Source of the DNA: Corallococcus sp. EGB
GTDB taxonomy: Bacteria; Myxococcota; Myxococcia; Myxococcales; Myxococcaceae
Reading direction: 5' to 3'
Length of the DNA: 64,000 bases
Assembly: GCF_019968905.1 (NCBI RefSeq)
Contig: NZ_CP079946.1
Coordinates: 7,971,356 to 8,035,355 of the forward strand
The notes beneath the pieces were generated by a model, which was given only the letters and a program-made list of their open reading frames with translations, had not been told where the DNA came from and did not search any database. This document shows, in pieces, positions 1 through 64,000 of the stretch. Position 1 is the first letter of the stretch. Every line of letters starts with the position of its first letter. A program made the translations under genes and the position numbers.

Positions 1-2876
1 TGGTGGGCAAGCGCTACACGCCCCCCTTCGACACGTACTTCGCGAAGGATGCGGACACCACGCTGCCGCTGAAGGACGGCGGCCAGGACACGGTGGGCTG
101 GCGCGTGATTCCGGCGGACTTCGTCACGCTGGACAGCGGCACGGGCATCGTCCACACGGCGCCCGCCTTCGGCGAGGACGACTACCGGGCCTACCGCAAG
201 GACGCCGCGCGCTTCCAGGATCCGGACGCGCTCGGCATGCGCTGCGCGGTGAAGCCGGACGGCACCTTCTCGGAGGAGGTGCCGCTCGTCGCCGGCCGCT
301 TCGTGAAGGACGCGGACAAGGACCTGCAGCGCAACCTGAAGGAGCGCGGGCTGCTCATCCACACGGAGCAGTACCGCCACGAGTACCCCTTCTGCTGGCG
401 CGCGGACGAGGACCCGCTCATCCAGTACGCCCGCCCCGCCTGGTACATCCGCACCACCTCCGTCATCGAGCAGGCCCAGGCGAACAACCAGCAGGTCAAC
501 TGGATCCCGGAGAACATCAAGGACGGCCGCTTCGGCGACTTCCTCGCCAACAACGTGGACTGGGCCCTGTCGCGCGAGCGCTACTGGGGCACGCCGCTGC
601 CCCTGTGGATCCACTCGGAGACGGGGGAGACGGAGGCCGTGGCCTCCATCGCGGAGCTGCGCCAGAAGCCGGGCAACAACGTGGCCGCCGTGGAGGCGGA
701 GCTGAAGGCGTTCCTCGCCGGCAAGCCGCACGAGTCCAACGCGGAGCACCTGCTGGTCCACAAGCCGTGGATCGACAAGGTGACGTATGAGAAGCCCGGC
801 TCCGGCGGGAAGTTCCAGCGCGTCCCGGAAGTGGTGGACGTGTGGTTCGACTCCGGCTGCATGCCCTTCGCGCAGTGGGGCTTCCCGCACGCGGAAGGCA
901 GCCGTGAGACGTTCAACCGCGCGTTCCCCGCGGACTTCATCTCGGAGGCCATCGACCAGACGCGCGGCTGGTTCTACTCGCTGCTCATGGTCAGCACGCT
1001 CCTCTTCGACGAGGAGACCCAGAAGCGCATCGGCCTGACGCCGAAGCGGGACTGGCCCATGCCGTACAAGAGCTGCATCGTGCTGGGCCACGTCTCCGAC
1101 AAGGAGGGCAAGAAGGAGTCCAAGTCCAAGGGCAACTACACCCCGCCGGAGATCATCCTGGACGAGGTGCGCATGGACTTCGCGGTGCTCACCGCCGCGG
1201 AGGCCGGCGTCCCCGCGGAGCCCGGCGTGGCGCTCATCGCGCGCGAGGACCTGGAGGGCCTGGACACGCAGGAGGGCGCGAAGGTGCAGCTCTTCCGCCC
1301 GGACCGGCCGGGCGCGCCCGTCACGGTGACGCTGAAGGTGCACAAGAAGCTCAAGCGCCGCGTGGTGCTGCTCGCGCCGCAGGAGCTGCAGCAGCTGGAC
1401 GTGAAGGCCTCCGCGCGCGGCGTGGACGTGATGCCGGTGGAGGTGCCCCGGCTGCCTGCCACGGAGCGCGTGGTGCTCAAGGACCCCGCCACCAAGGCGC
1501 CCGGCGCGGACGCGTTCCGGTGGTTCTTCTACGCGGCCAGCCCCACCTGGTCCAACACGCGCCACTCGCTGGCGAACGTGCGGCTGTTGCAGAAGGACTT
1601 CCAGGTCAAGCTGCGCAACGTCTACTCGTTCTTCACCATCTACGCGAACATCGACGGCTTCAACCCGGCGAAGGGCAACGCGGGCTCCACGGAGGCCCCG
1701 TGGCTGGCCATCCGCAAGAGCCAGGGCTGGCGCGAGGTGAAGGCCCGGCCGGTGCTGGACCGGTGGATCCTCTCCGAGGTGCAGCTCACCCTGCGCGACG
1801 TGGCCAGGGCGCTGGACACGTATCAGGTGTACGACGCGGCCCAGCGGATGGTGGCGCTGGTGGACGCGCTGTCCAACTGGTACCTGCGCCGCAGCCGCGA
1901 GCGCTTCTGGGCGCCGGGCTTCGAGCAGGACAAGCAGGACGCGTACTTCACGCTCTACGAGGCGCTGACGACCATCACCGCGCTGTCCGCGCCCTTCATC
2001 CCGTTCTTCGCGGATGACATGTGGGGCAACCTGGTGGGCAAGCCGTGGGGCGCGGCGCAGCCGGAGAGCGTGCACCTGGCGCGCTTCCCGGACGTGGACG
2101 CAAGCCTCATCGACGAGGGCCTGGCCGCGGAGATGGGCGCCGTGCGCGAGCTGGTGTCGCTGGGCCTCAAGGTCCGCACGGACAACCGGCTCAAGGTGCG
2201 CCAGCCGCTGGCGCGCGCGGACGTCATCCTGTCGCGCCGCGAGCTGACGGAGCGCGTGGCGGTGTACCAGGCGCTCATCTCCGACGAGCTCAACGTGCAC
2301 ACCGTGAAGCTGGTGGAGCCGGGCAGCCCGGAGGCGGACGTGGTGCGCTACCGCGTGCGTCCCAACCTGCGCGCCATGGGCAGCCGGCTGGGCCCCAAGC
2401 TCGCGCCGGTGCGCAAGGCGTTCGACGCGGGCGACGGTCGCGCGCTGCACCACGAGCTGCTCACCACGGGCAAGGTGGCCCTGAACGTGGGCGGCGAGGA
2501 CATGGTCTTCCCCGCCGAGGAGCTGGAGACGCTGGTGGAGGCCCAGCCGGGCTACGCCGCCGCGGGCGGAGGCGTGGGCGTGGTGGTGATGCACACGCAG
2601 CTCACCGAAGCCCTGGTGGACGAAGGCCTGGTGCGCGAGCTGCTGGCGCGCGTGCAGGGGGCCCGCAAGGACATGGACCTGGGCTACACCGACCGCATCC
2701 GCCTGTGGGTGGACGGCGATGAGCGCGTGAAGCGCGTCGTCGACGCCGCTCGCGACGAAATCGCCCGCGAGACCCTGGCCTCCGAAATCCACGTGGGCCC
2801 GCAGGGGCTCACCGGCTCGGAGGAGGAGGCCAACCTCAACGGCCTCCCGGCGAAGCTCCGCGTCGAGCGCGCCTGA
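1..2876 (+). CDS. ileS: Isoleucyl-tRNA synthetase, C-terminal ~957 residues (5' end outside window)
   Basis: Cytoplasmic enzyme that charges tRNA-Ile with isoleucine. The open frame enters at the left edge, so the HIGH motif and the N-terminus are missing; the GTG at position 3 is internal. Visible class-I landmarks are the editing/catalytic segment DWALSRERYWGTPLPLW (about 545-610), which resembles the eukaryote-like type-2 IleRS rather than the common bacterial type 1. The KMSKS loop reads KESKSKGN (about 1113-1136). GADAFRWFFYAASPTWSNTR follows at about 1502-1560, then the anticodon-binding domain (WILSEVQ, NWYLRRSRERFW). Between KMSKS and GADAFRW lie about 120 residues where roughly 20 are usual, an insertion of about 100 residues. 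No zinc-binding C-terminal tail of the type-1 form is seen. The stop is TGA at 2874. Confidence 0.95.
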   Translation, partial: VGKRYTPPFDTYFAKDADTTLPLKDGGQDTVGWRVIPADFVTLDSGTGIVHTAPAFGEDDYRAYRKDAARFQDPDALGMRCAVKPDGTFSEEVPLVAGRFVKDADKDLQRNLKERGLLIHTEQYRHEYPFCWRADEDPLIQYARPAWYIRTTSVIEQAQANNQQVNWIPENIKDGRFGDFLANNVDWALSRERYWGTPLPLWIHSETGETEAVASIAELRQKPGNNVAAVEAELKAFLAGKPHESNAEHLLVHKPWIDKVTYEKPGSGGKFQRVPEVVDVWFDSGCMPFAQWGFPHAEGSRETFNRAFPADFISEAIDQTRGWFYSLLMVSTLLFDEETQKRIGLTPKRDWPMPYKSCIVLGHVSDKEGKKESKSKGNYTPPEIILDEVRMDFAVLTAAEAGVPAEPGVALIAREDLEGLDTQEGAKVQLFRPDRPGAPVTVTLKVHKKLKRRVVLLAPQELQQLDVKASARGVDVMPVEVPRLPATERVVLKDPATKAPGADAFRWFFYAASPTWSNTRHSLANVRLLQKDFQVKLRNVYSFFTIYANIDGFNPAKGNAGSTEAPWLAIRKSQGWREVKARPVLDRWILSEVQLTLRDVARALDTYQVYDAAQRMVALVDALSNWYLRRSRERFWAPGFEQDKQDAYFTLYEALTTITALSAPFIPFFADDMWGNLVGKPWGAAQPESVHLARFPDVDASLIDEGLAAEMGAVRELVSLGLKVRTDNRLKVRQPLARADVILSRRELTERVAVYQALISDELNVHTVKLVEPGSPEADVVRYRVRPNLRAMGSRLGPKLAPVRKAFDAGDGRALHHELLTTGKVALNVGGEDMVFPAEELETLVEAQPGYAAAGGGVGVVVMHTQLTEALVDEGLVRELLARVQGARKDMDLGYTDRIRLWVDGDERVKRVVDAARDEIARETLASEIHVGPQGLTGSEEEANLNGLPAKLRVERA

Positions 2877-3044
2877 ATCCCGGACCTCCGGAGAGCAGGG
2901 AAAGACAGCTCCGGGTAGACACCTACCCGGGGCTTTGAATGCAGACATCAGGTGTACCGGCCCGAGGACCGGGAGGACGTGGGCGCCTCCCGGGACACTC
3001 CCGGCTTGCCGGGTCAGGGGACGCGTGTTACGCGGACGGCCCCC

Positions 3045-3059
3045 TGATTTCGCAAATCA
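3045..3059 (+). promoter_or_regulatory. Palindromic operator candidate (Fur-like) before the TonB receptor
   Basis: TGATTT, three bases CGC, then AAATCA form a perfect 6-3-6 inverted repeat, ending 9 bases before the ATG at 3068. The half-site TGAT matches the outer part of the Fur box and the AT-rich patch stands out in very GC-rich DNA. A 19-bp site resembling the Fur consensus much more closely occurs at 9060, so iron control of both is plausible. It overlaps the ribosome-binding region and could act by blocking initiation. Binding is inference. Confidence 0.5.
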
Positions 3060-3067
3060 TTCTCAAC

Positions 3068-5299
3068 ATGCCCATCTCGTTCCGCAGCCGTCCGCTCCGC
3101 CTGGTCCCGGGGGCGCTGCTTGGCGCCTCCCTCTCCGTCGTCGCAGCGCCTGCCCTGGCACAGGAGCCCGCCGCGCCCCAGACGTCTCCGGCTCCGGAGT
3201 CCCCGGCCCCCGCGCAGGCTCCGAATCCGGAGTCATCCGCCGCCGCGCCCGGGGACGACGAGGTCTTCGACCTGCCCACGGTGACGGTGGAGAGCGAGCG
3301 CGCCACAGGCCCGGTGCGGGGCTACACCGCGCGCCGCAGCGCGAGCGGGACGAAGACGGACACCGCGATTGTCGACACGCCGCAGTCGGTGTCGGTGGTG
3401 GGCCGGGAGCAGATGGACGCGCAGCAGGCGCAGACCGTGATGGAGGCCACGCGCTACACGCCGGGCGTGCGCTCGGACACGTTCGGCGCGGATCCGCGCA
3501 ACGACTGGTTCCTCATTCGCGGCTTCACGTCGCAGGAGGCCGGCTACTTCCTGGACGGGCTCCAGCTGTACTCCAGCAGCTTCGCCACCTGGCGCATCGA
3601 GCCCTTCGGCCTGGAGCGCGTGGAGGCCGTGCGCGGCCCCGCCTCCGTGCTGTACGGCGGCACGTCTCCGGGCGGCCTGCTCGACATGGAGGGCAAGCGT
3701 CCGCCGGTGGAAGGCTCCGTGCGGCACGTGGAGGTGGGCGGCAACACGTTCGCCAACGGCTACGCGGCCGTGGACTTCGGCGGCGCCATCGACCCGGGCA
3801 ACCACTGGCGCTACCGGGTGGCGGCGCTGGCGCGCGGCGGTGGCACGCAGGTGGATGAGACGGACAACAACCGCCTGTTCATCGCGCCGGCCCTCACCTG
3901 GGCGCCGTCGGAGAACACCTCGCTGACGCTGCACGGCAGCTTCCTGGCGGACCGCACGCAGGGGCAGAACTTCCTGCCGTACGTGGGCACCGTGGTGGAC
4001 GCGCCCTATGGCCGCATCCCCACCGACCTCTTCACCAGTGACAAGAGCCTGGACCACTTCCAGCGCAACCAGTCCTGGGCGGGCTACGAGTTCTCCCACC
4101 GCTTCAACGACACCTTCACGCTGCGGCAGAACCTGCGCTTCGCGCACCTGGACCTGGACTTCCAGACGCTCTACGGCGTGGGCTACCAGGGCGAGCCGGC
4201 GGACGCGCAGCTCTCCCGCGGCAACTTCGTCACCCGGCCGCGCGCGAACCTCTTCACGGTGGACACGCAGGGCGAGGCGCGCTTCTCCACCGGCCCCGTG
4301 CGCCACACGGTGCTGGCGGGCGTGGACTTCAAGAACTACCGCCTGGACGACGAACAGGGCTACGAGGCGGGTGCACCGCTGGATCTGCTCAACCCCGTGC
4401 GCGGCGACTACACGCCCACGGAGACGCGCTACACGCTGGGCCGCTCCACGCAGGACCAGCTGGGCGTCTACCTCCAGGACCAGCTGCGCTTCGCGGACCG
4501 GCTGAGCCTGACGCTGAGCGGGCGTCATGACTGGGTGGGGATGGACGTGGACAACAAGCTCTTTCCCACCTCCAGCTACGAGGGCAGCGAGAGCGCCTTC
4601 AGCGGTCGCGCGGGCCTGCTCTACCACTTCGACTTCGGCCTCGCGCCGTACGTGAGCTACTCGAAGTCGTTCAACCCGGTGGCGGGGACGAAGTCGGACG
4701 GCTCGCTGTTCGAGCCGGAGAAGGGCCAGCAGCTCGAAGCGGGAGTGAAGTACCAGCCAGATGCGTTCCCGGTGCTGGTAGGCCTGTCGGTGTTCGAGCT
4801 GAAGCGAAAGAACTTCGTGACCACGGACGGCGCCTTCAACCAGCTGCAGATTGGCGAGGTCCGTTCGCGAGGCTTCGAGGTGGAGGCCAACGCCACGCTG
4901 ATCCACGGGTTGAGCCTGGTTGGCTCCGCGTCGTTCTACTCGCTGGAGATCACCGAGGGCGCGGACTTCGAACTGGGCAAGCGTCCGGTGGGTGTGCCGG
5001 AGGTGCTGGCGTCGCTGTGGCTGGACTACACCTTCCAGGACGGAGCGCTGCGCGGCTTCGGCGCGGCGGCGGGCGTGCGCGGCGTGGGCAGCTCCTACGC
5101 GGATCGCGAGAACACGCTGGACGTGCCGGGCTTCACGCTGGTGGACGCCAACGTGCACTACGAGCGCGGCCCGTGGCGCGCGGCCATCAACGCCTCCAAC
5201 CTGGGAGACAGGACCTACGTGTCCTCGTGCAGCTCCGCGACGGCCTGCTTCTACGGCGAGCGCCGCCGCGCGTCCGCCACGGTCGGCTACACCTGGTAG
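3068..5299 (+). CDS. TonB-dependent siderophore receptor
   Basis: Outer-membrane 22-strand barrel with an N-terminal plug, importing ferric siderophore with energy from TonB-ExbBD. I chose the ATG at 3068 (743 residues). It begins with a clear signal peptide, with a basic start, a hydrophobic run and AQEP after APALA near residue 31. A Pro/Ala-rich linker follows. The plug carries DTPQSVSVVGREQM, RGF, VEAVRGPASVLYGGTSPGGLLDM, as in the siderophore-receptor subfamily. The barrel ends in YTW, the aromatic terminus expected for BAM-dependent insertion. The frame stays open upstream to 2939, but those residues have no signal character. It converges on the PepSY/DUF3325 operon across the palindrome array; such genes often belong with TonB receptors. 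The substrate cannot be read from sequence. Confidence 0.92.
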   Translation: MPISFRSRPLRLVPGALLGASLSVVAAPALAQEPAAPQTSPAPESPAPAQAPNPESSAAAPGDDEVFDLPTVTVESERATGPVRGYTARRSASGTKTDTAIVDTPQSVSVVGREQMDAQQAQTVMEATRYTPGVRSDTFGADPRNDWFLIRGFTSQEAGYFLDGLQLYSSSFATWRIEPFGLERVEAVRGPASVLYGGTSPGGLLDMEGKRPPVEGSVRHVEVGGNTFANGYAAVDFGGAIDPGNHWRYRVAALARGGGTQVDETDNNRLFIAPALTWAPSENTSLTLHGSFLADRTQGQNFLPYVGTVVDAPYGRIPTDLFTSDKSLDHFQRNQSWAGYEFSHRFNDTFTLRQNLRFAHLDLDFQTLYGVGYQGEPADAQLSRGNFVTRPRANLFTVDTQGEARFSTGPVRHTVLAGVDFKNYRLDDEQGYEAGAPLDLLNPVRGDYTPTETRYTLGRSTQDQLGVYLQDQLRFADRLSLTLSGRHDWVGMDVDNKLFPTSSYEGSESAFSGRAGLLYHFDFGLAPYVSYSKSFNPVAGTKSDGSLFEPEKGQQLEAGVKYQPDAFPVLVGLSVFELKRKNFVTTDGAFNQLQIGEVRSRGFEVEANATLIHGLSLVGSASFYSLEITEGADFELGKRPVGVPEVLASLWLDYTFQDGALRGFGAAAGVRGVGSSYADRENTLDVPGFTLVDANVHYERGPWRAAINASNLGDRTYVSSCSSATACFYGERRRASATVGYTW

Positions 5300-5317
5300 T
5301 CGAGACACACGAGTGAA

Positions 5318-5340
5318 AGGCCCTTTCGCTGGGAGGGCCT
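5318..5340 (+). terminator. Short hairpin after the receptor gene
   Basis: AGGCCC at 5318-5323 pairs with GGGCCT at 5335-5340 across an 11-base loop, 19 bases after the stop codon. There is no T-tract, so it is a weak terminator candidate. From here to 5566 (226 bases) I see no gene. Confidence 0.3.
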
Positions 5341-5566
5341 GAAGCCATCCCCCACCGCGGCACCCATGGGGCCCGCACCTGGCACGGCTTCCGCCAGCAA
5401 GGGCCTCACATCATGCCCGGCCGCCACGTCTCGGAACGCCGGAAGCGTCACGGTCAAACGTTGACGAGACGCCTCTCCCAGCCCAGTCCCTCGGACACGA
5501 AAGGCGTTCCCATGGGTGAGAAGCCGAGAACCCGGCCAGGACGCCCCCGTCGGAGGCGCGGCACCA

Positions 5567-6741
5567 AAACCTGTCCGACTGTCGGACACGTTTGGACGAT
5601 GGCGGCGGCCTCCGAGGGCGGATGAAATCCTCCGACCGACCTCGTCATCCATCGTGGCTCGGGGCGCGCCGCTCTGGCCGGGCAACGAACCGAAACCTGT
5701 CCGACTGTCCGACAGGTTCTGCGAGCCCGCTCCGGGGAAGGCCGCCCCAGCAGCACGAACCTGTCCGACAAGTGCGGAAGCCCGTGACAAAAGAGGGACC
5801 ACAGGGCCAGCCGGACCGCACGAACCCGTCCGACTGTCGGACAAGTTTTGAAGCCCACTCAGGGAGGACCGTCCCCAGCAGCCCGAACCTGTCCGACTGT
5901 CCGACAGGTTTCGAAGCCCACGGTGATGGGGTCCACCGCCCCGCCCAAGCCACATGAACCCGTCCAACTGTTCAACAGGTTGGGAAGTCCATGGCGAGGG
6001 GGGCCACCGCGCCGCCCAGGCCGCATGAACCCGTCCAACTGTTCAACAGGTTGGGAAGTCCATGGCGAGGGGGGCCACCGCGCCGCCCAGGCCGCATGAA
6101 CCTGTCCGACCGTCTGACAAGTTTGCCCGTCCGTGGCGAGGGGCCCTTCATCGGCGCCGTGGGGACCTGTCCAACTGTCGGACAGGTCTGGAAGTGCCCG
6201 CGGCGCACGGCCCTTCCTCCCAGACCGAGGAAACCAGCCCGGACTGTCGGACAGGTTTGGAAGTCCGTGGCGCACGGGCCCTTCCTCCCGGGCAGAGGGA
6301 ACCTGTCCGACTGTCGGACAGGTCTTGAACGTCCGCACCAAGGAGGAGCCACTGCTCCGCCTGGGCAGCAGAACCGGTCCGACCGTCCGACAGGCTTTGA
6401 GTGTCCGTGGAAGTGGACTCCGCTCTGCCCGGACAGCAGAACCGGTCCGACTGTCCGACAGGTTCAGAAGTCCGTGGCGCGGGAGTTCCACTCCGCCCGG
6501 ACAGTAGAACCGGTCCGACTGTCCGACGGGTTTGGAAGTCCGTGGCGCGAGAGCTCCACTCCGCCTGGGCGGCTGAAGCCGGTCCGACTGTCCGACGGGT
6601 TCGGAACTCCGTGGCGCGGGGCCTCGCTCCGCACGGGTAGCGGAAGCCGGTCCGATTGTCGGACAGGTTTTGGAGGCCCGCCGCGACAGGGCTGCCGCCT
6701 CATCCGACCTGCACGAACTTGTCCGACTGTCGGACAGGTTT
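5567..6741. repeat. Array of ~18 units with a 21-bp palindrome, period ~68 bp
   Basis: Consensus core: arm CCTGTCCGAC, one central base (usually T), arm GTCGGACAGG, usually flanked by GAA and TTT. Cores start at 5570, 5696, 5825, 5888, 5959, 6030, 6101, 6166, 6234 (22 bp), 6302, 6374, 6442, 6510, 6579, 6647 and 6718. A half-copy lies at 5760 and a badly decayed one near 5629. Counting those two, 18 units are spaced 59-72 bp (mean about 67.5). The unit at 6302 is a perfect 10-1-10 palindrome. Many units carry TGTCCGAC on the right arm. From 6374 to 6600 the left arm reads CCGGTCC. The intervening ~47 bp are related to each other (for example GGAAGTCCGTGGCGCGGG recurs), so the whole unit is a diverged tandem repeat. 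It lies between two convergent genes, and the period drifts in frame, so apparent ORFs through it are not coding. Confidence 0.9.
5953..6094. repeat. Exact tandem duplication of one 71-bp array unit
   Basis: The 71 bases 5953-6023 recur without change at 6024-6094. A third copy starts at 6095 and keeps its left flank. The duplicated units carry variant arms (CCCGTCCAAC and GTTCAACAGG), so the inner G-to-A change on one side is matched by C-to-T on the other and the centre stays AAC-T-GTT. Identity of the two copies against strong divergence elsewhere points to recent unit duplication by slippage or unequal recombination. Confidence 0.9.
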
Positions 6742-6896
6742 TGGACGACCGCACCCAGGGGGCCCGCCTCGGATAGAGGCGAGGTGGATCGCATGGTCAT
6801 CCGGGGGCCTGGCGCACATCGTGCACTTCGGGCCTCAAGCCGCGCGCTGCTGGGAAGTCCGTCGGGTGCCTCGCCGCGCTTCGTGACTGCTCGGCC

Positions 6897-8453
6897 TTAC
6901 GCCTTGACGAGGGGGCCTTCGGGCGCGGCGCCACCAGGCACGGGCTCCGCTGTCTTCCTCCTGCGCAGGCCCCACGCGAGCCCGCCGCAGCCAAGCGCCA
7001 TGGAGGCCAGGAATGCCTCCGCCACGAACACCCGGGGCAAGCCGCGCGACAGCGCCGTGAACAGGTTCACGTCCTGCGTCAGGACGTCGCCCACCACGAC
7101 CGTACCGAACAGCACCGCGGCCACGGCGCTCAGCACGCTGCCCACCCGGCGCGATGACCCGCGCGGCACGAGCGCGATGACCACCCCGAGCGCCCACGCG
7201 CCCAGGAAGACGCCGAACTCCCAGTCTCCTCGCCGCGCCAGCGTCCACGGCAGCACGCGGTTCGCGGCGCAGTACACCGCCGTGCCGGACACGAGCCCGG
7301 CGGATACACCTACCGTCAGCCGCTCCAGCACTCGGTTCCCACGGCGCGTGCGCAGTGGGTCTCGGCGCTCCAGCCAGATGAGGTTGCCGGTGATGAGCAC
7401 CGCGCACATCGCCAGCGCGAGCAACGCGTAGAGCGGCTTCATCAACTCCTCCGCGAACCGGCCCGCGTGCAGGTCGAAGAGCAGCCGCTCCACCGTGAAG
7501 TTCGGCGTGCGCGACTCCACGCTCGACCCGAACGTCTCCCCCGTCACCGTATCCACATGCGTGAAATGGTCCGGCCCCAGTGGCGACAACTGGAAGTACA
7601 CGCCCGCCCAGGCCTTCGCATCTCCGTAGTCATGAAGCTCCACGTAGCGGGGCGTCCCCTCCGCTCCGGGCACCGACGCGCGCGCACGGTCCACCACCGT
7701 GTCCAGGGAAAGCATGGGCGCGTCCTGCTTCGCCGCTTCACGCACGGGCGTGCTGTAGCCGCGAAGCTGCGTCACCCGGTCCGCCTGCCCCCGGTACACC
7801 GTGCTCCCGAATCCCTGCGCCGCCAGCCCCGCCAGGCACAGCACCGCGCCCGTCCACGCCAGCATCGCGGTGAACGGCAGCCCGAAGACGCCCAGCACCT
7901 TGTGCGCGTCCGACGCGGAGAAGCGCGGCTTCGCCGTGTGCCGGAAACGCCACCACTGCGTGCGCAGGTCCTTCAGGTGGATCCACAGGCCGCTGACCAG
8001 CGCCACCAGGAGCGCCACCGATACCAGGCCCGTCAGCTCCATGCCCCAGGGCACCCGATAGAAGAAGTGCATCCAGTACAGCTCGCTCGCCAGCCGGCTG
8101 CGCTCGGGCAGCGCGGTGCCGGTGAGCGGATCCAGCCACAGCACGCGCATCCCCGTGGGCTCGAAGAGGTACGCGGTGATGAACCGCGTCTCCTCGTGCG
8201 TGAGCAGGCCCACGTGAGCGCCTCGCGGCAACGGCCCCCGCTCCCGCACGCGCGCGAGCATCGCGTCGAACGACGGCGGTGACTCCGAGGGCGGCGCGAC
8301 GTGGAGCGCGGGCTCCTGCCACACCTCCAGCTCCTCGCGGAACATGGCGAAGACGCCGCAGAAGAAGATGACGAACAGGAACAGGCTGGCGACGACACCG
8401 GCCCACGCATGCAGGTCGAACTGGATGCGGAACGTCCGGGGCGACAGCTTCAT
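6897..8453 (-). CDS. PepSY-associated transmembrane protein (PiuB-like)
   Basis: Inner-membrane protein of about 518 residues, in the family often found with siderophore receptors and proposed to reduce or release iron in the periplasm; that role is not proven. Start ATG at 8453 is preferred over the longer open frame because MKLSPRTFRIQFDLHAWAGVVASL is the usual N-terminus of the family and the codon overlaps the upstream stop. Visible helices: AGVVASLFLFVIFFCGVFAMF near residue 20, MELTGLVSVALLVALVSGLWI, VFGLPFTAMLAWTGAVLCLAGL, YALLALAMCAVLITGNLIWL, and a C-terminal block of several helices ending GLAWGLRRRK. HDYGDAKAW and THVDTVTGE lie in the periplasmic PepSY part. It is the last gene of a three-gene operon behind a Fur box. 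Confidence 0.85.
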   Translation of the reverse strand: MKLSPRTFRIQFDLHAWAGVVASLFLFVIFFCGVFAMFREELEVWQEPALHVAPPSESPPSFDAMLARVRERGPLPRGAHVGLLTHEETRFITAYLFEPTGMRVLWLDPLTGTALPERSRLASELYWMHFFYRVPWGMELTGLVSVALLVALVSGLWIHLKDLRTQWWRFRHTAKPRFSASDAHKVLGVFGLPFTAMLAWTGAVLCLAGLAAQGFGSTVYRGQADRVTQLRGYSTPVREAAKQDAPMLSLDTVVDRARASVPGAEGTPRYVELHDYGDAKAWAGVYFQLSPLGPDHFTHVDTVTGETFGSSVESRTPNFTVERLLFDLHAGRFAEELMKPLYALLALAMCAVLITGNLIWLERRDPLRTRRGNRVLERLTVGVSAGLVSGTAVYCAANRVLPWTLARRGDWEFGVFLGAWALGVVIALVPRGSSRRVGSVLSAVAAVLFGTVVVGDVLTQDVNLFTALSRGLPRVFVAEAFLASMALGCGGLAWGLRRRKTAEPVPGGAAPEGPLVKA

Positions 8454-8737
8454 CGCGGCCCCCGCAGCAACAGGGCCACGGCCACCGGCAGCACCACCGC
8501 CAGACACACGCCCCACGCCACCCGACCACTCCGGGTCAGCGGCAGCGCGCACGCGAGCCCCACCCACACGGGCAGCACCGCCTGGAAGCCCAGCACGAAG
8601 GCCCACGGCCCGGACACCGGCAGGAAGGCCATCACCGCCGCCCCCGCCGCGAACGCCGCCAGCGGCGCCCCCAGCACGACCGCCAGCGTGCGCGCCACCG
8701 AGTGGTTCGCCGCCTTGTCTGCGCGCCCCTCGCTCAT
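8450..8737 (-). CDS. Small iron-uptake membrane protein, DUF3649-like
   Basis: 95 residues from ATG 8737, with three hydrophobic segments (TLAVVLGAPLAAFAAGAAVMAFL, FVLGFQAVLPVWVGLACALPL, VAWGVCLAVVLPVAVALLL). Its stop overlaps the PepSY start at 8453 and its start overlaps the upstream stop, both as ATGA, so the three genes are translationally coupled. Size, topology and order (DUF3325, DUF3649, PepSY) match a known iron-uptake gene set. The family name rests mainly on this context, as the sequence itself is low in conserved motifs. Confidence 0.65.
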   Translation of the reverse strand: MSEGRADKAANHSVARTLAVVLGAPLAAFAAGAAVMAFLPVSGPWAFVLGFQAVLPVWVGLACALPLTRSGRVAWGVCLAVVLPVAVALLLRGPR

Positions 8738-9030
8738 CGGGCCACGCCCATCAGCGCCACCGGCACCAATCCCGCCACGCCGCTCACCCACGCGAAGGTG
8801 CGCGCACGGGAGGGCCGGGGCGCCAGCACCAGCACCAGCCCCGAGGCCGCCGTCATCGCCAGGACGCCCAACACCAGCAGCCCCGCCACCCACCCGAAAT
8901 CACCCACGCAGCACGCCATCGACGCGAGCCCCGGCACGGCCGCACCCCACCGCGCTCGGCCGCCCGCGCCCATCCACGACACCGCCGACACGCAGAAGCA
9001 CAGCGCGGCGAGGCTCAGCATCGCGGCCAC
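8734..9030 (-). CDS. Small membrane protein, DUF3325-like
   Basis: 98 residues with GTG at 9030, or 95 from ATG at 9021. It has three hydrophobic stretches (LSLAALCFCVSAVSWMG, WVAGLLVLGVLAMTAASGLVLVLA, TFAWVSGVAGLVPVALMGVA). First gene of the operon, its start lies 30 bases from the Fur box at 9060-9078. Function unknown beyond co-occurrence of this family with iron-siderophore transport genes. Confidence 0.65.
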   Translation of the reverse strand: MAAMLSLAALCFCVSAVSWMGAGGRARWGAAVPGLASMACCVGDFGWVAGLLVLGVLAMTAASGLVLVLAPRPSRARTFAWVSGVAGLVPVALMGVAR

Positions 9031-9059
9031 CGCGCGACCCCATCTCTTGGCTCAAAGTT

Positions 9060-9078
9060 GATAATGATTTGCATCCTC
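9060..9078 (-). promoter_or_regulatory. Fur box
   Basis: GATAATGATTTGCATCCTC matches the classic 19-bp Fur consensus at 14 of 19 positions, including the whole left nine bases, in an otherwise GC-rich region. It sits 30 bases upstream of the DUF3325-like gene on the minus strand, so iron-replete repression of that operon is the natural reading. The GFA gene begins 125 bases away on the other side and could share the site. Confidence 0.8.
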
Positions 9079-9202
9079 ACGAGAGCCCCCGGGCGTGTCA
9101 AGGCAGGCGAGAGGGCCCCATGCTCGCGGTGCGAGCGTCGGCGCACGAACACCGTCCGCGCCCCCCGCTTCCAGGAAATGTCGTGCGCTGGATAATGGCG
9201 GG

Positions 9203-9577
9203 ATGACCGGAACCCAGTCCCTGAAGGGAAGCTGTCACTGCGGAGCGACGCGGTTCGAGGTGGCCGCGCCGCCCAAGGACATCACCCGCTGCAACTGCAC
9301 GTTCTGCTCCAAGCGCGGTGTGCTCTGGGCCTACTACGCGCCAGAGCACGTGACGTTCACGCGCCGGGAGAACGTGGGCACCTACGCGCGCAACGAGCCC
9401 GTGGTGCACCACCACTGCGAGCAGTGCGGCTGCGGCACGTGGACGGACATTCCCGTCTGGGAGAACAACGCACCTGTGCCCGGCAGGTTCAAGGTGGGCC
9501 TCAACGCGCGCCTGTTCGACGACTTCGACCTGGACGCGGTGCGCGTGGTGTTCGTGGACGGCCGCAACCTCTGGTAG
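9203..9577 (+). CDS. GFA family (glutathione-dependent formaldehyde-activating enzyme-like) protein
   Basis: 124-residue cytoplasmic zinc protein. Start ATG 9203 gives MTGTQSLKGSCHCGATRFEV, the normal family N-terminus. Zinc-ligand motifs are CHCG (residues about 11-14), CNCTFCSKRG (about 32-41) and HHHCEQCGCGTW (about 70). The family binds zinc and, in characterised members, glutathione; substrates of most members are unknown. The gene stands alone and converges on the SDR gene with 3 bases between the stops. Confidence 0.88.
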   Translation: MTGTQSLKGSCHCGATRFEVAAPPKDITRCNCTFCSKRGVLWAYYAPEHVTFTRRENVGTYARNEPVVHHHCEQCGCGTWTDIPVWENNAPVPGRFKVGLNARLFDDFDLDAVRVVFVDGRNLW

Positions 9578-9580
9578 CCG

Positions 9581-10453
9581 TCACGAGCGTGGAGCCGGGG
9601 CGTGGGCGTCCGGGAAGTCGGTGGACAGCGACAGGGCCTTCCACGTCTGGTCCTCCGCCTTGAGCGCGTCCAGCTTCTGCTGCGACAGCTCGAACGCGTC
9701 GCTGCCCAGCACCAGGTGCAGCGGCGGCTGCTCCATCGCCGCCACCTGGAGCAGCACCTGGGCCGCTCGTTTCGGATCCCCCGCCTCCTTGCCTGTGCGC
9801 GAACGCAAGTTCCGCGCGACCACGCCCACCGTGGGCGCGTACTCCGGCAGGAAGTCCGCGATGGTCATGGACGCGCCCGCCCAGTCCGTGCGGAAGCCGC
9901 CCGGCTCCAGCACCGTCACCTTCACGCCGAAGGGGGCCACCTCTTTCGCCAGCACCTCGGAGAAGCCTCCCACCGCCCACTTCGCGGCCTGGTACGCGCC
10001 CAGCCCTGGCGTGGACAGGCGCCCTCCCACGGACGACACCTGGATGACGTGCCCGGAGCGCTGCTGACGCAAGACGGGCAGCGCGGCGCGTGTGACGTTC
10101 ATGACGCCGAAGAGGTTCGTGTCGAGTTGCGAGCGGAAGTCTTCGTCCGTGACCTGCTCGATGGGCGCGAGGTTGCCGTAGCCCGCATTGTTCACCACCA
10201 CGTCCAGGCGGCCGAACGCATCCACGGCGGTCCGGACCGCGGCCCTTGCCTGCTCGGGGTTCGTCACGTCCAGGGCCACCGCACGGACCCGGTCCCCGTA
10301 ACGCTCCACCAGCGCGACCAGCTGCTCCGGCTTGCGCGCGGTGGCCACCAGCCGGTGCCCGGCCTCCAATACGGCCTCCGCGAAGCTGCGCCCCAGGCCT
10401 CGGGAAGAGCCGGTGATGAGCCAGACGCGGGACGTCTCATGGGGAGCACTCAT
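9581..10453 (-). CDS. Short-chain dehydrogenase/reductase
   Basis: 290-residue NAD(P)-dependent oxidoreductase. ATG 10453 gives MSAPHETSRVWLITGSSRGLGRSF, with the TGxxxGxG nucleotide motif at about residues 14-22. NNAG is near 91, the catalytic S of QVSSVGG near 141, and YQAAK near 154-158, so the Ser-Tyr-Lys triad is complete. LEPGGFRTDW follows. This resembles the classical SDRs annotated as oxidoreductases of unknown substrate. It is divergent from a TetR gene, with a palindrome between the two, so TetR probably controls it. Confidence 0.9.
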   Translation of the reverse strand: MSAPHETSRVWLITGSSRGLGRSFAEAVLEAGHRLVATARKPEQLVALVERYGDRVRAVALDVTNPEQARAAVRTAVDAFGRLDVVVNNAGYGNLAPIEQVTDEDFRSQLDTNLFGVMNVTRAALPVLRQQRSGHVIQVSSVGGRLSTPGLGAYQAAKWAVGGFSEVLAKEVAPFGVKVTVLEPGGFRTDWAGASMTIADFLPEYAPTVGVVARNLRSRTGKEAGDPKRAAQVLLQVAAMEQPPLHLVLGSDAFELSQQKLDALKAEDQTWKALSLSTDFPDAHAPAPRS

Positions 10454-10468
10454 GGCGGGATTCCTCTC

Positions 10469-10484
10469 AACTAACTGGTTGGTT
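10469..10484. promoter_or_regulatory. Candidate TetR operator between SDR and tetR-type gene
   Basis: AACTAAC, TG, GTTGGTT form a 7-2-7 inverted repeat with one mismatch, 16 bases before the SDR start codon (10453) and 66 bases before the TetR start (10550). Its symmetry and position are what a TetR-family dimer needs to repress both divergent genes. Confidence 0.55.
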
Positions 10485-10549
10485 ACATGGATATAAACGG
10501 CGACCTCTCCCGGTGCAACCTGGAGTGGGCTGAGGCATGTTGGGGTGGC

Positions 10550-11140
10550 ATGGCTGGCGACGCGCAGAAGACCCGGCAGCGCCTCTTGGAGGCGGCCGCG
10601 GCGGAGTTCTCGGAGAAGGGCATCGCGGGCGCGCGCGTGGACCGCATCGCGGCGGCGGCCGGCTGCAACAAGGCGCTCATCTATTCGTACTTCGGCAGCA
10701 AGGAGCAGCTGTTCGACGCGGTCTTCGAGGCGCACGTCGCGGAGGTGGCGCGCGAGACGCCCATCGACGCTGCGGACCTGCCCGCCTACGCGGGGAGGCT
10801 GTTCGACGGCTTCCAGGCCCGCCCACAGGTGCTGCGCCTGGCCACCTGGTACGAGTTGGAGCACGGCCCCACGGTGGCCATCCCGGAGCCGGTCGCGCGC
10901 AGCAACCAGCACAAGGCGGCCGCCATCGCGAAGGCGCAGAAGGAGGGGCTGGTGTCCAAGCACTTCTCGGCGGATGAGGTGCTCGCGCTCGTGCTGGCGC
11001 TCTCCAAGACGTGGGCCTTCCCGCTGTCGTACTGCGCCACGGCCACCCCGCCCTCGCCGGCGGAGCTCCGCAGACGGCGCCGCGCCGTCGTGGAGGCGGT
11101 CCGGTTGCTGGTGACGCCCGTCCGGGAGGAGAAGGCCTGA
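10550..11140 (+). CDS. TetR/AcrR family transcriptional regulator
   Basis: 196 residues from ATG 10550 (MAGDAQKTRQRLLEAAAAEF). The frame is open from 10487, but that start would lie against the palindrome at 10469-10484, and GGGGTGG precedes 10550. The N-terminal helix-turn-helix is complete: FSEKGIAGARVDRIAAAAGCNKALIYSYFGSKEQLFDAVF, residues about 20-60. The C-terminal ligand domain (WYELEHGP, ALSKTWAFPLSY) resembles the TetR group with a C-terminal domain of the YcdC/RutR kind. It is divergent from the SDR gene, which it likely represses; the ligand is unknown. Confidence 0.9.
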   Translation: MAGDAQKTRQRLLEAAAAEFSEKGIAGARVDRIAAAAGCNKALIYSYFGSKEQLFDAVFEAHVAEVARETPIDAADLPAYAGRLFDGFQARPQVLRLATWYELEHGPTVAIPEPVARSNQHKAAAIAKAQKEGLVSKHFSADEVLALVLALSKTWAFPLSYCATATPPSPAELRRRRRAVVEAVRLLVTPVREEKA

Positions 11141-11149
11141 GCCGGACCC

Positions 11150-11330
11150 GCCTCCGTTCGCGGTGAACGTCGTGCCGTCGCCGTACAGCAGCGCCCGCGA
11201 CCCGTCCGCGGTGCAGGCGAGCGTGTCCACGCGGCGGGTGCCCGCGCTCAGCGATACAGGGAGGGTGAACGCGGACGCGCAGCTTCGCGCCTGGCCCGCA
11301 AGTGAAGGCCTGTTTCGTGTACGCCCCACT
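11150..11330 (-). pseudogene. Possible gene remnant in the 11141-11578 gap
   Basis: The 438 bases between the TetR stop and the AraC stop hold no intact gene. On the minus strand ASAFTLPVSLSAGTRRVDT then LACTADGSRALLYGDGTTF reads like the end of a secreted or lipoprotein gene, and neighbouring pieces (YTKQAFTCGPGAKL) lie in another frame, as in a decayed gene. No family is recognised and there is no start codon or signal peptide. Confidence 0.22.
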
Positions 11331-11578
11331 CGGGCACGGACAGCTACTTGTCGTGGGCCCGGGCGGAGGCCTTGAACTTCGCCAGCGCTGGCCCGCCTTC
11401 CCCCACCTACGCCACGAGCCCAACTGCCACAGCGGCTCCGCCGACACGGTCAGCCCCCGCGCACGGCGTGGACATCAGGACCAGTGAGGAGGTGACGGAG
11501 TAGGACAAGCGCGGGAGGCGCGGCTGCATGGGGGGACGCTCCCGGAGAGGAGGCAAGGCATTTCCAACGCCCCAGGAG

Positions 11579-12586
11579 CTACAAATCATGGGTCAACACG
11601 GAGTCCGCTGGATTCCCCTCGGTTGACGTGCGCCGATACGCGCCGGGGCCCACGCCCCAGCGGCGCTTGAAGGCCTTGCTGAAGGCGGGCGCGCTCTCAT
11701 AGCCGGCGCGCTCGGCGATGGTGTCCACGCTGTCGTTGGATTCACGCAGCCAGCGCGCGGCGCGGATCATCCGCCAGTTGGCCAGGTAGTGCAGGGGCGT
11801 CTCTCCCACCAGCGCGTGGAAGCGCGCGGCGAAACCGGAGCGGGACACGCCCACGGACTGCGCCAGCCGCGCCACCGTCCACGGCGCGCCGGGCTGTTCG
11901 TGCATCAGCGAGAGCGCGTGGCCAATGGCCGGATCCGCCAGCGCCTTCCACCCCGCCTGCTTCGCCCCCCCGAGCGCCGTCTGGGCCCGCAGCGCGTGCA
12001 CGAGCAGCACGTCCGCCAGCCGGCCCAGCACCAGCGCGCTCCCCGCGCCCGGCATGGCGGTCTCCGCGGTGATGAGCTGCACGGTGGCGGCGAGCGAAGG
12101 CGTCCCCTGCCCCTCCTGCGTGGACAGGCGGATGATGGAGGGGAAGGTCCGCAGCAGCGGATGCGCGGAGTCCACGCCGAACTGGAAGCAGCCGGTGATG
12201 AGCGTGGTGAGCGGCCCCGCACCGCCCAGCCGCGTGGTGGGCGGACGCAGCGACTGCGCCGGGACATCGTCGCTCGCGACGGGGTTGCGGCGGCTGCCGT
12301 CATCCAGCACGTGCGCGGGGGCCCGGGGCAGCAGCACCACGTCACCGGCGGAAAGGAACACCGGCTTCGCCGTGCCCTCCACCTGGAGGCGCAGGCTCCC
12401 GCGCGCCACCACGTAGAAGGATGCATTGGCCTTGCGGGGCAGGCGCACCGCCCAGGGTGCGCCCAGCTCGAAGCGGCCGAAGAGCAGCGTCTTGAACCGC
12501 AGCGTCTCCAGCACGTCGGAGACCACGTCGGTCTTCACGTCCGGAGGCATTGGACGGAAAGACAGTTCTTTTGGACGCAGTGGCAT
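11579..12586 (-). CDS. AraC family regulator with N-terminal cupin domain
   Basis: 335 residues from ATG 12586 (an internal ATG at 12550 is also possible). The N-terminal half is a cupin-like sensing domain: LRLQVEGTAKPVFLSAGDVVLLPRAPAH. The C-terminal half has two helix-turn-helices: WTVARLAQSVGVSRSGFAARFHALVGETPLHYLANWRM and DSVDTIAERAGYESAPAFSKAFKRRWGVGPGAYRR. The divergent genes are an NTF2-like protein and an NmrA-like oxidoreductase, the likely targets. AAAGA and TCTTT (12558-12571) make a short inverted repeat between the two candidate starts. Confidence 0.9.
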   Translation of the reverse strand: MPLRPKELSFRPMPPDVKTDVVSDVLETLRFKTLLFGRFELGAPWAVRLPRKANASFYVVARGSLRLQVEGTAKPVFLSAGDVVLLPRAPAHVLDDGSRRNPVASDDVPAQSLRPPTTRLGGAGPLTTLITGCFQFGVDSAHPLLRTFPSIIRLSTQEGQGTPSLAATVQLITAETAMPGAGSALVLGRLADVLLVHALRAQTALGGAKQAGWKALADPAIGHALSLMHEQPGAPWTVARLAQSVGVSRSGFAARFHALVGETPLHYLANWRMIRAARWLRESNDSVDTIAERAGYESAPAFSKAFKRRWGVGPGAYRRTSTEGNPADSVLTHDL

Positions 12587-12644
12587 GGAGCGTCCATAAC
12601 GGGCGGCCTATCCCTGGTCCATCTCCTCTCGCTGGAGGCCGTAC

Positions 12645-13079
12645 ATGGACCGCACCTCCCCTGACCTCATCCGGCTGATGGACGCGCACCTGGCGCTCAT
12701 CGCCACGGACGTCGAACAGTGGCTCGCCCTGTTCGACGAGCACGCCGTCGTCGAGTTCCCCTATGCCCCCTCGCTCGGTGGGCCTTCACGGCTGGAGGGC
12801 ATCGACGCCATCCGCGCCTATTTCGTCCCCATCACGAAGCACTTCCAGGGGCTCACCTGTACGCGCCTCCAGCGCTACACCACCACGGACCCCGAGGTGG
12901 GCTGGATGGAGGTCCACGGCGCGGCGACGCTGCAGCCCGGGAACATCCCCTACGAACAGGACTACGTGATGCGCGTGCAGGTGCGCGACGGCCGCATCGT
13001 GCACTACCGCGAATACTGGAACCCGCTGGCCGCGCCCCAGGGCACCTTCGAGTCCTTCGCGAAGGAGCAGCAGGCATGA
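12645..13079 (+). CDS. NTF2-like / SnoaL-type protein (PhzA/PhzB-like)
   Basis: 144-residue single-domain protein of the cone-shaped NTF2 fold. Recognisable pieces are LMDAHLALIATDVEQWLALFDEHAVVEFPYAP near the start, GIDAIRAYF in the middle, and QVRDGRIVHYREYWNPLA at the end, the standard core of small ketosteroid-isomerase-like proteins. Its last four bases ATGA contain the start of the next gene, so the two are co-translated. Substrate unknown. Confidence 0.82.
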   Translation: MDRTSPDLIRLMDAHLALIATDVEQWLALFDEHAVVEFPYAPSLGGPSRLEGIDAIRAYFVPITKHFQGLTCTRLQRYTTTDPEVGWMEVHGAATLQPGNIPYEQDYVMRVQVRDGRIVHYREYWNPLAAPQGTFESFAKEQQA

Positions 13080-13924
13080 CGCGCATCCTCGTCATTGGCG
13101 CGGCCGGCAACACGGGGCGCTCCATCACACAGGGCCTCACGGCCGAGGGCTTCACGGTGCGCACCGCCACGCGCGAACCGCGGCCGCCCGTCGCCGCCGC
13201 CGAGCATGTGCGCTTCGACTGGGCGGATCCGTCCACACACGGGGCCGCGCTGGAGGGCGTGGACCGCATGTACGCCCTGGCCCCCGCGTTGGTGGACGAC
13301 CCGTCCACCCTCATGCTTCCCGTCCTGGAGCAGGGGCTGGCCGGCGGCGTGCGGCGGGTCGTCCTGCTCTCCGCGTCCATCGTCCCGGAGGAAGGGCCGG
13401 GCCTGGGCCAGGTGCACCACTTCCTGCGCACGCGCGCGCCGGAGTGGAGCGTGCTCCAGCCCTCGTGGTTCATGCAGAACTTCGCCGCCCCCGGCCACAC
13501 GCACGGCGCCAGCCTCCGCCGCGACGGGACGCTGGTGACGGCCACGGGGCATGGGCGGGTGGGCTTCGTGGACGCGGAGGACATCGCGGCGGTGGGGGTC
13601 AGAGCGCTCGCGGACGCGAAGCCGCACGACACCGCGCACGTCATCACCGGCCCCCAGGCGCTGAGCCATGACGACCTCGCGGCCATCCTGTCCCGGGTGT
13701 CGGGCCGCTCCATCCGGCACGTGCACGCGACGCCCGAGGAGGCAACACGGCGCCATCAGGACTCCGGCATGCCGGAAGCCTACGCGCGCTTCCTCACGAT
13801 GCTCGACATGCGCATCCGCGACGGAGCGGAGGACCGCGTGACGGACACCGTGCAGCGGGTTACCGGCCGGCCCGCGCGGGACTTCGAGTCATTCGCCCGG
13901 GCCCGCCTGGACGTCTGGCGTTGA
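13076..13924 (+). CDS. NmrA-like NAD(P)-binding oxidoreductase/sensor
   Basis: 282 residues starting at ATG 13076 inside the stop of the NTF2-like gene. MTRILVIGAAGNTGRSI carries the GxxGxxG dinucleotide motif at residues 8-14. RFDWADPSTHGAALEGVDRMYALAP, LQPSWFMQNF and GRVGFVDAEDIAAVGVRAL are typical of the atypical SDRs of the NmrA/QOR2 group, and ITGPQALSHDDLAAILSRVSGR is their usual C-terminal segment. Acts on NAD(P)H in the cytoplasm; whether it is enzyme or redox sensor is not decidable. Likely controlled by the divergent AraC regulator. Confidence 0.88.
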   Translation: MTRILVIGAAGNTGRSITQGLTAEGFTVRTATREPRPPVAAAEHVRFDWADPSTHGAALEGVDRMYALAPALVDDPSTLMLPVLEQGLAGGVRRVVLLSASIVPEEGPGLGQVHHFLRTRAPEWSVLQPSWFMQNFAAPGHTHGASLRRDGTLVTATGHGRVGFVDAEDIAAVGVRALADAKPHDTAHVITGPQALSHDDLAAILSRVSGRSIRHVHATPEEATRRHQDSGMPEAYARFLTMLDMRIRDGAEDRVTDTVQRVTGRPARDFESFARARLDVWR

Positions 13925-14155
13925 GTCCGTGTCCGAGCCAAGGGCGCCCACGCCCACGACACCGATGACGATGAACGCCGTCAGCGCGATGACGGCGCCG
14001 AGGATCATCCTCGGCAGCTTCACCCAGAAGGGCGTGCGGTCCCACGGGCGCCCCGTCAGGAGGCCGTGTGCTTCGCGGCCGGGCTCGCGCTCGGAGGACT
14101 TCGGCTCGGGGCCCATGGCCCATGACTCGATGGGCCTTCCGCCGCCGTCCGCCAT
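13889..14155 (-). CDS. Small single-span membrane protein, unknown
   Basis: 88 residues from ATG 14155, preceded on its strand by AGGGGGAG eight bases away, a strong ribosome-binding site. One transmembrane segment (MILGAVIALTAFIVIGVVGVGAL) follows a basic, charged N-terminal half, so the start probably faces the cytoplasm. The end overlaps the 3' end of the NmrA-like gene by 36 bases on the opposite strand. It is divergent from the RND efflux operon. No family recognised. Confidence 0.6.
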   Translation of the reverse strand: MADGGGRPIESWAMGPEPKSSEREPGREAHGLLTGRPWDRTPFWVKLPRMILGAVIALTAFIVIGVVGVGALGSDTDSTPDVQAGPGE

Positions 14156-14304
14156 CGCGCGCACTCCCCCTGGCCCATGGAGGACGTCCGCTGGAGGGCA
14201 GCCCCCCCTCCCTTCGGACTGGTTGAGGGCGCTCGCGACAAGACACACGTTGGGGGCCCCGAAACAGCGGCTCCTCCTCGGTGGGTTCCCTGGCGGTCCT
14301 TCGC

Positions 14305-15639
14305 ATGCCCACGCCTCCTCCTCCCGATACGGCCCCCTCTTCGGAGGTGTCGTCGCGGCCCGACGGAGGGGAGACCACGTCAACCGAGGCCCCCCCGCCC
14401 CGGCGCCGCCACATCCGTTGGGGCTGGCTCCTGCTGCTCGCTGGTCTGGTCATCGCGGCCATCGTCGCAGCGCGGGCTCACCGTCCCCACGCCTCTGGGG
14501 CCACGGCCGCGGGTGGGCATGGCGGCGCGGATGGAGGCGCGGGCGCTCATGGCCCCAAGCCCGTGGTGACGGCCGAGGCGACGACGCGCGACGTGCCGGT
14601 ATCGCTCGTGGGCCTGGGCGCGGTGATCCCTTCCGCATCCGTGACCGTGCGCACCCGGGTGGATGGACAGCTCATGCGCGTGGCCTTCCAGGAGGGCCAG
14701 TTCGTCAACGCAGGCGACCTCCTGGCGGAGCTCGACCCGCGCCCCTTCCAGAGCCAGTTGGAGCAGGCCCGCGGCCAGCTCATGCGCGACGAGGCGTACC
14801 TGGAGAACGCCCGGCTGGACCTGCGCCGCTACACCATCCTCGTGGAGCAGGACTCCATCGCGCGCCAGCAACTGGACACCCAGCGCGCGCTCGTGCGCCA
14901 GTACGAGGGCGTCGTGAAGGCGGACAAGGGCGTGGTCGCCGCCGCCGAGGTCAACCTCATCTACACACGCATCATCGCGCCCGTCCCCGGCCGCGTCGGC
15001 CTCCGGCTCGTCGACCCCGGCAACATCGTCCACGCAGCGGACACGAACGGCATCGTCATCGTCAACACCCTGCAGCCCATCTACGTGATCTTCTCCGTGC
15101 CGGAGGACAACCTGCCGGAGATCCTGGCGAAGCTGAACACGCACACGCCGCTCGTCGTCCAGGCCTATGACCGCAGCGCCCAACGCCTGCTGGCCACCGG
15201 CGCCTTGGACACCGCGGACAACCAGGTCGACCCCAACACCGGCACCGTGCGGCTCAAGGCGACGTTCTCCAACCGCGACTCGCGGCTGTTCCCCCAGCAG
15301 TTCGTCAACGCGCGGCTCATCGTCGACACGCTGCGCGGCGCCACGGTGGTGCCCACCGCGGCGCTCCAGCACGGCGTCCAGGGGACGTTCGTCTATGTCG
15401 CGCAGCCCGACAACACCGTCAGCCAGCGCGCGGTGATGACGGGCCCGACGGACGGCGACGACACCGTCATCACCCAGGGCCTGCGGCCGGGGGAGACCGT
15501 GGTCGTGGAGGGCGCGGACACCCTCACCAACGGCTCCGCCATCCGGCGCCAGCACGCCCTGGGCACGGGCCCCGGAGTGGGTGGCGGCGGAGCCGGAGGC
15601 GCCGACGGCGGCCCGGGGGCGGCGGACGGTGGGCGCTGA
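14305..15639 (+). CDS. mdtA: RND efflux periplasmic adaptor, MdtA-like
   Basis: Membrane-fusion protein linking the inner-membrane RND pump to the outer-membrane channel. 444 residues from ATG 14305 (GTG 14281 is possible). It has one N-terminal anchor ([20 protein letters not shown]), then a Gly/His-rich stretch. The lipoyl-like hairpin follows: [36 protein letters not shown], residues about 112-148. Then come the alpha-helical hairpin and [23 protein letters not shown]. The beta-barrel has [21 protein letters not shown] and [18 protein letters not shown]. The C-terminus is a Gly/Asp tail ([11 protein letters not shown]). First gene of mdtABC-nodT; the stop overlaps the next start by one base. 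Confidence 0.92.
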
Positions 15640-18600
15640 TGTCCGAACCCTTCATCCTGCGGCCCATCGCGACGTCCCTGCTGATGATGGCCCTGCTCCT
15701 GGGCGGCGTGCTGTCGTACCGCCTGCTGCCCGTGTCCGCGCTTCCGGAGGTGGACTACCCCACCATCCAGGTCCTCACCTTCCAGCCTGGCGCGAGCCCG
15801 GACGTGGTGGCCTCCGGCGTCACCGCGCCCCTGGAGCGGCAGTTCGGGCAGATGCCAGGCCTCAACCAGATGACGTCGTCCAGCTCCAGCGGCGCGTCCG
15901 TCATCACGCTCCAGTTCACGCTCCAGATGAGCCTGGACGTCGCGGAGCAGCAGGTCCAGGCCGCCATCAACGCCGCCAACAACCTCCTGCCCACCGACCT
16001 GCCCAACCCGCCCATCTACAACAAGGTCAACCCCGCGGACACGCCCGTCATCACCCTGGCCCTCACCTCCGACACCGTGCCGCTCACCCAGGTGGAGGAC
16101 CTGGCGGATACGCGCATCGCGCAGAAGCTCTCACAGCTGTCCGGCGTGGGGCTGGTGAGCATCAGCGGCGGCCAGCGCCCCGCCGTCCGCATCCAGGCCA
16201 ACGGGCTCGCGCTGGCCGCGCGGGGCCTGACGCTGGAGGACGTCCGCACCGCCATCGCCGCCGCCAACGTGAACAGCCCCAAGGGCGGCTTCGACGGCCC
16301 CCGCCAGGCCTACACCCTCAACTCCAATGATCAGCGCCTGTCGAGCGCGGAGTACGCCCCGCTCATCATCGCGTACCGCGACGGCGCCCCGCTGCGCCTG
16401 TCCGACGTGGCGCACGTCTTCGACGGCGCGGAGAACGTACGCCAGGCCGCCTGGGCCGGCACCACGCCCGCCGTCATCCTCAACGTGCAGCGCCAACCGG
16501 GCGCCAACGTCATCGCCGTCGTGGACAGCGTCCGCAAGCTGCTGCCCCAGCTGCAGTCCACCCTGCCCGCGACGGTCAAGGTGTCCGTGCTCAGCGACCG
16601 CACCACCACCATCCGCGCCTCCGTGCGCGACGTGCAGCGCGACCTGATGTTCTCCGTCGCGCTCGTCGTGCTCGTCATCTTCCTCTTCCTGCGCAACGCC
16701 TCCGCCACCTTCATCCCCAGCATCGCGGTGCCGCTGTCGCTGGTGGGCACCTTCGCCGCGATGTCGCTGCTGGGCTTCTCCCTCAACAACCTGACCCTGA
16801 TGGCGCTCACCATCGCCGCGGGCTTCGTCGTCGACGACGCCATCGTGATGATCGAGAACATCAGCCGCTACATCGAAGGCGGCACGCCGCCCCTGGAGGC
16901 CGCGCTCAGGGGCTCCAAGCAGATCGGCTTCACCATCGTCTCCCTCACGGTGTCGCTCATCGCCGTGCTCATCCCCCTGCTCTTCATGGGGGACGTGGTG
17001 GGGCGCCTGTTCCGCGAGTTCGCCATCACCCTGGCCGTGACCATCCTGCTGTCCGCGGTCGTGTCCCTGACCCTCACGCCCATGCTCTGCTCGCGGCTGC
17101 TGCGCCGGCGCCCGCCCGAAGAGGCCAACCGCTTCGAGCGCGCCGTGGGCGGCGCGTTCGACCGCCTGGTGGGCCACTACGACGTCGCGCTCACGTGGGT
17201 GCTGGGCCACCGCGCGCTGACGCTGCTCATCGCCGGGGTGACGCTCGTGCTCACCGGCCTGCTCCTCTACACCATCCCCAAGGGCTTCTTCCCCGTGCAG
17301 GACACCGGCGTGCTGCAGGGCATCTCCCTGGGGCCCCAGTCCATCTCCTTCTCCGCCATGGCGGAGCGCCAGCAGGCCCTGGCCCGGGTGGTGCTGGAAG
17401 ACCCGGCCGTGGAGGGGCTGTCGTCGTTCATCGGCGTGGATGGCACCAACACCACATCCAACAGCGGCCGGATGCTCGTCACCCTCAAGCCGCTGTCGGA
17501 GCGCGACGCCTCCGCCACGGAGGTCATCCGCCGCCTCCAGCCGGCGCTGGACGGCGTGCCCGGCATCTCCCTGGCCCTGTCACCCGTGCAGGACCTCACG
17601 CTGGACAGCCGCGTGAGCCGCACCCAGTACCAGTACAGCCTCAGCTCGCCGGACGCCGTGGCGCTGGAGACCTGGACCCAGCAGCTCGTCAACCACCTGC
17701 GCGAGCAGCCCGAGCTGAGGGACGTCTCCAGCGACCTGCAGAACGGCGGCCTGCGGCTCAACGTCATCCTGGACCGGGACACCGCCGCCCGGCTGGGCAT
17801 CACGGCCCTGCAGGTCGACGACGCCCTCTACGACGCCTTCGGCCAGCGCCAGGTGTCCACCATCTTCACCCAGCTCAACCAGTACCGCGTGGTGCTGGAG
17901 GTGCCGCCCTCGCTCCAGCGCGTGGACACCGCCCTGAAGTCCGTCTACCTGCGGTCCGCCACCGGCGGCGCCGTGCCCCTCGCGTCCATCGCCAGCGTGA
18001 CGCCGGGCCTGGGGCCGCTCAGCATCAACCGGCAGGACCAGTTCCCCGTCGCCAACGTCTCCTTCAACCCCGCGCCCGGCGTGTCGCTGTCCCAGGCGGT
18101 GAGCGCCTTCAACGGGGTGCGGGAGAAGCTCCACATCCCCCCTTCCGTGCAGACCGCCTTCGCGGGCACCGCGCGCACGTTCCAGGACTCGCTCAGGAAC
18201 GAGGGCTTCCTCGTGCTGGCGGCGGTGGTGGTCGTCTACCTGGTGCTGGGCGTGCTGTATGAGTCCTACGTCCACCCGCTCACCATCCTGTCCACGCTGC
18301 CGTCCGCGGCCATGGGCGCGCTCCTGGCGTTGAGGGTGTTCGGGCTGGAGCTGGGGATGATCGCCCTCATCGGCATCATCCTGCTCATCGGCATCGTGAT
18401 GAAGAACGCCATCATGATGATCGACTTCGCGCTGGAGGCGGAGCGCCTGGAGGGCAAGGCCCCCCGGGACGCCATCCACGAGGCGTGCCTCCTGCGCTTC
18501 CGTCCCATCCTGATGACCACGATGGCGTCCATGCTGGGCGCCGTGCCCCTGGCGCTCGGCGGAGGCATTGGCGGAGAGCTGCGACAGCCCCTGGGCATCG

Positions 18601-18743
18601 CCATCATCGGCGGGTTGATGGTCAGCCAGCTGCTGACGCTCTTCACCACGCCGGTCATCTACCTGGGCTTCGCGGGGCTGTCGCGCCGGCTCCAGCACCT
18701 GCGGCGGCACTCCTCCCCCACGGCGCCGCGGAGCCCGGCATGA
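15639..18743 (+). CDS. mdtB: RND multidrug efflux permease, MdtB-like
   Basis: 1034-residue inner-membrane proton/drug antiporter of the HAE1 type. It begins [23 protein letters not shown], the family N-terminus. Two homologous halves each have a large periplasmic loop and a block of helices. In TM4, [19 protein letters not shown] contains the paired acidic residues of the proton relay. The second half has [24 protein letters not shown] with the conserved Lys. It forms a heterotrimer with the next gene in the E. coli model. Coupled to mdtA (TGATG overlap) and to mdtC. Confidence 0.93.
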
Positions 18744-21700
18744 ACCCCTCCGCGCTCTTCATCCGGCGCCCCGTGGCCACGTCGCTGCTGGCGCTGGGCA
18801 TCGCGCTGGCGGGGGCGCTGGCCTTCAGGCTCCTGCCGGTCGCGCCGCTGCCCCAGGTGGAGTTCCCCACCATCAGCGTGCAGGCGGCCCTTCCGGGCGC
18901 GAGCCCGGAGATCATGGCCACGTCGGTCGCGACGCCGCTGGAGCGGCAACTGGGACGCATCGCGGGCATCACCCAGATGACGTCGTCCAGCAACCTGGGC
19001 GCCACCAGCATCGTCGTGCAGTTCGACCTGTCGCGGAACATCGACGGGGCGGCGCGCGACGTCCAGGCCGCCATCAACGCCGCCCGGGGCAACCTGCCTT
19101 CGAACCTGCCCAACAACCCCTCCTACCGGAAGGTGAACCCCGCGGACGCGCCCATCATGCTGCTGGCGCTCACCTCGCCCCACCGGGGCCGCGGCGCGCT
19201 CTATGACCTGGGGTCCACCGTCCTCCAGCAGCAGGTGTCCCAGGTGACGGGCGTGGGACAGGTGCTGGTGGGCGGGGGCGCGCTGCCCGCGGTGCGCGCG
19301 GAGGTGAACCCCACCACGCTGGAGAAGTACGGCCTGGGGCTGGACGCGGTCCGCACCGCGCTGGGCGCGCAGAACGCCAACCGCCCCAAGGGCCAGCTGG
19401 AGGACGGGCCCCGGGCCTACCTGCTGCGCGCGGATGATCAGCTCATCCGCGCGGAGCAGTACCGGTCGCTCGTCATCGCCTACTCCAACGGCGCCGCCGT
19501 GCGGCTCGAGGACGTGGCCCACGTCACCGACGACAACGTGGAGGACGTGCACAGCCTGGGGCTCGCCAATGGCAAGGAGGCCATCATCCTCATCATCTTC
19601 AAGGAGCCGGGGGCCAACGTCATCGACACGGTGGATGCGCTCCAGGCGCGGCTCCCCGAGTTCAAGGCCATCCTGCCCGCGGACGTGGACCTGACGGTGA
19701 TGATGGACCGCACCACCACCATCCGCGCGTCGCTGCGCGACGTGGAGATGACGCTGCTCATCTCCATCGGGCTGGTCATCCTGGTGGTGTTCGCCTTCCT
19801 GGGCAACCTGCGCGCCACGCTGATCCCCAGCGTCGCCGTGCCGCTGTCGCTGCTGGGCACCTTCGCGGTGATGAAGCTCTTGGGGTTCAGCCTGGACAAC
19901 CTGTCCATGATGGCGCTCACCATCTCCACCGGCTTCGTGGTGGATGACGCCATCGTCGTGCTGGAGGACATCGAACGGCACATCGAGGAAGGCCTGTCCC
20001 CCATGGACGCGGCGCTGCGCGGCGCGCGCGAGGTGGGCTTCACCGTGCTGTCGATGAGCATCTCCCTCATCGCCGTCTTCATCCCCCTGCTGCTCATGCA
20101 GGGCATCGTGGGCCGGCTGTTCCGCGAGTTCGCCATCACGCTGTCGGTGGCCATCCTCATGTCGCTGGTGGTGTCGCTCACCGTGACGCCCACCATGTGC
20201 GCCCGGCTGCTGAGGCCCAAGAAGCCCCGGCGCTCGCGCTCCGCCTTCCACCCCTTCGCGCGGCTGAACGCGGGCTATGCCCGCAGCCTGTCCTGGTCCC
20301 TGGGGCACCCGGTGCTGCTGCTGCTGCTCACCTTGGCCGCCATCGCGCTCAGCGGCTACCTGTTCGTGGTCATCCCCAAGGGGTTCTTCCCGCAGCAGGA
20401 CACCGGCCGCATCACCGCCAGCATCCAGGCGGAGCAGGACATCTCCTTCGCGGCGATGCGCCAGAAGTTCACCACCTACGTGCGCATCATCGGCGAGGAC
20501 CCGGCCGTCCAGGCGGTGGCGGGGTCCATTGGCGGCTCCGGCCCCAGCGGCTCGTCCAACGCGGGCACGCTGTTCATCACGCTCAAGCCGCTGGAGGAGC
20601 GCAAGCTGTCCGCGGACGCCGTCATCGCGCGGCTCCGGGGCAAGGTGATGGCCGTGCCCGGCGCCATGGTGTACCTCCAGTCCGCGCAGGACCTGGTGAT
20701 TGGCGGGCGGGCGGGCAGCGCGCAGTACCAGTACACCCTGTCCTCGGACACGCTGCCGGCGCTGAACACGTGGGCGCCGCGGGTGCTGGCGCGGTTGCAG
20801 CGGGTGCCCGGGCTGCTGGACGTCAACAGCGACCAGCGCAACCACGGGCTGGAGACCAACGTCGTCATCGACTACGACACGGCGGCCCGCTTCGGCCTCA
20901 CCGCCCAGCAGATCGACGGCGTGCTGTATGACGCCTTCGGCCAGCGGCAGGTGTCCACCCTGTACACCAGCCGCAACCAGTACCACGTGGTGATGGTGGT
21001 GCTGGCGGACTTCTGGCAGCGGCCGGAGAGCCTGCGCCGCATCTACGTGACGAGCGCCACCGGCCAGCAGGTGCCGCTGTCGGCGTTCGCCCGCTTCGTG
21101 GACGCGGGCACGCTGCTGTCCGTCAACCACCAGGGCCAGTTCCCGTCCGCGACGGTGTCCTTCAACCTGGGGCCGGGGACGTCACTGGGGACCGTGGTCA
21201 CCCGCATTGAAGCCGCCGTGCGCGAGCTGGGCCTCCCCTCGGAGGTGCAGGGCAGCTTCAGCGGCACGGCCCAGGCGTTCCAGGCCTCACTGTCCTCCGA
21301 ACCCATGCTCATCGCCGCGGCCCTGTTCGCCGTCTACATCGTGCTGGGCATCCTCTACGAGAGCCTCATCCACCCCATCACCATCCTGTCCACGCTGCCG
21401 TCCGCGGGCGTGGGCGCGCTGCTGGCCCTGCTGCTGTTCAAGCTGGACCTGTCCATCATCGCGCTCATCGGCATCATCCTGCTCATCGGCATCGTGAAGA
21501 AGAACGCCATCATGATGATCGACTTCGCGCTGGTGTCGGAGCGCGAGGGCCACCTGGGTTCACGCGACGCCATCTTCCACGCCGCCCGGCTGCGGCTGCG
21601 CCCCATCCTGATGACGACGATGGCGGCGCTGCTGGGCGCGCTGCCGCTGGCGCTGGGCACCGGCGTGGGCTCCGAGCTGCGCAGGCCGCTGGGCATCGCC

Positions 21701-21841
21701 ATCGCGGGGGGGCTGTGCCTCAGCCAGCTTTTGACGCTCTACACCACCCCGGTCATCTACATGACCCTGGACCGGATGGGCCGGCGCGTCCGCGAGTGGC
21801 GGGCGCGCCGCTTCGCGCCCCGCGGGCCCGGCACGGCCTGA
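18740..21841 (+). CDS. mdtC: RND multidrug efflux permease, MdtC-like
   Basis: 1033 residues from ATG 18740, which overlaps the mdtB stop as ATGA. The frame is open upstream inside mdtB, but [25 protein letters not shown] is the family N-terminus. It has the same architecture as its neighbour: [21 protein letters not shown] with the acidic pair in the first half and [22 protein letters not shown] in the second. Two adjacent, diverged permeases following one adaptor is the mdtABC arrangement. Natural substrates in this organism are unknown (bile salts and novobiocin in E. coli). Confidence 0.93.
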
Positions 21842-21862
21842 GGCCCGGAACTGGAGCCGACC

Positions 21863-23302
21863 ATGCGCCTTCGCTTCCATGCCGTTGTCCTGTCCGCCCT
21901 GGGCCTCCTGCCCGCGTGCGCGGTGGGCCCGACCTACCACCGCCCCAAGGTCGTGGTGCCCGCGCACTTCAAGGAGGCCGCGGAGGGCTGGAAGCCCGCC
22001 GAGCCCAATGACAGACATGACCGGGGCGCCTGGTGGAAGCGCTTCGGAGACGCGGAGCTGGACGCGCTGGAGACGAAGGTCGCGAGCGCCAACCAGACGG
22101 TGGCCAGCTACGAGGCCGCGTATCGCAGCGCGCGCGCCCTGGTGGCCCAGGCCCGCGCGTCGCTGTTCCCCACCCTGGGCGCCTCCGTGTCGGCGTCTCG
22201 GGCGAAGGGCGCCGGCCGCACCACCAACACCCCGGCCGGCGTCAACGCGGGCACCAGCACCGTGGGCAACATCCTGGACCTGTCGCTGGATGCGTCCTGG
22301 GAGCCGGACCTCTGGGGCGGCGTGCGCCGGCAGCTCTCCGAAGCGAAGGCCTCCGCTCAAGCCGCGGGCTCCGACCTGGACAACGCGAAGCTGGCCGCGC
22401 AGGGGCTGCTCGCGCAGTACTACTTCCAGCTGCGCGCGCTGGATGCCCTGCAACTGCTGCTGAACGACGCCGTCGCCGGCTACCAGAAGTCCCTCCAGCT
22501 CACCCAGAACCGCTACGCCCAGGGCGTGGCGGCGCGGCCGGACGTGCTCCAGGCCCAGACGCAGCTCGCCCTGGCGCAGGCCTCCGCGACGGAGAATGAG
22601 ATTGCCCGGGCCACCTACGAGCACGCCATCGCGGTCCTCGTGGGCCAACCCGCGTCCACCTTCTCCGTGCCCCGCGTGCCGCTGACCGCGGCGCCGCCGC
22701 CGCTGCCGCTGGAGTTCCCCTCCACGTTGCTGGAGCGCCGGCCGGACATCGCCGCGGCGGAGCGCCGGGCCGCCGCCGCGAACGAGCGGATCGGCGTGGC
22801 CATCGCCGCGTGGTTTCCCTCTCTCACGCTGAGCGCGTCCGGAGGCTTCGTCAGCTCCGCCCTGTCGCAGTGGCTGTCGGCCCCCCACCTGGTCTGGTCG
22901 CTGGGACCGCAGCTGGTGGCGAGCCTCTTCGACGGCGGGTTGCGCGCGGCACAGACGCGGCAGGCCCGCGCGGAGTACGACCAGGCCGTCGCCAACTACC
23001 GGGCCACGGTGCTGGCCGCGTTCCAGGACGTGGAGGACAACCTCGTCTCGCTGCGCGTGCTGGCGCAGGAGGTCGTCATCCAGCAGGAGGCGGTCAGCTA
23101 CGCGCGGCAGACGCTGGAGGTCGTGATGAACCAGTACAAGGCCGGCACGGTGACCTACCTTCAGGTCGTCACCGCGCAGAACACCCTCTATTCCGCCCAA
23201 CAGAACCTGGCGAACATCGCCGGACGGCGGATGGTGGCGGCGGTGGGACTCATCAAGGCCCTGGGCGGCGGCTGGGACCCGCCCCCTCCACCGGCTGACT
23301 GA
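21863..23302 (+). CDS. NodT-family outer-membrane efflux lipoprotein (TolC-like)
   Basis: 479-residue channel completing the tripartite pump. MRLRFHAVVLSALGLLPACAVGPTYHRP has a lipoprotein signal with Cys19, and the residues GPTYHRP after it are characteristic of the NodT/OprM family. Internal repeats of the outer-membrane efflux domain are seen: DAELDALETKVASANQTVASYEAAYRSARALV in the first half, TRQARAEYDQAVANYRATVLAAFQDVEDNL in the second. It follows mdtC by 21 bases, so the operon supplies its own channel. Confidence 0.93.
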   Translation: MRLRFHAVVLSALGLLPACAVGPTYHRPKVVVPAHFKEAAEGWKPAEPNDRHDRGAWWKRFGDAELDALETKVASANQTVASYEAAYRSARALVAQARASLFPTLGASVSASRAKGAGRTTNTPAGVNAGTSTVGNILDLSLDASWEPDLWGGVRRQLSEAKASAQAAGSDLDNAKLAAQGLLAQYYFQLRALDALQLLLNDAVAGYQKSLQLTQNRYAQGVAARPDVLQAQTQLALAQASATENEIARATYEHAIAVLVGQPASTFSVPRVPLTAAPPPLPLEFPSTLLERRPDIAAAERRAAAANERIGVAIAAWFPSLTLSASGGFVSSALSQWLSAPHLVWSLGPQLVASLFDGGLRAAQTRQARAEYDQAVANYRATVLAAFQDVEDNLVSLRVLAQEVVIQQEAVSYARQTLEVVMNQYKAGTVTYLQVVTAQNTLYSAQQNLANIAGRRMVAAVGLIKALGGGWDPPPPPAD

Positions 23303-23334
23303 GCCCTGGGTTCCAACTCCGCCTGGGGGACGTG

Positions 23335-23535
23335 ATGGCCGTGCCCGTGTTCCGCTGGGTGCCCCCCGCTCTGGCCTGGCGGCACCACGGCCAGGAGCAG
23401 GAGGCCCTGGCCACCTACCAGCGGGCGCTGGATCGGGAGTTCGGCGCGGGCGCGGTGAAGGCCGTGCCCATCCCCTCGGACACCGTCATCCCCCGCCAGG
23501 GCTCCCTGCACTGCATCACGAAGACGTTCCGCTGA
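23335..23535 (+). pseudogene. C-terminal remnant of an agmatine/peptidylarginine deiminase-type gene
   Basis: 66 residues only. EQEALATYQRALDREFGAG, then VPIPSDTVIPRQGSLHCITKTF, matches the end of the Porphyromonas-type deiminase family: a tyrosine-containing helix, then the strand with the catalytic Cys in the IPRQGxxHC motif. The rest of the enzyme (about 300 residues with the Asp/His/Asp catalytic residues) is absent upstream, where the efflux operon ends. I read it as a leftover of a deletion next to the efflux operon. Confidence 0.55.
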
Positions 23536-23580
23536 CGCATGGAGACTGCCGGGCACTCGGGGCGGGCGGCGTCACCAGCC

Positions 23581-23602
23581 CATTGCCCCGGGTAGGGCAA
23601 TG
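23581..23602. promoter_or_regulatory. Inverted repeat in front of mutA
   Basis: CATTGCCC (23581-23588), loop CGGGTA, GGGCAATG (23595-23602): a perfect 8-bp inverted repeat ending 16 bases before the mutA ATG. It could be an operator for a regulator of propionyl-CoA metabolism, a leader hairpin, or the terminator of the upstream region (no T-tract). It is too short to be a cobalamin riboswitch. Confidence 0.45.
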
Positions 23603-23618
23603 CGCCTATGGGAGGAGC

Positions 23619-25502
23619 ATGGCTGACGTGCCTCTTACCGCAGCGGACTTCCCGCCCCCTTCCGTCGAGGAGTGGCGCCGGCTGGTGGACAAGGACCTCA
23701 AGGGAAAGCCCTTCACGGTGCTCCAGTCGCCCCTGGAGGGCGGCCTGTCCCTCCAGCCCCTCTACACGTCCCAGGACGCCCCGGCGCCCTCGGAGCCTCC
23801 CGGCGTCGCACCCTACGTGCGAGGCACCCACGCCCTGGGCCACACCGAGGGTGGATGGCTCCTGTGCCAGGAGTACGCGGGTCCGGACGTGGGCGCGACC
23901 GCGGGCGCGCTCCGCGATGACCTGGAGCGCGGGACGCAGGGCGTGTGGCTGGTGCTGGACGTCCCGCTGGGCCTGGACGTGAAGGACGCGTCCACGCTGG
24001 AGCGGCTGCTCCAGCACGTGCCGCTGGACCGCACGCCGGTGCACCTGGAGCCGACCTCGGACGTGCTCCGGCCCGCGTCCCTGCTGCTGGAGGTGCTGGC
24101 GAAGAAGGCCCACGCCGCGAAGCAGGGCCTGCGCGGCGGCCTGGGCATCGACCCCATCGCGGCGCTCGCGCGTCACGGCGCCTCCAGGGTGGACGTGGCC
24201 CGCACGCTGGCGGAGGCCGCGCCCATCGTCACGTCGCTGCTCAAGGACGCGCCGGGCCTGCGCGCGCTGCTGGTGTCCTCGCGCCCCTGGGCGGACGCGG
24301 GCGCCACCTCCGTGCACGAGCTGGCGTGGAGCATCGCCACCGGCGTGGAGTACCTGCGCGAGCTGGAGCGCTCGGGCGTGTCGCCGGGTGACGCCGCGCG
24401 GTCCATGCAGTTCGCCCTGTCCGTGGGCGGTCAGTTCTTCCCGGAGATCGCGAAGCTGCGCGCGGCGCGGCTGCTCTGGTCCAAGGTCGTCGCCGCTTCC
24501 GGCGGCGCGCCGGAGTCGCAGGCCATGCAGCTGCACGCGCGCACGGCCAGCACCACCAAGACGCGGCGCGACCCATGGGTGAACATCCTGCGAGGCACCG
24601 CGGAGTCCTTCGCCGCGGTCGTCGCGGGCGCGGACAGCGTGAGCACCTCTCCCTTCGACGAGCCCCTGGGCACGCCCGACGAACAGGGCCGGCGCCTCGC
24701 GCGCAACACGCAGCTCATCCTGCGTGACGAGTCCAGCCTCAACCGCGTCGCGGACCCCGCGGGCGGCAGCTACTACCTGGAGCAGCTCACCCACGAGTTC
24801 GCTCGCGCGGCCTGGGCGGAGCTCCAGCGCATCGAAGCGCTGGGCGGCATCTCGCGCGCCATGGCGCAGGGCGACGTGGCCCGCGTCCTCACGGAGACGC
24901 GCACCGCTCGCGACAAGGCCATTCGCACGCGCAAGCTGCCCATCGTGGGCGTCAGCGAGTTCCCCCACCTCCACGAGGCCCCCGTGCAGCGCGAGGCCCG
25001 CCCCGCCGCGCCCGCGAAGGCCGAGGGCGCCGTCACGCCGCCCCAGCCCGTGCGCCTGGCGGAGGCCTTCGAGTCCCTGCGCGACGCAAGCGACCGCTAC
25101 CACGCGGCGCACGGCGTCCGTCCTCGCGCCTTCATGGCGAACCTGGGCACCGTCGCGGAGCACACCGCGCGCTCCACGTGGATCGCCAACGTGCTCGCCG
25201 TGGGCGGCATCGAAGCGGACGAGCACCACGGCTTCGCGGACGCGAACGCCGCCGCGGAGCTGTTCGCGAAGGCGAACACGTCGCTGGCGGTCATCTCCGG
25301 TCCGGACGCGCTCTACCCGGAGGCGGTGCCGGCCTATGTCGCGGCCCTCAAGGCGAAGGGCGCCCGCACGGTCGCCGTCGCGGGCCGTCCCGGTGACCAC
25401 GAGGCCGCCTTCCGCGCGGCCGGCGTGGACCTCTTCCTCTACGCGGGAGCGGACCTGGTCCAGCTCCTGAAGACGCTGCACCAGCAGCTCGGAGTGGCCT
25501 GA
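23619..25502 (+). CDS. mutA: Methylmalonyl-CoA mutase, small (non-catalytic) subunit
   Basis: 627 residues, ATG 23619 behind GGAGGAG. Partner of MutB in the B12-dependent interconversion of succinyl-CoA and (R)-methylmalonyl-CoA. The N-terminal TIM-barrel half contains [33 protein letters not shown] and [16 protein letters not shown], as in the mutase family. The C-terminal flavodoxin-like half ([31 protein letters not shown]) lacks the DxHxxG cobalamin motif, which is why this subunit does not bind B12. Its stop overlaps the mutB start (TGATG). Confidence 0.93.
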
Positions 25503-27688
25503 TGCGCCCCACCGTTCCGGACTTCTCCCGCGTCGCCTTCGACGCCCCCGAAACCCAGACGCCCGCTTCCATGCTGGAGCAGCAGCGCGCGAAGGCGACA
25601 GAGGCCACGGCCGCCGCCGAGCGCTGGGACACGCCCGAGGGCATCCCGGTGAAGCCGCTCTACACCCGCGAGGACCTGGAGGGCGTGGAGCACCTGGGCT
25701 CGCTGCCGGGCCTGCCTCCGTTCGTGCGCGGCCCCTACTCCACCATGTACGTGCAGCAGCCGTGGACGGTGCGCCAGTACGCGGGCTTCTCCACGGCGGA
25801 GGCGTCCAACGCCTTCTACCGCCGCAACCTCGCGGCCGGTCAGAAGGGCCTGTCCATCGCGTTCGACCTGGCCACGCACCGCGGCTACGACAGCGACCAC
25901 CCGCGCGTCGCGGGTGACGTGGGCATGGCGGGCGTCGCCATCGACTCCATCAAGGACATGCGCATCCTGTTCGACCGCATCCCGCTCGACCAGATGAGCG
26001 TGTCGATGACGATGAACGGCGCCGTCCTCCCCGTGCTCGCGCTCTACGTGGTCGCGGCCGAGGAACAGGGCGTGAAGCCCGAGCAGCTCAGCGGGACCAT
26101 CCAGAACGACATCCTCAAGGAGTTCATGGTCCGCAACACGTACATCTATCCGCCCGGCCCCTCGATGCGGATCATCGGGGACATCTTCAAGTTCACGGCG
26201 GAGCGGATGCCGCGATTCAACAGCATCAGCATCAGCGGCTACCACATGCAGGAGGCCGGCGCGACGCAGGACCTGGAGCTGGGTTACACGCTCGCGGACG
26301 GCGTCGAGTACGTGCGCGCGGGCCTCGCCGCCGGCCTGGGCGTGGACGCGTTCGCCCCGCGCCTGTCGTTCTTCTGGGCCATCGGGATGAACTTCTTCAT
26401 GGAGGTGGCCAAGATGCGCGCGGCCCGCCTCCTCTGGGCCCGCCTCATCAAGGGCTTCCAGCCCAAGAGCGACAAGAGCCTGGCGCTGCGCACCCACTGC
26501 CAGACGTCCGGCTGGAGCCTCACCGCGCAGGACGTCTACAACAACGTCGTGCGCACCTGCGTGGAGGCCATGGCCGCGACGCAGGGCCACACGCAGAGCC
26601 TGCACACCAACTCGCTGGACGAGGCCATCGCGCTGCCCACGGACTTCAGCGCGCGCATCGCCCGCAACACGCAGCTGTACCTCCAGCTGGAGAGCGGCAC
26701 CACGCGCGTCATCGACCCGTGGGGCGGCAGCTACTACGTGGAGCGCCTCACCCACGAGCTGGCCCGGAAGGCCTGGGGCCACATCCAGGAGGTGGAGGCG
26801 CTGGGAGGCATGACCAAGGCCATTGAAGCCGGCCTGCCCAAGCTGCGCATCGAAGAGGCCGCCGCGCGCACGCAGGCGCGCATCGACTCCGGGCGCCAGG
26901 CCATCATCGGCGTGAACAAGTACCCGCCGGAGCGCCCGGACACCCTCGAAATCCTCAAGGTGGACAACTCCGCCGTGCGCGAGGCGCAGATCGCCCGCCT
27001 GCGCGAGCTGCGCGCGGAGCGCAATGGCGAAGAGGTCCGCCGCCGCCTGGACGCGCTCACCGAAGCGGGCCGCCGCAACGAGGGCAACCTGCTGGCGCTG
27101 GCCATCGACGCGGCCCGGGCGAAGGCCACCGTGGGCGAGATCAGCGACGCCCTGGAGAAGGTCTTCGGGCGCTACGAGGCCACCGTGCGCGGGGTGACGG
27201 GCGTGTATTCAGCGGAAGCGGGACAGGCGCAGGGCATCTCCGAGGCGCGGGCGAAGGCGGACGACTTCCTCAAGCGCTTCGGCCGCCGGCCGCGCATCCT
27301 CATCGCGAAGATGGGCCAGGACGGCCATGACCGCGGGCAGAAGGTCATCGCCACCGCGTTCGCGGACCTGGGCTTCGACGTGGACATCGGGCCGCTGTTC
27401 CAGACGCCGGAGGAGTCCGCGCGCCAGGCGGTGGAGAACGACGTGCACGTGGTGGGCGCGTCGTCCCTGGCCGCGGGCCACCTCACGCTGGTGCCGCAGC
27501 TCAAGCACGCCCTCAAGGCCCTGGGCCGCGAGGACATCATGGTCGTGGTGGGCGGCGTCATCCCGCCGCAGGACTACGACGCGCTCCGCGCCGCCGGCGC
27601 CGCGGCCATCTTCGGCCCGGGCACCGTCATCGCGAAGGCCGCCATCGAGCTGCTCGACAAGCTGGCCGCCGAGCAGGAGGCGGCGTGA
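25502..27688 (+). CDS. mutB: Methylmalonyl-CoA mutase, catalytic large subunit
   Basis: 728 residues, starting at ATG 25502 within the mutA stop. The substrate barrel has [53 protein letters not shown] and [19 protein letters not shown]. The C-terminal B12 domain has [31 protein letters not shown], with DGHDRG supplying the cobalt-ligating His in base-off/His-on form. Radical rearrangement of methylmalonyl-CoA and succinyl-CoA feeds propionate, odd-chain and branched-chain carbon into the TCA cycle, or in reverse supplies methylmalonyl-CoA for polyketides. meaB overlaps its end by 4 bases. Confidence 0.96.
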
Positions 27689-28668
27689 AGCTGCTGCCCG
27701 CGGACACCTACGTGGACGGCGTGCGCGCGGGTGACCGGGCGGTGCTCGCGCGCGCCATCACGCTGGTGGAGAGCGAGCACCCGCGCCACGCCGTGCTCGC
27801 GCAGGAGGTCCTCACGCGGCTGTTGCCCCACACCGGCCGGAGCCGCCGCGTGGGCATCAGCGGCGTGCCGGGCGTGGGCAAGAGCACCTTCATCGACGCG
27901 CTGGGCATGCACCTGGTGGGCCGCGGCCAGAAGGTGGCGGTGCTCGCCATCGACCCGTCCAGCAGCATCACGGGCGGCAGCATCCTGGGCGACAAGACGC
28001 GCATGTACCGGCTGGCGCGCGAAGAGGCCGCGTACATCCGCCCCAGCCCCTCCAGCGGCACGCTGGGCGGCGTCGCGCGCAAGACGCGGGAGACGCTGCT
28101 GCTCTGCGAGGCCGCCGGCTTCGACGTGGTGCTCGTGGAGACGGTGGGCGTGGGCCAGTCCGAGACGATGGTCACGGACCTGGTGGACTTCTACCTGGTG
28201 CTGATGCTCGCGGGCGCCGGTGACGAGCTGCAGGGCATCAAACGCGGCATCCTCGAAGTGGCGGACATGGTGGCCATCAACAAGGCGGACGGCGACAACC
28301 TGCCGCGCGCCACGCGGGCCCGCGCGGAATACCGCGCCGCCCTGCACCTGATGCGCCCTGGCGCGGAGCCGGTCGTCACCACGTGCAGCGCCCTGGAGGG
28401 CACCGGCATCGACACCTTGTGGGGCTCCGTGGAGGACGTCCTCGCGAAGCGCCAGGCCTCTGGGGAACTGTCGCACCGGCGCACCCAGCAGCAGGTGGGC
28501 TGGATGTGGGCCATGGTGAACGACGGACTGCGAGCGGCCCTGCGGGCGCACCCCGAGGTGGCTGCCCTGGTGCCGGAATTGGAGCAGGCCGTACGCGAAG
28601 GGCGCGCGACGCCCACCTCCGCCGCACTGCGTGTGCTGGGCGCGTTCCTGCCGCAATCGCAGTCCTGA
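27685..28668 (+). CDS. meaB: MeaB/ArgK-type G-protein chaperone of methylmalonyl-CoA mutase
   Basis: 327 residues starting at GTG 27685, overlapping the mutB stop. G-protein motifs: GVPGVGKST (Walker A, about 57-65), [18 protein letters not shown] (switch region), ETVGVGQSE, and NKAD in place of NKxD. The C-terminal arm ([22 protein letters not shown]) is the usual dimerisation helix. It loads and protects adenosylcobalamin in MutAB, using GTP hydrolysis as a gate. Coupling to mutAB makes the assignment firm. Confidence 0.95.
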
Positions 28669-28743
28669 CAAAGCGCGTCGTCCAGAGCGCAACGCCTGTC
28701 TCAATCGCTTGCCGGGCCTGCACCGCACTCCTAGTGTACGCCC

Positions 28744-31700
28744 GTGCGACACCCCCAACCGAACACCGCTCCCCAGCCGTACCGGCCCCGCCACCACGTC
28801 CGCATCGTCACGGCCGCCAGCCTCTTTGACGGACACGACGCGGCCATCAACGTGATGCGCCGCCTGATGCAGTCCTCCGGCGCGGAGATCATCCACCTGG
28901 GCCACAACCGGTCCGTGGCGGAGATCGTCGACTGCGCCATCCAGGAGGACGCCCAGGGCATCGCCCTCACGTCCTACCAGGGCGGCCACGTCGAGTACTT
29001 CAAGTACATGATCGACCTGCTGCGCGAGCGCGGCGCGAACATCAAGGTGTTCGGCGGCGGCGGCGGCACCATCCTCCCCACGGAGATTGAGGAGCTGCAC
29101 CAGTACGGCGTCGCGCGCATCTATTCCCCGGACGACGGCCGCGCCATGGGCCTGCAGGGGATGATCGACGACCTCATCGCCCAATGCGACTTCGAGAAGC
29201 GCCCGTCCGACTTCAAGGGCCTCTTGAAGCAGCCGCTGCCCCGCGAGCCGGAGCGCATCGCGTCGCTCATCACCATCGCGGAGAACTTCGCGGACGCAGG
29301 GGAAGAGCTGCGCGCCGCGCTGAAGACCGCCGTCGCGGACGCCCCCCGGGTGCCCGTGCTGGGCATCACCGGCACGGGCGGCGCCGGCAAGTCCAGCCTG
29401 GTGGACGAGCTGGTGCGCCGCTTCCTGGCGGACTTCCCGGACAAGACGTTGGCGGTGCTCTCCGTGGATCCGTCCAAGCGCAAGTCCGGCGGCGCGCTGC
29501 TGGGCGACCGCATCCGCATGAACGCCATCGACAATCCGCGCGTCTACATGCGCTCGATGGCCACCCGCCAGAGCAACCTGGCCCTGTCCCGGCACGTCGC
29601 CCACTCCATTGAGGTCTGCAAGGCGGCGGGCTTCGACCTCATCGTGGTGGAGACCTCCGGCATCGGGCAGTCGGACACCGAAATCACCGAGCACTCGGAC
29701 GTGGCGCTCTACGTGATGACGGCCGAGTACGGCGCGGCGACGCAGCTCGAGAAGATCGACATGCTCGACTTCGCGGACGTCATCGCCATCAACAAGTTCG
29801 ACAAGCGCGGGTCGCTGGACGCGCTGCGCGACGTGAAGAAGCAGTGGAAGCGCAACCACAACGCCTTCACGCTGTCCGACGACGCGGTGCCCGTGTACGG
29901 CACCATCGCGTCGCAGTTCAACGACCCGGGCATGAACACGCTGTACCGGGCCATCATCGACGCGCTGGTGAAGAAGACGGGCGCGAAGCTGGACAGCCGC
30001 TTCCAGCTCACGCCCGGCATGAGCGAGAAGAAGTGGATCATCCCGCCGGAGCGCACGCGCTACCTGGCGGAGATCGTCGAGGCCTGCGAGGGCTACGACG
30101 GCTTCGTGCGCGCCCAGGCCGCCATCGCCCGGCGCATGTACCAGCTGCACGGCACCATCCAGGCCCTGCGCCAGAACGTGGGGAAGAAGAAGCTGGAGAT
30201 CGTCGAGCCGAAGGGCGCGGACGACGTGGTGCAGGTGACCGAGCGCGTGGAGGGCGAGCCCGCGTACCTGGGCGACCTGGTGGCGCTGTACCAGGACCTG
30301 GAGAGCCGCCTGCACGCGGACTGCCGGCGCCTGCTGGCCGAGTGGCCCGCGACGAAGAAGCGCTACGCCGCGTCCAAGTACCAGTTCCAGGTGCGCGACA
30401 AGGTCATCGAGCTGGACCTCATCTCGGAGACGCTGTCGCACCTGCGCGTGCCCAAGATTGCCCTGCCCAAGTATGAGGACTGGGGCGACATCTTGACGTG
30501 GCTGCTGCGGGAGAACGCGCCGGGCGCCTTCCCGTTCACCGCGGGCGTCTTCCCGCTCAAGCGCGAGGGCGAGGACCCCGCGCGCATGTTCGCGGGCGAG
30601 GGAGGCCCGGAGCGCACCAACAAGCGCTTCCACTACGTGTCGCGCGGCCTGCCGGCGAAGCGCCTGTCCACGGCGTTCGACTCGGTGACGCTGTACGGCG
30701 AGGACCCGGACCACCGGCCGGACATCTACGGCAAGGTGGGCAACTCGGGTGTGTCCATCGCGAACGTGGACGACGCGAAGAAGCTCTACTCCGGCTTCGA
30801 CCTGGCGGACCCGTCCACGTCCGTGTCCATGACCATCAACGGCCCTGCGCCCATGCTGCTGGGCTTCTTCCTCAACGCCGCGGTGGATCAGCAGTGCGAG
30901 AAGTGGATCCGCGCCAACGGCAAGGTGGAGGAGGTGGAGAAGAAGATCGACGCGCTCTACCGGGAGCGCGGCCTGCCGCGTCCGCGCTACCAGGGCGAGC
31001 TGCCCCAGGGCAACGACGGGCTGGGCCTGCTCTTGCTGGGCGTGTCCGGCGATGAGGTGCTGCCGCCGGAGGTCTACGCGAAGATCCGCGCGTCCACGCT
31101 GCAGGCGGTGCGCGGCACGGTGCAGGCGGACATCCTCAAGGAGGACCAGGCGCAGAACACCTGCATCTTCTCCACGGAGTTCGCCCTGCGGGTGATGGGC
31201 GACATCCAGCAGTACTTCATCGACCAGAAGGTGCGGAACTTCTACTCGGTGTCCATCTCCGGGTACCACATCGCGGAGGCCGGGGCGAACCCCATCTCCC
31301 AGCTGGCCTTCACGCTGGCCAACGGCTTCACCTTCGTCGAGTACTACCTGTCGCGAGGGATGCACATCGACGACTTCGCGCCCAACCTGTCGTTCTTCTT
31401 CTCCAACGGCATGGACCCCGAATACGCGGTGCTGGGGCGCGTGGCCCGCCGCATCTGGGCCAAGGCCATCCGGGACAAGTACGGCGGCAACGACCGGTCG
31501 CAGAAGCTGAAGTATCACATCCAGACGTCCGGCCGTTCGCTGCACGCGCAGGAGATTGCGTTCAACGACATCCGCACCACGTTGCAGGCGTTGCTGGCGC
31601 TCAACGACAACTGCAATTCGTTGCACACGAACGCCTACGACGAGGCCATCACCACGCCCACGGAGGAGAGCGTGCGGCGGGCGCTGGCCATCCAGCTCAT

Positions 31701-32211
31701 CATCAACAAGGAATTCGGCCTGTCGAAGAACGAGAACCCGAACCAGGGTGCGTTCATCATCGAGGAGCTGACGGACCTGGTGGAGGCGGCGGTGCTCAAC
31801 GAGTTCCGCGCCATCTCCGAGCGCGGCGGCGTGCTGGGCGCGATGGAGCGCATGTACCAGCGCTCCAAGATCCAGGAGGAGTCGCTCTACTACGAGACGC
31901 TCAAGCACGACGGGACGCTGCCCATCATCGGGGTGAATACCTTCCTGGATCCGAAGGGTTCCCCCACGGTGACGCCGCCGGAGGTCATCCGCGCGACGAA
32001 GGAGGAGAAGGACTACGCCATCACCGCGCGTGACGCCTTCTGGAAGCGCAACGCGAAGACGGCGCCCGCGGCCCTGGAGGCGGTGCGCCGCGCGGCGCTG
32101 GACAACGGCAACGTGTTCAGCGCGCTGATGGACGCCTGCAAGGTCTGCACGCTGGGCCAGCTGTCGCGCGCGCTGTACGAGGTGGGCGGTCAGTACCGGC
32201 GCAACATGTGA
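28744..32211 (+). CDS. icmF: Fused isobutyryl-CoA mutase with G-domain (IcmF)
   Basis: 1155 residues from GTG 28744. Three parts are fused. The N-terminal B12 domain has [20 protein letters not shown] with DGHDAA. The MeaB-like GTPase (about 200-420) has [42 protein letters not shown] and NKFDKRG. The C-terminal substrate barrel has [42 protein letters not shown] and [16 protein letters not shown]. It interconverts isobutyryl-CoA and n-butyryl-CoA (some members also pivalyl-CoA), linking valine degradation, butyrate and branched-chain starters. It starts 75 bases after meaB and may share its transcript. Confidence 0.95.
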
Positions 32212-32222
32212 TGCGAGCGCCG

Positions 32223-32249
32223 CGGTCCCGGGCAGGTGTCCCGGGACCG
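32223..32249. terminator. Strong GC hairpin after icmF, probably bidirectional
   Basis: CGGTCCCGGG, loop CAGGTGT, CCCGGGACCG: a perfect 10-bp stem beginning 11 bases after the icmF stop. No T-run follows, as is common for terminators in such GC-rich genomes. It also lies just beyond the frame end of the minus-strand lipoprotein remnant at 32263, so it may serve both. Confidence 0.6.
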
Positions 32250-32262
32250 TGGCGTGGGTGCG

Positions 32263-32399
32263 TCAGGGGGGCAGCACGTCGAACTGGAGCGCGTGATTCC
32301 CGCGTCAGGGGCTGGGTCGTCCTTGGAATTACAGGTGCCCAGTGCGGACAGACAGGCGCTGAGTACGAAGACAGACAGCGGGCGTTTCCGTACGGGCAT
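32263..32399 (-). pseudogene. Tiny lipoprotein gene, apparently frameshifted
   Basis: ATG 32399 begins MPVRKRPLSVFVLSACLSALGTC, a lipoprotein-type signal with Cys near residue 23, then NSKDDPAPDAG. In the start frame translation runs on into icmF (to 32190) with odd composition. One frame over, GNHALQFDVLPP and a stop at 32263 have the local codon bias. A one-base loss in GCGGGAA (near 32295) would join them into a ~45-residue lipoprotein. It could be a real frameshift or a read error. Function unknown. Confidence 0.4.
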
Positions 32400-32478
32400 T
32401 GGATGAGCCCCCACTCCGGCGGGCTCCCACCCCATGCGATGACTGACGCTTCGCCAAACAACCCTTGCCCATTCACTG

Positions 32479-33219
32479 TCAGTACGGACTCGACGTGGGG
32501 CGGATGATGATTTCACTCACGTCCACGTCCGCCGGCTGGCTGATGGCGTAGCGGATGGCGCGGGCGATGGCGTCCGCTGGAATCGCGTCCTTGCGGAACT
32601 CGCGCATGTACTCGCGCGACGCCGGGTCGCTGATGCTGTCCGCCAGCTCCGACTGGGTGACTCCCGGGGAAATCACCGTCACGCGGATGTCCGCGCCCAC
32701 CTCCTGGCGCAGCCCTTCGGAGAGGGCCATCACCGCGTACTTCGTGGCGCAGTACACCGCCGCCGTCGGGCTCACCGCGTGCCCTCCAATGGAAGACAGG
32801 TTGATGAACTGCCCCGACTTCTGACGCTTCATCACCGGCAGCCCCGCCGCGATGCCGTGCAGCACGCCCCGGATGTTCACGTCGATCATCCGGTTCCACT
32901 CGTCCACCTTCAGCTCCTCCAGCTTCGACAGCGGCATCACCCCCGCGTTGTTGATGAGCACGTCCAGTTGCCCGAACTCCTTCAACGTGAAGGCCACGAA
33001 GCCCTCCACGTCCTCGCGCTTCGTCACGTCCAACGCGCGGTAGCGCGCCTCGCCGCCCTTGCTCCGCAGCTCTCCCGTCAGCGCCTCCAGCCGGTCCGTC
33101 CGGCGCGCGCCCAGCACCACCCTGGCCCCCTGACCGGCGAGCAGGCGGGCCGTCGCCTCGCCAATGCCGCTGCTCGCTCCGGTGATGGCCACCACCTTGC
33201 CCTGGATGTTCGTCGTCAT
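32479..33219 (-). CDS. Short-chain dehydrogenase/reductase
   Basis: 246 residues from ATG 33219: MTTNIQGKVVAITGASSGIGEATARLL with TGxxxGxG at 14-21. The motif NNAG is at about 91-94, the catalytic Ser in INLSSIGG near 141, and YCATK near 155-159. The family of oxidoreductases ending ISQPADVDVSEIIIRPTSSP is common in proteobacteria. Cytoplasmic, NADP(H)-preferring by the ARRTDR after strand 2 (inference). It is divergent from an AraC-type regulator 150 bases away. Confidence 0.92.
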   Translation of the reverse strand: MTTNIQGKVVAITGASSGIGEATARLLAGQGARVVLGARRTDRLEALTGELRSKGGEARYRALDVTKREDVEGFVAFTLKEFGQLDVLINNAGVMPLSKLEELKVDEWNRMIDVNIRGVLHGIAAGLPVMKRQKSGQFINLSSIGGHAVSPTAAVYCATKYAVMALSEGLRQEVGADIRVTVISPGVTQSELADSISDPASREYMREFRKDAIPADAIARAIRYAISQPADVDVSEIIIRPTSSPY

Positions 33220-33368
33220 TGCCTGTTCCTCGCTCGAAGGCCCGGCGCCAGAAGGGCACCGGGGATGGCGACACCCTCTCAAGGAAGAGGGAAACGGCGG
33301 TATCCGGATGCTCGCGGACTCTTGCCCATTCCTGCACGGACACCGCCCTCCCACCGGAGTTATGACGG

Positions 33369-34313
<945 letters not shown>

Positions 34314-34325
34314 CCCCTCGGGGCG

Positions 34326-34399
34326 AATGGCGGATGCGGCGTTGCGTTTGCACGTTGTGCCTCCCTTCCGGCCCCTGGCATCCGCCATTGCCCGGAAGG
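34326..34399 (+). promoter_or_regulatory. Interlocking inverted repeats in the leader of the ferritin-like gene
   Basis: Repeat A: AATGGCGGATGC (34326-34337) with GCATCCGCCATT (34378-34389), a perfect 12-bp pairing over a 40-base loop. Repeat B: CCTTCCGG (34364-34371) with CCGGAAGG (34392-34399), a perfect 8-bp pairing whose loop contains the 3' arm of A. In RNA the two would form a pseudoknot-like or alternative structure directly before the ATG at 34422. It could instead terminate the upstream araC gene. Confidence 0.45.
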
Positions 34400-34421
34400 C
34401 ATCCCCGGCGGGAGGGGCGCG

Positions 34422-35174
34422 ATGTCAGCTGGTGAAGGCGGAGACTGGGGCCTGAGGCGCACGGCGGAGCAACTCACGGTCGAGGAGCTGGAGCACGTGG
34501 CTCGCGAGGAGCCGCTCCACGACTCCACGCGGCGGCACTCGGGCAGCGCCGTGCGGTTCCTGCGGGCGCAGCTCTCGCGCATCTCGGGGCATCTGGGCGA
34601 GCTGCACCTGCCGGACTTCAAGGAGGTGGTGGGCAGCGCGCTCCAGGCCGTGGAGGGCGCCGCGCCGCTGCTCTTCGTGGCCCAGCTGCGGGAGCGGCTC
34701 GCCTTCGAGCGGACCAGCTCGCGGCTCTATGCGGGCCTGCTGGTGAAGACGCATGCCCTGGGCAGCTACCCGGGAGGCCCCACGCCGGAGCGCCTGGTGG
34801 AGCTGCACAACCAGGAGCTGGACCACCTGAACCTCGTCCGCGAGTGCATCTACCGGCTCGGGGCGGACGTGCCCCAGATGGCCCCGCTCGGGGACGGCGC
34901 GGATCCACGGCCGCACGGGCTGCTCCGGGCCGTGGACGACCCGTGCGCCACGCTGCAGGACGCGCTGTGCGCGGTCCTCATCTCCGAAATCCTCAACAAC
35001 GCGGGCTGGGCGATGCTCGTGGACCTGGCCGAGGAGCTGGGCCCGCCCGACCTGGCGGGCGCCTTCCGCGAGGTCTTGCGCGAGGAGGCGCTCCACCTGG
35101 ACGAGGTGACGACCTGGGTCGCCAACCTCCCGGACGACCTGCACGCCGGCAACGCGCGGGTCTCCGTCAGCTGA
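34422..35174 (+). CDS. Ferritin-like diiron-type protein
   Basis: 250 residues from ATG 34422, preceded by GGGAGGGG. A four-helix-bundle metal signature is visible: Glu96 in RLAFERTSSRLYAGLL, Glu132/His135 in NQELDHLNLVREC, Glu189 in LISEILNNAGWAML, and Glu222/His225 in REEALHLDEVT. Four Glu and two ExxH histidines are the classic carboxylate-bridged diiron set. The first ~70 residues are extra (TVEELEHVAREEPLHDSTRRHSGS). Oxidase, iron storage or stress role cannot be separated from sequence. The gene is single, with an unusual structured leader. Confidence 0.75.
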   Translation: MSAGEGGDWGLRRTAEQLTVEELEHVAREEPLHDSTRRHSGSAVRFLRAQLSRISGHLGELHLPDFKEVVGSALQAVEGAAPLLFVAQLRERLAFERTSSRLYAGLLVKTHALGSYPGGPTPERLVELHNQELDHLNLVRECIYRLGADVPQMAPLGDGADPRPHGLLRAVDDPCATLQDALCAVLISEILNNAGWAMLVDLAEELGPPDLAGAFREVLREEALHLDEVTTWVANLPDDLHAGNARVSVS

Positions 35175-35181
35175 AAAGCAC

Positions 35182-35760
35182 TCAGCGGGACACGGGCCGC
35201 CTGCGGGCCACCCGCTCGCGCACGGTCGCGATGAAGGCCGGCTTGTCCGCGCTCCCCTTCACGCCGTCGAAGTCCAGGTCCAGGTTCTCCGCGATGGCCC
35301 GGAGGTACTCCAGACAGGGCTCGTCCTCTGGCGTCTTGCCTTCCGCGAACAGCGGATGACAGGTGGAGCAGTAATTGACCACCCAGACGCGCTCGTCCTT
35401 GGGAATCTCCAGGGAGACGGGGTTGCCGTCGCTCAGGTCCTCGTCGAGCGGCTCGATGCGCCAGACGCCCGTGGCGTCATCGTCATCCATGAGCAGCTGC
35501 CGGTAGTTGAGGCTGGGGACGAACTCCCACTCCCCCCAGTCGTAACCGAAGGCCTGCGTCCGCGTGCGCCGGGCGCGGCCGCGGGCCGCTTCGAAGGCAC
35601 CGGCATCCTCCGGCGCCTCGCCGGCGGCGAAGAAGAAGAGCTCCAGCACGGCCTCGTCGTCGCCCAAGCCGTCCTCCTCGCACTCCTTGCCGGCCTTCTC
35701 CCCGCAGGCGAACGACATGGGGGGACCGCAGACACTGCATCGGTAGTCGTGGACGCCCAT
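35182..35760 (-). CDS. Hypothetical acidic protein with N-terminal CxxC
   Basis: 192 residues, ATG 35760. It starts MGVHDYRCSVCGPPMSFACG, a possible half zinc ribbon. An acidic middle follows (FGYDWGEWEFVPSLNYRQLLMDDDDATGVWRIEPLDED), then NYCSTCHPLF near residue 130, which supplies another CxxC. No signal peptide. The four Cys in two CxxC pairs suggest metal binding. Cytoplasmic. No family recognised. It converges on the ferritin-like gene with 7 bases between stops. Confidence 0.75.
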   Translation of the reverse strand: MGVHDYRCSVCGPPMSFACGEKAGKECEEDGLGDDEAVLELFFFAAGEAPEDAGAFEAARGRARRTRTQAFGYDWGEWEFVPSLNYRQLLMDDDDATGVWRIEPLDEDLSDGNPVSLEIPKDERVWVVNYCSTCHPLFAEGKTPEDEPCLEYLRAIAENLDLDFDGVKGSADKPAFIATVRERVARRRPVSR

Positions 35761-35788
35761 GGCCGGGAGGCTAGCAGCCCCTGCGCCC

Positions 35789-36334
35789 TCATTCCTCGAC
35801 GTCCTTCATCACGTCGAAGGTGCACGTCAGCTCGCCGCCATCCGCGTAGCGATAGACGAAGCGCCCTTGCGCGGCGAACTCCGTCAAGTCCTCCAGCGTC
35901 ACCGAGCCCTCCACCGGCACGCCGGGCGGAGAGAGATAGCCGGCCCCCGAGCCGATGTTCCCCACCCACCGCGTCACCAGCGACGACTCCGTGGGCACCA
36001 GCTGTGCCTCCCGGGACGTGAGGCCCACGCGCCGGTCCTGTTTCACCCGGGCGTCCTCCACCAGGTGGATGTCCACGCCGAAGCCCTCCAGGACCGGCTC
36101 GTCCTCGGGCGTGTAGTCCAGGTCGATGAAGGTGTCCGGCAGCTCGCCCTGCTCGGAGCGGTGCACCAGCGCGGAGGACTCCTGCAGCGGCCAGCGCACG
36201 CGCCGCCCCTGGTGCGTGCCCCGGCATTCGCCCGTGGCCCTGGGCAGGTTGTCCAGCCAGAAGCAGGAGGAGACGCAGAGACCGCAGGCCAGGAGGGGCA
36301 GCACGGTGCGCGCAGGAAGGGCCATGGCCCTCAT
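35789..36334 (-). CDS. Hypothetical lipoprotein
   Basis: 181 residues if started at ATG 36334 (MRAMALPARTVLPLLACGLCVSSC); the ATG at 36367 would add 11 residues ahead of the signal. Lipobox VSSC puts the lipid on Cys24. The mature part (TFIDLDYTPEDEPVLEGFGVDIHLVED, VYRYADGGELTCTFDVMKDVEE) is acidic with no recognised domain. Both this gene and the preceding CxxC protein run on the minus strand with 28 bases between them and may form an operon. The 264 bases upstream, to the divergent M16 gene, contain a C7/G7 hairpin (36387-36410). Confidence 0.72.
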   Translation of the reverse strand: MRAMALPARTVLPLLACGLCVSSCFWLDNLPRATGECRGTHQGRRVRWPLQESSALVHRSEQGELPDTFIDLDYTPEDEPVLEGFGVDIHLVEDARVKQDRRVGLTSREAQLVPTESSLVTRWVGNIGSGAGYLSPPGVPVEGSVTLEDLTEFAAQGRFVYRYADGGELTCTFDVMKDVEE

Positions 36335-36598
36335 CGTATCTGGAAGGCCGCGCCTGAAGCGGAGCACGGTCTCCCAGCAACTCCTGCCCCCCCTGTTCCT
36401 GCCGGGGGGGAGGGATGACGAAACACGGGCAGGGGTGCTATGAACCTGGCGCCGTCTGCCTTTGCCGCTCCGGCCTGCTTTCCGTCAGGCTTTGTCTCCC
36501 CTGCCGTTCCACCATCCACATCGTTCATTTCCCGCCCGGGGGAGGCGTGGGGCCGTGCGCCCTTCGTGGGCCACCTCCGGGTTCGTGCCTGGAGTCGT

Positions 36599-39349
36599 AT
36601 GTCTTTTCAGTCGGGTCCCTTCCGCGCGTCGCGGCTGGCCGTGGCCGCGCTGACCTCCCTGTCCCTGACGCTGGGCGGCTGCGCCACGCTTCCGCCGCGA
36701 GGACAGGTCGTGATGCGCGACGTGTCCTTCCCGCTGCGCGACTTCCGCATGCCGTCCGGTCTGCGCGTGGTGGTGGAGCGCGACGCGCGCGCGCCCGTGG
36801 TGGCGGTGGTCGCGGTGGTGGGCGCGGGCGGCTCCAGCGATCCGGGCGGCAAGGAAGGCCTGGCGCACCTGGTGGAGCACCTGGCCTTCCGCGCGCGTCC
36901 CGCCAACGGCCCTTCCGTGCAGGCGCGGCTCAACGCCTCCGGCGCGGGCCACTCCAACGCCAGCACCAGCCTGGACTACACCGCCTACGAGGAGCTCGCG
37001 CCCAAGGAGTCGCTGGCCTCGCTGGTGAAGCTGGAGGGGGAGCGGCTGGCGTCGCCCCTCTCCAACATCAGCCCGGAGGTCTTCGCGGTGGAGCGCGAGG
37101 TGGTGCGCAACGAGCTGCGCCAGCGCAACGAGACGGGCTACGTGGGCCAGGTGTTCAGCTGGGTGCACGCGGCGTCCTTCCCGGCGGGGGACCCGTACTC
37201 GCGGCCCGTGGTGGGCTCGCACGAGTCGCTGTCCGCCCTCACGCTGGCGGACGCGCACCGCTTCGCGCGCGCCCACTACCGCCCGGACAACGTCACCCTG
37301 GTCATCTCCGGGGACGTGGACCTGGCGGAGGTGGAGGCCACGCTCCTGCAGAACCTGCCGCCCGCGTGGGTGGGCACCGGCGCCCCGCTGGCGCTGGACA
37401 CGCGCATGCCGGCGCAGCGCCCGGAGCCTCCGGCCGCCCCCGTCACCAAGACGCTGCCGGTCTACGCGGCGGCGGTGCCGTCGCCGGAGCTGTACCTGTC
37501 CTGGGTGCTGCCGCGCTCCTTCGACGAGGCCAGCGCCGTGCATGACTTCGTGGGCACCAGCCTGGACAACAACCTCTGGGAGGCGGTGCGCAGCGACGGC
37601 GACATCGCGGGCATCTCCACGGGGCTGGTGCGCGGCACGCGGGCGTCGCTGCTCATCGTGCGCGTGAACCTGTCGCGCGGGGACCACCCGGAGCGCTCGG
37701 CGGAGAAGGTGCTGGACCAGGTGCACAAGACCTGGAGCGGCGAGATTGAAGCCAGCGGGGTCCTGGGCCAGGAGTTCAACTTCCAGGCCCTGCGCCGCCA
37801 GGTGGTGACGAGCATGGTGCTGGAGTCGGAGCAGCTGCTGGCGCGCACGCGGAGCCGCGCGCTGCTCACCCACTTCACGACGGACGTGCGTTCGTACACG
37901 CGCTCGCAGATGGCGCTGATGGGGCTGGGCGGCAGCAAGGTGACGGACTTCGCGTACCAGTGGCTCCAGCGCGGCCGGGCGCACGCCATCCTCGTGCGGC
38001 CTGGGGAGAGCGGCACGCAGGTGGCGCCCCCCGTGCTGGCGAAGCTGCCCGGCGGCGAGCCGGCGGTGGAGGGCGGCGAGCGCGTCACGCCGTCCATGCT
38101 GGCGGCCACGTCGGCGCCCGTGCAGGTGCTGAAGCTGGAGAACGGCATGGAGGTGCTGCTGGCGCCCCGGCCGGGCCTGCCGGTGGTGCGCATGGGCGCG
38201 GCGATGGGCGGCGGGACGTCGCACGGCGCGAAGCCGGGCGTGGCGGACCTGGCGAAGTGGGGCGCCTTCCGCGAGTCCTACTTCGAGGGCCGCCCGAGCG
38301 ACTGGGGCCTGCATGAGGGCTCGCGCACGAAGCTGGACCACGTGCGCGTGGACATGGCCGGCACGGCGGGCAACGTGGGCAACATGCTGGCGATGCTCGC
38401 GGAGGAGCTGTCCAGCACCCGCACGTCGGAGGACGTGGTGCGCTACTGGCGCGAGCAGGTGCAGCCGTGGCGCGAGGCGGTGGACACGCGGCCGGAGGTG
38501 CTGGCGCACCGGGACCTGATGCACGCGCTCTACGGCACGCACCCCTACGCCCAGGAGGCCACGAGCGCCCAGATGGCGCAGGTGTCCTGGTCGGAGGCGC
38601 AGGCGTGGCTGGAGGACGTCTACCGGCCGGGCAACACCACGGTGGTGGTGGCGGGCGAGTTCGACGTGAAGGAGGTCGAGCCGCTGGTGCGCAAGTACCT
38701 GGGGGGCTGGAGCCGGGGCAAGCCGCTGCCGGTGGCCGTGCCGCCGGCGCCGGAGCTGCCCGCGGCGGCGAAGGTGAGCACGCTCTTCACCCCGCGTCCC
38801 GGGGCGACCCAGGGCCAGGTGCAGGTGGCCTGCCGGCTGCCCACGGCCACGCCGGAGCGGGAGGCGCGCTACGCGATGATGGCGGAGCTGCTGGAGGTGG
38901 AGGCATACCAGGGCACGCGCGCGGGAACGGGGGCGTCGTACGGCTTCAACGCCACTCCCTGGATTGGCCGGGGCGGCGCGGCGCACCTGCTGCTGGGCGG
39001 CAGCCTGGACGCGCAGCGGATGAGCGAGGGCGTGACGTCCCTGCGCGGGACGCTGGCGGCGCTCGCGAAGGACGTGTCCGAAGCGGACGTGGCGCGCGTC
39101 CGGGCGCGGCTGCTGGCGCAGCAGGCGGTGTCGTTCATCTCCACGGACGCGTGGGTGGAGGCGCTGCTCCAGGCGCGCGTGCGGGGCTTCCCGGTGGAGG
39201 CCGTGGCGCAGCGTCCGGCGCACCTCCAGGCGGTGACGGCGGACGCGCTGAAGCAGGAGTTCGCGGGCTGCCTCCAGCGCCTCGTGGTGAGCGTCACGGG
39301 TGATGAGACGCCCGGCCGCGCCGCGCTCCAGGCGGTGTCGGTGCCGTAG
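36599..39349 (+). CDS. M16 family zinc metallopeptidase, two-domain lipoprotein
   Basis: 916 residues from ATG 36599 behind GGAG; the open frame from 36440 adds non-signal sequence. MSFQSGPFRASRLAVAALTSLSLTLGGC is a lipoprotein signal with Cys28. The inverted zinc motif HLVEH (His90, Glu93, His94) and the downstream ligand region AVEREVVRNELRQRNETGY are intact, so the first M16 half is active. The second half (from about 500) has MGGGTSHGAKPGVADLAKWGAF and lacks HxxEH, the usual inactive partner domain. M16 enzymes clamp and cut peptides; being periplasmic/outer-membrane, it probably degrades peptides outside the cytoplasm. Confidence 0.9.
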   Translation: MSFQSGPFRASRLAVAALTSLSLTLGGCATLPPRGQVVMRDVSFPLRDFRMPSGLRVVVERDARAPVVAVVAVVGAGGSSDPGGKEGLAHLVEHLAFRARPANGPSVQARLNASGAGHSNASTSLDYTAYEELAPKESLASLVKLEGERLASPLSNISPEVFAVEREVVRNELRQRNETGYVGQVFSWVHAASFPAGDPYSRPVVGSHESLSALTLADAHRFARAHYRPDNVTLVISGDVDLAEVEATLLQNLPPAWVGTGAPLALDTRMPAQRPEPPAAPVTKTLPVYAAAVPSPELYLSWVLPRSFDEASAVHDFVGTSLDNNLWEAVRSDGDIAGISTGLVRGTRASLLIVRVNLSRGDHPERSAEKVLDQVHKTWSGEIEASGVLGQEFNFQALRRQVVTSMVLESEQLLARTRSRALLTHFTTDVRSYTRSQMALMGLGGSKVTDFAYQWLQRGRAHAILVRPGESGTQVAPPVLAKLPGGEPAVEGGERVTPSMLAATSAPVQVLKLENGMEVLLAPRPGLPVVRMGAAMGGGTSHGAKPGVADLAKWGAFRESYFEGRPSDWGLHEGSRTKLDHVRVDMAGTAGNVGNMLAMLAEELSSTRTSEDVVRYWREQVQPWREAVDTRPEVLAHRDLMHALYGTHPYAQEATSAQMAQVSWSEAQAWLEDVYRPGNTTVVVAGEFDVKEVEPLVRKYLGGWSRGKPLPVAVPPAPELPAAAKVSTLFTPRPGATQGQVQVACRLPTATPEREARYAMMAELLEVEAYQGTRAGTGASYGFNATPWIGRGGAAHLLLGGSLDAQRMSEGVTSLRGTLAALAKDVSEADVARVRARLLAQQAVSFISTDAWVEALLQARVRGFPVEAVAQRPAHLQAVTADALKQEFAGCLQRLVVSVTGDETPGRAALQAVSVP

Positions 39350-39521
39350 CGGGGGAGGCGCTCCGTGGGGCGGGACGGGTGCGCCCCGCCCCATGGCGTC
39401 GATGCCGGGTGAGGCGCGGCCGGGCGCCCTCTGTCCGCCCTCAGGCCTGGAGGAGCGTTGGGGCCCTCGGAGGCCATCCGCGGCACGACCCATCCGGGTC
39501 CGCGCCTCCGTATGACGGGGC

Positions 39522-41069
39522 ATGCGAGTCATCGACCTCCGCCGGATGCGGGCTCTGCTGGGCGCCCTGCTGTCGTGGGGCGCCTGCGCCTGCCATGAGC
39601 CCGCGTTCCCAGGCGAGGACACGGACTGCCCCGTGCCCGGGCTCACCCGGGCCTTCGCACAGGGGACGGCGTCCTCCCAGGTGCAGCCGCGCACGCGCTT
39701 CGGTGGGCTCAAGGTGCGGCGGGCCTCGGGACGCACCTTCGTGCTGGAGACGATGCGGGACGCGGAAGGGCGGGACACGCGCCGGCTCACCGTGTCCACG
39801 CGGGACGGCACGCTGGCGTGGCGGTTCGACGCCGCGGCCGGTGAACACCTGAGCGACTTCACCGTGCACCCGTCCGGCGAGGTCACCCTGGGCATCGAGC
39901 GCACTGGCGCGGCGGCGGACGCGTATGACCTGGTGCGCCTGTCCGCCGAGGGGCAGGTGCTCTCGCGGAACGCCCTGCCCGCGCCCGCGACGGTGCCGGA
40001 AGCGGACCTGGGCGGCACCCTGCCCTCCCCCGCGTTCCGCATGAAGTCAGCCGAGGTCCACGCCCTCACCGACGGCTGGCTTCGCATGGAGGCGCGCGGC
40101 GAGGACGTGGCCGTGGCCTTCCTGTCGCTCGTGGCCGTGCCGGAAGGCGGGCCCGGTACGCGGGAGCTGGCGTCGGGCCTGATGACGCTCCAGTGGACGG
40201 ACGGGCGCTACACCGAGCAGTGGACGCGAGTCATCGACGGGCGGCACTCCACGCAGCCGGCGGCCTGGGCCTACGACGAGTTCCGCTGGCGCGAGGCCGC
40301 GCTCCGGCCGCTGCTCGCGGTGGACTCGGACGGGCGGCTGGTGGTGGGCCGCACGTGGAACAGCTCCCGCTGCCTGGCCTCCAGCCGCGCGTTCAACGAC
40401 TTCACCTCCGTGCACTGCCGCTCCGGTGAGGACGTCGCCTCGCCCGTGGACACCGAACGCCAGCCCTTCGCCGTGACGACCTTCACGCCGGTGGGCACCC
40501 GCATCGGGACGCACGTCTTCGTCCCCGCCCGGGCGGCGGAGTTCGTCGTCTTCGACATGGCGGTGCGCGACGGCGAGGTGGCGCTCGCGGGCACCGTGGT
40601 GACGGAGGGCGCGGATGGCACCATCGCCTACTATCCGTCCGCGCCGGGCGTGCAGGACCGGATGACGCCCTACGACGGCTACCTGGGCGTGGTGTCGCTC
40701 GACTCGGGCGCCCTGCGCTTCGAGCACCGCGTGGACACGGGCCGCGCGGACCACTTCTCCGCGCTGCGCTGGACGGAGGCGGGCTGGGTGGCCGCGGGTG
40801 CCTCCGGATGGGACCGGTGGTATGGCGGGATGAGTGTTTCACGCGGCGCCGGAGCCCTGCTGGCGCTCGCGTCCGCGGACGGTCAGCCGGTGCGCACGCT
40901 GCGGCCCGGCCCCCAGGGGCAGGACCGCCACTTCCATCTGCTGGGCGTGGACGCGGACGCCGAATCGCTGGTGGCGGTGGGACTCGCGGAGGCGCCCATG
41001 ACGCACACCGGGGACGGCGGCCACCTGGAGGCCATGACCTTCGGCGGGCTCGAGGTGGAGCTGCGCTGA
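39522..41069 (+). CDS. Large hypothetical lipoprotein, beta-propeller-like
   Basis: 515 residues. MRVIDLRRMRALLGALLSWGACAC gives a signal sequence with a Cys near residue 22-24. The body is beta-rich with repeats of the type GGLKVRRASGRTFVLETMRD, LAWRFDAAAGEHLSDFTVHPSGEVTLGIERTG, LLAVDSDGRLVVGRTWNSSRCLA and LGVVSLDSGALRFEHRVDTG. These suggest propeller blades like those of myxobacterial SBBP/WD-like surface proteins. Function unknown. It ends at a good terminator (41099-41117). Confidence 0.75.
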   Translation: MRVIDLRRMRALLGALLSWGACACHEPAFPGEDTDCPVPGLTRAFAQGTASSQVQPRTRFGGLKVRRASGRTFVLETMRDAEGRDTRRLTVSTRDGTLAWRFDAAAGEHLSDFTVHPSGEVTLGIERTGAAADAYDLVRLSAEGQVLSRNALPAPATVPEADLGGTLPSPAFRMKSAEVHALTDGWLRMEARGEDVAVAFLSLVAVPEGGPGTRELASGLMTLQWTDGRYTEQWTRVIDGRHSTQPAAWAYDEFRWREAALRPLLAVDSDGRLVVGRTWNSSRCLASSRAFNDFTSVHCRSGEDVASPVDTERQPFAVTTFTPVGTRIGTHVFVPARAAEFVVFDMAVRDGEVALAGTVVTEGADGTIAYYPSAPGVQDRMTPYDGYLGVVSLDSGALRFEHRVDTGRADHFSALRWTEAGWVAAGASGWDRWYGGMSVSRGAGALLALASADGQPVRTLRPGPQGQDRHFHLLGVDADAESLVAVGLAEAPMTHTGDGGHLEAMTFGGLEVELR

Positions 41070-41098
41070 AGACCCCTCCGGGCATTCCCGCGGGTGCG

Positions 41099-41117
41099 GG
41101 CCCCCCGAGGGGCCTTT
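41099..41117 (+). terminator. Intrinsic terminator
   Basis: GGCCCC (41099-41104), loop CCGA, GGGGCC (41109-41114), then TTT. It lies 30 bases after the lipoprotein stop. The remnant at 41117-41394 on the other strand ends against it. Confidence 0.65.
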
Positions 41118-41394
41118 CAATAGACAGGCGCGTCGTCGCAGTAGTTCGCCGAGAAGAGGCAGTCCTGCGGACAGCTGGAAGGGCTCTCTCCGCAGCAGAC
41201 GTCATCTCAGCCGTTGCCCCAACAGCCCAGCCTGCCGTGCAGCTTCAGGCTGCCGCCGTGGTACGCGCCCAGGCTGAGTCGTCCCCACCGACGTTGGTGA
41301 CCTGCGCGGCGGCGGTGGAGACGAGCGTCGCGGCCGCCCCCAGGGAGATGCCTCGAAGCCAGCGCCCCAGGCGCCGGAGGGAATCATGGGTCAT
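41117..41394 (-). pseudogene. Decayed small Cys-rich secreted protein gene
   Basis: ATG 41394 gives MTHDSLRRLGRWLRGISLG, continuing into a signal peptide ending STAAAQ, then VTNVGGDD. That frame stops after 49 residues. A second frame then carries SLGAYHGGSLKLHGRLGCWGNG, an in-frame TGA, and DDVCCGESPSSCPQDCLFSANYCDDAPVY to a stop at 41117. The end matches the CGDGVCCGGESxxSCPxDC motif found in many secreted myxobacterial proteins. One indel (near the GGTGGGGAC stretch) and one nonsense codon separate it from an intact ~92-residue protein. Confidence 0.6.
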
Positions 41395-41552
41395 GAGAAG
41401 GTCCCCTGCGGCGGAACGAAGGGAGTCCCGCGTGGAGTCACCTCCCGATACGCACGGAGGCATGGAATGCGCTGTGCGGGGGGCAACGGCGTCACACGGT
41501 GATACTCCGCGTGGGTCTTGAGGGAAGGGACCCGCGACATAGGATGCCGCGC

Positions 41553-42311
41553 ATGACGACCTCCGCCTCCGACGCCTCGCGGCTGCTGGACCTGCTGTGG
41601 GAGCGTTACGCCTCCGAAGTCCCCTTCGCGCGCACCTTCGTGGCGCTGTCCGGAGGGCACTTCCGCAACGACCACGTCGCGTTCCGCACCCTCGCGCGGC
41701 CGCAAGGCGGCATCGCCCTCTTCTCCCGTGTGTTCGAGCGGCTCGGCTGGCGGCCCGCGGGCGCGTACACGTTTCCGGACGCGCACCTGTCGGCCATCTA
41801 CCTGTCCCACCCGCAAGGACTTCCGCGCGTCTTCGTGTCCGAGCTGAAGCAGGAGGAGCTCTCGCCGCGCGCCCGTGAGCTGCTCGCCGCGCTGCCGGTG
41901 GATCCACCTCCTCCGGAGGACGTGGAGGCGCTCGCGGCCTGGTTCACGGCGCCGCCGCCTCCGGACGAGGCCGCGCTGCTGGAGCTGGAGAAGGAGACGC
42001 AGTACGGCGCGTGGCTGCTGGCCTTCGGCCGCAAGGTGAATCACTTCACCGGCTCGGTGGACGACGTGGAGGCCTGGCAGCGGCGCATGCGCGACGCGGG
42101 CGTGCCCATGAAGGCGGACATCGAGGGCGCGCCCGGCACGTCGCTGAGGCAGACGGCCACGCACGCGGCCCCGCTCCCCCTGACGCTTCGGGGCGGTGGC
42201 ACGCGCGCATGGCCGTATGCGTACTTCGAGATTGCCCAGCGCTCGGGAGGGTTCGACGGGTTCCTGGGGCCGCAGGCCCGCGCGCTGTTCGACATGACGA
42301 AGCGGGGCTGA
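41553..42311 (+). CDS. DUF1338 (HglS-like) metalloenzyme
   Basis: 252 residues; ATG 41553 is chosen over 41544 for its AGGA at eight bases. This superfamily includes 2-oxoadipate dioxygenase/decarboxylase (HglS/YdcJ), Fe(II) enzymes acting in lysine catabolism. The metal-binding places are present: His in NDHVAFRTLA (about residue 41), His in FGRKVNHFTG (middle) and Glu in YAYFEIAQR (near 230). The length fits the shorter half of the family, and HglS itself is nearly twice as long, so the substrate may differ. Cytoplasmic, monocistronic, ending at a bidirectional terminator. Confidence 0.82.
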   Translation: MTTSASDASRLLDLLWERYASEVPFARTFVALSGGHFRNDHVAFRTLARPQGGIALFSRVFERLGWRPAGAYTFPDAHLSAIYLSHPQGLPRVFVSELKQEELSPRARELLAALPVDPPPPEDVEALAAWFTAPPPPDEAALLELEKETQYGAWLLAFGRKVNHFTGSVDDVEAWQRRMRDAGVPMKADIEGAPGTSLRQTATHAAPLPLTLRGGGTRAWPYAYFEIAQRSGGFDGFLGPQARALFDMTKRG

Positions 42312-42314
42312 GGC

Positions 42315-42359
42315 TCGCGGCCCGGGGACGGGATTGGAGGTGGCGCCCCCGGACCGCGA
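42315..42359. terminator. Bidirectional hairpin between convergent genes
   Basis: TCGCGGCCCGGGG (42315-42327) pairs with CCCCGGACCGCGA (42347-42359) over 19 bases with one mismatch. It sits between the DUF1338 stop and the lipoprotein stop at 42373. Confidence 0.6.
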
Positions 42360-42372
42360 CGCCTCGTGAGAC

Positions 42373-43380
42373 TCAGTGGCGGCCGCCGCCGCGCTCGCAG
42401 CGGTCGGGCAGGCTCAGCTCCGCGCCGTCGAGCGCGCCGTCGCCGCACTCCGGGCCGAAGGTGATCACGTGGCTCGTGCCGTCCGCGGTGGTGCGCGTGA
42501 GCGTGCCGCTCGTGGGCCAGGGGCACACGTCGCGCGACGGCCGGACGATGCCCGCCAGCGTCACGGTGCCCTGTGAGCCATCGAGCGAGGTCTCCGTGTA
42601 CGCACCGTCGATGGTACGCACCGGCGGCGTGTCGCTGGAGAACGCGACGGACAGCGAGCCCTCCAGCCGCACCGACTGCACCACCGTGCCGTCGGCGGCC
42701 GTGCGCGTGCGTGTCACATCCGCTTGCGTGCTCTTCTGGCGGGGCGGAGCGCCGTCCACCAGCTCCGCGGTGGAGGCGGTGGTGCCCTTCACGGTGGAGA
42801 CCTCGCCGTCGGAGTTGGTGCCGGAGACCTCGAAGGTGACGGTCTGGTTCTGCGTCACCGCGCCCGTGCAGTCCTCGGACGCTTCGTACGCGTTCACGAT
42901 GTCCACCGTGCCGCGGGTGGGGCCGCCGGGGCCCTTGCCGTCCGGCCTCCCGCCGCCGCCCGCGCCCTCCTGCGGAGGAGGCTGGCCGCCACCGCCGCCC
43001 GGTGGCTGTCCGTGACCACCGCCCGGTGGCTGTCCCCCGCCGCGTCCGCCTTCAGGGCGCGCCGGGGCTGCGCAGTCCGTCCACTCCAGGTGCACGGTGG
43101 CGGGCAGCGTCTTGCCGCACACCACCACGGTGGTGATGTCCGGGGTCGAGTCACAGTGGAAGCCCTCGATGGCCTGGGGGCGAAGCTTGTCCAGGCCGTG
43201 CAGGAGGCTGGCCACCTCCACCGCGTCGCTCGAGTCCGACGTGGCCTCCACGGCCTGGGACACATCCGACGTGGCGTCCGTGGTCGACGACTGCGACGAA
43301 CTTCCGCAGCCCACCGTCATGGTTCCCATCATCAGCGCGACTGCCCCCAGCCACTGACTGCCCTTGCTCCAGTGCCTCAT
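42373..43380 (-). CDS. Hypothetical lipoprotein with Gly/Pro/Gln-rich linker
   Basis: 335 residues from ATG 43380 (GGGAG upstream; ATG 43401 is an alternative). MRHWSKGSQWLGAVALMMGTMTVGC places Cys25 at the lipobox. After a Ser/Thr-rich stretch and a Cys-containing domain (HCDSTPDITTVVVCGKTLPATVHLEWTDC) comes a linker with repeats of GQPPGGG. Then a beta-rich part (GTVDIVNAYEASEDCTGAVTQNQTVTFEVSG, VVQSVRLEGSLSVAFSSDTPP) is followed by the tail CERGGGRH. The gene is divergent from the ECF sigma gene and may be its target. No family recognised. Confidence 0.75.
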   Translation of the reverse strand: MRHWSKGSQWLGAVALMMGTMTVGCGSSSQSSTTDATSDVSQAVEATSDSSDAVEVASLLHGLDKLRPQAIEGFHCDSTPDITTVVVCGKTLPATVHLEWTDCAAPARPEGGRGGGQPPGGGHGQPPGGGGGQPPPQEGAGGGGRPDGKGPGGPTRGTVDIVNAYEASEDCTGAVTQNQTVTFEVSGTNSDGEVSTVKGTTASTAELVDGAPPRQKSTQADVTRTRTAADGTVVQSVRLEGSLSVAFSSDTPPVRTIDGAYTETSLDGSQGTVTLAGIVRPSRDVCPWPTSGTLTRTTADGTSHVITFGPECGDGALDGAELSLPDRCERGGGRH

Positions 43381-43523
43381 GAGTGCGTGCTCCCTTGTCA
43401 TCCGGTGCCCGGCCGCTGTCCGTCCGCCCCCGTGAGACGAAATGAATTTCCGCCGTGTTCCCCGCGGGGAATTTCCCGCGGCTTTTTGAACGCGCACCTG
43501 CCCCGGCTAGAGTGCCGCCCACC

Positions 43524-44159
43524 GTGAACGACGAGCTGCGCGCACTCATCCTCGAAGCCCAGGACGGCAGCGTGCGTGCCTTTGAGTTGCTCGTGTCGTC
43601 GCACCTGCCGCGCGTGCGCCGCTTCGCGAGGGCATTCGCCGCGTCGGACTCGGATGTGGATGACCTGGCGCAGGAAGCGCTGGTGAAGGTCTACAAGAAC
43701 CTGCGCTCGTTCCGCTTCCAGTCCGCGTTCCAGACGTGGCTCTATTCGGTGGTGCGCAACGCGTTCTATGACGCCACCCGCAGCCGCGCTGGCCGCGAGC
43801 GCTCGCGCGAGGAACCGCTGGAGCAGGAGCACGCGAAGGCGCCGTCGGACGCCGAGTCCGCGGACGAAGGGATGATGCGCGCCCAGGAGCGGGACCGGTT
43901 GTGGCGGGCGCTGCGGGCGCTGCCGCCGGAGTTCCGCACCGCAGTGGTGCTCTTCGACGTGGAAGGGCACAGCTATGAAGAGGTGGCGGCCATCGAAGGG
44001 GTGCCGGTGGGCACCGTGAAGTCGCGCCTGTCGCGAGGCCGGGCGCACCTGAAGGCTCTGCTGGCGGGGGGCCAGGGCCCTGAGCGCCCGGAAGAGGATG
44101 CGCCGGTGGGAACATCCAGTCAGGACATTTCGTCGCATGCAGCAAGGAGCCGGAGATGA
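43524..44159 (+). CDS. ECF-type RNA polymerase sigma factor
   Basis: 211 residues from GTG 43524 (GTG 43512 is also possible). Sigma region 2: LVSSHLPRVRRFARAFAASDSDVDDLAQEALVKVYKNLRSFRFQSAFQTWLYSVVRNAFYD, the -10 binding part with the DLAQEAL core-binding helix. Region 4: LRALPPEFRTAVVLFDVEGHSYEEVAAIEGVPVGTVKSRLSRGRAHLKALL, the -35 reading helix. No region 1.1 or 3. The partner gene overlaps its stop by four bases, the usual sigma/anti-sigma layout, so activity is probably held by that membrane protein until an envelope signal arrives. Confidence 0.93.
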   Translation: MNDELRALILEAQDGSVRAFELLVSSHLPRVRRFARAFAASDSDVDDLAQEALVKVYKNLRSFRFQSAFQTWLYSVVRNAFYDATRSRAGRERSREEPLEQEHAKAPSDAESADEGMMRAQERDRLWRALRALPPEFRTAVVLFDVEGHSYEEVAAIEGVPVGTVKSRLSRGRAHLKALLAGGQGPERPEEDAPVGTSSQDISSHAARSRR

Positions 44160-44746
44160 GTGAGCCCGAGGACAGGGAGGACCGCGCGCTGCGCGAGCGT
44201 CTGGCGGCGCTGCGGGACGACGTGCCCGGGCCCGACTTCCAGGCCCTGCTCCACCGGCGGTTGGTAGAAGCCGGCCCTCCCATACCGGCATCAGGGTGGG
44301 ATGCGGTGCGGGACTTCTGGCGGCGGCGCGCGCCGGTGCTCTGGCCGGCGGTGGGCGTGGCAGCGGGCGTGGCCACCTTCCTGGTGCTGGGCGCGGTCCG
44401 TGGCACGCCTGGAACGGAAGCTCCGGCGATGGCCGGGCTTGAGCGGCCCGGAACGCAGGTGCCGGTGAGCAAGGTGGCGGTCATCAAGCTGGACTTCACG
44501 GCGGACGTGGCCGTGGAGCAGGCGGACTTCCAGGTGAGCCTCCCGGAGGGGCTGTCCTTCTGGGCGGATGGAGAGGAATTGCCGCTGCGCTCCTATCAAT
44601 GGACGCAGCCGTTGAGCGCGGGCAGCAACGTGATTCCCATCGCGGTGCGGGGCCAGCGGCCGGGGCGCTACCTGGTGACGGCGCTGGCGCGCGCGGGCGA
44701 CCAGCGCATCGAGCACGATGTCGTGCTGGAGGTCACGGGCGGATGA
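44156..44746 (+). CDS. Membrane-anchored anti-sigma-like protein
   Basis: 196 residues from ATG 44156, inside the sigma-gene stop. The N-terminal cytoplasmic ~57 residues (REDRALRERLAALRDDVPGPDFQALLHRRLVEAG) are helical and charged, suiting sigma binding. There is one membrane helix (VLWPAVGVAAGVATFLVLGAV, about 61-81). The periplasmic domain (KLDFTADVAVEQADFQVSLPEGLSFWADGEELPLRSYQW) resembles a small Ig-like sensor. No zinc-binding HxxxCxxC of ZAS anti-sigmas. Function is assigned by position and topology. Confidence 0.75.
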   Translation: MSEPEDREDRALRERLAALRDDVPGPDFQALLHRRLVEAGPPIPASGWDAVRDFWRRRAPVLWPAVGVAAGVATFLVLGAVRGTPGTEAPAMAGLERPGTQVPVSKVAVIKLDFTADVAVEQADFQVSLPEGLSFWADGEELPLRSYQWTQPLSAGSNVIPIAVRGQRPGRYLVTALARAGDQRIEHDVVLEVTGG

Positions 44747-45189
44747 AGACCTGGCTGTCGACACCGGCGCTCGTCGGTCTCCTGTGGCTGGGAGGCGGAA
44801 CCGCGCATGCGCAGCAGACGCCGGCACCGCCGCCATCGGAGGCCGTGCGGCCACCCGAGGCCCCCGCGCCTCCGCCCCCCTCCGGCGCACAGCAGGCGCA
44901 CGTGCGCAGCTCGCACACGGTGGACGTCATCGCGCCGGGGGAGCAGGTGGACACCATCCTGGGCCGCCGGAACATGGAGCGCCCTGCCCCACCGCCCCGG
45001 AGCGACACGGTCCGGCCACCCTCCGGCCCGGAGGGTCGGGGCCCCACGGGAGGCCCGGGACAGGACGGCCGTCCCAACGGGCCGCGCCCGCCAGGGGAAG
45101 AGGGCCGCATGCGCTCGCCCTCACCGAGGACCGACGGCGCACCACCTCCGCCCAACCAGCAGCCCCCCCATCAACAGCCCCGGCGCTGA
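44743..45189 (+). CDS. Secreted Pro/Gly-rich protein of the sigma-factor operon
   Basis: 148 residues from ATG 44743 in the preceding stop. A signal peptide (MKTWLSTPALVGLLWLGGGTAHAQQ) is followed by low-complexity Pro-rich sequence (PPPSEAVRPPEAPAPPPPS). A short ordered piece (HVRSSHTVDVIAPGEQVDTILGRR) comes next, then a Pro/Gly/Arg tail ending HQQPRR. Extended and basic, it may be a periplasmic spacer or ligand. Coupled to the sigma and anti-sigma genes, so probably part of the same envelope circuit. No known family. Confidence 0.7.
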   Translation: MKTWLSTPALVGLLWLGGGTAHAQQTPAPPPSEAVRPPEAPAPPPPSGAQQAHVRSSHTVDVIAPGEQVDTILGRRNMERPAPPPRSDTVRPPSGPEGRGPTGGPGQDGRPNGPRPPGEEGRMRSPSPRTDGAPPPPNQQPPHQQPRR

Positions 45190-45270
45190 AGGCCGGTGGG
45201 AGCCGGGGGCCGGAGGATGGCCAGGGGGAGGCGTTCACACTCGCGAGGTCCTGGCCCCGGTCTTCCAAAA

Positions 45271-45361
45271 CCTGTCCGACTGTCGGACAGGTTTCCGCGG
45301 ATCCGCCGGGGACAAGGGGGTTCGGCCTTGAGGGTCCAGACCTGTCCGACTGTCGGACAGG
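45271..45361. repeat. Two perfect units of the 21-bp palindrome, 70 bp apart
   Basis: Cores at 45271-45291 and 45341-45361 are both perfect 10-1-10 palindromes (arms CCTGTCCGAC and GTCGGACAGG around T). They are spaced 70 bp, the same period as in the large array 39 kb away. They sit in the 337 bases between the Pro-rich gene and the TPR/barrel gene; no gene is seen there. Confidence 0.9.
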
Positions 45362-45526
45362 TTCTTGCGGCCCCCGAGGACGGCGGGCTCCAGCAGGGTT
45401 GCGCTGGCGGCTCCGTGGGAACGGGCCTGGGTCTGCGCGAACCGGGACCTCCCTCCATCCCTCCGTGCGGGATGGCGCGGTGCGCCGCCCTCGCCCCCGT
45501 GCGGGGAATGCGCTACGTCGCAGGGC

Positions 45527-47314
45527 GTGTGGACGGGCCTGCTGCTCCTGGTGGCGCTCGCGGCCGGGGAGCCGCTGGAGGACGCGCGCGAGGCCTTCGC
45601 GGCGGGCCGGTACGCGGAAGCCGAGCAACAGGCGCTCCAGGCCCCACCTTCCGGCGCCTCGCTGTACCTCGTGGGCCTGGCCCGCTTCCGCCTGGGCCGT
45701 CCCGCGGAGGCCCTGGAGTCCCTCGATGCCGCGGGGAGTGCTCCGGATGCGCCGGAGCCCGATGCCTGGAACTTCAACCGGGGCGCGTGCCTCTACGCCC
45801 TCGGACGCTTCGCGGAAGCGGAGGAGTCCTTCGCGCAAGTCCGTGAAGGGGCGCCGCTCGCCCGCGTGGCGTGGCTCAACGCGGGCTTCGCCGCGTTCGA
45901 CGCGGGCGCCCCGGACCGCGCCGCGCGGTGGGCCGAGCGCGCCGCCCCAGGCGCATCCAGGGAAGAGGCCCTCCAGGTCGAGCAGCTGCGCGCCCTGCTC
46001 GCGCCCATCGTGAATGAAGGCGATGAGGCCTATCGCCAGGGACTCGCGTCCTTCGACGCTGGCCGCTTCGATGAAGCCCGTGCGCACTTCCTGCGCGCGG
46101 CGGCACGCCAACCCGACTCCGGCAGGGCCCGGCTCATGGCGGGCGCATCAGCCTGGCGCCTGGGCTTGCGCACCGAAGCCCGCGAGGCCCTCCTCGCGGC
46201 GCTCGCGCTGACGTTGAGCCCGCTGGACCGCGAGACGGCGCACCAGTACCTGGACCTGCTCTCCTACGGGCTGCGCTCCAGCGGCCCGGGCTTCTGGGTC
46301 TCCGCGAGCGCGGGGCCGGGCTTCGACAGCAACGTGCTCCAGGTGGGCGTCGCGGCCCGCGACGTGTCCGGCGCGAACGCGGACGTGGTGACCGCGAGCG
46401 CCTTCGCGGAGGCCACCGTCGGCCTCACCACCCGCCTCCGCCTGTCCGACAGGCTCGTCGCGGCCCTGTCCTACGGCGGCAGCCAGCGCGTCTATGCCCA
46501 TGCGTCCGTGCGGGACTACTCGCTCCAACTGCACCGCGCCACGGCGGCCCTGGAGTGGGAGGCCGCGCGTCAGGTGCGCGCGGGGCTGCTCGCGGGCGGA
46601 GACCTGTTCTTCACCGGCCTGGAGGACTTCCGGGGGCTCCAGGCCTCCGTGAACGCCAACGCCTGGCTTGCCTGGGATGAAACCGAACGCACCACCACGC
46701 GGCTGGACCTGGGCGTGGCCGCCAAGGACGGGCTCGGCGAGGAGTTCGCGTATCTCACCGGCCCCCGCCTGGACGCGACGCTGTCCCAGGAATGGCGCCT
46801 GGGCCCGGCGGGCGCCACGGCGTGGTACCGCTACCGGCAGGACCGCATCGGCACGCTGGAGCAGTCCTTCACCAGCTCGGACGAGGCCCTCGTTTCGCAG
46901 ACGTATGTCATTCCATTCGGGTTCACGGGCCACGCCGTGGGCGCCTCCGGCCGGTGGCAACTCCTGCCCTGGCTCACCGCCAGCCTGGACGCGGACCTGG
47001 AGTGGCGCCGCTACCAGGAGGACAACGCCTTGCGCGTCGTGACGGCCACGGGCGACACCGAGACGTGGAACGCGCGCCGCCGCCACGACACGCGCTTCGT
47101 GCTCATCCCCACCGTGAGCGCCCGGCTGTCCAGCCACCTGCGGCTCCTCGCGCGTTACGAGTTGCTGGTGAACCGCTCCAACATCGACATGCGGCTGACG
47201 GACGATGACCCGGCCGCGTGCGAGGGCTCGACGCACCTGTGCCACGCGTATGACGCCACGAACGGCAACTACGAGAAGCACGGGGTGACGCTCCAGCTCG
47301 AAGCCGCCTGGTGA
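45527..47314 (+). CDS. TPR-domain outer-membrane beta-barrel protein
   Basis: 595 residues from GTG 45527; the start is uncertain, since the open frame reaches 45365 but runs through the repeat. A short hydrophobic start (VWTGLLLLVALAAGEP) is the signal. Residues about 20-240 are TPR-like repeats (AREAFAAGRYAEAEQQAL, NFNRGACLYALGRFAEAEESFAQV, YRQGLASFDAGRFDEARAHFLRAA). From about 255 beta-strands alternate (FWVSASAGPGFDSNVLQVG, GLTTRLRLSDRLVAALSYGG, ATAWYRYRQDR), ending LQLEAAW with a terminal aromatic, as in barrels with periplasmic TPR domains (surface lipoprotein assembly modifier-like). It may belong to the upstream sigma circuit. Confidence 0.8.
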   Translation: MWTGLLLLVALAAGEPLEDAREAFAAGRYAEAEQQALQAPPSGASLYLVGLARFRLGRPAEALESLDAAGSAPDAPEPDAWNFNRGACLYALGRFAEAEESFAQVREGAPLARVAWLNAGFAAFDAGAPDRAARWAERAAPGASREEALQVEQLRALLAPIVNEGDEAYRQGLASFDAGRFDEARAHFLRAAARQPDSGRARLMAGASAWRLGLRTEAREALLAALALTLSPLDRETAHQYLDLLSYGLRSSGPGFWVSASAGPGFDSNVLQVGVAARDVSGANADVVTASAFAEATVGLTTRLRLSDRLVAALSYGGSQRVYAHASVRDYSLQLHRATAALEWEAARQVRAGLLAGGDLFFTGLEDFRGLQASVNANAWLAWDETERTTTRLDLGVAAKDGLGEEFAYLTGPRLDATLSQEWRLGPAGATAWYRYRQDRIGTLEQSFTSSDEALVSQTYVIPFGFTGHAVGASGRWQLLPWLTASLDADLEWRRYQEDNALRVVTATGDTETWNARRRHDTRFVLIPTVSARLSSHLRLLARYELLVNRSNIDMRLTDDDPAACEGSTHLCHAYDATNGNYEKHGVTLQLEAAW

Positions 47315-47461
47315 GCCTGTCGCGGGTGTGTCGGCTCCGCGATGAAGGGACCCCTCTCCGGGGTGGGGCCTTCAGGCACAGCGGCGTGGGCAACGTGTTG
47401 CAGGGGCCCGGCCGCCCCTCCACCTTGGCGCACGACGAACCCACGACAGAGGAGGCACACC

Positions 47462-48040
47462 ATGCCCATGTCACGCCTTTCGCTGACGCTCGCCGCGGCC
47501 GCGGCGCTTTGCTTCTCCGCGGGTTGTTCCAAGAAGGGGATGCACAGGGAGACGTCGAACCCGCCGATGTCCGCCTCCGCCCAGTCCACCGCGGCGCCCT
47601 CCGCGAAGGAGCAGCGCTGCCCCATGTCGGTGCCGGGCACGCAGGTCCAGGTGCAGGACACGCCCGACGGGACGGAGCTCGTGTTCACCACGTCCGACCC
47701 GTCGCAGGTGTCGGACCTCCAGATGCGCGCCCGGCGGATGCTCCAGGAGCAGTCCGAGCGCAGCAACGCCGAGTCCGCCACGGACCTGGCGAATGCACGG
47801 GACCTGGGAGACAGCTCCACGGAGATACAGAGCGGCCGCAACAACGCCGGCACTGGCGGCGCCGGCAACAAGGGCACGGCCGGAGCGCCCACCGTCCCCT
47901 CCACGGCCGTGGCGCAGGACACGCCGAACGGCATCACCATCATCTACACCGCCCAGAATGAGATGCAGAAGCGCCACCTCTTCGACGAGGTCCATAATAC
48001 GGCCCGCAAGCTGCAACGCGGCTACTGCCCCGGCCTGTAG
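47462..48040 (+). CDS. Hypothetical lipoprotein
   Basis: 192 residues, ATG 47462 with GAGGAGG upstream. MPMSRLSLTLAAAAALCFSAGC sets Cys22 as the lipid site, followed by SKKGMHRE. Two similar blocks are seen: CPMSVPGTQVQVQDTPDGTELVFTTSDPSQVSDLQMRARRMLQEQ and TAVAQDTPNGITIIYTAQNEMQKRHLFDEVHNTARKLQRGYC. This is an internal duplication of a ~45-residue unit (xQDTPxGxxxxxTxxxxxxxxxLxxxxxxxARxLQ). Function unknown. It is convergent with the methyltransferase. Confidence 0.78.
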   Translation: MPMSRLSLTLAAAAALCFSAGCSKKGMHRETSNPPMSASAQSTAAPSAKEQRCPMSVPGTQVQVQDTPDGTELVFTTSDPSQVSDLQMRARRMLQEQSERSNAESATDLANARDLGDSSTEIQSGRNNAGTGGAGNKGTAGAPTVPSTAVAQDTPNGITIIYTAQNEMQKRHLFDEVHNTARKLQRGYCPGL

Positions 48041-48088
48041 CCCTGGGCCGCTCCGGGACGGCGCGGCACATGCCGGCCGGTGGAGGCC

Positions 48089-48682
48089 CTACTCGCGGCG
48101 GAACACCACGGTGAGGTTGTTGCTCGGCATCTCCACCACGCGCTCGCGCTGGAGCCCGTGACGCGCGGCCTCGGCCGTCACGGCGCCCAGCTCGCGCACG
48201 CCCCAGGACGGGTCGCGGGCGCGGAGCGATTCGTCGAAGGCGAGGTTGCTCGGCGCGGTCTCCTTCCCCTCCACGAAGTAGGGCCCGTACAGCACCAGCC
48301 GTCCGCCCGGGCGCAGCACCCGCGCCGCGCCCCGCATCAATCCCTGGCACGCCGCCCACGGCGCGATGTGGATCATGTTCACGCAGAGCATGGCGTCCGC
48401 GTGCGCCACCGGCCAGCGGTCCGAGCTCGCGTCCAACATGCGCGCGGGCAGGACGTTGGACAGTCCCTCCTCCGTACGCCACGCGTCGATGCTCTCCAGC
48501 GCCGCCGGGTCGCCGTCCGTTGGCTGCCAGGTCAGCCCCGGGAAGGCCCGCGCGAAGAAGGCCGCGTGCTGACCGGTGCCGCTCGCCACCTCCAGCAGGG
48601 TGCCCTCCGAGGGCAGCACCTCCCGGAGGACGGCGAGGAGTGGTTCGCGGTTGCGTTCGGTGGCGGGCGCATGACGCTTCAT
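48089..48682 (-). CDS. DUF938 SAM-dependent methyltransferase
   Basis: 197 residues, ATG 48682. Class-I methyltransferase fold: motif I LLEVASGTGQHAAFFARAFPGL near 30, then QPTDGDPAALESIDAW, the DUF938 signature CVNMIHIAPWAACQGLMRGAARVLRPGGRLVLYGPY, and NLTVVFRRE at the end. Substrate unknown. It starts 159 bases from the divergent lipoprotein gene at 48842. Confidence 0.88.
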   Translation of the reverse strand: MKRHAPATERNREPLLAVLREVLPSEGTLLEVASGTGQHAAFFARAFPGLTWQPTDGDPAALESIDAWRTEEGLSNVLPARMLDASSDRWPVAHADAMLCVNMIHIAPWAACQGLMRGAARVLRPGGRLVLYGPYFVEGKETAPSNLAFDESLRARDPSWGVRELGAVTAEAARHGLQRERVVEMPSNNLTVVFRRE

Positions 48683-48841
48683 GCCCCACCCTCTTCCACA
48701 CCCGCGCACGCGAGGAAAGGCCGCTCGCGGAAGATTGCAATCACAGCCAACGCTTGGACCTTTCGTGCAGGGAATCCGCAACACTTTCCGGGCCGTGTCG
48801 AAAACCTCCTGCCTTTGACCCGCCTCATCTCCCAGGCAGGA

Positions 48842-50479
48842 GTGACCTTGCATCTCTTCAACCGGAATGTTTCACGAATGCTGTGCTCGGTGTCGCTGTT
48901 CGCGCTCGCGGGATGTGGGCCGCAGGAGGCTGGCCCTCCTTCGCCCCCGGCGCAGGAGACCGTGACCGCCCGGCAGGCGGTGTCCACCATCGCGTACCGG
49001 AGCAGTGCCACGGCGGGCGGCAGCACCCGCACGTCGCTGAGCATCGCGAAGCCCGCGGGCACCGCGGTGGGTGACGTGCTGCTGGCGCGCATCATCAACC
49101 GCAACAACGTGGCCGCGGTGGCCACGCCGCCCTCGGGCTGGACGCTGGTGCGCTCGGACCAGAGCGCGTCGCAGATCAAGGCGTGGCTCTTCACCAAGGT
49201 CGCCACCGCGTCCGAGCCGTCCTCGTACGCGTTCGACATCGACATCGCCAGCTACATGGCCGGCAGCATCTCCGCGTTCTCCGGCGTGGACACGGCCCAC
49301 CCCATCGACGCGCACACGGGCCAGAAGAACGGGCTGACCGCCAGCTTCAATACGCCCGCCCTCACCACCAGCACCGCCAACGGCGTCGCGGTGTGGTTCG
49401 GCTCGCAGCTGTGGACCGGCTCCGCGTGCCCGGCGAGCCCCATCGTCCCGCCCCCGGACTTCACCGAGCCCGTGGACACCTGCCTCGTGTCCTCATCCAC
49501 CGGACTCCTCTACGACGTCGCCTACAAGGACCTGGGGGCGGCGGGCGCGCAGGGTTCGTTCAACGGCTCGTCCCCCTACGCGGAGACGAACATCGCGCAG
49601 GTCGTCGCGCTGCGGGCGGCCAATGCCTCCAGTTCCTGCTCCGTGGGGGACACCTTCTCCACCGCGTTCACCACCCAGGGCACCGTGACGGCCACCGCGC
49701 TGGTGGAGCCGTCGGGGCTCGCCGCCAGCCGCCTCACCCCGGGCGTCCTCTACACGCACAACGAGGACACTCCCGACATCGTGGCCATCAGCACCGCGGA
49801 CGCGAGCACGAAGGGCACCTTCACGGTGTCCAACGTGACGCCCGCGGACTGGGAGGACGTCGCCACCGGGCCCTGCCCCGCGGGCCAGTGCATCTACATG
49901 GGCGACATCGGGCGCTCGAGCGCCAACTTCCCCACGCCGCCTTCCACCTTCGCCGTCTACCGCATCCCGGAGCCCGACATCGGCGCGGGCCAGACGAGCG
50001 GCAACCTCACCGCCGAGGCCTTTCCCTTCCAGTACCCGGACACGCCCAAGGACGCGGAGACGATCATGGTCCACCCCACCACGGGCGACATCTACATCAT
50101 CACCAAGTCCTACGCGGGCGCGAGCAAGGTCTACAAGTTCCCCCAGCCGCTGCCCACGCCCGGCACGATGAGCACGCTCGTGTTCGTGGCCAATCTCCCG
50201 CTGCCCACCACCACGGACACCAACTACGGCGCCGCCACCTCCGGCGCCATCCACCCGTGCGCCAACCGCTTCCTGCTGCGCACCTACCGCAAGGTGTATG
50301 AGTTCCGCGCCGCCACCGGCGCCGCCTTCGAGACCGCGTTCGCCGCCGCGCCCATCTCCCTGACGGACACCGTGGAGGGCCAGGGCGAGGCCATCGAGTA
50401 TGACCCGACCGGCACCGCCTATTACACGATGAGCGAGTCCCCCTCGCCCTTCAAACTCAAGCGCGTCGTGCGCCAGTAG
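48842..50479 (+). CDS. Large lipoprotein, N-terminal jelly-roll-like and C-terminal propeller-like
   Basis: 545 residues if started at GTG 48842; ATG 48878 would leave only a 13-residue signal. The lipobox LAGC sits at about residue 25. Residues about 45-240 (GTAVGDVLLARIINRNNVAAVATPPSGWTLVRSDQSA, SSYAFDIDIASYMAGSISAFSGVDTAHPIDAHTG) match a domain often seen in secreted bacterial proteins with GDVLLA...PPSGWTL. The C-terminal part (LYTHNEDTPDIVAISTADASTKGTFTVSNVTPADWEDVATGPCPAGQCIYMGDIG, EAIEYDPTGTAYYTMSE) resembles a lectin-like or propeller surface protein. Role unknown; probably surface-exposed. Confidence 0.72.
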   Translation: MTLHLFNRNVSRMLCSVSLFALAGCGPQEAGPPSPPAQETVTARQAVSTIAYRSSATAGGSTRTSLSIAKPAGTAVGDVLLARIINRNNVAAVATPPSGWTLVRSDQSASQIKAWLFTKVATASEPSSYAFDIDIASYMAGSISAFSGVDTAHPIDAHTGQKNGLTASFNTPALTTSTANGVAVWFGSQLWTGSACPASPIVPPPDFTEPVDTCLVSSSTGLLYDVAYKDLGAAGAQGSFNGSSPYAETNIAQVVALRAANASSSCSVGDTFSTAFTTQGTVTATALVEPSGLAASRLTPGVLYTHNEDTPDIVAISTADASTKGTFTVSNVTPADWEDVATGPCPAGQCIYMGDIGRSSANFPTPPSTFAVYRIPEPDIGAGQTSGNLTAEAFPFQYPDTPKDAETIMVHPTTGDIYIITKSYAGASKVYKFPQPLPTPGTMSTLVFVANLPLPTTTDTNYGAATSGAIHPCANRFLLRTYRKVYEFRAATGAAFETAFAAAPISLTDTVEGQGEAIEYDPTGTAYYTMSESPSPFKLKRVVRQ

Positions 50480-50618
50480 CGAGCGACCTTCACGCGGCAG
50501 GAGACATCCCGGCGGCCGCCGTCACGGGATGGAAGCCATTTCATGTTTCACACGCACAATCACATCCATGCGATGCTTCCGTTCCCGTCTCGCGCGCGCC
50601 GCCGCGCTGTCCCCGTGT

Positions 50619-51220
50619 TCACCTCTCGAAGTGCAACGGCACGGTGTCCTTCGTCGCCGTGGTGACGAGCATGACCGGGTCCACCACCAGCGAGGGCATG
50701 CGCGTGTCCTTCGCGGACTTGGACGGAGACCCGCGCCCAGGGAATGAGAGGACCCGTTCACGATGTAGCGGCCCGCGCGCAACTCCCGCAGCGGAGACAC
50801 CTCCGAGGGCCGCCGGGAGGGGGGAAGCCGCTCGCGGTCGCGGGGGCGGTGACGTACCACTCGAGCTGCGTCTCGCCCTGCTGGGACCACAGGGACCTGG
50901 ATGGGCGCGCCCCCGTGGTGTGGGGGGGTGAAGAGGTACTCCGACCCGGGCGTAAAGAGGGCGGTGACATCCGTCAGCGCTCCGGAGGGTTGGAGGTTCA
51001 TCACCTCCATGGGCAGCCGCAGATCCAGCGGGATGATCAGGTTGCTGACGGTCCGCCCCTCTCCCGCCACGCGCACCTGCGCCCGGCCTCTAGAAAGGCT
51101 CGTCACGCGGCCGGTGAGGGTGGCCTGCCGGCTGCCCTTGATGGGTGCGGCGTTCGGAAGCCGGCCCTCGACGCACCGGGTCCAACAACCTGCCTCCAGG
51201 TGCGAAGAAACGCACCCCAG
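50619..51220 (-). pseudogene. Frameshifted lipoprotein-type gene
   Basis: No intact frame, but coding traces pass through three frames in order. [17 protein letters not shown], then TLTGRVTSLSRGRAQVRVAGEGRTVSNLIIPLDLRLPMEVMNLQPSGALTDVTALFTPGSEYLFTPPHHGGAPI lie in one frame. QQGETQLEWYVTAPATASGFP lies in the next, EVSPLRELRAGRYIVNGS back in the first, and SKSAKDTRMPSLVVDPVMLVTTATKDTVPLHFER ends in the third at TGA 50619. Local codon bias is kept in each piece. At least two indels must have occurred. No family known. Confidence 0.6.
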
Positions 51221-51282
51221 CAGGCCTGCCCCACAAACCCGTGGTCCCGGGCGGCGGAGCGCGCGCAGACTGCGCACCCGAC

Positions 51283-52563
51283 ATGCGCGCACTCCTCTTC
51301 GCCACCCTCCTGTTCGTGGTCCTCGGCTCCGCGTCCGCGCGGGCCCAGGCCCCTGCCCGCTCCTACGTGCTGCGCCCGGCGCGCGTCTTCGACGGCACCA
51401 CGCCCAGGCCCCACGCGGGATGGGTGGTGGTCGTCACCGGCGAGCGCATCGTCACGGCGGGGCCCGCGCAGGGCGTGAAGGTGCCCGAGGGCGCGGAGGT
51501 CATCGACCTGCCGGACGCGACGCTGCTGCCCGGCCTCATCGAGGGCCACTCACACCTGTTCCTGCATCCGTACAACGAGGCGAGCTGGAATGATCAGGTG
51601 CTCAAGGAGCCCCTGGCGCTGCGCGTGGCCCGGGCCACGAACCACGCGAAGGCGGCGCTGCTCGCGGGCTTCACCACCACGCGAGACCTGGGCACGGAGG
51701 GCGCGGGGGACGCGGACGTGGGCCTCAAGCAGGCCATCGACCAGGGCATCATCCCGGGCCCCCGCATGGTCGTCACCACGCGCGCGCTGGTGGCCACCGG
51801 CAGCTATGGCCCCAAGGGCTTCGTCTCGGAATGGACCGTGCCCCAGGGCGCCGAGGAGGCGGACGGCGTGGAGGGACTCCTGCGCGCGGTGCGCGGGCAG
51901 ATGGGGCGCGGCGCGGATTGGATCAAGGTCTATGGCGACTACCGCTGGGGCCCGCACGGCGAGGCGCTCCCCACCTTCTCCCAGGAGGAGATGCGCCTCA
52001 TCGTGGAGACGGCGCGAAGCGGCGGGCGTCCGGTGGCCGTGCACGCCAGCACGCCGGAGGGCATGAAGCGCGCGGTGCTGGCCGGGGCGGAGAGCATCGA
52101 GCATGGCGACGCCGGCACGCCGGAGGTGTGGAAGCTGATGGCCCAGCGGGGCGTGTTCCTGTGCCCCACGCTGGCGGCGGGCGACGCCATGCTCCAGTAC
52201 CGCGGTTGGAAGCGCGGCGTGGATCCGGAGCCCGAGTCCGCGAAGAAGAAGCGCGAGGGCCTCAAGGCCGCGCTGGCGGCGGGCGTGCCGCTGTGCGTGG
52301 GAGGAGACTCGGGCGTCTTCGCGCACGGAGAGAACGCGCGCGAGCTGGAGCTGCTGGTGGCCAGCGGCGTGACGCCCGCGCAGGCGCTCCAGGCGGCCAC
52401 CTCCGGCAACGCGCGCATGCTGCACTGGGAGGACCGCGTCGGGCAGGTGAAGGCCGGGCTCTACGCGGACCTCGTCGCCGTGGAGGGCGACCCCACGCAG
52501 GACATCTCCGCCGTGCGTCAGGTGCGGCTGGTGATGAAGGGCGGCACGCTGTACCGGCGTTGA
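51283..52563 (+). CDS. Secreted amidohydrolase (imidazolonepropionase-like)
   Basis: 426 residues from ATG 51283. A signal peptide ([22 protein letters not shown]) exports it. The fold is the metal-dependent amidohydrolase barrel: [13 protein letters not shown] gives the HxH ligands, [26 protein letters not shown] the later His ligands, and [41 protein letters not shown] the conserved Asp. The final strand pair is [30 protein letters not shown]. This matches secreted Xaa-Pro/imidazolonepropionase-type amidohydrolases; substrate undetermined. It is convergent with the small membrane protein, 8 bases between stops. Confidence 0.9.
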
Positions 52564-52571
52564 CGCGGCGC

Positions 52572-52808
52572 TCAACGCCTCACACGGCCGAGCAGGAGGT
52601 CCGCCATCCCCGCCAGCAGCAGCACCGGTGCCACCAGCACCGCGCCAAACCAGGACAGCGCATAGACGACCCCGAAGCCCATGCTCCCGGGGCCCCCCAC
52701 GATGGTCCCGGACAGCACGCCCACGAACTCGCGGCCACCGGAAAGATGCAGCGCCAGGAAGACCGCGCCGATGCCCAGCGCGGCGAGGATGAACGGGTGA
52801 CGCATCAT
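52572..52808 (-). CDS. Small membrane protein
   Basis: 78 residues from ATG 52808. Two hydrophobic segments (HPFILAALGIGAVFLALHL; MGFGVVYALSWFGAVLVAPVLLLAGMADLLL) and a basic end (GRVRR). Its start overlaps the upstream stop by four bases, so it is translated with the toroid-like protein and probably works with it at the inner membrane. No family known. Confidence 0.7.
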   Translation of the reverse strand: MMRHPFILAALGIGAVFLALHLSGGREFVGVLSGTIVGGPGSMGFGVVYALSWFGAVLVAPVLLLAGMADLLLGRVRR

Positions 52809-53947
52809 CGGTGTGCCTCCGGGTGCGGCGCTTGCGCGAGACGCCAGAGCGGCCCTTCGACGAGCGAGTACAGCAGCACCGCGTCCGCGAGCGGATTGCC
52901 CGCCGCGAAGCGCAGGCCGGTGTCGTCGTGCACCGGGAAGGCCGCGAAGTGGAGGCTGGTGAGCAGCCCGTCCAGGGCCTCCTCATCATCGAACGCCGCC
53001 GCCCCGACGAGCGCGAGCCCGCTGGAGCCCGCGTTCGCGTTCACCCACGGGATGGTGGGCCCGGAGTCGATGTCCTGCATCGCGGCTGTCTCCGCGGGCC
53101 ACTCGCCCGCCCACGCGAAGCCCAGCGTATGCCCCAGGAGCGCGGCGCGGGCCCGCTGGTACTGGTCACGCGCGAAGTCCGCGTCCACCACCTGGAGCAT
53201 GTGCGCGGCGAGCCACAGCGTGGAGCCCTCCGGCCCGTCCTTCGTCACGCCGTCATAGGTGAAGCTCGACACGAGCAGCCCTGTCCGACGGTCGGACAGG
53301 TGCTCCCTCGCGGAGGCCACCCAGCGGCGAAGCAGCGCCCCATGGTCCCGCCCGTCCACCCTGTCCGACAGGCGCACCGCCGCGAGCGCCACCGTGTTGC
53401 AGAAGGTCCAGCCCTCGTCGGGGTAGCTCTCCGCCGCCAGCACCGGCGCGCGCTCCAGTTGTCCGACGATGAGGTCCACGCGCTCACGCAACAGCGGCGC
53501 GGAGTCCACGCGGGGCTCCACCATCTGGCGCGCGGCCAGCATCAACGCCAGCTCACCGTCCACGAAGAGGCTGCGTCCGGCCGGGTCCTTGAAGGGAGCC
53601 GCGTGCACATACGGCAGGAAGAAGGCTTCATGCGCCCTCCGTTCGTCGCGCAGCGTCCGGTCGATGAGCACGTCCACCACGGCCAGGTGCTCCGCCTTCC
53701 GCGCGGGCTCCGACAGCGCGAGGTTCGCGAACGACAGCACGGAGAAGGTGCGGACCATCAGGTCCCACTCCGGGTTCGTGCGGTGGAGCACGTCGCGCTC
53801 CGCGCTCGACTCCTGGAGCGAGAACACGCGTTGACGGGAGGCCAGTGCCGCCGCCAGTTCCCCCCGGTCCCACGGCCGGAACAACCAATGGAGCGCCGGC
53901 AGCCACACCGCCACGGCCAGCACCAGCAGCACGAGTTTGCGTCGCAT
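52805..53947 (-). CDS. Membrane-anchored alpha/alpha-toroid protein, possibly linalool dehydratase/isomerase-like
   Basis: 380 residues from ATG 53947; the long open frame upstream (to 54430) is not coding-like. One N-terminal anchor (KLVLLVLAVAVWLPALHWLF). The body is helical: FLPYVHAAPFKDPAGRSLFVDGELALMLAARQM, YPDEGWTFCNTVALAAVRLSDR, LVSSFTYDGVTKDGPEGSTLWLAAHMLQVVDADFARDQYQRAR, DIDSGPTIPWVNANAGSSGLALVGAAAF and NPLADAVLLYSLVEGPLW. This resembles the family annotated as linalool dehydratase/isomerase-domain proteins, in which the Cys and Asp residues line a central pocket. That name is tentative and the substrate unknown. HLSDRRTGLL is encoded by a perfect copy of the window's palindrome. Confidence 0.65.
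   Translation of the reverse strand: MRRKLVLLVLAVAVWLPALHWLFRPWDRGELAAALASRQRVFSLQESSAERDVLHRTNPEWDLMVRTFSVLSFANLALSEPARKAEHLAVVDVLIDRTLRDERRAHEAFFLPYVHAAPFKDPAGRSLFVDGELALMLAARQMVEPRVDSAPLLRERVDLIVGQLERAPVLAAESYPDEGWTFCNTVALAAVRLSDRVDGRDHGALLRRWVASAREHLSDRRTGLLVSSFTYDGVTKDGPEGSTLWLAAHMLQVVDADFARDQYQRARAALLGHTLGFAWAGEWPAETAAMQDIDSGPTIPWVNANAGSSGLALVGAAAFDDEEALDGLLTSLHFAAFPVHDDTGLRFAAGNPLADAVLLYSLVEGPLWRLAQAPHPEAHR
53280..53372. repeat. Palindrome copies inside a coding sequence
   Basis: 53280-53300 is a perfect 10-1-10 copy of the array core with G at the centre; it encodes LSDRRTG on the minus strand in frame. 53360-53372 is a short form (CCTGTC, C, GACAGG) encoding LSDR. A second short form is at 46441-46453 in the TPR/barrel gene, encoding LSDR on the plus strand. 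The long copy is unlikely by chance; the short ones may be. Confidence 0.75.
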
Positions 53948-54114
53948 GGCCGGCAGTATTCGCCGGAGGCAGGAGCACCCTCCGCCCCCACGGGCCGGAC
54001 GGTCGGCCCCACTCGCTGAACGGTCGCGGTCCCGTCCGAACCGGCGCGTTCCGGAAAGGGGGCATGCCCCCATCTTCCGGGTCCATGTGTCCCAAGGGCC
54101 GTGAAGACACGCAC

Positions 54115-54272
54115 AAGGCCACACTGCGCCCGGTGCTCGAACTGTCGGGGACGGCGCTGCCCCCGGCGACGCCATCCCATCCAAGGCCAAGGGCTGCTCG
54201 CAGGCGGGAGGCGGACTCTCCATGCTGGGCGCGCTCGCGCCCCTGCGCCTCTGGCGTCGCAAGAAGGCGTGA
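54115..54272 (+). pseudogene. Truncated copy of the MYXO-CTERM paralog family
   Basis: KATLRPVLELSGTALPPATPS in one frame is close to ATLRPVLEQSGTPLPPLEVS of the next gene. After a shift, KGCSQAGGGLSMLGALAPLRLWRRKKA and a stop at 54272 are the sorting tail of the same family. The N-terminal ~230 residues and the segment between the two pieces are gone. It lies 38 bases before the intact paralog. Confidence 0.7.
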
Positions 54273-54310
54273 GCGTGTCCCATCCTTTCGAAGTCGCGTG
54301 TCTCAAGGCC

Positions 54311-55279
54311 ATGACGACACACGCATGGAAGGCCCTGGCGGTGGGAACGTTCCTGGTGGGAGCCGGCCTGGCCCTCCCCCCTCCCGCGGAGGCATGCGGC
54401 GGTCCCGCGTGCGACCCAGGGAGGTTCCACGTCCCACTTCCCACGGGCGCGGACGTCCCGTCGAATGTGCCGGCATTGGTGATTCTACCGTCCCCGCTCT
54501 TCAGCGTGGACGCGGGAGACCTGCGCCTGCGCACGGAGGACGGCACCGACGTGGAGGCGCAATTCCTGACGGGCCCGCACGACAGCGGGCTCGTCATTCC
54601 AACGGCTCCGCTCGTTCCCGGAACCCGCTATCACCTGGAGGCCAGCAACCTCTGCGGCGGTTTCCCGCAGACCCCTGGCACGCTGGAGACGTCTTTCACG
54701 GCGGGGCCGGCGGTCGCGCTTCCGGCGATGTCCGGGACCCTGCGAGCAGCGCCGGAGCAGTCCGCGTCCTTCCTGGTCTGGGGCGGCCCGCTCTGCTCGG
54801 TGGAGGTGAAGGGGCGCACGGTGAGCCTGGGCTTCACGCCCGCGCCGGAGTTGGTGCCGTTCCTCCCGTGGGTGCATTGGACGCTGGAGGTGGATGGCAA
54901 GCTGTGGGCCAGGGCGCCGCATGGCGCGGTGGATGCCACGGGCAACGTCATGCCACCGGACCGGTTCGCGTACCCGCATGACCTGCTCAGCGTCTACTCG
55001 GTCTGCGAAGTCCGGCCTGGCCAGCAGGCCCCCACGGACCAGGGCCTCCCCGAAGGCCGGCACGTGGCCACGCTGCGGCCCGTGCTCGAACAGTCCGGGA
55101 CGCCGCTCCCGCCCCTGGAGGTCTCCTTCGAGCTGACCTGCCCGAAGGACGCTCCCAAGCCCGAGCCGGATACCTCGGAAGGCAGGGGGTGCTCGCAGGC
55201 GGGCGGAGGCCTCGCGGCGTTCGGACTCCTGGCCACGCTCCAGCTCTGGCGGCGCGGGCCGCGCGCGAAACGTCCCTGA
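54311..55279 (+). CDS. Secreted protein with MYXO-CTERM-type sorting tail, paralog 1
   Basis: 322 residues from ATG 54311. The signal peptide (MTTHAWKALAVGTFLVGAGLALPPPAEA) is followed by CGGPACDPGRFHVPLPTGADVPSNVPALVILPSP. The body has two beta-domains: VEAQFLTGPHDSGLVIPTAPLVPGTRYHLEASNLC and FTPAPELVPFLPWVHWTLEVDGKLW. The C-terminus GCSQAGGGLAAFGLLATLQLWRRGPRAK is a Cys-Gly motif, a hydrophobic helix and an Arg cluster, as in MYXO-CTERM surface anchors. Function unknown. Paralog 2 follows after 3 bases, with about the same domain plan. Confidence 0.78.
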   Translation: MTTHAWKALAVGTFLVGAGLALPPPAEACGGPACDPGRFHVPLPTGADVPSNVPALVILPSPLFSVDAGDLRLRTEDGTDVEAQFLTGPHDSGLVIPTAPLVPGTRYHLEASNLCGGFPQTPGTLETSFTAGPAVALPAMSGTLRAAPEQSASFLVWGGPLCSVEVKGRTVSLGFTPAPELVPFLPWVHWTLEVDGKLWARAPHGAVDATGNVMPPDRFAYPHDLLSVYSVCEVRPGQQAPTDQGLPEGRHVATLRPVLEQSGTPLPPLEVSFELTCPKDAPKPEPDTSEGRGCSQAGGGLAAFGLLATLQLWRRGPRAKRP

Positions 55280-55282
55280 GGA

Positions 55283-56332
55283 ATGTCCCAGCCTCGAGGG
55301 CTCCGGTGTCTGATGAAGCAAATGCACGGACCCCACTGGAAATGCGGCGCGGTAGGGATGTTCTTCTTGGTGATGGGGACGCTCGTTCCCGCTTCGGCGG
55401 ACGCGTGCGTCGCGCCCAACTGCATGGTGGATGTCCGCTTCCCGCTCCCCGAGGACGGAGGGCCGGTCCCCGCGAACGTCCCCGGGCTGGTGGTGGTGCC
55501 GCCGCTCCTGGAGGACACGGAGGTCTCCACCCTCAAGCTGACCCAGGCGGACGGCACCGAGGTGCCCTTCACGCTGGCGGAGGGTGCACGCAGGACACAC
55601 GTCGTGGTTCCGAAGTCGCCGCTCGTGCCGGGCGCGGAGTACCACATCGAGGCGAAGGGCCGCTGCCAGTTCCGGGAGACCCAGACGCAGTCCGCGACCT
55701 TCACCGCGGGCCCGGCGCTGCCCCTGCCCACGACCCTGGGCACGCTGAGCGTGGACACGCCGAACCGCGGAGTGTTCTCCGTCTTCGGGGACTCGAACTG
55801 CGGCAGCCCGCAGGAGGGGGACTCCACCACGCTGCGCTTCACCCCCTCTGCGGAGCTGGTGCCGTTCATGCCCTGGATGCGCTGGGAGGTGGAGGTGGAC
55901 GGACAGCCCTGGTCGTTCAGCAATCACCACGGACTGACCACGACGGGCGAGGACAACCCGGACAGCCACAAGTACGAGTACAACCGGCAGCTGCTGACCC
56001 TCTACACGGTCTGCACGACGTACAACCCGCCGCCGTCCAACCTGGGCCTCACACCCGGCCGCCACCAGGCCACGCTCAAGGGGACGCTGGAGCACGCGGA
56101 CCTCACGCTGCCGCCGCTGAGCGTGGACTTCGAGCTCCGCTGCGCCCCACGGTGCCTGGCCGGAGGCTGCGCCGACGGCGGCACCGGAGCTGACGATGGC
56201 CCCACGGACGGCGGTCCGCTCGACCCGGGCCCCATCCGCCACCCGTCGAGTGACGGCTGCACCCAGGCGGGCGGGGGCCTGACGATGCTGGGGCTCGTCA
56301 CCACGCTGCGTCTCTGGCGCCGGAGGAAGTAG
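55283..56332 (+). CDS. Secreted protein with MYXO-CTERM-type sorting tail, paralog 2
   Basis: 349 residues from ATG 55283 (3 bases after the previous stop; ATG 55313 or 55322 would give a shorter signal peptide, KCGAVGMFFLVMGTLVPASADA). It shares with its neighbour CVAPNCMVDVRFPLPEDGGPVPANVPGLVVVPP, PLVPGAEYHIEAKGRC, LRFTPSAELVPFMPWMRWEVEVDGQPW and LGLTPGRHQATLKGTLE. An Asp/Gly-rich linker (GADDGPTDGGPLDPGP) precedes the tail GCTQAGGGLTMLGLVTTLRLWRRRK. Probably co-transcribed with paralog 1; role unknown. Confidence 0.78.
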   Translation: MSQPRGLRCLMKQMHGPHWKCGAVGMFFLVMGTLVPASADACVAPNCMVDVRFPLPEDGGPVPANVPGLVVVPPLLEDTEVSTLKLTQADGTEVPFTLAEGARRTHVVVPKSPLVPGAEYHIEAKGRCQFRETQTQSATFTAGPALPLPTTLGTLSVDTPNRGVFSVFGDSNCGSPQEGDSTTLRFTPSAELVPFMPWMRWEVEVDGQPWSFSNHHGLTTTGEDNPDSHKYEYNRQLLTLYTVCTTYNPPPSNLGLTPGRHQATLKGTLEHADLTLPPLSVDFELRCAPRCLAGGCADGGTGADDGPTDGGPLDPGPIRHPSSDGCTQAGGGLTMLGLVTTLRLWRRRK

Positions 56333-56428
56333 CGCTCCAGGTGCGGGGACGGAACCGGCAGCCAGGTTGGCAGAAAACGTTCGAACGCTGTCATTGTCTC
56401 CTGCGCCGTCGCGGCACATGGTTCCGCG

Positions 56429-57499
56429 ATGTCGGCGCGACTCCCCTCCCCCAAGGCGCTCCGCGGTCGCGCGCCTCCCGCGAAGACGCGGCGGGTGGCG
56501 ATGCTGGCCTACCCGGACGTCCAGATGCTCGACGTGACGGGCCCGCTCGAGGTCTTCGCGCGCACGTCCCGCTGGCTCAAGGAGCAGGGGCTTCGCGAGG
56601 ACGACGTCTACAGCGTGGAGCTCCTCGGGCTGAAGCGCGGTGCCTTCCCAGCGTCATCCGGCCTGCGGCTCCATGCGGATCGCCGTTTCGATGAGGTGGG
56701 ACGTGGGCTCGACACGCTGCTCATCGCGGGAGGCGTGGGGGCGCAGCGCTACCACGCGCACCCGCCGCTCGTGCGCTGGATAAGGCAGCAGGCGCGTGGG
56801 GTCCGGCGGCTCGCCTCCATCTGCACCGGAGCGTTCTTCCTCGCGGAGGCGGGGTTGCTTCAAGGGTGCCGGGCCACCACGCACTGGGCCTCGTGCGCGA
56901 AGCTCGCTCGAAAGTATCCAGGCATCCAGCTGGAGCCCGACCGCATCTTCGTGCGGGAGGGACGGCTCTACACCACCGCCGGTGTCACCGCGGGAATGGA
57001 CCTCGCGCTCGCGCTGGTCGAAGAGGACCATGGGCGCGAGGTGGCGCTCGAGGTGGCCCGGGCCCTCGTCATGTTCCTGCGGCGCCCGGGCGGTCAGGCG
57101 CAGTTCAGCGCGCAGCTTTCGGTCCAGCTCGCGGAGCAGGAGCCCCTGCGGGAGCTGCAGGCGTACATCCTCGAGCATCCACGCGAGGACCTCTCGGTCC
57201 AGTCCCTCGCGCGCCGCGTGGCCATGAGCCCGCGGAACTTCGCGCGGGTGTTCACCCGGGAGGTGGGGATGCCCCCGGCGCGCTTCGTCACGTCGACCCG
57301 CGTCGAGACGGCGCGGCGCCTCCTCGAGGAGTCCTCGGAGGGGCTCGAGGCGATTTGCGCCAGGAGCGGGCTGGGAACCCCCGCGGCCATGCGCCGGGCC
57401 TTCCTCCACGCGGTGGGGATCCCTCCCGGCGAGTACCGCGAGCGCTTCAACCGTCATCCCACCATCCCCACCACCCCTGCCCCCCGGAGCCGTCGATGA
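56429..57499 (+). CDS. GlxA-like regulator: DJ-1/PfpI domain plus AraC DNA-binding domain
   Basis: 356 residues. Residues about 20-190 form the amidase-like DJ-1 fold: RVAMLAYPDVQMLDVTGPLEVFARTS, DTLLIAGGVGAQRY, SICTGAFFLAEAGLLQGCRATTHWA with Cys at the nucleophile elbow, and TTAGVTAGMDLALALVEEDHG. Residues about 225-345 hold two helix-turn-helices (LSVQSLARRVAMSPRNFARVFTREVGMPPARFV; EAICARSGLGTPAAMRRAFLHAVGIPPGEYRERF). The stop overlaps the next start (ATGA), so it is coupled to another DJ-1 protein, as often in GlxA clusters. Confidence 0.92.
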   Translation: MSARLPSPKALRGRAPPAKTRRVAMLAYPDVQMLDVTGPLEVFARTSRWLKEQGLREDDVYSVELLGLKRGAFPASSGLRLHADRRFDEVGRGLDTLLIAGGVGAQRYHAHPPLVRWIRQQARGVRRLASICTGAFFLAEAGLLQGCRATTHWASCAKLARKYPGIQLEPDRIFVREGRLYTTAGVTAGMDLALALVEEDHGREVALEVARALVMFLRRPGGQAQFSAQLSVQLAEQEPLRELQAYILEHPREDLSVQSLARRVAMSPRNFARVFTREVGMPPARFVTSTRVETARRLLEESSEGLEAICARSGLGTPAAMRRAFLHAVGIPPGEYRERFNRHPTIPTTPAPRSRR

Positions 57500-58619
57500 G
57501 TCGCTTCTCCCGCCGCGCCGCCCCCTGCTGCTCTGCCTCGGCCTCCTCTTGGGTACGGCCGCCCCGGCGGATCCGCCGCACTACAGCTGTCCTCCGTGCG
57601 GCCATGCCTGCGACGCGAAGGTGTTCGACAAGCCGGGCATGTGTCCGCACTGCGGCATGAAGCTGGTCACACAGGAAGAGGTGAAGAAGGCCGCCCAGGC
57701 GCGCAGGAAGGTCGCCATCCTGATCTTCAACGGCGTGCAGATCATCGACTACACCGGCCCCTACGAGGTGTTCGGCGCCGCGGACTTCGACGTGTACACG
57801 GTGGCTGAGACCAAGGAGGCGGTGACGACGACGATGGGGATGACCGTCGTGCCGAAGTACTCCTTCGCCGATGCCCCCCCGGCGGACGTCATCGTCGTTC
57901 CCGGCGGCAGCGTGACGGACGCGCGGCGGAGCAGCGCGACCCTGAAGTGGGTGACCGACCAGAGTGCCCGGGCCCAGCGGACCCTGTCCGTCTGCAACGG
58001 CGCCTTCATCCTGGCGAGCGCGGGACTGCTCGAGGGCCTCACCGAGACGACCACCGCGGGCAACATCCAGAAGTTGCGGGATGCGTTCCCCGGCATCAAG
58101 GTCGTCGACGACCAGCGCTTCGTCGACAACGGCAAGATCGTCACCGCCGCCGGGCTCTCCGCGGGCATTGACGGCGCGCTGCACGTGCTCTCCCGGCTGG
58201 GCGGCATCGGGCTCGCGCAGCAGGTCGCCCTCGCGGAGGAGTACGACTGGCGGCCTCAGGCCCCCTTCGTGCGTGCCGCGCTCGCGGACCGCCTCATTCC
58301 GGCGCTGGACGTGGAGACGCTCGGCACGTGGGACATCACACGCACCGAGGGGGGAACGGATCACTGGGAGCAGGTCCTCGAGGGCGTCACCCGCCTGAGC
58401 GCGCGACAGGTGATGGACCGCGTCGGAAAGGAACTCGAAGCCAAGGGGCGGTGGACGCGCGTCAAGCCCGCGGCCGCCGGCCCGGCCTCGCCGTTGGGCA
58501 GTGACTGGACCTTCAGCGACCGCGATGGCAAGCCCTGGACCGGCGTGCTGACCCTCCAGCCCGTGCCCGGCGCGACCGGCCGGTACACGGCGAAGCTGGC
58601 CATCACCCGCGCGGGGTGA
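57496..58619 (+). CDS. Exported DJ-1/PfpI family protein with heavy-metal-binding ribbon (frameshift in signal peptide)
   Basis: ATG 57496 overlaps the upstream stop and starts MSRFSRRAAP, but that frame leads nowhere. One base extra in the C5 run at 57521-57525 would give MSRFSRRAAPLLLCLGLLLGTAAPA, a good signal peptide, joined to PPHYSCPPCGHACDAKVFDKPGMCPHCGMKLV, a metal-binding ribbon. As sequenced, an intact frame exists only from TTG 57549 (356 residues). Then come the DJ-1 domain (KVAILIFNGVQIIDYTGPYEVFGAA, VIVVPGGSV, SVCNGAFILASAGLLEG, TAAGLSAGIDGALHVLS) and a C-terminal extension near SDWTFSDRDGKPW. The protein is probably exported if the frame is restored. Confidence 0.8.
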
Positions 58620-58658
58620 CGAATCTCCGCGATTCGTCCCCGCACTCAAAGGCGGGAG

Positions 58659-58997
58659 TCACAACGGGACGTTGACCGAAACTCCAGCCCGGCCGGCGCT
58701 CCAGTCTCGCAAGTACTTGTTGAGCTCGCCGTAGAACGACACCGACACCAGCTCGGCCACGGAAAAAAGCTCGGCGAGCAGCGCTCCCACATTGCCGTTG
58801 TGGGTCTCGGCCGCGTCGGCGTCGGCGTACTCCTCGAGTATCGAGTAGTGCCCCGGCCGCTGTGTGACGAACCACTGGTAACGCAACGTTCCCGGCTCGG
58901 ACGCGGCGGCGGAAGCCAACGCGCGGGCGATCCGGATGAACTCCGACTCACTGTCAGGCCGCTGCACCCGAAACTCACACTGCACCAAGAGTGTCAT
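58659..58997 (-). CDS. Antibiotic biosynthesis monooxygenase (ABM)-like protein
   Basis: 112 residues from ATG 58997. Small ferredoxin-like fold: MTLLVQCEFRVQRPDSESEFIRIARALASAAASEPGTLRYQWFVTQRPGHYSILEEYADADAAETH. The run SEPGTLRYQW...YSILEEYADADA is the typical ABM/YgiN pattern. Such proteins are cofactor-less oxygenases or dimeric stress proteins; the role here is unknown. It is convergent with the DJ-1 gene. Confidence 0.8.
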   Translation of the reverse strand: MTLLVQCEFRVQRPDSESEFIRIARALASAAASEPGTLRYQWFVTQRPGHYSILEEYADADAAETHNGNVGALLAELFSVAELVSVSFYGELNKYLRDWSAGRAGVSVNVPL

Positions 58998-59517
58998 TCG
59001 GCGAGGATACGACAGGGGGCACAATCCATAACGAAGGAACGGATCCACGCGTGGCGTCCGCTTCGGCCCACACCCTTTGCATGGCCTCTGCCACCCTCAC
59101 GTTCATGGGGCCCCGCGAACACCAGGACCGGTGAGACCGGCTGCCTCAAGACGGAGAAGGCGGACCGAGCGCCTCGTTCAGGTCCTCCGGCCCTTCCCCG
59201 GCACCGCCCAGGGGGCTGGCCTGGAGGGCCTTGCGCTTCGGTCGGAAGAAGCTCTGGCGCAGCTTGTCGGCTCAGCTCGTTGAAGGCTCGCGGCGCCATC
59301 ACCGTCGGACAAGAGCGCACGGTGAGGTGGAGCAGTCGTCCAGGCCTCGAACCTTGAGCCCGCCGACGAGAGCTGGCGCTTCGTCCAGGAGTGCTTCGAA
59401 GGCCTCCGCGCCCTCGGAGCACCCGTCGGTCGCTCGCCCTCCACCGCTGCGGTTGCGCCTCCTCGCCCCGGGTTCCAGCGTCAAGGGTTGATCACGTGGC
59501 ATATGGGAGCCAAGGCA
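58998..59517. other. 520-base stretch with no recognised gene
   Basis: Short open frames exist on both strands, but none has a start, ribosome-binding site and codon bias together. The minus-strand fragments PRAFNELSRQAAPELLPTEAQG and SEGAEAFEALLDEAPALVGGLK look coding-like in separate frames and could be remains of a decayed gene. GTCGGACAAG at 59313-59322 resembles a half copy of the palindrome. Confidence 0.3.
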
Positions 59518-61356
59518 ATGGCGGAACACATCACGCAGCAACAGCAGGCCCAGGAGCCTGTCATCCCGGCGCAGCCCGGGGTCCAGTCGAACCGCAAGAT
59601 CGAGGATCACGCGCTCATCGGAAACATGCGCTCGGCGGCATTGGTTGCCCGGGACGGAACCATTGACTGGTTGTGCCTGCCAGACTTCGACTCGGACGCC
59701 TGCTTCGCGAGCCTGCTCGGGACGGAGGAGAACGGCGAGTGGGCGCTCGCACCGAGGGAGTCCGTCCAGAAGATCACCCGCCGCTACCGGAAGGACACCC
59801 TGCTCCTCGAGACGGAGTTCACCTGCGCCTCGGGGTCCGTCCGGTTGATCGACTTCATGCCCGTCGGCCAGGAGTCCCCCAGGCTCGTCCGGACTGTCGT
59901 GGGGTTGAAGGGGACGGTGGCGATGCACTCGAAGCTGACGCCCCGCTTCTCCTTCGGCCGCTCCATCCCCAGGGTCGAAAGCGTGGGCGGCTCGCTCCGT
60001 GCGTTCGCCGGCCCGGACGCGCTGTTCCTCCGGCGCACGGACAGGGATACCGCGTCCCCGCTGGTCTCGAACTTCGAGGTGACGGAGGGGCAGCGGTTCT
60101 CCTGGGTGATGAGTTGGAATTACTCGTGGTTGGATCAGCTCCCGCCGAACCTGGATCCGGACCACGCCGAACAGGAGACCGAGCGCTACTGGACCCAGTG
60201 GGCGTCGAAGATCGTCCCGCCGCCGAGATACCGTGACGAGGTCGTCCGCTCCCTCATCACCATCAAGGCTTGCAGCTACGAGAGCACGGGCGGAGTCGTG
60301 GCTGCGCCCACGACGTCGCTTCCGGAGACGCCGGGAGGCGAACGCAACTGGGACTACCGCTTCACGTGGCTGCGCGACGCCGCACTCGCGCACAACGCCC
60401 TGACGCGCGCGCGCCTGAGCGACGAGGCGACCGCGTTCTGGAAGTGGGTGATGCGTGCCATCGCGGGAGACCCCGCCCAGATGCAGATCATGTACGGAAT
60501 CCGCGGCGAGCGCCGTCTCACGGAGTCCGAGCTGGACTGGCTCGACGGCTACGGTGGCGCGAAGCCCGTGCGCATCGGCAACGGGGCATACAACCAGTTC
60601 CAGCTCGACGTGCTCGGCGAGGTGGCCGCGGTGCTCTACGCGGGCGCGAAATACTTCGGCGAGGTCGGCCCCGTCGCGCAGCGCGCGCTGATCAACGTCG
60701 CCGAGCAGGCGATGAAGGCCTGGCAGAAGCCCGACAAGGGCATCTGGGAGATGCGCGGGCCCGATCGCCACTTCACCGCCTCCAAGGTGGCCGCGTGGGC
60801 GGCGATCGACCGGGCCATCAAGGCTTCGGATGAAACGAAGTTGACGGCCCCGATGGAGCAGTTGCTGGAAGCCCGGGAGAGCATCTTCGAGGAGGTCTGC
60901 GCGCAGGGGTTCAATCGCGAGCTGAACAGCTTCGTGCAGTACTACGGCGGCAAGGAAATGGACGCGAGCCTGCTCTACATCCCGCTTACCGGCTTCCTTC
61001 CGGCAACGGACCCGCGGGTGAGGGGCACGGTGGAGTGCATCGAGCGCGAACTGCTCCAGGATGGGCTGGTGCTCCGCTTCAAGCCGGACGCCACCGGCTC
61101 CGTGGACGGGCTCACCGGAGAGGAAGGCACCTTCCTCGCGTGCTCGTTCTGGCTCGCCGACACGTATCAGATGATGGGGCGCTTCGAGGATGCCCGGCGG
61201 CTGTTCGAACACCTGCTGTCCTTGAGCAACGACCTGGGCCTGCTCGCCGAGGAGTACATGCCCAAGCTGCACGCGCAGTTGGGCAACTTCCCGCAGGTGT
61301 TCAGCCACTTCTCGCTCGTCAACGCGGCCTACACCATCACCGAGCCCCGCGCCTGA
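59518..61356 (+). CDS. Glycoside hydrolase family 15 protein (glucoamylase/trehalase-like)
   Basis: 612 residues from ATG 59518 with GGGAG seven bases before. No signal peptide, so cytoplasmic. Family pieces: IEDHALIGNMRSAALVARDGTIDWLCLPDFDSDACFASLLG (N-terminal beta-domain), NWDYRFTWLRDAALAHNAL with the substrate-binding Trp-Asp-Tyr-Arg, GNGAYNQFQLDVLGEV, DRHFTASKVAAWAAIDRAI, and EEGTFLACSFWLADTYQMMGR. Glu in the (E)EGTF motif is the likely second catalytic carboxylate and the Glu in GIWEMRG the first. This group includes trehalase-type and alpha-glucan enzymes; trehalose is plausible. It is single, next to a region of gene decay. Confidence 0.92.
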   Translation: MAEHITQQQQAQEPVIPAQPGVQSNRKIEDHALIGNMRSAALVARDGTIDWLCLPDFDSDACFASLLGTEENGEWALAPRESVQKITRRYRKDTLLLETEFTCASGSVRLIDFMPVGQESPRLVRTVVGLKGTVAMHSKLTPRFSFGRSIPRVESVGGSLRAFAGPDALFLRRTDRDTASPLVSNFEVTEGQRFSWVMSWNYSWLDQLPPNLDPDHAEQETERYWTQWASKIVPPPRYRDEVVRSLITIKACSYESTGGVVAAPTTSLPETPGGERNWDYRFTWLRDAALAHNALTRARLSDEATAFWKWVMRAIAGDPAQMQIMYGIRGERRLTESELDWLDGYGGAKPVRIGNGAYNQFQLDVLGEVAAVLYAGAKYFGEVGPVAQRALINVAEQAMKAWQKPDKGIWEMRGPDRHFTASKVAAWAAIDRAIKASDETKLTAPMEQLLEARESIFEEVCAQGFNRELNSFVQYYGGKEMDASLLYIPLTGFLPATDPRVRGTVECIERELLQDGLVLRFKPDATGSVDGLTGEEGTFLACSFWLADTYQMMGRFEDARRLFEHLLSLSNDLGLLAEEYMPKLHAQLGNFPQVFSHFSLVNAAYTITEPRA

Positions 61357-61408
61357 CCTACCTCTGGCCCCTGCCCTGGTGGAGGCCCCTCGTCATGTGA
61401 CAGCCCGA

Positions 61409-61666
61409 GCTCGCGCTGGAGCCGCCGGAGACGACCAGCAAGCCGGACTGCTCGTAGAGGAGCCACTCCAGGGCGCGGGCGTCCAGGCCGTGCCACTCCA
61501 TCCCCACGCGAGCAGAAAACCGAGCGCGCCCTCGTACCCGAGCCGCGTTCCGGCGGCCTGGTCCCGCGGGGTCCTGCGGGTCCACGATGGCGCCGTTCGC
61601 ACGCGCGACGAGCCGCGGCCGGTCCGACAACACCTCGAACATCCCCCGCCTGAGGGATCCCCTCAT
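61409..61666 (-). pseudogene. Acetate kinase-like remnant
   Basis: On the minus strand VLSDRPRLVARANGAI resembles the early part of acetate/propionate kinase. DARALEWLLYEQSGLLVVSGGSS resembles the later LExxLYxxSGLLGxSGxSxD region. About 200 intervening residues and both ends are missing, and a basic junk stretch (PGRRNAARVRGRARF) lies between. I read it as a deletion derivative. The assignment is by short motifs only. Confidence 0.4.
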
Positions 61667-61744
61667 TTAGCAAGTTGATCAGCAGTCGTTCGCTCGGCAG
61701 CCGCGTGCGGGGGCTCTGGCGTTTGGGCAGAGAGTCGAGCCACC

Positions 61745-62716
61745 ATGACGCGCAAGGTGGCCATCAACGAAGAGCAGGTGCGGTCGTTCTTGACGGAGGT
61801 GTTCGAGGACGACCTGCACGTCAAACGAATCCTGTCCCTCTCGCACGCGACGTTGGGCGCGGTGCAGGCGGCGAGCCTGTCTGTGGCGGCGCTCGGCAAG
61901 GCCATGGCGTGGGCGAGAGGCGAGAGGCGAGGACATCACCTCCAAGCACGCGGTGAAGCAGGTGGACCGGTTGCTGTCCAATAGGGGCTTCAACGTCTGG
62001 AAGCTCTTCGGAGCCTGGGTGCCCTTCGTGCTGGAGGAGCGCACGGAGGCCGTCATCGCACTGGACTGGACGGATTTCGAGAAGGATGACCAGGAGTCGC
62101 TGGTGGCAAGCCTCGTCACTCGCCATGGACGCGCGACGCCGCTGCCATGGACGACGCTGGTGAAATCGGCCTCCGCAGGCAACCGGTAACTCACCGAGGA
62201 CCTGGTCCTCCAGCGGCTGCGGGAGTTGATTCCCTCCCACGTGCAGGTGACGGTGCTCGCAGACCGGGGCTTCGCGGATGCGAAGTTCTACGCGCTCTTG
62301 AAGCAGTTGGACTTCGAGTACGTCGTGCGCTTCCGCTCGGACGTGCTCGTCACGTCCGAGGAAGGGGAAACGAGGCCTGCCACCCAGTGGGTGCCGGAGG
62401 GTGGCCGGGCGAAGGTGCTCCGGGGAGCGCGTGTCACCGCGGTAGGGGCCCAAGTCGGAGCGGTGGTGTGTGTGAAGCGCAAAGGGATGAAGGAGTCCTG
62501 GTGCCTCGCCACCCGCTTCCACGAGTCGACGGCCCAGGAAGTGATGGACGTCTACGCCCGCCGTTTCACCATCGAGGAGTCCTTCCGAGACGTGAAGGAG
62601 CTCAAGTTTGGAATGGGACTCAAGCAGGTGTGCGTGAAGACGCCGGACCGCAGAGACCGGCTGCTGCTCATCTCCGCCCTGGCGCAGGTGCTGTTGCGTC
62701 GACCCATTGAGTGCAC
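61745..62716 (+). pseudogene. Decayed IS4-family transposase
   Basis: MTRKVAINEEQVRSFLTEVF starts a frame that shifts at three copies of a 7-bp repeat (GGCGAGA, 61912-61932). It resumes as SKHAVKQVDRLLSNRGFNVWKLFGAWVPFVLEERTEAVIALDWTDF, carrying the first catalytic Asp. A TAA at 62187 interrupts it. It then runs on in frame: HVQVTVLADRGFADAKFYALLKQL with the second Asp, and YARRFTIEESFRDVKE, which fits the Y-(2)-R-(3)-E-(6)-K signature of IS4 elements. The end is cut off near 62700 by another element. Confidence 0.85.
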
Positions 62717-62877
62717 CGCAGCTTTTTTTAGGATGTCACGCTCCCCTCCAACTGCTTCTTCCAGTTGCGGATGCTCTGCTCGGTGCAGCCGAACTCTCTT
62801 GCCAGACCTGCCGGCCTTCAGCAGTTCGACGACCCGCTCACGGAACTCCGGCGGGTAGGGGGGCGTGACCTCGGCAT
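62717..62877 (-). pseudogene. IS3-type OrfA transposase remnant
   Basis: From ATG 62877 three frames carry OrfA pieces: MPRSRPP, then YPPEFRERVVELLKAGR, then LAREFGCTEQSIRNWKKQLEG (helix-turn-helix), and ERDILKKAA at the end. The A7 run (T7 on the plus strand, 62723-62729) lies where IS3 elements have their slippery site. OrfB is absent. It abuts the IS4 remnant, so one element inserted into or recombined with the other. Confidence 0.7.
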
Positions 62878-62946
62878 CGTGGAACCCTTTTCGCACAGCG
62901 GGTGGGACTCCACGAAACCGGGGCAACTTCAGTACGGAGAAGAAAC

Positions 62947-62982
62947 AAAAGCCCAGCAACCCCGGAGGATTGCTGGGCTTTT
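62947..62982 (-). terminator. Strong intrinsic terminator of tRNA-Asp
   Basis: AAAAGCCCAGCAA (62947-62959) and TTGCTGGGCTTTT (62970-62982) form a 13-bp stem over a 10-base loop. Read on the minus strand it follows the tRNA 3' end by two bases and ends in TTTTG. The AT-rich ends make it work in both directions. Confidence 0.85.
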
Positions 62983-62984
62983 AG

Positions 62985-63061
<77 letters not shown>

Positions 63062-63070
63062 ACAAAATGC

Positions 63071-63140
63071 CCATGGGCGGATCAGGCACTGAACCTGGCC
63101 GCCGCCGCGTGGGCGGCGCCGCTCTACCGCTGCTCAGAGG
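63071..63140 (-). pseudogene. tRNA-like remnant upstream of tRNA-Asp
   Basis: On the minus strand CTGAGCAGCGGTAGAGCGG looks like a D-arm region, GCCGC..GCGGC like an anticodon stem, and CAGGTTCAGTGCCTG like a T-arm followed by ATCCGCC. No matching 5' acceptor strand (GGCGGAT) is present, and the T-loop has G where A58 is expected. It could be a decayed tRNA cotranscribed with tRNA-Asp, or chance. Between 63141 and 63334 I see nothing. Confidence 0.25.
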
Positions 63141-63334
63141 ATAAGTACAGCAAGAAGCGCTCCACCATGCCCGGGCAAGGGGGCTTTCCTGCGCGGAGCA
63201 CGGCTTCACGCCCCGGCTGCTTGGGTCGGGCTCCAGCAGGTTGAACGGTTCGGGTCGTCCTGGAGGCGGACGCCTACGGCACCGTGGTCAAGCCCCAGCG
63301 CGGCCGCGCCCACGGAAGCGAAGGGCATCCCGCC

Positions 63335-63871
63335 TCACTGGCGGATCAGCTCATGGACTGGCTGCCCATCCGGGCCCGCCCCATCCAGCCGTACGAAGTC
63401 GACCGAGAAGGGCCAGGACGTCTTCACGAAGACGTGCTCCAGCCGGGAGACGCTGTCGCCCAGCTTCGTCCACGCCTGGACCTGGCACTTGCCCTCGGCC
63501 CGCGCGGTGGTGATGTCGATGGGGCGCGAGGGAAAGGCCCGCAGGCGCACCCGGACCCGCCAGCCATCCTCGGTGGCTTCGACCGTCTGCGGATCCTCCA
63601 ACCCATACACGGGCTGTTCGATCCCCAGCAGTTCCTCCACCTCCGATGGCCCGCGCTCCAACATCCGCCAATACACCTGCACGGGACGCGCCCCCACGGG
63701 GCGGCACGCCTCGTCCAGGCGCAGGGCGTAGTGGACCTGGTTCCGGTTCTCGCTCCGGGTCAGGAAGAACGCGGACTGTGATGAGAGGGGCGCCTCGGCC
63801 GCGGAGGCCAGGGTCGCGGCGGTCGCCAGCGCAACGACGGTGAGGTTGCTGAGCCTGGATTCAGGAAACAT
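63335..63871 (-). CDS. DUF4833 secreted protein
   Basis: 178 residues, ATG 63871 behind AAGGGGGGA. Signal peptide: LSNLTVVALATAATLASAAEA. The domain begins FFLTRSENRNQVHYALRLDEACRP, characteristic of DUF4833. It continues VYWRMLERGPSEVEELLGIEQPVYGLEDPQTVEATEDGWRVRVRLRAFPSRPIDI, with WTKLGDSVSRLEHVFVKT at the end. Periplasmic, function unknown. The gene is alone; upstream (63872-64000) only its leader is seen. Confidence 0.85.
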   Translation of the reverse strand: MFPESRLSNLTVVALATAATLASAAEAPLSSQSAFFLTRSENRNQVHYALRLDEACRPVGARPVQVYWRMLERGPSEVEELLGIEQPVYGLEDPQTVEATEDGWRVRVRLRAFPSRPIDITTARAEGKCQVQAWTKLGDSVSRLEHVFVKTSWPFSVDFVRLDGAGPDGQPVHELIRQ

Positions 63872-64000
63872 GGGAGTCCCCCCTTATGGCGCAGTGACGG
63901 GGGTCGCCCGCGAGGCCGAATCGGGAGGACGAATACCCCTGTCCCCCGGCGCTGTCACCCCTCTGGACGCTTTTTACCGCTTCAGGAGAAAGCCCCGTGC

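Follow-up and report, generated by a model that had tools for sequence, protein, structure and literature searches.

Palindromic cores between a sigma-factor gene and a TPR gene

We analysed a 64-kb stretch of Corallococcus sp. EGB DNA, here called the window, in which a pair of palindromic cores lies between the genes for an ECF-type sigma-70 factor and a TPR-repeat protein. The features concerned, with window coordinates and the basis of each call, are as follows.

5569..6739, + strand: large array, with 14 recognised copies of the core seen in the pair, from which it is 38.5 kb away
43455..44159, + strand: ECF-type sigma-70 factor, neighbour of the pair (Pfam)
44743..45189, + strand: proline-rich ORF just upstream of the pair, without a Pfam match (ORF and Pfam search)
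45241..45267, + strand: left element body, directly upstream of core copy 1 (profile match)
45268..45294, + strand: core copy 1, a 27-bp palindrome with its centre T at 45281 (sequence match, shuffles)
45295..45337, no strand: spacer between the two cores, off the family body in fixed register
45338..45364, + strand: palindromic core copy 2, centre T at 45351 (sequence match, shuffles)
45365..45391, + strand: right element body, directly downstream of core copy 2 (profile match)
45527..47314, + strand: TPR-repeat protein downstream of the pair (Pfam)
53279..53301, + strand: single core, centre G, within a predicted gene (core search and gene calls)

The gene calls came from a codon-usage script that missed small genes (e.g. 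44743-45189), and two ORFs without Pfam matches separate the sigma gene from the pair. The original prediction placed the pair between a sigma-factor operon and a TPR/barrel gene; Pfam recovered the sigma-70 and TPR proteins but found no barrel domain in the product of 45527-47314. A tRNA gene lies at 62988-63061 on the minus strand.

The 23-bp cores at 45270-45292 and 45340-45362 are identical (ACCTGTCCGACTGTCGGACAGGT) and are 70 bp apart from start to start, just as had been read from the letters, and the large array, put at 39 kb away, measured 38.5 kb. Copy 1 extends to a 27-bp palindrome in which only the centre base is unpaired (arms 45268-45280 and 45282-45294), and copy 2, identical over the 23 bp, differs from it in the outermost bases. 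The window contains 26 matches to the core (at most three mismatches, both strands), versus none in 100 dinucleotide-preserving shuffles. The left body matches a profile built from other single elements with a score reached by none of 5000 shuffles, and the right body matches the family profile with a shuffle p of 0.045 (window-wide p of 0.018). The intervening spacer does not follow the family body (copy 1 right flank, shuffle p 0.54; copy 2 left flank, p 0.47), and thus a recent tandem duplication is not demonstrated for this pair. Tandem Repeats Finder listed the large array (5.9-6.7 kb) and not the pair.

The core belongs to a dispersed intergenic family

A 19-bp pattern allowed three mismatches matched 284 places per strand in the 9.43-Mb single-contig genome, versus 4 for the reversed pattern used as control, and an exact 15-mer gave 60 + 64 = 124 matches versus 0. 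Taken with the shuffles, the count over the reversed control rules out a chance origin of the cores. In the stretches fetched for closer study a 17-bp pattern gave 276 sites at up to three mismatches (against the 284 found genome-wide with the 19-bp pattern). Upon allowing four mismatches 305 sites were obtained, versus 26 for the reversed pattern, and hence sites with three or four mismatches were retained only when less than 200 bp from a better one. The resulting 288 core sites fall into at least 57 clusters, 17 of them single-copy and the largest arrays having 20 copies; the clusters were drawn from the places listed (about 100 per genome), and thus a few weak or late clusters may be absent. 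All but five of the 57 clusters are clear of predicted genes, the window core at 53279-53301 being among the five that overlap one. Of 54 nearest gene edges 38 are 3' ends (19 versus 6 in tandem gene contexts, P = 0.015). The consensus of 226 oriented sites is AAACCTGTCCGAC-T-GTCSGACAGGTTT with G or C at +4, the C variant being present at 77 of 264 sites.

The claim that the pair represents a dispersed family and not a local accident is therefore upheld by the genome-wide count that had been proposed as its check, by the number of clusters and by the orthologous presence and absence described below. The two window loci are not the only two in the genome, the family occupying hundreds of places. 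Segmental duplication of the large array as the source of the pair is ruled out, as spacers are unrelated between loci.

Orthologous slots are either occupied or empty

The flanks of the pair were found in seven of the 15 other genomes of the genus, five of which are occupied and two empty (G080 and G085); the slot is also empty in a genome named Pyxidicoccus (L032). A scan with the TPR protein gave five Corallococcus records plus one from Pyxidicoccus. The occupied slots hold two cores at 123 bp in G075, three at 125 bp in G078, seven at 130-137 bp in G081 and nine in G088 (six of the eight gaps at 83-97 bp), that of G076 being occupied on broken contigs. Hence, both copy number and period change in one place. 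The stretch has diverged too far in the empty relatives for insertion ends to be resolved. In G081 a 435-residue ORF (G081:C7:3324500-3326350, L269, ORF 293-1600, minus strand) lies in an intergenic slot where five other species of the genus have palindrome arrays.

A second slot, C1:8506262, was read in 13 of 15 relatives (G076 and G089 being left out). It contains one core in the window's genome (G000), four in G077, five in G079, eight in G078, five in G087 and nine in G088, with 20 of 26 gaps at 69-75 bp. It is without a core (at most two mismatches) in G075, G080, G081, G082, G083, G084, G085 and G086, the flanks joining cleanly in G075 and G082. At a third site, C1:8219947, the 27-bp core is identical in G000, G087 and G088, and the right flank differs at 9-11 of 49 positions. 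The upstream gene side of that site differs at 5 of 117 to 18 of 110 positions, G087 and G088 differing little (5 of 117). At the same site G077 has three core differences, one of which changes the centre T to A, and G079 lacks the element. The core at C1:6981343 is missing in G087.

The proposed comparison of orthologous intergenic regions thus gave slots both full and empty among relatives, and the target duplication sought with it was not found. None was seen by eye in 12 aligned copies (two of these lie within one duplicated stretch), nor at the core-less sites in G075, G082 and G087, which lack sharply resolved ends.

Arrays change copy number in place and keep the inner core

In the window's genome 119 of the 169 spacers of 30-120 bp give a period of 66-73 bp, with smaller classes near 50, 57-60 and 36-40 bp. 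Spacer identity averages 0.615 within loci (maximum 0.98) and 0.499 between loci, versus 0.463 for shuffled spacers. As the spacers of one locus are mutually homologous and single copies occur, these are not the unrelated spacers between direct repeats of a CRISPR array, which the arrays resemble in having repeats separated by spacers of similar length. Strong similarity across clusters was confined to two arrays about 1.5 kb apart (up to 0.95), other locus pairs not exceeding 0.74, and this weak upper tail hints at an old common body.

The original prediction went further in proposing that the family moves or is copied between sites as multi-unit blocks. An identical core with a similar period at unrelated places is what such copying would give, as are the alike spacers of the two neighbouring arrays. 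However, the spacers of other locus pairs average near the shuffled level, and copy number changes in place at orthologous slots, the one to nine copies of slot C1:8506262, mostly about 71 bp apart, pointing to single insertion and subsequent tandem change at the site. Block movement therefore finds no support here; judged from the spacer comparison it is already contradicted for distant loci, and we regard it as hardly credible.

Within arrays the core changes more slowly than its surroundings. Homologous units differ at 0.070-0.073 of the inner twelve positions, 0.138-0.216 of spacer positions and 0.19-0.26 of arm positions 8-13. At a threshold of 0.65 the inner twelve gave 0.073 against 0.216 for spacers and were lower in 22 of 23 loci, and at 0.75 they gave 0.070 against 0.138 (lower in 14 and higher in 3 of 18 loci), a contrast partly favoured by the procedure used to recognise units. 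Arm changes in this genome are one-sided (at positions +-8, 52 GA or TC versus 4 GC), indicating that arm pairing is not kept there after insertion.

The whole element in relatives

The pattern GTCSGACWGTCSGAC matches 33 of the 195 genomes of the phylum; the exact pattern, which misses the +4 C form, gives only 23. All 16 Corallococcus genomes have the family, ten with 73-244 copies and six with 7-19. Outside the genus, in the same taxonomic family, the pattern also occurs in five of six genomes of genus g3 (1-19 matches), in one of g7 (11) and in one of g19 (13). Ten further genomes with one or two matches are at the control level. In a 354-column tree of one locus G086 (73 copies) groups with the low-copy species, and hence high or low copy number requires two changes. 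The g19 genome, G138, has mainly the GTCCGACTGTCCGAC form, with small arrays of period 70 and 77 bp (loci L149 and L228).

Elements were read at 92 of 102 places in the genomes of 11 relatives; a few of the 92 resemble coincidences in coding sequence, two overlap and some G138 copies are small arrays. As these copies were collected with a fixed 15-bp core, conservation of the core is by construction, and information comes only from positions +-8 outwards. The g3 consensus has a central CAACTGGTCCGAC-T-GTCGGACCAGTTG, separated by short gaps from GGACCTTCCGGGCGCG on its left and CGCGCCCGGAAGGTCC on its right, the whole forming a dyad of about 71 bp, so that the array period is approximately one element length. 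The stems differ between lineages in a compensatory manner: CTGG/CCAG in G061 and G066, CTTG mostly in G065 and CCTG/CAGG mostly in Corallococcus. Among 87 de-duplicated elements (the relatives' copies plus 17 single copies of the window's genome) the bases at +-8 are paired in 93% versus 60% expected and those at +-9 in 85% versus 51%. Within g3 alone the excess holds at +-8 (97% versus 50%) and is absent at +-9 (76% versus 73%); the +-9 signal is thus one between genera, with few independent events behind it. Only in g3 are the outer arms more complementary than their shuffles (44% above the 95th percentile), and there they show no covariation; complementarity is at the shuffled level in low-copy Corallococcus (9%), G138 (0) and the window's genome (7-12%).

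The eight copies read in G061, at dispersed places, have in common a discrete unit some 158 bp long, the inverted ends of which read CYRAGCCAG and CTGGCTYRG. A query with one copy found, among the matches listed, at least some further copies of the unit in G061, G062, G063, G064 and G066. The same unit gave, among the matches listed, partial matches in 10 genomes. In G066 a 1.65-kb stretch around one element is present twice at 95% identity (loci L208 and L210).

The centre base tends to follow replication direction

The origin was placed by parS sites near 9.41 Mb/0 in G000 and near the end of the G077 sequence, the terminus being taken as the opposite point. When each cluster is scored by its majority centre base on the + strand, the first half of the G000 chromosome has 23 clusters with A and 7 with T, and the second half 7 with A and 18 with T (57 clusters, 2 ties; Fisher P = 0.0004, or 0.0001-0.0004 for a terminus placed at 4.4-5.0 Mb). 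Single copies with at most one mismatch (6 A, 2 T and 1 C versus 3 A and 4 T) are too few to decide. Base-composition skew is ruled out as the cause, since background A/(A+T) rises from 0.482 in the first half to 0.515 in the second, which runs counter to the trend of the centre base. The linkage recurs in a second species, G077, where the T-form is found at 26 places on + and 66 on - in the first half and at 49 and 14 in the second; these are places and not independent, and 55 of the 155 were derived from totals rather than listed. The 19 places of G061 showed no clear bias by eye.

The bias persists in convergent gene pairs, in which the genes themselves impose no direction (6 A to 2 T in the first half versus 2 A to 9 T in the second, P = 0.024), which argues against the palindromes acting as RNA hairpins that terminate transcription or stabilise mRNA 3' ends. 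Such hairpins would have a 12-bp stem and a 3-nt loop (-17.8 kcal/mol) and would lie, as the palindromes do, near gene 3' ends. However, with the frequent +4 C variant the stem contains a C:C mismatch (-11.4 kcal/mol), only three T residues follow the stem in the consensus, arm covariation is absent inside the window's genome and arrays reach 20 copies. At gathering score the sole Rfam match in the window was one tRNA, the palindrome matching no known structured-RNA family. We therefore think a hairpin role very unlikely.

A different reading is that the core is the binding site of a nucleoid or segregation protein and that operator- or centromere-like arrays spread mainly by selection. In the F-plasmid sopC centromere inverted-repeat sites follow one another in tandem at constant spacing, and the Corallococcus arrays are alike in this. 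Polarity that tracks replication, the slower change of the inner twelve positions relative to spacers, arm positions that vary independently as expected of half-sites, and the core retained at C1:8219947 are all consistent with such a site. However, unlike a chromosome-maintenance site, the palindrome varies about 35-fold in copy number within the genus (7 to 244); its slots are either empty or full, g3 has the discrete ~158-bp units with inverted ends, and, in contrast to sopC, it is dispersed at more than 50 chromosomal places in numbers very different between species. Selection on a binding site is thus an unlikely main cause of the arrays.

Comparison with known palindromic elements

PMC3116915 and PMC3733652 describe REP and REPIN elements to which the family is similar in several respects: short intergenic palindromes, many downstream of genes, that occur singly and in tandem clusters, the existence of subfamilies whose stems have different but still complementary bases, strong copy-number contrasts among relatives and ordered tandem arrays that take in flanking DNA. 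In PMC3116915 REPINs are reported to be arranged as tandem repeats together with flanking sequence, and five tandem REP arrays to run forward near 2 Mb versus six reversed near 4 Mb, an orientation by genome position that invites comparison with the Corallococcus polarity. The family differs in other respects. No match to Y1 transposase/RAYT (PF01797, E <= 0.001) was found in the window's genome, a control search being positive in 5 of 14 genomes, and this difference from REP/REPIN systems rules out a RAYT/IS200 origin. The conserved GTAG or CGTC tag of REPs is absent beside the core, both in the 226-site profile and at the 92 sites of the 11 relatives. Copies are not inverted doublets of two palindromes as REPINs are, since 17 of 57 clusters are single and most arrays are mainly of one orientation by centre base. 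The 12-13-bp stem with a 1-3-nt loop in g3 lies, unlike a REP, inside the larger ~71-bp dyad.

The family is MITE-like in being short, non-coding and dispersed, and the g3 form has a near-constant length of about 158 bp with inverted ends. Terminal inverted repeats at fixed ends are present in this form in G061, G064 and G066, and the Corallococcus form is without resolved common termini. In contrast to MITEs, no target duplication was seen and no partner transposase with the same ends was identified. Given the lack of RAYT, tag, inverted doublets and target duplication, we call the element REP/MITE-like, yet a member of neither REP/REPIN nor MITE.

Among the best 25 of 221 families in G000 none matched more than 3 of 100 flanking proteins, and three DDE transposase models each matched two (the same or different proteins). 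A phage or plasmid origin is rejected, as the 21-bp core had no exact match in IMG/VR contigs and no plasmid record was similar to the 181-bp stretch holding the g3 element. Exact core strings had no match in the PMC open literature, and among the papers listed by topic no title or opening of an abstract described the family, which leaves its absence from print unproven.

A probable non-autonomous element that inserts singly and multiplies locally

The most probable explanation, which we favour with some reserve, is that the two cores form a small array of a dispersed REP/MITE-like palindromic element, itself non-autonomous, that inserted singly and was amplified locally. The unit would be about 71 bp, a 27-bp core with a body on each side, the bodies being the complementary outer arms in g3. 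Single copies would insert into intergenic DNA, mostly near gene 3' ends, and some would then multiply head to tail in place to give the ~70-bp period. The spacers would then drift and the inner 15 bp (GTCCGAC-W-GTCSGAC) would stay, probably through recognition by a trans-acting protein (an enzyme of mobilisation or a DNA-binding protein). We infer that the element was dispersed by transposition, and recognition of the core by such a putative protein would account for core retention.

The polarity allows a further, tentative proposal, to which we give little weight: that this is a RAYT-less palindromic element whose polarity is set by the replication fork through insertion into, or loop inversion on, single-stranded DNA of one template strand. 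Were this so, the otherwise symmetric element would record fork direction, and its centre base could flip at a fixed site; at C1:8219947 it is A in G077 versus T in G000, G087 and G088.

The family is a high-copy palindromic repeat of predatory myxobacteria with no known enzyme behind the palindrome. With zero to nine copies in orthologous slots of a single genus, the way in which bacterial tandem arrays arise and grow can be read directly, and through the link of centre base to replichore it can be tested whether palindromes that move or invert do so on single-stranded DNA at the replication fork.
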